Of a DNA stretch of 23,261 nucleotides, positions 1-23,261 are shown one piece after another. The stretch covers positions 1-23,261 of the IMG/VR virus record IMGVR_UViG_3300021437_000085; one strand, given 5' to 3'. The position numbers and the translations under genes are program-made. The number at the start of each line of letters is the position of its first letter. The first letter of the stretch is position 1. The notes under the pieces are model-generated. The model was given only the letters and a program-made list of their open reading frames with translations, had not been told where the DNA came from and made no database searches. Source of the stretch: a virus.

Positions 1-16
1 TGGGAAGGCGGAACAA

Positions 17-286
17 ATGAAAAAGAATAAAGCAAAAAAGGGACTAGGAAAAGGCTTTCAAGAAATTAAGGGGGACAACACCGGCGGAAAGTTGCCGGGT
101 GTTCCCATGAAGAAAGACGCAAGGGTCACGCGGTCGATTCGCTTCGACCCGCAAGACTTAGCCGACGCGGAATTTGAAGGGCTCGACGTTTCCGAAATTT
201 GTCGGCGCGCTTTAGCCGCGGCGCTTGTGGAAGTTTCTACGGTGCGAACTTTTGGGACTAAGAAAATAAAAATTAAGGGGGAATAA
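17..286 (+). CDS. Small basic ribbon-helix-helix protein
   Basis: The 89-aa product has a flexible, lysine-rich N-terminus (residues 1-33, including KKGLGKGFQEI) followed by a compact segment that reads as a ribbon-helix-helix (RHH) fold. A strand (about 36-44, RVTRSIRFD) is followed by helix A (45-53) and helix B starting at DVSEICRRAL (57-66), much like CcdA, Arc or CopG DNA-binding proteins. RHH proteins bind operator DNA as dimers, so a regulator or DNA-organising role is likely; the exact target is not visible. The start at 17 has AAGGCGG just upstream. An in-frame ATG at 107 would give the RHH part alone. The next gene starts immediately after the stop. The N-terminal GLGKGF resembles the N-terminal tag of ParB proteins, a weak similarity. 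The fold call is by eye. Confidence 0.7.
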   Translation: MKKNKAKKGLGKGFQEIKGDNTGGKLPGVPMKKDARVTRSIRFDPQDLADAEFEGLDVSEICRRALAAALVEVSTVRTFGTKKIKIKGE

Positions 287-523
287 ATGAAAAATAAAAT
301 CGCATGGGTCAAAGGTTATAACGACGCGACAACGCTTCCGCTTCCGTCCGCGAAGGTTATTGACATAAGTTTAGCAAACATTGACAACGAAGACGAAGCT
401 TATCAACTAGGGGTTGAATTCGCCCGCATGTGGGGCGAGGTCGAGGGAGAAGACATTGAAGGAAGCGATATTCACAACGGAAATAATGCGAAGCCTAAGA
501 CACCGGGGCGCGTGGGCCTATAA
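287..523 (+). CDS. Hypothetical 78-aa acidic protein
   Basis: This gene begins directly after the previous stop, with AAGGGGGA placed 3-10 bases before the ATG, so the start is well supported. The product is acidic (many Asp and Glu in residues 34-62) with no membrane segment, cysteine or recognised motif. The C-terminal 20 or so residues are Gly/Asn/Pro-rich and are encoded where the next gene has already begun in another frame. I do not recognise the family. It is probably co-translated with the RHH gene before it and the resolvase after it. The long overlap (about 68 bases) with the resolvase suggests that either its tail is dispensable or the resolvase starts further downstream. Confidence 0.6.
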   Translation: MKNKIAWVKGYNDATTLPLPSAKVIDISLANIDNEDEAYQLGVEFARMWGEVEGEDIEGSDIHNGNNAKPKTPGRVGL

Positions 524-920
524 AATTCCCGACGCCCCGATCACTCGCGAACTTCTAAAAATAACTAGGTTTACAGCTCCCAAACCTTGCGACATTGTCG
601 TCAACAAGGGCGGTTCATTCTATGCAATCGAATGTAAACAAATCAAAAAATTCAGAGCGTTTGGCGGAAAAGATATTCGCCCGGCGCAAGTCGAACACTT
701 GACCCACATTGTTCAAACGGGCGGTGTTGCTTATATCTTTTTGAACGTGCGAATCACAAACCCAAGAGTCAACCGCCTTTACGTTTTCGACTGGAAGGAA
801 TGGGGCGACGTTCTTTCCACGGGAACAATAAAGAAAAAGGAACTTGAACAAATGCTTTTTGTTGAGCCCGAACTTGACTCAAGGAAGAAAATCTTTTTTG
901 ATTTGTGGGAATATGTCTAA
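456..920 (+). CDS. RecU/VRR-type Holliday junction resolvase
   Basis: The 154-aa product fits the PD-(D/E)xK nuclease fold seen in phage RecU-like Holliday junction resolvases and VRR-NUC proteins. From the chosen start these are GAWAYKIPD (18-26), PCDIVV with acidic D46, then FYAIECKQ with E59 and K61, and Q78 in the following helix. D-(12)-E-x-K is the usual catalytic spacing. Such enzymes cut branched DNA, clearing junctions before terminase packages DNA, which matches its place upstream of the terminase genes. I chose TTG at 456 because AGGGAG lies a few bases upstream and because EAIFTTEIMRSLRHRG looks like part of the domain. A TTG at 414 would add 14 poor-looking residues, and ATG 486 would remove the conserved N-terminal helix. 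Confidence 0.82.
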   Translation: MKEAIFTTEIMRSLRHRGAWAYKIPDAPITRELLKITRFTAPKPCDIVVNKGGSFYAIECKQIKKFRAFGGKDIRPAQVEHLTHIVQTGGVAYIFLNVRITNPRVNRLYVFDWKEWGDVLSTGTIKKKELEQMLFVEPELDSRKKIFFDLWEYV

Positions 921-1125
921 ACCAAAACGCCCGACCCGAAAATATAACCGACGAACCGTTGCCGCCACAATCGACGAACCCGTCAAACTCACTCTTGACA
1001 TGTTGGGCTTCAACATCCCGAAGCTTATCGAAGAACTTTTGTCAAACGTTTCCGGACAAAGACGTTGTCCTTGTTGTGGCCGTGAAGTGCGCCCGGTCAT
1101 CACGGGCCGAAAGTTAGAAGACTAG
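913..1125 (+). CDS. RHH-like protein with C-terminal CPCC knuckle
   Basis: The 70-aa product starts at ATG 913, overlapping the resolvase stop by 8 bases with GTGGGA upstream. A longer in-frame reading from 844 would run backwards through the resolvase coding region and is less likely. A basic N-terminus (KPKRPTRKYNRR) is followed by a strand-like TVAATID (15-21) and two helices (about 22-45, ending in IPKLIEELL), the pattern of a short RHH DNA-binding domain. The C-terminus has RCPCCGREVRP with Cys 52, 54 and 55. This could bind zinc, perhaps shared between two subunits since a single chain has only three cysteines. A probable operator lies just after the gene at 1136-1161, so autoregulation or control of the next gene is plausible. 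No family is named with certainty. Confidence 0.62.
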   Translation: MSKPKRPTRKYNRRTVAATIDEPVKLTLDMLGFNIPKLIEELLSNVSGQRRCPCCGREVRPVITGRKLED

Positions 1126-1135
1126 ACTAGACAAA

Positions 1136-1161
1136 TCTTAAATTGTCTTAAATCATTTAAG
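1136..1161. promoter_or_regulatory. Candidate operator: direct repeats plus palindrome
   Basis: Two exact copies of TCTTAAAT begin at 1136 and 1146, a 10-bp period that places them on the same face of the helix. The second copy is also the left arm of a perfect 15-bp palindrome, CTTAAATCATTTAAG (1147-1161), so three like half-sites are present. The site sits in the only gap between the RHH/CPCC gene and the next gene. Arrays of short half-sites at this spacing are the usual targets of RHH repressors. Which protein binds, if any, is inference. Confidence 0.5.
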
Positions 1162-1164
1162 GCC

Positions 1165-1380
1165 ATGAAGACGACAACGAAACTCCAAAAGCGCAAAACG
1201 GTCCGGGTGAATCAAGAACTTCAAGCCTTGAATGGTTTACGCGCGAATAAAGACCTTCACGACGCCGTCGAAGCATGGATTGTTCAACCCCATTTGTCCG
1301 AACCACAACGGAACCGGCTTCGCGCCGTTCTTGCCGTCTTGTGTCATGCGCCTTTGAAGAAAGTTCTTGCTTCCTTATAA
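1165..1380 (+). CDS. Hypothetical 71-aa basic protein
   Basis: The product is small, basic and probably all-helical, with a lysine-rich start (KTTTKLQKRKTVRV) and a helical, Leu/Ala-rich C-terminal half (RNRLRAVLAVLCHAPLKKVLASL). It has no membrane-length hydrophobic run and no recognised motif. The ATG at 1165 has AAGG only two bases away, too close for a good ribosome site. A GTG at 1207 is an alternative but has no better site. It follows the candidate operator at 1136-1161 and so may be the regulated gene. I do not recognise the family. Confidence 0.5.
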   Translation: MKTTTKLQKRKTVRVNQELQALNGLRANKDLHDAVEAWIVQPHLSEPQRNRLRAVLAVLCHAPLKKVLASL

Positions 1381-1427
1381 ATTTTACATTTAGCGTTGAA
1401 CAAACCCCCATTTGAAAGGTTGCTGAA

Positions 1428-2003
1428 ATGGCAAAGACAATTCTCAAGAAACGCGGAAGCAAAGTTGAATCGGACTTCGTGCCCGAAATCGCTTCCAAAC
1501 CCGGAACTTCAAAAGTCTACACGCGAAACATGTCGGGAAAGAAAAAGATTTTCACCGACCTTTTCAAGCTTATGGTTTCGACCGTTGTAAAATATGAAGG
1601 TTGGGACGAAGAAAACGAACACCCCGACACAAATCCTGAAAAGTATTCTCATTGGGAACACACGCACCCGTTTAGAACCTACGATAAAAAAGGCGACAAA
1701 GTTATTTATTCGACTCCTATCGGCGGTCATTTTCACGTTATTGAATGGGAACCAAACGAAGACCCGGAACAACCCCCGGTGATCAAGTCCGTTTCGGGCC
1801 CCATGGTCATGGCAAAAAAGAAAGTCCGCGGAGTGCCGACACAAGTTCCAGTTCCGTGCAATGAGTACGACGACCACACGCATGACATTGAATATCTAAG
1901 AACAAGCGAAGTTGAATTCAGTTCGACAAACGTCGAGGCCGCAAAAGTCATCGCGTTTGAATCGCAAAAAGGCGCGCCACTTGCGGGCGTTCTAGAAAAA
2001 TAA
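1428..2003 (+). CDS. HxH-rich hypothetical protein, possible metal binder
   Basis: The 191-aa product has three HxH triplets: HWEHTH (75-80), GGHFHVIEW (100-107) and DDHTHDIEY (148-156). Between them are probable beta strands, and the N-terminus is basic. Repeated HxH pairs are typical of metal-coordinating beta proteins, including trimeric phage fibres, but no enzyme family is evident. The first and second triplets look like two halves of one beta-rich unit (ending in TYDKKGDKVIYSTPIGGHFH). GAAAGG lies 8-10 bases before ATG 1428. It is the first of three consecutive genes leading to terminase, and late-gene position suggests a virion or assembly role. I do not recognise the family. Confidence 0.6.
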   Translation: MAKTILKKRGSKVESDFVPEIASKPGTSKVYTRNMSGKKKIFTDLFKLMVSTVVKYEGWDEENEHPDTNPEKYSHWEHTHPFRTYDKKGDKVIYSTPIGGHFHVIEWEPNEDPEQPPVIKSVSGPMVMAKKKVRGVPTQVPVPCNEYDDHTHDIEYLRTSEVEFSSTNVEAAKVIAFESQKGAPLAGVLEK

Positions 2004-2004
2004 A

Positions 2005-2220
2005 ATGTTACACGAAGGCCAACGACTCGTTTTGCCCGAAGACGTTTTAAAACAAGTCGACACAAAAGAACTTGTCGGCGTTGTTGTCTTGGGACTTGCA
2101 AAGCCCGGCGAACAAAACACGCTTCAAATGTCTACGGTCACAATCGAAGAACTTTCGTTGCTATGTAAACAACTTGAAGCGCACCTTGTTTGTCTTATGG
2201 GCCCCATGAAAGAAGTTTAA
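2005..2220 (+). CDS. Hypothetical 71-aa protein
   Basis: The start codon lies one base after the previous stop with no clear ribosome site, so translation is probably coupled to the upstream gene. The product has a beta-like N-terminal half (LVGVVVLGLAKPGE) and a helical C-terminus (TIEELSLLCKQLEAHLVCLMG). I see no signal peptide, membrane segment or catalytic motif. Its stop is one base before the next ATG, so it belongs to the same transcript. I do not recognise the family. Confidence 0.55.
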   Translation: MLHEGQRLVLPEDVLKQVDTKELVGVVVLGLAKPGEQNTLQMSTVTIEELSLLCKQLEAHLVCLMGPMKEV

Positions 2221-2221
2221 A

Positions 2222-2638
2222 ATGCTGCAACCAAAAATCAGAAATTGGATATTCGAAGCAATTCGTTTAGACCTAGACGCCCCTCAAGAATTGAAGGATA
2301 GGCTTCTAAGACCAAACGACCCACACGTTGAGAATTTGATTGTCGGCCTCACAAATAAAATTGTGGAAGCCGACCGAGTTTGTTCGCGACGTGGTGTTCA
2401 CTTAAAAACCAAAACGCTTCAAGACACTACTTATGACATGGTGAAATTTGCGCTTCGCTCTTTCCACGAAGAAGCGCAACGTCGCTATGAATCCGACATG
2501 GACCGACTCGCCCGCGAAGCCGAAGCGTCGAAGCTAAAAGAGTTTGACGACTTCCTAAAAGGCGGGACGGAAAACGAATTCGCCGAAGCGGGGGTTGTGA
2601 CAAGTGAAGAACTCGACAAAGAACGCGAAATCATTTAA
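2222..2638 (+). CDS. Hypothetical 138-aa helical protein
   Basis: The product is predominantly alpha-helical and charged. Residues about 85-120 (FHEEAQRRYESDMDRLAREAEASKLKEFDDFL) could form a coiled coil, and the C-terminus is acidic. No domain is recognised. The start follows the previous stop by one base with a weak GAAAGAAG site. The 3' end overlaps the terminase small subunit start by 35 bases, which suggests translational coupling. Position directly before terS makes an assembly or packaging accessory role possible, but that is only context. Confidence 0.6.
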   Translation: MLQPKIRNWIFEAIRLDLDAPQELKDRLLRPNDPHVENLIVGLTNKIVEADRVCSRRGVHLKTKTLQDTTYDMVKFALRSFHEEAQRRYESDMDRLAREAEASKLKEFDDFLKGGTENEFAEAGVVTSEELDKEREII

Positions 2639-3131
2639 GACAAAAAACAAACCCACAACCAAGGGGGCCCCGAAAACTCCGGTCCCTTTGGTTGAAACTA
2701 AAGAACCGGAAATCGACGGGCTTCTAACCGCGGAGCAACCGCTTTTCTATTTTGGTCCCCCTCCGGCGATTCGGGCCCTATATCAGAAGTCGACCTTTGA
2801 CGTCGCCTTTCACCCGCAAGATTTGATCGCCCGCATGTGCGAGGGCCAAACGCGTTCGGAAATTTGCGGCGCGTGGGGAATAACTTATTCAAGACTAAAT
2901 GAATGGCTCGACAAATTTCCCGAGTTTGCGTCCGCCTATGCGGTCGCAAAGCCCGCCTACGACGCCTATTATAAGCGCGCGCTTCGGCACTCGGCGTTTG
3001 GTCAAGCTAAAGGCGTCCGCGAGGGCTCGCTTTTCTTTCTACTCAAGAACCAAGTTGGGTTTACTGAAGGCGGCGGCGACCATGAATTCGCCGATTCTTC
3101 AAACGCCGAACTTGAATTTGTGGACGAATAG
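2604..3131 (+). CDS. terS: Probable terminase small subunit
   Basis: The 175-aa product sits directly upstream of the large terminase. It begins with a basic, disordered stretch (residues 2-28). Residues about 72-105 form a helix-turn-helix (DLIARMCEGQTRSEICGAWG, then YSRLNEWLDKFPEF). The helix after it (FASAYAVAKPAYDAYYKRAL) is typical of small terminases that recognise viral DNA and pass it to the large subunit. The end is acidic (HEFADSSNAELEFVDE). The GTG at 2604 has GGGGG 9-14 bases upstream and overlaps the preceding gene by 35 bases. No in-frame ATG gives a full domain. The assignment rests on the helix-turn-helix and gene order; the subunit is weakly conserved across phages. Confidence 0.78.
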   Translation: MKNSTKNAKSFKTKNKPTTKGAPKTPVPLVETKEPEIDGLLTAEQPLFYFGPPPAIRALYQKSTFDVAFHPQDLIARMCEGQTRSEICGAWGITYSRLNEWLDKFPEFASAYAVAKPAYDAYYKRALRHSAFGQAKGVREGSLFFLLKNQVGFTEGGGDHEFADSSNAELEFVDE

Positions 3132-3231
3132 GGCTAAGGTCTTTTCACGCCCTTTCGTTTTTAAACAAGCTTGATTGAAAAAGCGAAGAATAGATCAATG
3201 ACTTGCGCAATAGGAAACGAGGGGGCGTCAT
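3132..3231. other. 100-bp gap between terminase genes
   Basis: This is the longest gap in the packaging region. It holds no good gene and no strong terminator. I see only a poor match to a sigma-70 promoter (TTGATT near 3172, without a convincing -10 element) and the GAGGGGG ribosome site for terL at 3219-3225. Packaging sites (cos or pac) often lie near terS, so this gap is a candidate, but I cannot identify one by eye. Confidence 0.3.
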
Positions 3232-4485
3232 TTGCTAAAGTACAAACTTCGATATAAAAAGAACCCACACCAAAGAGAATTTCACGACGACGACGAATCG
3301 CGCTTTTTGCATTTGTCGACCGGCTTCGGAGGCGGAAAGACCTTCGGCCTTTGCATGAAGGCTTTAAAACTTCACCAATTAAACGCGCCCTTCTCCGGCG
3401 CAATCGTCGGCCCCGACTTTCAAGAACTAAAGAAAGACGTCATTCCCGAAATGGAAGCGATTCTTGACCGGAACAATATTCCCTATCAATACCACAAGAC
3501 GGAACACTGGTTTAAGTTTCCGTGGTCAAAAGGAAAGTTGTTTTTAGTTAGCGCCGACAAACCTATCCGTGGACCCAATTGGGCTTTTGCACTTATCAAC
3601 GAAGTGACGCTCATTCCGCTTGTGAAATATAAAGAAGTGATCGGTCGTGTGCGCGTGAAGGGCGCAAAGTTTCCACAAATTTGTAGCGTTGGAACTCCCG
3701 AGGGCTACGCCTCCGACTATTATGACTACATGATCGAAAACCCGCCGAAGGGCCTTCGAATTATTTATGGTTCAACGGACGACAACGCCGCAAACCTTCA
3801 CGAACTTTACTTGGAAAATTTAGAAGCAAGCTATGACCAAAAAATGGTCGAGGCGTATCGAAAAGGTTTGTGGGTCAACATGGCCGGAAATCTTTTCTAT
3901 TATTCCCACGACCCAAGAAAGAACTCCGACGCCACAATCAAGCGCGAAGAATTTGTTCAATACCATTGTTCAATGGACTTCAACGTTGACCCGTTTTGCG
4001 CGACCCTTTGGGGCTATGACGGTTTCAGTTTGTTTGGTGTTGAGTGCATAGAACTAAAAGGGGCGGAAGGCTATCGAACCGAAAACATGATTCAAGCCCT
4101 AAAAGCCCGCGGCTACGTTCCACAAAACACAATTATTTATCCGGACCCCGCGGGGAAAGCACGCTCGACGAAAGGCTTGCCCGACGTGACGATTCTCCGC
4201 AATGCGGGTTTTGAAGTCCGTGTGAAGTCCGCGGCGCCTACCTACCGGGGCCGTCAATTAAACGTCAACAACCTACTAGACAAGGGTCTCATAAAATATC
4301 ACCCGGAGCGTTGCAAAGGTCTTCGCAAAGACTTTGAAGCCGTGGAGCAAGATATTTTGACGCTTGAAAAGAAAAAGGACTCGCCGAACTTGACACACTT
4401 CAGCGACGGCCTAGACTATCTTTGCGATATATTGTTTCCTTTTAGTGGAAACGCAAAAGCGACTAGGGTCGAGAAAATCAGATAA
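3232..4485 (+). CDS. terL: Terminase large subunit
   Basis: The 417-aa product is the ATP-driven DNA packaging motor with a C-terminal headful/cos nuclease. The ATPase Walker A is GFGGGKT (31-37, Lys36). The Walker B strand is WAFALINE (117-124), where the usual Asp is Asn123 and Glu124 is catalytic. The RNase H-like nuclease shows MDFNVDP (D249 and D253), YPDPAG (D305) and HFSDGLDY (D392 and D395), all expected metal ligands. GAGGGGG lies 6 bases before TTG 3232. The length is usual for a phage large terminase with both domains. It precedes the portal gene, the normal order. The product acts on DNA concatemers at the portal vertex. Confidence 0.93.
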   Translation: MLKYKLRYKKNPHQREFHDDDESRFLHLSTGFGGGKTFGLCMKALKLHQLNAPFSGAIVGPDFQELKKDVIPEMEAILDRNNIPYQYHKTEHWFKFPWSKGKLFLVSADKPIRGPNWAFALINEVTLIPLVKYKEVIGRVRVKGAKFPQICSVGTPEGYASDYYDYMIENPPKGLRIIYGSTDDNAANLHELYLENLEASYDQKMVEAYRKGLWVNMAGNLFYYSHDPRKNSDATIKREEFVQYHCSMDFNVDPFCATLWGYDGFSLFGVECIELKGAEGYRTENMIQALKARGYVPQNTIIYPDPAGKARSTKGLPDVTILRNAGFEVRVKSAAPTYRGRQLNVNNLLDKGLIKYHPERCKGLRKDFEAVEQDILTLEKKKDSPNLTHFSDGLDYLCDILFPFSGNAKATRVEKIR

Positions 4486-4495
4486 AGGGGACAAA

Positions 4496-6232
4496 ATGCG
4501 AATTCAAAGCGAAGACGAACTTTTAAAACCGGAAGTTAGAAAACAAATCATTGAAGAAATTAAGGGCTCGGAAAGCCAACACCGCAAATTCGAAGCCTAT
4601 AAAAAATATCAATGCTATAAAGACAAAACTTCCCACTACGTCGTCGATTTGTTGCTTCAACAACTAGACCACGCCACGGTTCAAGAAATGCGATACTCGC
4701 TTTCAAACGTGTCAATCGTGCGCAAAGTTGTGGACAAGCTCGCTCGCGTTTATTCCAACGGCGTTGAACGCGTTGTCGTTGATAGCGAAGAAGACACAAA
4801 GAAAATCAAGAAGCTTGAAAAAGTTTTAGATATAAACTCGGCAATGAAAAAGACGAATCGCTTTTTGAAGTTTCAAAAGAACGTCGACTTATTCGTCAAG
4901 CCGTGCCCGGAAATCGAAGACGGCGTCACTAAATGGACGGTGAAGCTTGAAGCTTTGAATCCATTTCTTTATGACGTGATAGAAAACTATCACGACCGCA
5001 CAAAAGCAATGTGCGTTGTTCTTAGTGACTACACGCCGCCCGCGACTTCGCTTGCGGCAATTGACGGGAAACGCTCGCCGGTGTTCTCGCTTCCTTCGCC
5101 TACTCCGGCGCAAGGAAACGGCTTTGACGAAAAGATTGCCGACACCGCGGTCGATCAAAAAATGAGTCCGGACGGAAAGCCAACCTTCGTTTTTTGGTCA
5201 AAGAAATATCATTTCACTTGCAACGAAATGGGTGAAATTATTCAAGACCCAACGAACCCCGGAAACTTAAACCCGCTCGGCGTGTTCAATCACATTTCTT
5301 TTGCGATTGATCAAGACGGCGCATTTTGGGCAGAAGGCGGCGACGATTTAATTGACGGCGCTATTCTTATCAACGCACTAATCACCCACACGAACCACGT
5401 TGGGGTTGTTCAAGGCTACGGGCAATTCTACATGACGGGCGAAAACCTTCCACGCGGAATCAAAGTCGGACCAACGAACGCGATTATTGCGGAATATAAA
5501 CAAGGCGAACAAGCCGAGCCAAAAATGGGTTTCTTAAATGCAAACCCACAACTCGACTCGCTTCGTGGTTTGATTGAAATGTATATTGCACTCTATTTGA
5601 CCACAAACAACTTATCGACGTCGGGAGTCGCGACCCAATTGTCGGGCGGACAAACGCTTCCGTCGGGTGTGGCCCTTATCATTGACAAGGCCGAATCGCT
5701 TGAAGACGTACAAGACCAACGTCAAGTTTTTATCGACCGCGAACCTGAAATTTTTGAAGCGATCAACGCGGTTTTAAAAACTTATGGTGACGCGAATTTG
5801 TGCGAAGACCTTGTCGGCCTTGAATTGACCGAAGGTTTTGAAGAAAACTTTGTGATTCGTTTCAATGACCCGACTCCGATCATGTCGGAAGCGGAAAAGC
5901 TTGCGAACTATAAGCTCCGACAAGATCTTGGAATTGATTCTTTGATTTCGATTCTCATGAAGGACGACCCAAGTCTTGACGAAAAGCAAGCGGAAATGAA
6001 ACTTCAAAAGATCATTGAGCAAAGATTGATCGAAAAGACGCTTGAACAACAAGCGCAACAAGACGCGGGAATTTCAATTGTGGACCCGAACGCACCCGTT
6101 GACCAAAATGGACAACCCATCCAAAACGGTCAACCGAATCAACCCCCACAAAACAATCAACCGCAAAACGACCAAGTGAACCCACAACAAGGGGCCGCAC
6201 AAAATGGAAGTCCGCAAAACAACGGTCAATAA
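4496..6232 (+). CDS. Portal protein (SPP1 gp6-like)
   Basis: The 578-aa product fits the SPP1 gp6-like portal family, the dodecameric ring at one capsid vertex through which DNA enters and exits. Sequence features are an N-terminal stretch with VRKVVDKLARVYSNGVERVVV (about 71-94), a central beta-rich wing (about 120-330) and a helical stem/crown region (about 350-500). The end (about 531-578) is Gln/Asn/Pro-rich and disordered-looking. AAAGGGG at 4484-4490 positions ATG 4496. An in-frame ATG at 4445 would start inside terL and lacks a site. The 3' end overlaps the next gene by 29 bases. I find no CAG codon among its many Gln codons. The family call is from pattern and order. Confidence 0.88.
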   Translation: MRIQSEDELLKPEVRKQIIEEIKGSESQHRKFEAYKKYQCYKDKTSHYVVDLLLQQLDHATVQEMRYSLSNVSIVRKVVDKLARVYSNGVERVVVDSEEDTKKIKKLEKVLDINSAMKKTNRFLKFQKNVDLFVKPCPEIEDGVTKWTVKLEALNPFLYDVIENYHDRTKAMCVVLSDYTPPATSLAAIDGKRSPVFSLPSPTPAQGNGFDEKIADTAVDQKMSPDGKPTFVFWSKKYHFTCNEMGEIIQDPTNPGNLNPLGVFNHISFAIDQDGAFWAEGGDDLIDGAILINALITHTNHVGVVQGYGQFYMTGENLPRGIKVGPTNAIIAEYKQGEQAEPKMGFLNANPQLDSLRGLIEMYIALYLTTNNLSTSGVATQLSGGQTLPSGVALIIDKAESLEDVQDQRQVFIDREPEIFEAINAVLKTYGDANLCEDLVGLELTEGFEENFVIRFNDPTPIMSEAEKLANYKLRQDLGIDSLISILMKDDPSLDEKQAEMKLQKIIEQRLIEKTLEQQAQQDAGISIVDPNAPVDQNGQPIQNGQPNQPPQNNQPQNDQVNPQQGAAQNGSPQNNGQ

Positions 6233-6851
6233 ACTAGAAACAAGCGCCGAAATTGATCTATTCGAAGGCCGCACGTTATCGCGTGCGGCAAAAGAACGAA
6301 TTCAAGACGAAGTCGGAAACTATCTTGTTGAACAAACATTGACCGCAATGAACGAAAAGAAAAGCCCAATTGCGGGCGGCGAGTATAAAACGACCTTATC
6401 GCCCCTTTATAAGAAAAAGAAAATCGCCGAAACCGGAAGCGGCGAAGCGAATCTTGAATTTTCGGGCGACATGAAAGACGAACTTGGTTTTATTCCGACA
6501 AAAAATGGCATTGATCTTGGGGTCTTTGGGGACCGCGCACCCGCCGCCGACGGCCACAATAATTTGTCGGGCAAATCGCACTTGCCCGAGCGCCGATTTC
6601 TTCCGGACGTTGGCCAAGACTATAAAGGACCGATCAAACGCGAAGTCGATCGAATTATTGCGGACATCATAGCGGAAGAAACAAAAATAAAGCCGTCAAT
6701 GTTTCAAAATGTTGAGACGAAGGCCGCACTTTATGAAGTTTTAGCGCAAATTTTCGGACCTATGTCGCGGTCTGAATTGAAGCTTCTTGTCTACCGAAAC
6801 GAAAGCGTCTTAAATATTCTTGAAGACCAAGGTCTTGAAGGGTTGTTGTAG
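6204..6851 (+). CDS. Minor head/neck protein, Mu gpG-like
   Basis: The 215-aa product resembles phage virion morphogenesis proteins of the Mu gpG or HK97 gp10 type. Features are a basic helix, then ANLEFSGDMKDELGF, IDLGVFG, and HLPERRFLPDVG (about 127-138), followed by a helix. The SG-M...(R)RF(L)P pattern is typical. Such proteins act at the head-tail junction or in capsid assembly. It overlaps the portal gene by 29 bases, and AAGGGG (6189-6194) is upstream of ATG 6204. The next gene encodes a protein with the same core pattern, so the pair may be an old duplication with distinct roles. The last third (about 165-215) is helical and unlike its neighbour. Confidence 0.65.
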   Translation: MEVRKTTVNKLETSAEIDLFEGRTLSRAAKERIQDEVGNYLVEQTLTAMNEKKSPIAGGEYKTTLSPLYKKKKIAETGSGEANLEFSGDMKDELGFIPTKNGIDLGVFGDRAPAADGHNNLSGKSHLPERRFLPDVGQDYKGPIKREVDRIIADIIAEETKIKPSMFQNVETKAALYEVLAQIFGPMSRSELKLLVYRNESVLNILEDQGLEGLL

Positions 6852-7366
6852 TGTTTAAAGTAAAAATAAAGTCGAATTTGCGCACTCAAATTGCGAATAA
6901 ACTTCGAAACACCGTCGATTCGAAATTCATTTCGGACGTGAACGCGGAAGTTGTGGGCGAAGCAAAGCGAATGATCGCCTCGGGTTCAAGTCCAGTGAAA
7001 ACCTCCACGGGTGAACGACGTTTTGCAAAGTATAAAAACGAAAAGAACTATCCGGGTCAAAAAGATAGGCGTTTGAAGCCCTCGCGCCCGGTGAATTTAT
7101 TTTTAAGCGGTGAAATGCTATCATTTTATAAGGCCATGAAGGTCAACGGCGTTCGTTTGTCTATCGGAATTTTGCCTTTTGCCCCTAAAAAAGTGAAGGA
7201 CCGTGCGGTTGCAAATAACGAAGGAACCACAAATAAAACGACCGGCGAAGTCGCGATTGCGGCCCGTCGATTCGTTCCTTTAGCGGGTGAATCGTTTACG
7301 ACAAGCGTCATGCGAAAATTAAAAAATGTTTACGCCCAAAGAATAAAGGCCCTACTATCTAAGTGA
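6851..7366 (+). CDS. Head-tail joining protein, HK97 gp10-like
   Basis: The 171-aa basic product shares the core of its neighbour: NLFLSGEMLSFYKAM, VRLSIGI, then ARRFVPLAG with a following helix (SVMRKLKNVYAQRI). This is the gp10-like head-tail connector pattern. It starts with GTG at 6851, sharing one base with the previous stop, and GAAGGG lies upstream, so it is probably translated by coupling. A hairpin sits over its stop codon. Whether it is the head-tail completion protein or the first paralog is, cannot be told from sequence alone. Confidence 0.62.
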   Translation: MFKVKIKSNLRTQIANKLRNTVDSKFISDVNAEVVGEAKRMIASGSSPVKTSTGERRFAKYKNEKNYPGQKDRRLKPSRPVNLFLSGEMLSFYKAMKVNGVRLSIGILPFAPKKVKDRAVANNEGTTNKTTGEVAIAARRFVPLAGESFTTSVMRKLKNVYAQRIKALLSK

Positions 7367-7408
7367 ACCCGCCGTGCGGGTTCCGCGCGTTGAGATGTTC
7401 TCCGCGTG
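7366..7408 (+). other. Tandem hairpins upstream of scaffold gene
   Basis: Hairpin 1 is AACCCGC-CGT-GCGGGTT (7366-7382), a perfect 7-bp stem. Hairpin 2 pairs CGCGCG (7384-7389) with CGCGTG (7403-7408, one G-U) and GAGA (7392-7395) with TCTC (7399-7402) around TGT, with TT bulged. No T-run follows either, so they are not standard terminators. They lie in the 58-bp gap before the scaffold gene and could stabilise, process or attenuate the capsid transcript. Confidence 0.45.
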
Positions 7409-7424
7409 AATAAGAAAGAAACCC

Positions 7425-8054
7425 ATGTCACAAGAAAACCAGAATCCGCCCGTTGACCCAATTGTGGAACCTTTAAACCCGCCCGCCGACCCCGACCAAG
7501 GTCAAGCCGCCGAGCGAATAAAGAAAGATTTGTTCAAGTACAAGTCGGAAGCGCAACAACTTCGCGAAGAAAACGAACGCTTGAAGCTTCAAACCCACAA
7601 AGAAAAAGAAGACTGGAAGACGGTCGCCGAACACCACGAAACAAAAGCAAAAGACATTGAATCGAAGTACACGAAACTTCAAAACGCCCTTGTGGACGAA
7701 AAGAAGTTTTCCGCCCTTCGTGCCGAAGCTTCAAAAGCGGGCATAAATGCGGCTTCAATTCCTGATTTAGAATTGCTTGACTTCCCGGAATTGCATGTTG
7801 AAACTACTTCCACGGGCAAGATTCTTGTCTCGGGTGCGGACGCCGCGGTTGCAAAACTTAAAACGCTTCGCCCACACTGGTTTACGAACGTTATTCCGAG
7901 CGTAAACTCGGCCACGCCGAACCTAGGCCGCCCGAATGGTTCCCTTGTGACCCTCGCCGACGTAAACGCCGCCGAAGCACAATGGTCAAAAACAAAGTCC
8001 GAATCGGACAAAAAAATATATTTCGAAACGATTCAAAAATTTAAAGCGCAATAA
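7425..8054 (+). CDS. Capsid scaffolding protein
   Basis: The 209-aa product has the make-up of a phage scaffold. There is a Pro/Asp-rich N-terminus (residues 5-27) and a long charged coiled coil (about 28-95, with EAQQLREENERLKLQTHKEK). A folded Leu-rich middle follows, then a basic, helical C-terminus (SESDKKIYFETIQKFKAQ) suited to binding the coat protein. Scaffold proteins guide procapsid assembly and then leave. It sits immediately before the major capsid gene, the expected position. The ribosome site is weak (AAGAAAG), and hairpins lie upstream. The assignment is from composition and order, as scaffold sequences diverge quickly. Confidence 0.78.
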   Translation: MSQENQNPPVDPIVEPLNPPADPDQGQAAERIKKDLFKYKSEAQQLREENERLKLQTHKEKEDWKTVAEHHETKAKDIESKYTKLQNALVDEKKFSALRAEASKAGINAASIPDLELLDFPELHVETTSTGKILVSGADAAVAKLKTLRPHWFTNVIPSVNSATPNLGRPNGSLVTLADVNAAEAQWSKTKSESDKKIYFETIQKFKAQ

Positions 8055-8059
8055 TGCGC

Positions 8060-8077
8060 AAAGGAGTTTTCTAAATG
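8060..8077 (+). promoter_or_regulatory. Strong ribosome site of major capsid gene
   Basis: AAAGGAG (8060-8066) is followed by TTTT and an ATG 9 bases on. The leader AAAGGAGTTTT recurs almost exactly at 14388 before the tail tube gene. Most genes here use GGGG instead. Confidence 0.8.
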
Positions 8078-8917
8078 GCTAACGCTTACATGGACACCGC
8101 AAACGAAGTTTCCGTCATTGTACCTCAACAATGGTCTAGCAAGTATTATGATTCTTTACTTGTTGACCTCCCTATGGCTTCTTTGATTTCTACAGACTAC
8201 GAAGGCGAAGTTTCAAACCTTGGTGATACTGTAAAAATCGCAACCGTTCCCGAATTCGCGGACGCTTCGGAACTTCCAGAAGCCGACGCAGCGGAAGCCG
8301 ACGGCGTGACTATCACTTCACAGTCACTTGTTATCAACAAGCGCATTGTGAAAGATTTCATTGTGACAAACAAAGCGTTGTTGCAATCAATTCCGTTTGT
8401 AGAAAAATTGAAAGAACTTGCGATCTATTCAATCCAAAAGAAAATTCAGGCTTTGATCTTGTCTTTGACAGTTCCAAGCGCGTCACCCGACCACACAATT
8501 GCGGCGGCAACTCCGGGTGTTATGGTTCTTGCGGACATTTTGGCTTTGAAAGAATTGCTCGACACGCAAAATGTTCCAATGGCCGACCGCCACATGGTTT
8601 TGGGCGCTGGACCACTAAACGACATTTTCGCGATCACAAACTTTACAAGTTCTGATTTCGTGGCGTCGGGTTCACCTATCACTTCGGGCGACCTTCCCGC
8701 ACAACTTGTGGGCTTCATGCCACACTTCACAAACGCGGTCGGTTCGACTGTTTACGCGTTCCACAAATCTTATTTCACAATGGCTTCTCAACAAGGAATG
8801 GCCGTTAACGAATACGACTTGGGCGTTGAAGGCCGTCGTGCAAAGCGCGTAAATTGCGACACCCTAATCGGTATGAAGCAATTGAGCGACAAGCGCGTTG
8901 CGACTCTCACAGTATAA
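8075..8917 (+). CDS. Major capsid protein (HK97 fold)
   Basis: The 280-aa product fits HK97-fold coat proteins of the P22/N4-gp56 kind. An N-terminal arm (MANAYMDTANEVSVIVPQQW) is followed by LVDLPMASLI, EGEVSNLGDTVKIATVPE, a helical spine (IPFVEKLKELAIYSIQKKIQ) and the A-domain. Position after the scaffold, the best ribosome site in the region, and two terminators downstream all fit the most abundant virion protein. Its codon use is a little unlike neighbours, with two CAG Gln codons among eleven where others use CAA almost only. No prohead protease gene is seen nearby. Confidence 0.88.
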   Translation: MANAYMDTANEVSVIVPQQWSSKYYDSLLVDLPMASLISTDYEGEVSNLGDTVKIATVPEFADASELPEADAAEADGVTITSQSLVINKRIVKDFIVTNKALLQSIPFVEKLKELAIYSIQKKIQALILSLTVPSASPDHTIAAATPGVMVLADILALKELLDTQNVPMADRHMVLGAGPLNDIFAITNFTSSDFVASGSPITSGDLPAQLVGFMPHFTNAVGSTVYAFHKSYFTMASQQGMAVNEYDLGVEGRRAKRVNCDTLIGMKQLSDKRVATLTV

Positions 8918-8921
8918 TTTT

Positions 8922-8960
8922 AAAAGCACCGAAGGTTAGGGGTTTTCCCTTCGGTGTTTT
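8922..8960 (+). terminator. Intrinsic terminator after major capsid gene
   Basis: CACCGAAGG (8927-8935) pairs perfectly with CCTTCGGTG (8948-8956), with a 12-nt loop, AAAA in front (8922-8925) and TTTT behind (8957-8960). It should reduce transcription beyond the capsid gene and could work in both directions. Confidence 0.82.
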
Positions 8961-8961
8961 A

Positions 8962-8989
8962 GGCCCGCTTAATTGCGGGCCGACTTTTT
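8962..8989 (+). terminator. Second intrinsic terminator after capsid gene
   Basis: GGCCCGC (8962-8968) pairs with GCGGGCC (8975-8981) around a TTAATT loop, followed by GAC and TTTTT (8985-8989). It lies two bases after the first terminator and directly upstream of the small gene at 9000, whose ribosome site starts at 8990. Confidence 0.82.
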
Positions 8990-8999
8990 AGGGGTGAAA

Positions 9000-9191
9000 A
9001 TGGTCCCACAAACCACGCGGCTTCGATGGGTTTCCGCAAAGAAACCCGAGACGCTGCAAAAATATTGCGACACACTTGGGAAACGAATTGAAATCAAAGC
9101 AATCGTCAAAGACGGGGGCCTTTGGTTTTTGTGGTTCGTTCCCGACGACAAGCGCGCCGACGTAAAGTCGGGACAAATTAAAGAATCATAA
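9000..9191 (+). CDS. Hypothetical 63-aa protein
   Basis: AGGGG (8990-8994) sits 5 bases before ATG 9000, so this start is preferred to an earlier in-frame ATG at 8973 inside the terminator. The product is basic with a Trp-rich centre (GGLWFLWFVPDD) and no recognised domain. It lies between the capsid terminators and a decoration-like gene. Its end overlaps a weak AU-rich hairpin followed by T residues. It is small enough to be uncertain, but the ribosome site and lack of a competing gene support it. Confidence 0.6.
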   Translation: MVPQTTRLRWVSAKKPETLQKYCDTLGKRIEIKAIVKDGGLWFLWFVPDDKRADVKSGQIKES

Positions 9192-9207
9192 TTCTTCTTT
9201 ATTTTTT
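9181..9207 (+). terminator. Weak AU-rich terminator-like hairpin
   Basis: AAGAAT (9181-9186), loop CATA and ATTCTT (9191-9196) form a 6-bp stem followed by CTTTATTTTTT. The stem is AU-rich and overlaps the end of the small gene, so termination would be partial at best. A GGC-TTCG-GCC hairpin (9211-9220) follows before the next ribosome site. Confidence 0.35.
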
Positions 9208-9233
9208 GTGGGCTTCGGCCTCAAGGGGAATAA

Positions 9234-9629
9234 ATGCCAACGGTCGGCGATCACGGACTTGAAGTCCTCCGCAAAGCAGCGCGAGACATAGGCGCAAAGC
9301 CATTGACAGACTATGCGTTGCAAGTTTGGCTTTTAAATGGTGGAAGTGAGTCAAACGTCGCCCTCGCGCCTACGATTCAAAATATTTCTATTTCTACTAA
9401 AGACACCGAAGTCGAAATTGCAATTCCCGTAAACACAAAAAAATTCATGATTCGAGCGCGTAAAATTTCAAGACTTAAACTTGCGTTTGTGGCGGGTGAA
9501 TCCGATACTAATTTTGTGACAATTCCGCTCGGTGGAGCATGGATTGAAGCGAATCAAATCACGGCGACGTCGATATTCATTCAGTCATCAATTGACAATA
9601 ATGAAATCGAGTTCTTAACTTATATTTAA
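9234..9629 (+). CDS. Probable capsid decoration or beta-sandwich protein
   Basis: The 131-aa product is mostly beta strands: IQNISIST, VEIAIPVNTKKFMIRAR, LKLAFVAG, NFVTIPLGGAWIEA, SIFIQSSIDNNEIEFLTYI. The final stretch, with VTIPLGG and SIFIQSS, recalls small beta-sandwich proteins that coat capsids or tip spikes in many tailed phages. AAGGGG (9223-9228) lies before ATG 9234, with a UUCG hairpin just upstream. Its place right after the capsid gene favours a head decoration role, but a receptor-binding role cannot be excluded. Confidence 0.62.
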   Translation: MPTVGDHGLEVLRKAARDIGAKPLTDYALQVWLLNGGSESNVALAPTIQNISISTKDTEVEIAIPVNTKKFMIRARKISRLKLAFVAGESDTNFVTIPLGGAWIEANQITATSIFIQSSIDNNEIEFLTYI

Positions 9630-9644
9630 TAGGAGACTAAAATC

Positions 9645-10199
9645 ATGTCACACCTTCAAGAAGTATTCCCAATTTTAGAAAATGGCTCAACGGGCGCGGG
9701 CGAGGCACCTACGTCTTCCGCATCGGGTGACGCATCGGCGGGCAAAAAAGGTTTGGTCGCTTTTGGGTTTAAAGACTCCGCGGGGAATCTTGTCCTTCCA
9801 CAATTGACAAGTGAAGGAAAACTTGCGGTTGATTTCGAAGGCGCGGGAATTTCTAAGGCATCTTCGGCGGCGACGGAGGTTGCGGGCTCGGCGACGCTTG
9901 TCACGGTTGCGGAAGTCGCCCTCACGTCCGGCAAAACCTACGGCAAAATTCATGCAAACGGTTCTTGCTTTCGTGAAGCAATTTTTTATGTCTATCAACA
10001 AGACGACACCACAAACACTTTGATCGGTGCGGGCTTGACCGGCGCGGGTTGTTTCAACGCCGAAATTGACTTAGGAATGAAAGAAGTTGTCGCGGGCGCC
10101 GCGGGAACTCAAAAACTTATTTTGAAAGCAAAATGTTTGAACGCAACAAAACTTTCGGACTTTTTGGGCGACGTTTCTTGCCTAGAATTCGCGGTTTAA
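9645..10199 (+). CDS. Beta-rich virion protein, capsid-adjacent
   Basis: The 184-aa product has an N-terminal low-complexity segment (Ser/Ala/Gly, about 14-34). A motif KDSAGNLVLPQLTSEGKLAV follows (43-62), and the same kind of motif occurs in the next gene's product. Then comes a beta-rich body (ATEVAGSATLVTVAEVALTS, TQKLILKAKCLN) ending LEFAV. AGGAG (9631-9635) is a canonical ribosome site 9 bases before the ATG, pointing to high expression. I read it as a structural protein, perhaps capsid decoration or a fibre anchor. I do not recognise a named family. Confidence 0.55.
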   Translation: MSHLQEVFPILENGSTGAGEAPTSSASGDASAGKKGLVAFGFKDSAGNLVLPQLTSEGKLAVDFEGAGISKASSAATEVAGSATLVTVAEVALTSGKTYGKIHANGSCFREAIFYVYQQDDTTNTLIGAGLTGAGCFNAEIDLGMKEVVAGAAGTQKLILKAKCLNATKLSDFLGDVSCLEFAV

Positions 10200-10202
10200 T
10201 AG

Positions 10203-11399
10203 ATGTCTCACACGACGCCGGAAACTGAAATTGCCAACGTCGGCGGGGACACCGCCGACATTCGCGATGTGACGGGGAATTCCGTCAATCAAACCGATGC
10301 TTATTCTCCGAGCGCGCCCTATACGGCAATCGGACGCGCGGCCCCTACGGTTGACGGCGACGGAAATATGCTTATTCGTGGCGACGTATTGACCGACGAA
10401 GGACAATTTCGCGACGATTTTTCGGGAACATCTTTGTCGGTCGACTGGACTACGGCAACAAGTTTGACGGGCGCGATTGCGGTCGCAAACTCCCTTTTGA
10501 CTTTGTCTTCCGGGGCCACAAACGGCGCAAAAGCGGAAGTCATGCGTCCCGGCGACTACGGCCCCTTAACGTACCTCGGACTTCTTTCGATTTCTCAGCG
10601 TGTTGCAAACCAAACAATATTTTTCGGACTTCGCAACGACGCCACGGGAACAAATATTGTGGCCGAATTTCGCTTTTCAGGAACGGTCAACACGGCGGCG
10701 ACATGCGTATCAAGTTCTTTTGGGACTATCGCCGATACAGACACAACACAAATCACTTTGCCAAACGGTTTGACGACTGCTTCGTCTTTAAAATATCAAA
10801 TTGACGTTCAACCCGACCGTGTTTCCTTTTTTATTGAAGATATTCTAGTCGCAACTCACGTTCGCCACATGCCCGGGCCCTACCAACCGCTTATGGTCTA
10901 CCAAGGAATAAAGAACACGGCGGCGGCCTCGAATACTTCGGTCGCGATCGACTTTGTGTATTTTCCGAATTATAACACTTTGTCGATCACAAATCCTTTT
11001 GAATCGTCGCCGGTCAACATTATATCAAAAGAAGACTCGCATTATATTTCGGGTGTCTTAACGTCATCGGCGACAACGGCAAATCAAACGATTTTAAGTT
11101 ATACAGTTCCGGCGGGGAAAGTTGCTTATATCGTCGGTTTCATGCTTAGTTCCACGAACGTGGACGCAACCGTCGCAAAAATAGGGGTGAATTCAGTCAC
11201 GACCGAACCGGTCGCCCCGGGGACCGTTGACTCTTCTATTTTTCGGGCGTTTTTTATGGCCGGGAAGACAAATTTTAGCGACTCGTTTTTTTCCGCCCGA
11301 AGAATTGCACGCGGGGGCGATATATTGCTTTTTACGGTCACACCGGCGGCGGCGGGCTCGACGTTGTGGCGCGCGACCATTGATTTAATTTTAAGATAG
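10203..11399 (+). CDS. Large ConA-like jelly-roll fibre or adhesin
   Basis: The 398-aa product has three parts. Residues 1-70 hold Ala/Asp/Gly-rich text and the motif VDGDGNMLIRGDVLTDEGQF. Residues about 72-255 begin RDDFSGTSLSVDW and contain LLTLSSG, LGLLSISQR and VSFFIEDILVATH, the layout of a concanavalin/LamG jelly-roll domain that often binds glycans. Residues about 275-398 form a beta domain starting ILSYTVPAGKVAYIVGFML, common in phage adhesins. It starts 3 bases after the previous stop with no strong site, implying coupling. Position between capsid and connector suggests a head fibre; a tail-associated adhesin is the alternative. Confidence 0.62.
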   Translation: MSHTTPETEIANVGGDTADIRDVTGNSVNQTDAYSPSAPYTAIGRAAPTVDGDGNMLIRGDVLTDEGQFRDDFSGTSLSVDWTTATSLTGAIAVANSLLTLSSGATNGAKAEVMRPGDYGPLTYLGLLSISQRVANQTIFFGLRNDATGTNIVAEFRFSGTVNTAATCVSSSFGTIADTDTTQITLPNGLTTASSLKYQIDVQPDRVSFFIEDILVATHVRHMPGPYQPLMVYQGIKNTAAASNTSVAIDFVYFPNYNTLSITNPFESSPVNIISKEDSHYISGVLTSSATTANQTILSYTVPAGKVAYIVGFMLSSTNVDATVAKIGVNSVTTEPVAPGTVDSSIFRAFFMAGKTNFSDSFFSARRIARGGDILLFTVTPAAAGSTLWRATIDLILR

Positions 11400-11410
11400 G
11401 ATTCTAAAAC

Positions 11411-12283
11411 ATGAAAAAGGCTTTTAAAACCTATGATCACGCTCCCGCAAACCAAACGCCTCGCGGAATTCCGCTCGACTGGCCGTGGCTTGTTCAAGAC
11501 ATAGACGATCACGACGAAGCGTCTTTTGCGGACGCCGGTTTTATTGTTTTGTGGCCGGAAGAATATGACGACTATAAGTTTCAACGACAAGAATCATACG
11601 ATTTTTGGGCGGCAACTTATAACGCCGAAATTCAAGCCCAAGGTCTAAGAGTTTCCGACCTACTAGACGAAAGTTTTAAGACCCTCCACCCCTCAAAAAT
11701 TGATTTCACTATGCACTTAAAACCAAACATTGCGCTTCTAAAAAAAGTGACAATGTTAGCAAATGGCCGACCGAGCGTTGCAAAATATTATTTCGCTTCG
11801 ATTGCGCCCGATAATCTTATTTGTGAAATCGCTTTTGAATTTGATACGAATTCACTCGGTTTCATGACCGCCCGTCGTGAGAAATTAGCCTACTATAGAA
11901 ACGACGGAACCCGCGGCGATCAATACTTGATTCATGAAAGACACTATGATTTCGGAATTTCATTCGAGGCGTGCGAGTCTTTACAAGAACGCGTTCAAGC
12001 GCGCACGAATATTTTTCAAGAAATTAAAATGGTCGTGAATGGCTTTTTGATTCAATATTTTGTGGCCCAAGGAAACGGACTCGCTACCGCGTCGGGCCTC
12101 GCGCTCGCGCAAGGCAAGGCGTTGACCACAAAATACCGGTTTGACATTGACGACTTCGTTCAACTCGCAACCCCTGATTTCAAAAATAATGTTTTGGCCG
12201 ACACCGAATTTGCATGGCTTGACGCGAATATCGCGGCGGGCGTGACCGTTCGACAATATATTGCCGGGAAACTTTCATACTAA
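11411..12283 (+). CDS. Unknown 290-aa late protein
   Basis: I do not recognise this product. Residues 1-60 are rich in Trp, Asp and Glu (GIPLDWPWLVQDIDDHDEAS, FIVLWPEEYDDYKFQ). The middle is mixed helix and strand (IDFTMHLKPNIALLKKVTML, LICEIAFEFDTNSLGFMTAR). A helical section (about 190-225, including VQARTNIFQEIKMVVNGFLI) precedes an acidic, beta-like end. No signal peptide, membrane segment or catalytic motif stands out. AGGA overlaps the previous stop, and the next gene follows after AAGGGGGG. Its place between the adhesin and the papain-like gene suggests an accessory virion or assembly protein. Confidence 0.6.
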   Translation: MKKAFKTYDHAPANQTPRGIPLDWPWLVQDIDDHDEASFADAGFIVLWPEEYDDYKFQRQESYDFWAATYNAEIQAQGLRVSDLLDESFKTLHPSKIDFTMHLKPNIALLKKVTMLANGRPSVAKYYFASIAPDNLICEIAFEFDTNSLGFMTARREKLAYYRNDGTRGDQYLIHERHYDFGISFEACESLQERVQARTNIFQEIKMVVNGFLIQYFVAQGNGLATASGLALAQGKALTTKYRFDIDDFVQLATPDFKNNVLADTEFAWLDANIAAGVTVRQYIAGKLSY

Positions 12284-12293
12284 GGGGGGCTTT

Positions 12294-12965
12294 ATGCTTC
12301 AAAAGGTTGTGGAGTTTATAAGTTTCAAAATCGTTTCGCCCTTTAATTGGGCGCGTTTGAAGTTTCTTTTCACCGGGCGCGCCTATGACTTAACACCGGA
12401 AGACCGCGAACACGCGCGCGGCCTTATGAAAATTTGTCCGTGTGTTTGGGTTTCAAGACGTGAAACCCATTTGACTACATATTTTATCGGCTTCTCAGAC
12501 TTCGCCCTTATGTCGTTCGTTTGGATAAAATCAGGATTCAAAGGTCCTCGACCAAAGTTTGGGTTTTATTCGCACGCCTTTATAAACCTAGACGAAAACG
12601 AAATCGTGGAGGCCGTCGCAAAAGGCGTTCAAAAGCACCTATTCGACGACGTGTTCGATTGTGACGCTATCGCCGCCCTAAGACCGCGGGCCCTCACAAA
12701 CGCTGAATGGATAGCTTTAGGACCACAAATCCGGGAAGGTTTGTCGGAACAAATCGGAAAGAAATATGACGCGTTGTTTGATATTTCCGACGATTCGCGG
12801 GTTTCGTGCATTGAGTGCGTCCGAGTAGTCCTAAAAAAAGAAGTCCCCCTTTATGACTTGAAATTTAAAAACTTTGAAGCAATGATTTCAAACTATAAGA
12901 ACGTCACGCCGCAAATGCTTATTGATTCGGGTGACTTCGAAATTGTGTGGGAAGTGAAAAAATGA
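12294..12965 (+). CDS. Permuted papain-fold enzyme (YiiX/NlpC-P60-like)
   Basis: The 223-aa product looks like a circularly permuted NlpC/P60 (YiiX-type) papain-fold enzyme. The catalytic His would be H94 in GFYSHAFINL, followed by a Val/Glu-rich strand (EIVEAVAKGVQ). ALRPRALTNAEW (128-139) and GKKYDALFDI (155-164) match segments between His and Cys. The catalytic Cys would be C172 in VSCIECVRV, matching the C-x-E pattern. Relatives cut amide bonds in peptidoglycan or lipid substrates. The ATG at 12294 follows AAGGGGGG. The gene overlaps the connector by 4 bases. Possible roles are cell-wall entry, or less likely capsid-protein processing. Direct evidence is only the motif set. Confidence 0.66.
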   Translation: MLQKVVEFISFKIVSPFNWARLKFLFTGRAYDLTPEDREHARGLMKICPCVWVSRRETHLTTYFIGFSDFALMSFVWIKSGFKGPRPKFGFYSHAFINLDENEIVEAVAKGVQKHLFDDVFDCDAIAALRPRALTNAEWIALGPQIREGLSEQIGKKYDALFDISDDSRVSCIECVRVVLKKEVPLYDLKFKNFEAMISNYKNVTPQMLIDSGDFEIVWEVKK

Positions 12966-13960
12966 TTATTCCAATTTTAGCAACCGAAAAAGAAGTTCAA
13001 ATCGGCGACCTTATTCGGTTTGACGCTTCAAAATCCATTCAAGTAAAAGGTTCGCTCGGGTCTATTAACTCCGTTTTGATTCAACCGGGGGAAATAGCCG
13101 ACGGAATTCAAGTTTTCAACGCCTCCAATAAAAATTGGTTTCTGGACTACGCTTTCAACACCTATGCTTTTGATATAAATGAAAACACTTCGCGCATTGA
13201 TTTTGAAGTGAACGGGGTTTTGTACTCGACGAACGTCTCGAATGGCACTTATTCGCTTGAAGATTTGCTCGCCGACATGAAATATAACATTGAGGCGACC
13301 GCCCCTTCCTTAACGGTGCAATTTGTGGTAGACGAATTGAATCGTATCACAACGACACCTTCCTTGCCTTTGAAGTTTCTACCCAATGCGACTTCAAAAG
13401 GTCTTTTGCGTCACTTAGGGTTTAAGAGTGATTCTTTAATCGGAAACCCCGTCGAATATGGGTTGCGAAATGTTTGGTTGATTGTTAGTTCCGGAGCGGA
13501 GTCGGCTTCTATTTTTCAGCAATTAAAAGTTTATACTCCCGAAGGTGACGCCCTTTTCAGTGAAGACGCGGACCTCGTATCCTTTGAAACTGAAATCATG
13601 AAATGGCTTCCACAAGGCCACGGGTCTTTTATTTATTTGCACCGACGCGCACAAAAGGAAATTCTCGACTGGATTGACCGCCAAGGCTATCGCGACAAGG
13701 ACCGAAACAAAATCACGAAACGCGCGTTTGTGGACAATTCCGACGTTCGATCATGGTCGACGGCTTTAGCTTTGCGCCTATTCTTTACAGAAGCCGGAAA
13801 CGCGTCGAATGATGTGTTTAAAGAAAAAGCAAAAGTTTACGAAAAAATGGAAATCGCGGCACGAAGCCGCGCGGTTCTAAGCCTAGACCTTGACGGCGAC
13901 AATAAAGCCGACGACCTAAAAGGCCCCGCTATAAGTTCCGGGAAGTTGTACCTTCGATGA
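12962..13960 (+). CDS. Head-tail connector with N-terminal beta domain
   Basis: The 332-aa product has two parts. Residues 1-160 are beta-rich: a PKD-like start (IRFDASKS), then RIDFEVNGVLYST, NGTYSLEDLLADM, LNRITTT and LRHLGFKSDS. Residues about 175-332 are helical: IMKWLPQGHGSFIYLHRRAQ, KEILDWIDRQGYRD, SWSTALALRLFF, DVFKEKAKVYEKM, then an acidic LDLDGDNKADD that could bind calcium. The helical half resembles head-tail adaptors of the HK97 gp6 kind. The ATG overlaps the previous stop (ATGA) and the next start overlaps its stop. The same beta-domain pattern appears in the distal tail protein at 18337. Confidence 0.62.
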   Translation: MIIPILATEKEVQIGDLIRFDASKSIQVKGSLGSINSVLIQPGEIADGIQVFNASNKNWFLDYAFNTYAFDINENTSRIDFEVNGVLYSTNVSNGTYSLEDLLADMKYNIEATAPSLTVQFVVDELNRITTTPSLPLKFLPNATSKGLLRHLGFKSDSLIGNPVEYGLRNVWLIVSSGAESASIFQQLKVYTPEGDALFSEDADLVSFETEIMKWLPQGHGSFIYLHRRAQKEILDWIDRQGYRDKDRNKITKRAFVDNSDVRSWSTALALRLFFTEAGNASNDVFKEKAKVYEKMEIAARSRAVLSLDLDGDNKADDLKGPAISSGKLYLR

Positions 13961-14388
13961 GTTTTGACACCCTTCGCCCCTATTTTCAAAGCGTCATGGC
14001 AACCGTTGACCCCGATTTAAGGGAATGGGAAGACGCTTTCAACATTGAAAACATTCCGGCCACAATTCTAGACAAATCGTGGCATATTGAGTTTGGGTCA
14101 ATGGTCTACGCGGCCACAACTCACAATTCGTGCTTTCACTTTGCGTGCCCGGTTCTTTTGCAAGTCATGGTCGCGGGAAACCGAAGCCCAAAAGAAGCCA
14201 TTGACACCGGCCACAAACTCGCGGACGCTATTCTTCGGGAAGCTTGCAAAGCGACAAATCGCTTGACGCAAGTTTCGATCAAAAACGTTTTGCCCGAATC
14301 GGTGAACGTGCGAAGCTTCGACCCCACAAACGACAATATTGTGGTTCTTGAAGTTCGTTTAAATTGCGAAATAATTTTACACTTATAA
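13957..14388 (+). CDS. Probable tail terminator protein
   Basis: The 143-aa product has the alpha/beta layout of tail terminators (gpU fold). It has an N-terminal helix (LRPYFQSVMATVDPDLREW), an edge strand (HIEFGSMVY) and core strands (FACPVLLQVMVAG). A helix (PKEAIDTGHKLADAILREAC) and final strands (IVVLEVRLNCEIIL) follow. Such proteins cap the tail tube and join it to the head. It starts with ATG overlapping the connector stop by 4 bases and lies directly before the tail tube gene, the usual position. The identification is from fold pattern and order. Confidence 0.68.
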   Translation: MSFDTLRPYFQSVMATVDPDLREWEDAFNIENIPATILDKSWHIEFGSMVYAATTHNSCFHFACPVLLQVMVAGNRSPKEAIDTGHKLADAILREACKATNRLTQVSIKNVLPESVNVRSFDPTNDNIVVLEVRLNCEIILHL

Positions 14389-14405
14389 AAGGAGTTTTAA
14401 AAATG
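14388..14405 (+). promoter_or_regulatory. Strong ribosome site of tail tube gene
   Basis: AAAGGAG (14388-14394) with TTTT and ATG at 14403 repeats the capsid gene leader at 8060 nearly base for base. It supports the ATG at 14403 over the in-frame ATG at 14364, which lies inside the terminator gene. Confidence 0.8.
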
Positions 14406-15335
14406 GGCGTTGAAAATATTAAGGTTGAAGCAATGGACGTTTTCTTCGGTGAAAACGTGACACAAGTCGAGAAAATCACTATTCGTTCAGGTATCGCAAA
14501 AGCATCGCTTGCGGGCGCTTATTTTCATATATATGCAATGGTGACCGGCGTTGTTCAAAAGCACGTTTTCTGGTTTAAAACCACAAACTCGGATTCGGCG
14601 CCAACGGGTGTTGACGATTCAACAAAACACCAAGTCGACATTTCTTCAAACGCAATCGACACGACTGCTGAAATCGCATCGGCTTTGCAAGTTGCGATCG
14701 ACGCAACCGCAATTTTGAACGCGGGTGTTTCAAATAACGTTGTCACCGTTGAGCAACTCGAAGTCGGCTATGTCCCAAGCGCACACGACGCTAAAAATCC
14801 GGGAAAAGTGACAAACTTCGGTTTTGAAATTGTCGAACAAGGCGACACCGAAGACAATTTAGGTTGCATCGAAGGTGAAATCGCGGTTTCTTTCGAAGAA
14901 AGTTTCCTTGACGTTCAATGCCACGCCGAAGGCGTGACTCCGGTTGCTCAAATTAAGAACGGCGTTTCTAAAGTTGAAGTGACTTTGAACCTTGAAGAAA
15001 CCAACGAAGAAAAGCTTAAGAAAATGTTTGTGAAAACGGGCGGTTCTTATGTTCCGGACAACGGAACCGAAATTTACGGAATGGGAACTTTCAAGAATTT
15101 CGAAAACATGTTCAAATATGCAACAAAACTTCGTCTTCACCCAATTCGTCTACTTTCGGGCGATTTGTCGGAGGACTTCACGTTTCACAAAGCGTTGCCA
15201 AACTTGAAGGGTTTGACGTTCTCGGGGACAAAAGTTTTGACTTTGCCCGTGACTTTTAAAGTCTACCCGGCGGACGGCGTTGATTCTCGAATCAACTACT
15301 TTTCAATCGGTGACGCAAGTCAATCAATCGCATAA
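14403..15335 (+). CDS. Major tail tube protein
   Basis: The 310-aa product has an N-terminal tube-like start (MGVENIKVEAMDVFFGENVT) and a beta-rich region (KHVFWFKTTNSDS, TTAEIASALQVAIDA). The C-terminal half is typical of tail tube proteins (VSKVEVTLNLEETNEEKL, LRLHPIRLLSGD, TGT-like KVLTLPVTFKVYPADG). The middle segment at about 45-125 looks like an inserted beta domain. A canonical AAAGGAG site and terminator at 15348 mark it as highly expressed. It is followed by chaperones and tape measure, as expected for a siphovirus. No sheath gene precedes it. Confidence 0.82.
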   Translation: MGVENIKVEAMDVFFGENVTQVEKITIRSGIAKASLAGAYFHIYAMVTGVVQKHVFWFKTTNSDSAPTGVDDSTKHQVDISSNAIDTTAEIASALQVAIDATAILNAGVSNNVVTVEQLEVGYVPSAHDAKNPGKVTNFGFEIVEQGDTEDNLGCIEGEIAVSFEESFLDVQCHAEGVTPVAQIKNGVSKVEVTLNLEETNEEKLKKMFVKTGGSYVPDNGTEIYGMGTFKNFENMFKYATKLRLHPIRLLSGDLSEDFTFHKALPNLKGLTFSGTKVLTLPVTFKVYPADGVDSRINYFSIGDASQSIA

Positions 15336-15347
15336 AGATTTTAGAAC

Positions 15348-15376
15348 CCCCACGTCGAAAGACGTGGGGCTTTTTT
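15348..15376 (+). terminator. Intrinsic terminator after tail tube gene
   Basis: CCCCACGTC (15348-15356) pairs with GACGTGGGG (15361-15369) around a GAAA tetraloop, followed by C and TTTTTT (15371-15376). It lies 13 bases after the stop of the tube gene and should lower transcription of the downstream chaperone genes. Confidence 0.9.
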
Positions 15377-15398
15377 ATTTGAAAGGAAAACCCCCACA

Positions 15399-15653
15399 AT
15401 GAGTTTCGAATATAAAGAAGAAAATTTGGTTCTTATCTATAAAGGCCAAAACTACGAATTCCGCGCACCGAGCGCGATCGAACAACGACAAATTTCACGC
15501 AAGTTCAAAGAAGCCGACGAGAACGCCGACGTTGTGGGCCTTTACGTTGATTTCTTCGTTCAATTAGGTTGCCCACAAGACGTTTTAGAGAAAATGTCAA
15601 TGACGGGACTCCTAGACCTTTTTGCTTATTCCGTCGGCGCAAAAAAAAACTAG
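15399..15653 (+). CDS. Tail assembly chaperone, short form (G-like)
   Basis: The 84-aa product is the unshifted form of the tail chaperone, comparable to lambda gpG. Tail chaperones bind the tape measure and tube protein during assembly and are absent from the virion. It begins SFEYKEENLVLIYKGQNYEF and ends VGAKKN at TAG 15651. GAAAGGA lies 9 bases before ATG 15399. The last codons run through nine A residues, so a fraction of ribosomes shift to -1 and read on into the T-like part. A function-specific motif is not visible, so the call rests on gene order plus the frameshift signal. Confidence 0.82.
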   Translation: MSFEYKEENLVLIYKGQNYEFRAPSAIEQRQISRKFKEADENADVVGLYVDFFVQLGCPQDVLEKMSMTGLLDLFAYSVGAKKN

Positions 15654-15955
15654 ACTTTGACGACTTAGTTGTCGCCAAAATAATACGTTTTTACGGCCTT
15701 TCATTGCGTGAAGTTGAGTCAATGTCCGCGCGAAGGCTCAATTCGTTGTGGCTTGCCATTGACGTTCTTGAAACCCAAGAACACTTGGGCTTGATTCGCG
15801 CCGTTGTTTATCCTAACCTCAAAGAGTCCGCGCGGGCGGAACGCGACAAAGCTTTGAATTCGATAGCGTACCCGCGCAATCTTTATCCACGCGAGGCGAA
15901 AAGCGTCGGGTTTTTAGTTGAGAAACTTGGGGGCAAAAATGGCCGACGAAAATAA
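15399..15955 (+). CDS. Tail assembly chaperone, frameshift fusion (GT-like)
   Basis: A -1 shift at A AAA AAC (15644-15650) skips the TAG and joins the 84-aa G-like part to 101 further residues, giving 185 aa. Reading resumes at CTA 15650 (KKLDFDDLVVAKI). The extension is helical (LREVESMSARRLNSLWLAID, VLETQEHLGLIRAVV) and ends in a basic tail (GGKNGRRK), overlapping the tape measure start. This G/GT arrangement between tail tube and tape measure is a classic phage tail feature. The extension has no start codon with a ribosome site of its own near the junction. Confidence 0.8.
15644..15653 (+). promoter_or_regulatory. Programmed -1 frameshift site
   Basis: The A9 run (15641-15649) followed by C forms a perfect X XXY YYZ heptamer, A AAA AAC, in the zero frame (AAA AAC), with the TAG stop right behind. 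A weak stem-loop could follow (CGAC/GTCG around TTAGTT, near 15659-15672), though no strong pseudoknot is evident. Confidence 0.85.
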
Positions 15956-18335
15956 GTTGCAATTCGACATAGAACTAAACGAAGGTCAAATCAAAGACTC
16001 TTTTGGGGTCTTCGACAAAGAAGCCAAAAACCACGCCGACGAAATGTCCGCGATTTTTAAAGAAATCACAAAGAAACAAGAAGAAGACACAATCGAATCG
16101 CAAAACCGAATTGCGGCGGAGCGAATTCGACTTGCGCGCGAGTTCCAAAAAGAAACCGAGCGCCTCGAAAAAGAATCACAAAAAAAGGCCCTCGCGGACG
16201 TTAAGACCACACAATCGCGCCCCGCCGAGACCCTTTCAAATGCTTTAAGCGGGGCCGCCGACAACCAACTTTCTTATAAGTCGGCGAAGCTTTCCGCCGA
16301 AGCTTTTGAAGCCGCTTTTGCGGAGCAACTCAAACAAGAACAAAAGAAAATTCCGCCGATTGAAATTCCCGTCGCCCCAAGTGCTTTTGATATTTTAAAG
16401 ACCCAAGGGGCGAACCTTGCGGGGGCTTTCTTTCTAGTAAAAACCGCCGCCGATCAAGCTTTTAATTTGATAAAAGGCAAGATCGACGAAGTTGTGGAAG
16501 GTGATAGACTTGTCGTTCTTGAAAAGTCTTTTCAAACGCTCGGCGCTTCCGCTGGAATTTCCGCGGACAATATTAGAACTAAAATGCTCGAAGCGAGTCG
16601 GGGTCTAGTTGATGATTCGGCCTTGATCGAAGCGGCAAATAAAGCCTTTATCAATCTAGGTTCAAATGCCGGTAGAATTCCCGAAGTTCTGGACATCGCC
16701 CGCCGTTCTTCTAAGATTTTCGGCGGCGATATAAGTTCAAATTTTGAAGCAATCAATCAAGCGATTTTCACCGGAAACACCCGTCAAATTCGCGCAATTG
16801 GTTTGAATATAAACGCCACAAAAGTTTACGACGACTATGCTCGAAAAATAGGAACCGTGACGGCCCTTTTGACCGAGCAACAAAAACAACAAGCTTTAAT
16901 GAACGAAGTTCTTGAAAAAGGAAGTCGTCAATTTAAAGACGTTTCTCAAGCGGCCAATTTTTCAACAAGTCTTCAAGTTCTTAAAGCTTCAATGAATGAT
17001 TTAAACGACGAATTCGCGAAGGTCGCGTCGTCAAAACTCGGCGGGTTCTTTCAGTCTATCGCGGAGGGGGCGAATAAAGCCGTTCGCTTTATAGCGGAAG
17101 GAATATCTAAAGCGCGCCCCGTGCAAACCGTCGAGGAGGCCACAACTAGAATTGAAGAACTAAGGGCCAAAATTGAAGGCTTTAATATCCAACTTGCGGC
17201 GGTTGGGAAGGACTCCGGACAAGCTTTTGCCGTCAACCTACGCCGAGAAATAACACAAGCGCAATCGGACATCACAAAGTTTGTGGACTTTATCGACAAT
17301 ACTCAACAACAACAAGCGGTCGATCTTGCAAAAGGCGCAAAGCAATCAAAAATAGATCAATCGGGACAAAACGCCGCGGAACTTTTACGCCGTAGGCAAG
17401 AACTAAACCAAAAGCTTTTAGAAACCGACAAGATTCTTGCCGACGCTCAAATTTCCGAAGCGCAAAGAGTTTTTGAAACAAATAAAACAACTTTAAATCT
17501 TGATTCGCTTTATAAACAAAAAGCGGCGCAAGAAGAAGTCACTTATCAGCAACAAGTCGCCGAAACTAAAAAGTTCTTTGTCAATAATGCCACGGCAACG
17601 GCGGAGCAAAAGAACTACGCGCTTGAAGAACTAGAAAAAGCCCACAATTTAAGAATGGAAGCGATCGAAGAAGATCGCAAACTCAAGGCGCGCGAAACCG
17701 CTTTGTCGGAAGTGAATAATCTTTTTGATTCTCAACTTATAATTAAAAAGGGAATGGAAGACCTTGCGCTAAAAGCAAAAGATACAACCGCGTCGATCAA
17801 TGTGGACATGGCTTTAATTTCAAAATCAATGCGTGCGGCTTTGGTTGAAAACGCGGGCAAAGCTTTTGCCGCGTTTGGTTCCGCAATGGCAACGACCGGA
17901 AAAGGCGCGGAGGCGTTTAAGAACGCAGTTCTTGGGGTCTTCGGTGACGTCCTAGTTTCACTCGGCGAAGGTTATATCAAGGAAGGTGCGGCAATGGCAC
18001 TTGTTCCCGGTTCCGAAACGCGCGGCGTTCAACTTATCGCGGAAGGTGCGGCCCTTGCCGCTTTCGGCGGCGGGCTTAAGGGCGCAAGCGGGGGCGGCGG
18101 TGCGAGTTCAAGTGCGGGCGGCGGAAGTGCGGGGGGCGCGGAAAGTGCCGGGGCAACGTTGACCGACAACACGCAACCCGATCAACTCAAAGACAAAGTC
18201 GGACCTACGACACACGTTACGGTTCAAGTAAACGGGGACGTTTTCGACTCAACGGAAACCGGACTTCGAATTGCACAAATTATTGAACAAAATTCTTTAA
18301 GCAACGGTCTAATTATAACCGGGGCGGGGGCATAA
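15939..18335 (+). CDS. Tape measure protein
   Basis: The 798-aa product is a tail tape measure, which sets tail length and is chaperoned by G/GT. Residues about 20-90 form a charged coiled coil (EAKNHADEMSAIFKEITKKQ). A hydrophobic section (about 150-185) includes GANLAGAFFLVKTAADQAF, and a helical domain follows (FQTLGASAGISADNIR). A second coiled coil (about 465-605) leads to Ala/Gly-rich text with a Gly/Ser linker (about 712-742). The end has VNGDVFDSTETGLRIAQII, common in tape measures. GGGGG lies 5 bases before ATG 15939. At about 0.15 nm per residue the tail would be near 120 nm, an inference from the known rule. Confidence 0.88.
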   Translation: MADENKLQFDIELNEGQIKDSFGVFDKEAKNHADEMSAIFKEITKKQEEDTIESQNRIAAERIRLAREFQKETERLEKESQKKALADVKTTQSRPAETLSNALSGAADNQLSYKSAKLSAEAFEAAFAEQLKQEQKKIPPIEIPVAPSAFDILKTQGANLAGAFFLVKTAADQAFNLIKGKIDEVVEGDRLVVLEKSFQTLGASAGISADNIRTKMLEASRGLVDDSALIEAANKAFINLGSNAGRIPEVLDIARRSSKIFGGDISSNFEAINQAIFTGNTRQIRAIGLNINATKVYDDYARKIGTVTALLTEQQKQQALMNEVLEKGSRQFKDVSQAANFSTSLQVLKASMNDLNDEFAKVASSKLGGFFQSIAEGANKAVRFIAEGISKARPVQTVEEATTRIEELRAKIEGFNIQLAAVGKDSGQAFAVNLRREITQAQSDITKFVDFIDNTQQQQAVDLAKGAKQSKIDQSGQNAAELLRRRQELNQKLLETDKILADAQISEAQRVFETNKTTLNLDSLYKQKAAQEEVTYQQQVAETKKFFVNNATATAEQKNYALEELEKAHNLRMEAIEEDRKLKARETALSEVNNLFDSQLIIKKGMEDLALKAKDTTASINVDMALISKSMRAALVENAGKAFAAFGSAMATTGKGAEAFKNAVLGVFGDVLVSLGEGYIKEGAAMALVPGSETRGVQLIAEGAALAAFGGGLKGASGGGGASSSAGGGSAGGAESAGATLTDNTQPDQLKDKVGPTTHVTVQVNGDVFDSTETGLRIAQIIEQNSLSNGLIITGAGA

Positions 18336-18336
18336 A

Positions 18337-19119
18337 ATGGCTTTGAAAGTCCATTCAATTTTCTATTATGGTCACGTTGTTGATTCTTCAAATAACAAAA
18401 TCGCTTTCAAGGAAGGCGCGGGGCCGGAACTCATCGCCGAAATTCCCGCGGGTTCTTATACCTTGACGGAATATATCAACAAAGTATCGGCGGCGCTAAA
18501 CGCCGCGGGCGCGCTCGACTGGACCGCGGTTGCAAATCGCGACAATCGTCTTGTGACAATTGCCGCAAGCGGGCCCGCTTCCCTTTTGTGGTCTACGGGT
18601 TCAACGGTCCCACAATCGGCGGCGACCATGCTCGGCTTTAGTACAGCGGCGGACCTTTTAAACCAGACGATTTTCACAAGTACGTTGCCAACGGGCTCGG
18701 CTTATTCTCCACAATTCCCCCTTCAAGACTACCTACCAAAGGCTAGAAATAAAAAGTTAACAAATGCGGTCGTCACAAAGTCCGCATCGGGGAACCGTGT
18801 AAACGTTCAAAAGTTTGGGTCCGACGTTTTCATTCGATGCAATATTCGTTGGGTCACAAACGAAGACGTGGGCGGGGGTCTTATAAGAAACAACCCGGCG
18901 GCGGTTGAAGAACTTGAAACTTTTCTTTCTTATATCATTGAAAAGAATCCGGTCGAATTCATGGAAGACGAAAACCAACGCGACGCGTTTGACAAAGTTA
19001 TCATTGAGGCGACGGCGAAATCGCCCGACGGAACGGGTTTTGAACTTGTCGAATATGTTGACAAGTTCTTGCCCGAATTCTTTGAATCGGGTTTACTTAC
19101 TTTTAAGGTTCTAGAATAG
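18337..19119 (+). CDS. Distal tail protein candidate
   Basis: The 260-aa product follows the tape measure, the normal place for a distal tail (Dit-like) or tip protein. The N-terminal beta domain (about 15-108: NNKIAFKEGAG, IPAGSYTLTEYINKVSAALN, DNRLVTIAASG, TMLGFSTAADL) matches the pattern in the connector at 12962. The C-terminal part has NRVNVQKFGSDVFIRCNIRW, a helix with PAAVEELETFLSYIIE, and an acidic end (YVDKFLPEFFESG). GGGGG lies 6 bases before the ATG, one base after the tape measure stop. The specific family is not certain. Confidence 0.66.
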   Translation: MALKVHSIFYYGHVVDSSNNKIAFKEGAGPELIAEIPAGSYTLTEYINKVSAALNAAGALDWTAVANRDNRLVTIAASGPASLLWSTGSTVPQSAATMLGFSTAADLLNQTIFTSTLPTGSAYSPQFPLQDYLPKARNKKLTNAVVTKSASGNRVNVQKFGSDVFIRCNIRWVTNEDVGGGLIRNNPAAVEELETFLSYIIEKNPVEFMEDENQRDAFDKVIIEATAKSPDGTGFELVEYVDKFLPEFFESGLLTFKVLE

Positions 19120-19127
19120 GGGTTGAA

Positions 19128-20840
19128 ATGTCAGTCGTAAACGGTCAAATCGCAAATCAAACCACGTTCAACACGGCTTTCATGTCTAGAACGGCGTCAA
19201 CGACGTCTACGGTTGCGAAGGTTGCGTTTCAAAACGCCGACGTTGAGTCGGGCGCATTTGTCACAAATATTCAACGCGCGGTCAATAAAGCATTTGAAGG
19301 CGTAGGGTCTACGGGCGAAGCCGACACCGCAATCAATAACTACGCAAATCAAAACTACATTGCAAACGGTGACAATCGAAAAGTTGCCGTGGGAAAACTC
19401 GACGCCCAATTGAAGACAACACAAACGGACCTCGACACGGCGGAAGCCGAAATTGTGGTTCATGAAGGCCGCCTTGACGCGCATGACGTGACCCTCGCGG
19501 ACCACGAAACAAGAATCACAACCGCGGAAGCGACTCTTGTAGACCACGAAGGGCGAATTTCAACCGCCGAAACCACACTTTCAAACCACGAATCAAGAAT
19601 CACGGACATTGAATCGAACACAATGACAATCGGCGGAAATAAAACTTTTTCCGGCGACGTTGTTGTCTCGGGAAACTTTGAAGTTCAAGGAACCGTTACA
19701 AATATAAACTCCACAAACACAAATATCGAAGACGCCCTTGTCACTTATAACAAAGGCGGAACCGACGGAAGCGCAAACGGCGCGGGCTTTGAAGTCGAAA
19801 GACCTTCCGGCAACGGTCAAGTTCTTTTTGATTCTTCTTTGACCTCGAAATGGAAAGTCGGCGTCGTCGACGCACTTTATGAAATTGTGGTCTCGGGAAT
19901 TGCCCAAACGATTTCAGGTTTAAAAAACTTTACTTCGGGAATAAAGACCGACACGATAGTCGAATCGACCACAAACGCGGGCGTGACAATCGCAAGCGTT
20001 CTTTTAAAGTCTGGACTTGTGTCTGGACGAAATGTCGCGACCGACGGTTCAACCCTTGACGGCCACATTGCGAATACTTCAAACCCTCATTCGACAACGG
20101 CGTCGCAAGTAGGACTCGGAAGCGTGACAAACGACGCGCAATTGAAGCGCGCGGCAAATGATTTTTCAAGTTTCACCCAAAAAACGACACCAGTAGGGAC
20201 CGATATTTTTCTTCTAGAAGACTCGGCGGCGTCGGGTGCGAAGAAATATGCCACACTTTCCGCAATGGTCGCGGGAGGAGGCGGCGGTTCGGGCGCAAAC
20301 ACCGCTTTGTCGAATCTTTTGGCGACGTCAATCAACACAAGTTTACTTCCCGACGGAGATGCGACTAGAAACTTAGGCGCGGCGGGTTTTCGTTGGGGCG
20401 TTGCCCGAATCAATCAAGTGATCACTTCTTTTCTAACAGACTCAAGCGGCGCCGACGTTATCAATTTAGGTTCGCGCGTTCTTCTTGATTCTTCGGGGAA
20501 CACCCGTTTTCAATGGGACTCAACAAATTTATATTTTTATAGGCCCTTAAAAAACTTTCACCTTGCCGTTGAAACGCTTGCGACTTCGACGACGGTTGGT
20601 TCGGGAACGGGGCTTGTCTTTGCAAGTGCGGCTTCCGCGAACAACGTTTTGACTTTGCCAACCGCCGCAAATTTCACGGGTCAATATATCACTTTTAAAA
20701 GAACCGATTCGACCGCTTTCGCCGTCGTGATCACGCCGCAAGTTTCACAAACGATTGACGGGGCTTCAACTAAGAGTTTGACGTCGCAATATCAAACAAT
20801 GACGATTGCCTCAAACGGTTCAAATTGGTTTATAGTGTAA
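19128..20840 (+). CDS. Tail fibre with coiled-coil repeats
   Basis: The 570-aa product is a trimeric-looking fibre. Residues about 95-167 hold heptads, four of them 14-residue repeats of the form HE-x-R-I-x-x-A-E-x-T-L. A beta-rich stretch follows (GNKTFSGDVVVSGNFEVQGT). A fibre motif (TSNPHSTTASQVGLGSVTND) precedes Gly-rich linkers (GGGGGSG), and the end is beta-rich (VVITPQVSQTIDG, QYQTMTIASNGSNWFIV). Such fibres contact the host surface. AGGGG (19118-19122) fixes the ATG at 19128. It is probably co-transcribed with the collar protein next door. Confidence 0.82.
   Translation: MSVVNGQIANQTTFNTAFMSRTASTTSTVAKVAFQNADVESGAFVTNIQRAVNKAFEGVGSTGEADTAINNYANQNYIANGDNRKVAVGKLDAQLKTTQTDLDTAEAEIVVHEGRLDAHDVTLADHETRITTAEATLVDHEGRISTAETTLSNHESRITDIESNTMTIGGNKTFSGDVVVSGNFEVQGTVTNINSTNTNIEDALVTYNKGGTDGSANGAGFEVERPSGNGQVLFDSSLTSKWKVGVVDALYEIVVSGIAQTISGLKNFTSGIKTDTIVESTTNAGVTIASVLLKSGLVSGRNVATDGSTLDGHIANTSNPHSTTASQVGLGSVTNDAQLKRAANDFSSFTQKTTPVGTDIFLLEDSAASGAKKYATLSAMVAGGGGGSGANTALSNLLATSINTSLLPDGDATRNLGAAGFRWGVARINQVITSFLTDSSGADVINLGSRVLLDSSGNTRFQWDSTNLYFYRPLKNFHLAVETLATSTTVGSGTGLVFASAASANNVLTLPTAANFTGQYITFKRTDSTAFAVVITPQVSQTIDGASTKSLTSQYQTMTIASNGSNWFIV
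19461..19628 (+). repeat. Four 42-bp coding repeats in the fibre gene
   Basis: Each 42-bp unit encodes 14 residues. Units 1-3 follow HE-x-R-[IL] near the start and [DE]-x-TL-[AVS] near the end; unit 4 keeps only the opening (HESRITDIESNTMT). Units are 19461-19502, 19503-19544, 19545-19586 and 19587-19628. They diverge at the DNA level, as expected for an old duplication under structural constraint. Confidence 0.7.
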
Positions 20841-20851
20841 AGGGGTTTTAA

Positions 20852-21460
20852 ATGTCGATTCACACGGGTTCGTTTTTGACGGGAGAAGTTAGGCACTACG
20901 CGGGGGCAACCGCTCCGGCGGGTTGGCTTTTTTGCTTTGGTCAAGCCCTAGACGCTACCACAAGCCCAATATATCAAGACCTTTTCAACGTGATCGGGAA
21001 CACTTATGGCGGGACTAATAACACGAATTTTGTGGTCCCAGACTTGCGCGGACGATCGACGCTCGGAAAAGACAACATGGGCGGAACGGCGGCGGGACGA
21101 ATTTCCGCTTCCGCGAACCATGGAATCACGGGGACAACTCTCGGGTCTTCGGGCGGCGCGCAGCTTGCCCAACTTGCTTCGCACTCTCACGGTGGAACAA
21201 CTCCAACCGGGGGCGCGCACACTCATCAAATTTATCACAACCAAGGACCGGACGTTTTAAACGGAAATGCGACGGGCGCTTTGAATGGTTTCGTCATCGG
21301 GGGCTTAGGGGCTAATAACGGAACGGCGAGAATATTTGCGGGCAATACCGCGATAAATGGTTTTGACCCCACACATGCGCATACTATAAACGCGGACGGT
21401 TCGGCCACGGCCCACAACGTGCCGCCCGCTATGATTTTAAACTTTATCATAAAAATTTAA
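20852..21460 (+). CDS. Tail collar domain protein
   Basis: The 202-aa product has a clear phage tail collar domain. Residues 11-78 include GEVRHYAGATAPAGWLFCFG and IYQDLFNVIGNTYGG, then FVVPDLRGRSTLG. Three His pairs, HSH (111-113), HTH (123-125) and HAH (175-177), resemble metal-binding HxH sites of trimeric fibres such as T4 gp37 and gp12. The end (AHNVPPAMILNFIIKI) is typical. These are usually tip proteins that touch the host surface. AAAGGGG (20839-20845) precedes ATG 20852. It likely sits at the fibre or tail tip. Confidence 0.85.
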   Translation: MSIHTGSFLTGEVRHYAGATAPAGWLFCFGQALDATTSPIYQDLFNVIGNTYGGTNNTNFVVPDLRGRSTLGKDNMGGTAAGRISASANHGITGTTLGSSGGAQLAQLASHSHGGTTPTGGAHTHQIYHNQGPDVLNGNATGALNGFVIGGLGANNGTARIFAGNTAINGFDPTHAHTINADGSATAHNVPPAMILNFIIKI

Positions 21461-21469
21461 GGGGAATTC

Positions 21470-21790
21470 ATGGGAACTTTCAATTCAGCAACGACAATAA
21501 AAATTCGCGAAGGTGTTTCGGACAACATAAATCTAAGTTTTATTTCGTCGACCTATACTTATACGGTTCCCGCGAATTGCCATTTTAAAGGGCATTTATA
21601 TCTTGATTCGTGGACGTCCGCGATTTCAATAAACGTTGCGGGCGTGACAAATTGGCCGAGCAATCCAAACGGCGATGGGCGCGCGGAGTTGAACCTAGGG
21701 CCCGGCGAAACTATAACTTTGAATATTCAAGTCGGAACTCGCGTCGGCCACCTTATCGGAACGGTTTTCGAAAACGCGGGGGCGGTCTAA
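21470..21790 (+). CDS. Small beta-rich virion protein
   Basis: The 106-aa product is mostly beta: NLSFISSTYTYTVP, HFKGHLYLDSW, AISINVAGV, GRAELNLGPGETITLNIQVG. It looks like a small beta-sandwich, such as a fibre-tip or decoration module. AAGGGG (21459-21464) lies 5 bases before ATG 21470. Its stop overlaps the start of the membrane protein gene that follows. I do not recognise a family, but neighbours are tail proteins. Confidence 0.6.
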   Translation: MGTFNSATTIKIREGVSDNINLSFISSTYTYTVPANCHFKGHLYLDSWTSAISINVAGVTNWPSNPNGDGRAELNLGPGETITLNIQVGTRVGHLIGTVFENAGAV

Positions 21791-22020
21791 TGTCAAACGA
21801 AAAAGGCAAAGTGACTTTTCGCGACCTTATCGAATTCGCAATTTTGCCGCTTTTATCGGCGGCGGTTTTTATATTGTGGGACATGAACGGAAATATCAAT
21901 AAATTGAATATTCAAGTCGGGGTCATTCTTGCCGAACGTGAAGCCACAAACGAGACTTTAAAAGACCATGAACTAAGACTTAGAATTTTAGAAACCAATA
22001 AACCAAAGGGGACAAAATGA
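21790..22020 (+). CDS. Single-TM membrane protein, lysis candidate
   Basis: The 76-aa product has one strong membrane segment (about 13-32, IEFAILPLLSAAVFILWDM). Behind it is a coiled-coil-like tail (INKLNIQVGVILAEREATNE, TLKDHELRLRIL) and a basic end. That plan fits a small holin, a holin-like accessory or an i-spanin. The ATG overlaps the previous stop (TAATG) with GGGGG 7 bases upstream, and the stop overlaps the next ATG (ATGA). The upstream in-frame reading from 21610 is rejected because it would lie in another gene. Role is inferred from topology and position. Confidence 0.62.
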   Translation: MSNEKGKVTFRDLIEFAILPLLSAAVFILWDMNGNINKLNIQVGVILAEREATNETLKDHELRLRILETNKPKGTK

Positions 22021-22211
22021 AACCAACAATGGAATTAAAAGAAGGAAAGCTTCACATTGAAGCCACAACTCAAGTTGATACGGACAAAGACGGCGTCGCA
22101 GCGATCGAAGCGGGCATCGTTATTAAAGCCGACGTTTACGAAGTTTTGACGGAAATTGCAAAAAAAGATTTGCCGTTATTAAAAGGCTTCGTTGATAAGT
22201 TGGGGCTTTAA
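22017..22211 (+). CDS. Hypothetical 64-aa acidic protein
   Basis: AAAGGGG (22005-22011) precedes an ATG that overlaps the previous stop by 4 bases. The product alternates strand and helix (KLHIEATTQV, VAAIEAGIVIKADVYEVLTE, LPLLKGFVDKLGL) with no signal, membrane segment or known motif. It lies inside the small-protein cassette. I do not recognise it. Confidence 0.58.
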   Translation: MKPTMELKEGKLHIEATTQVDTDKDGVAAIEAGIVIKADVYEVLTEIAKKDLPLLKGFVDKLGL

Positions 22212-22212
22212 T

Positions 22213-22446
22213 ATGTCAGCGTTCGGGGCGGCAATCGGTCGGTATGTTTTGAATTTCGTTTTAAAATATATTTTGAACTACGTTCACAAAGGCGTTCTTT
22301 ACTTGATCGCCGCTGCCGAACGAAACATTGAAAACAAAAAGCAAGACAAGAAAGACGCGGAACAAATAGACAAAACAAGGGAAGCCGTAAAAAATGGAAC
22401 CGACGAAGACATTGAAAAAGAAACTGAGAAAATGCTTAACGGTTAG
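22213..22446 (+). CDS. Membrane-associated protein, i-spanin candidate
   Basis: The 77-aa product has an N-terminal hydrophobic or amphipathic stretch (about 4-34, YVLNFVLKYILNYVH). A charged coil (RNIENKKQDKKDAEQIDKTR and on) ends at acidic EKETEKMLNG. GGGG is 7 bases before ATG 22213, so this start is preferred to the in-frame ATG at 22192. The lipoprotein gene overlaps its 3' end by 53 bases in the +1 frame, the arrangement of Rz/Rz1 spanin genes. The membrane segment carries several Lys, His and Asn residues, so it is not a clean single span; the spanin call is inference. Confidence 0.55.
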   Translation: MSAFGAAIGRYVLNFVLKYILNYVHKGVLYLIAAAERNIENKKQDKKDAEQIDKTREAVKNGTDEDIEKETEKMLNG

Positions 22447-22729
22447 CACGTCCCTTTTGTTGTGTGCGTGTTCGTGCTTTCCGACTGAAAAAGAACTCGA
22501 CGTTCGACCTAAACAAATCCTTCAACGTTTAGGAAAATGTAAACAATACAAAATTGTGGATTTCAAAACTTTTAAATTTGAGTTTGAAAAAGACCTTCCC
22601 CTTGATCAATGCCTTGTCGACGGCTTTTTTGTATTGACCGACGACGAAGTTGTGGCCCTTAGAAAAGCCGCGAACAAAACGCGCGATTGTGTCGAGAAGA
22701 AATGTCACGGGGGAAACAATGGCAATTGA
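22394..22729 (+). CDS. Lipoprotein, o-spanin candidate
   Basis: The 111-aa product starts with a basic n-region (KKKLRK), a hydrophobic core and a lipobox, LCAC, with C26 as the likely lipidated Cys. The mature part has further Cys (28, 49, 73, 99, 104) that could form disulfides and a conserved-looking LPLDQCLVDGFFVLTDDE. A signal peptide with lipobox means an outer-membrane lipoprotein in a Gram-negative host. It overlaps the coil protein at 22213, as Rz1 overlaps Rz, so an outer spanin is the best guess. It ends 11 bases inside the tail-hub gene. AGGGAAG is the ribosome site. Confidence 0.68.
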   Translation: MEPTKTLKKKLRKCLTVSTSLLLCACSCFPTEKELDVRPKQILQRLGKCKQYKIVDFKTFKFEFEKDLPLDQCLVDGFFVLTDDEVVALRKAANKTRDCVEKKCHGGNNGN

Positions 22730-23261
22730 GTTGACGGAACTCGCAAAATCTAAAGCGGCGGGGGTTCTTCAAGCCCCACAACTTGTTTTGCAAATTGACG
22801 GAGTCCCACAAATATTCGGAATAGGAACCGTCAAAAAATATGCGAGAATCGGAGACCCTGACCTTTTCATTGACGGGTCTTGGAATATCGGGGGCTTTGT
22901 TGCCTACAATAACCAAGTCGACGCGATTGACCTTGCGGCGAGTTCGAACTCAATTTCACAACAACTTTTGCAAGACCGCGGCGGGACAAGTTCAATTTCA
23001 TCCGTGCAAATTTCACTTTTTGACGACGGAGAAATCACAAACTTAATCACCCCCGGAAATGTTGTCCCGGATATTCTCGGGCTTCGCGCAAACGTTTGGC
23101 TCGGCTATCAAGAAACGTCATGGCCCCAAGATTTTACCCGCATTTTCTCCGGTATCATTGACGAAGTGATCGGCGGCGCAACCGTCGTTCTAAATGTCGC
23201 GCACCCGGAGCAAAAGAAAAGGGCCGAAGTCTTTCAAAAAGTTTCTACCAAGTTGACCGCC
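22719..23261 (+). CDS. Tail hub/baseplate protein, 5' part
   Basis: The gene starts at ATG 22719 (GGGGG upstream), overlaps the lipoprotein end by 11 bases and runs open to the window edge, giving 181 codons here. It begins MAIELTELAKSKAAGVLQAP and has QLVLQIDGVPQIFGIGTV, then IDGSWNIGGFVAY and VQISLFDDG. RIFSGIIDEVIGG and VLNVAHPEQKKRAEVFQ follow. This beta-rich N-terminus with (I)F-G-I-I-D-E is typical of large tail-tip or hub proteins that lie past the tape measure. The full length and later domains lie outside the window. Confidence 0.78.
   Translation, partial: MAIELTELAKSKAAGVLQAPQLVLQIDGVPQIFGIGTVKKYARIGDPDLFIDGSWNIGGFVAYNNQVDAIDLAASSNSISQQLLQDRGGTSSISSVQISLFDDGEITNLITPGNVVPDILGLRANVWLGYQETSWPQDFTRIFSGIIDEVIGGATVVLNVAHPEQKKRAEVFQKVSTKLTA

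Follow-up and report, generated by a model that had tools for sequence, protein, structure and literature searches.

The window analysed here is the whole 23,261-nucleotide stretch of viral DNA from IMG/VR record IMGVR_UViG_3300021437_000085, and it carries, between its capsid gene and a putative head-tail connector gene, a reading frame whose product recalls permuted papain-fold enzymes. What does this gene encode, how constant is its place among related phages, and what might such an enzyme do there? An earlier reading made from the sequence only had pictured an amidase-like enzyme that could serve entry, lysis or capsid maturation.

Family assignment and predicted active site

As read from the window, the gene opens with an ATG at 12294, ends with a stop codon at 12963-12965 and encodes a 223-aa product. 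Its features are as follows.

12284..12289, + strand: GGGGGG purine run read directly from the sequence, candidate ribosome-binding site
12294..12965, + strand: YiiX/C92-type permuted NlpC/P60 gene, 223 aa (ORF, Pfam, profile and structural alignment to 2if6)
12573..12575, + strand: H94 codon, equivalent to YiiX His49 (alignment to 2if6; invariant in 8 sequences)
12609..12611, + strand: E106 codon, equivalent to YiiX Glu64, predicted third triad residue (alignment to 2if6; 8-sequence invariance; PMC3142127)
12765..12767, + strand: Y158 codon, in GKKYD, equivalent to YiiX Tyr115 (alignment to 2if6; 8-sequence invariance; PMC3142127)
12807..12809, + strand: C172 codon, in SCIEC, equivalent to YiiX Cys128, predicted nucleophile (alignment to 2if6; 8-sequence invariance; PMC3142127)

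The GGGGGG run ends four bases 5′ of the ATG, and at the other end of the gene the TGA stop shares bases with the start codon of the following gene (ATGA at 12962-12965). Given this overlap and the close packing of the two genes, the YiiX-like gene and the connector gene are probably co-translated. The motifs singled out by the sequence-only reading, H94 (FYSHAF) followed by C172 (SCIEC) with ALRP (residues 128-131) and GKKYD (residues 155-159) between them, are all present in the product.

Comparison with Pfam yielded a match of the window protein to Peptidase_C92 (PF05708, YaeF/YiiX) at E 8.8e-4 and 19.8 bits, below the curated cut-off of 27. This cut-off was passed by the relatives from L006 (E 2.1e-9, 38.1 bits) and L010 (E 2.3e-16, 60.7 bits); Pfam returned no Peptidase_C92 match for the L008 and L027 proteins, and NCBIfam returned no match of any kind for the 223-aa window protein. 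Relatives of the protein were gathered from viral and genome contigs, and a profile built from seven sequences matched Escherichia coli YiiX (2if6) at E 2.7e-5. Counting along this profile alignment, H94, E106, Y158 and C172 fall on 2if6 chain positions 33, 48, 99 and 112, which upon addition of 16 become His49, Glu64, Tyr115 and Cys128, the catalytic residues of YiiX (PMC3142127). The order expected of a permuted enzyme is thereby found, with the His (H94) ahead of the catalytic Cys (C172) near the C-terminus, and both the third polar residue of the family (Glu, here E106) and its signature Tyr (Y158) are in place. Judging from the alignment to YiiX, the four residues would lie close together in space.

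Across eight aligned sequences, some rows of which share 25-37% identity, 14 columns are invariant and include H94, E106, Y158 and C172; the conservation of H94 and C172 in homologs, on which the sequence-only reading depended, is thus borne out in 8/8 sequences. Orthologs at 48-55% identity occur in four other phage genomes. In the L002/L004 pair, synonymous change far exceeded non-synonymous change (pS 0.82 versus pN 0.14), which indicates purifying selection on the gene. From phage to phage, it has diverged about as much as the connector gene.

An AlphaFold2 model built with seven sequences (pLDDT 81.3, pTM 0.79) superseded a poor earlier model from four sequences (pLDDT 66). By structural alignment, it superimposed on 2if6 with a Z score of 15.0 (rmsd 2.2, 148 residues) and on Bacillus cereus 3kw0 with a Z score of 13.3 (rmsd 2.9, 157 residues), and reached Z scores of about 8 with H-REV107, AdPLA and HRASLS2. 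A Foldseek search of the PDB with the model returned no significant match, 2if6 included, and a Foldseek search of viral models returned three, one of them named as C92 family. The predicted model places a hydrophobic helix (residues 60-79) ahead of the His strand, an arrangement that would suit a hydrophobic S1 pocket. Simple scales revealed neither a clear membrane span (hydropathy) nor a marked N-terminal amphipathic helix in the 223-aa product; no signal peptide was evident by reading, and Pfam matched no wall-binding domain. The permuted papain fold anticipated by the sequence-only reading is supported both by the profile match and by the model, and on this sequence and model evidence the window product is an intact YiiX-family (Peptidase_C92) permuted NlpC/P60 protein with a complete predicted active site.

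A variable slot between capsid and connector genes

Searches anchored on the capsid and connector alignments yielded additional loci, all loci were scanned with profiles, and the genes from scaffold to tail tube were clustered across loci. The setting of the YiiX-like gene in the window is as follows.

3232..4485, + strand: terminase large subunit (PHROGs phrog_2, E 4.9e-27)
7425..8054, + strand: putative scaffold gene (family F4), charged, coiled-coil-like, directly 5′ of the capsid gene and conserved in relatives
8075..8917, + strand: major capsid protein (PHROGs phrog_267, E 9.2e-16)
11411..12283, + strand: 290-aa gene immediately 5′ of the YiiX-like gene, by eye akin to the L002 and L004 genes in that position
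12962..13960, + strand: putative head-tail connector (family F1), 332 aa, named from gene order, with F2 and F3 always next
13957..14388, + strand: putative tail-completion gene (family F2), named from gene order
14397..15335, + strand: putative tail-tube gene (family F3), named from gene order

The connector, tail-completion and tail-tube genes had no library match, and their names rest on gene order. Between the capsid and connector genes sits a variable slot, almost empty in L028, L032 and L033 and elsewhere holding several fibre-like or unknown genes. Where the YiiX-like gene is present (the window, L002, L004, L008 and L027), it is the last gene before the connector; in a distant phage whose capsid protein is 33% identical (L010), the equivalent position is taken by a C92 gene of more canonical type. 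A dedicated partner gene was considered and rejected, the upstream neighbour varying among L002/L004, L008/L027, L010 and L006. The 290-aa upstream gene of the window had no match in Pfam or PHROGs, and no counterpart of it was found in L008 or L027.

The profile of the YiiX-like gene matched nothing on the contigs that hold L022, L028, L029, L032, L033, L047 and L048, records that are linear and may be fragments. In the capsid tree, gene-less L022 pairs with the carrier L004 (support 100/97) within a larger set of carriers. Such nesting points to loss or repeated gain of the gene, which is an optional cargo of the variable slot, with the proviso that the linear gene-less records could be incomplete.

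Signal-peptide-like starts (e.g. MKYFLLSFLFSLSLSA) were noted in slot genes standing 5′ of the YiiX-like gene (L008:3806-5551, L008:5553-5987, L027:13247-14809, L027:14814-15257 and L002:265-2526); such starts are unusual in putative virion fibre genes. The window gene at 10203-11399 belongs to the same family as these slot genes and is without such a start. The starts in L008 and L027 suggest that not all slot genes encode virion parts. The pre-connector slot of a distant relative (L048:8396-10004) is occupied by small genes that are membrane-protein-like and lipoprotein-like rather than fibre-like. In the 104 kb phage contig L006, whose setting differs from that of the siphophage-like contigs, the YiiX-like gene (L006:6619-7761) comes after a pair of small genes that look alike and a run of fibre-like genes. 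Near its end, the window also carries a 111-aa lipoprotein-like gene (22394-22726); in G001 and G012, genes resembling it come before that of a large tail protein.

Candidate functions

Permuted members of the superfamily that have been studied have hydrophobic S1 pockets, and a fatty acid was found bound in YiiX (PMC3142127), whose own S1 site is narrow, hydrophobic and was judged unsuited to peptide (PMC3142127). Several studied permuted enzymes act on lipids, Tox-Act1 and TseH having phospholipase activity (PMC12994826), and LnsA is involved in lipoprotein N-acylation (PMC7387801). By analogy, the probable targets of the YiiX-like protein are fatty-acid-bearing components of the bacterial envelope. 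As in YiiX, the nucleophile would be C172, with H94 to activate it and E106 to orient it, and Y158 would hold the substrate carbonyl. Because the permuted enzymes studied have hydrophobic, lipid-accepting sites, a fatty-acyl bond, whether in a membrane lipid, a lipoprotein or a lipoamino acid, would be a likelier target than a bond in peptidoglycan.

Since neither a signal peptide nor a membrane span is evident, the protein could reach its substrate by two routes: carried in the virion to act on the host envelope as the DNA enters, or working at the inner face of the membrane late in infection. The first is slightly preferred because neighbours in the variable slot resemble fibre or adhesin genes. 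The protein may thus have a role in entry, one of the three suggested at the outset. Our overall proposal, to which we give a probability of roughly 0.4, is that of an acyl-directed YiiX-type enzyme encoded as an optional late cargo, borne by the virion and acting on the host envelope at DNA entry. A more specific version can be modelled on PLA2G16, a related host enzyme that aids delivery of enterovirus genomes (PMC6639302): a virion-borne acyl hydrolase or acyltransferase located by the connector would, by working on membrane lipids or lipoproteins, help the DNA through the inner membrane. This elaboration is speculative, and we regard it as improbable.

The same route analysis leaves room for a late enzyme that stays out of the virion and, acting within the infected cell, modifies its lipids or lipoproteins so as to time lysis or keep other phages out. 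The absence of a clear membrane span and of an evident signal peptide suits such an enzyme, as do the optional nature of the gene, its location in a variable slot and the presence, in the L048 slot, of genes resembling those for lipoproteins and membrane proteins. The immediate downstream neighbours, however, are putative virion genes, and the gene lies inside the head-tail block, away from the endolysin genes. We consider this reading doubtful, though one to be taken seriously.

A virion-carried peptidoglycan amidase or endopeptidase opening the cell wall at entry would fit the location among late genes and the wealth of cell-wall enzymes in the wider NlpC/P60 superfamily, and is the role that authors have assigned to permuted papain-like genes of phage tails (PMC9703825). 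The narrow, hydrophobic S1 site of YiiX, ill-suited to peptide (PMC3142127), the lipid substrates of studied permuted members (PMC12994826) and a length of 223 aa with no matched wall-binding domain nevertheless argue against it, making it rather unlikely. That the protein is a catalytically inactive structural relic of the fold might be read from the sub-cut-off Pfam C92 score of the window protein and the missing matches of L008 and L027, but invariance of the four catalytic residues across eight diverged sequences and purifying selection on the gene render this very improbable.

The sequence-only reading had seen no other peptidoglycan enzyme. This holds for the 23 kb fragment, where none was recognised among the ORFs scanned, but not for longer contigs of related phages, which bear endolysin-type genes. 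An Amidase_2 gene apart from the YiiX-like gene is found in G001 (L015:8784-9569) and in G006 (L055:6256-6678), a TIGR02594-type gene in G012 (L053:13180-13845; 65.8 bits versus a cut-off of 70.55), a gene combining PG_binding_1 with a TIGR02594-type domain in G003:C12 (L018:4236-5810), and a weak CHAP/TIGR02594-like gene in the gene-less G008 (L051:6039-6650). In G001, G012 and G006, the endolysin-type genes lie past the tail genes, farther than the window extends. The lack of a second peptidoglycan enzyme among the scanned ORFs might suggest that the YiiX-like protein is the endolysin or a required component of lysis. Because the four related carriers (G001, G006, G012 and G003:C12) have separate endolysin-type genes, it is probably not the lysis enzyme, and the lysis role is highly improbable; judged by kinship, the genome of the window phage being incomplete, it would not be the sole or main one.

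The remaining suggestion, a prohead protease for capsid maturation, draws on the fact that no such protease was recognised between the portal and capsid genes, and is the least credible of all: the YiiX-like gene does not occur wherever capsid and scaffold do, being missing from L022, L028, L032 and L033 (all linear records) while the order of scaffold, capsid and connector is the same, and since L022, a close relative amid carriers, retains all three, the protein is unlikely to be a required maturation protease.

Known relatives and distribution

E. coli YiiX (2if6) shares with the phage protein the permuted papain fold and the same His-Glu-Tyr-Cys order. The two are 18% identical, and the phage protein, the product of a phage late gene rather than of a host gene, is longer by about 40 residues at its N-terminus and has an insert ahead of the His strand. 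B. cereus BcPPNE (3kw0), with the same permuted fold and 15% identity, is a cellular protein that was crystallised with lysine (PMC3142127). LRAT/HRASLS proteins (H-REV107), Tox-Act1, LnsA and Lnb are likewise permuted NlpC/P60 proteins with roles on acyl lipids or lipoproteins (PMC7387801, PMC12994826); they represent separate permuted branches with a weaker structural match and other biology.

Among phages, YiiX-like or permuted papain-like amidase genes are annotated in the structural modules of Bacillus phages Izhevsk (PMC7685451) and Thrax4-5, the latter with a suggested role in degrading the wall during infection (PMC9703825). Alteromonas phage V22 is listed with a permuted papain-like amidase (PMC7289586). 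The genes of Izhevsk and Thrax4-5 are located among tail genes, whereas that of the window precedes the connector. The paper on phage CBA120 was set aside as a precedent, its domain being a canonical NlpC/P60. Our literature search found no assayed function for any phage YiiX-like protein. The sequence-only reading had called such a gene unusual for siphophage late clusters, which calls for qualification: phage YiiX-like genes are already known, having been reported earlier in tail modules (PMC7685451, PMC9703825), and within this lineage the place of the gene recurs. What is new is that the gene recurs just ahead of the connector, that it is optional, and that a group of uncultured phages carries it with no relative of the protein in the cultured-phage records searched. 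By tblastn, the window protein found no relatives in cultured phages and plasmids, nor did the L010, L006 or L003 proteins in cultured phages.

Peptidoglycan enzymes are the usual candidates for a part in phage DNA entry. Were the preferred reading of a virion-borne, lipid-acting enzyme true, these phages would allow lipid chemistry at this step to be put to the test. Even otherwise, closely related phages that either have or lack the gene in this position offer a clean natural comparison.

The L004 contig (JAKPDK010000186.1) is filed under a Hydrogenedentota genome. With the gene occurring in only 1/68 genomes of the phylum, Hydrogenedentota was not adopted as the host, and L004 may come from a phage whose contig was binned together with that genome.
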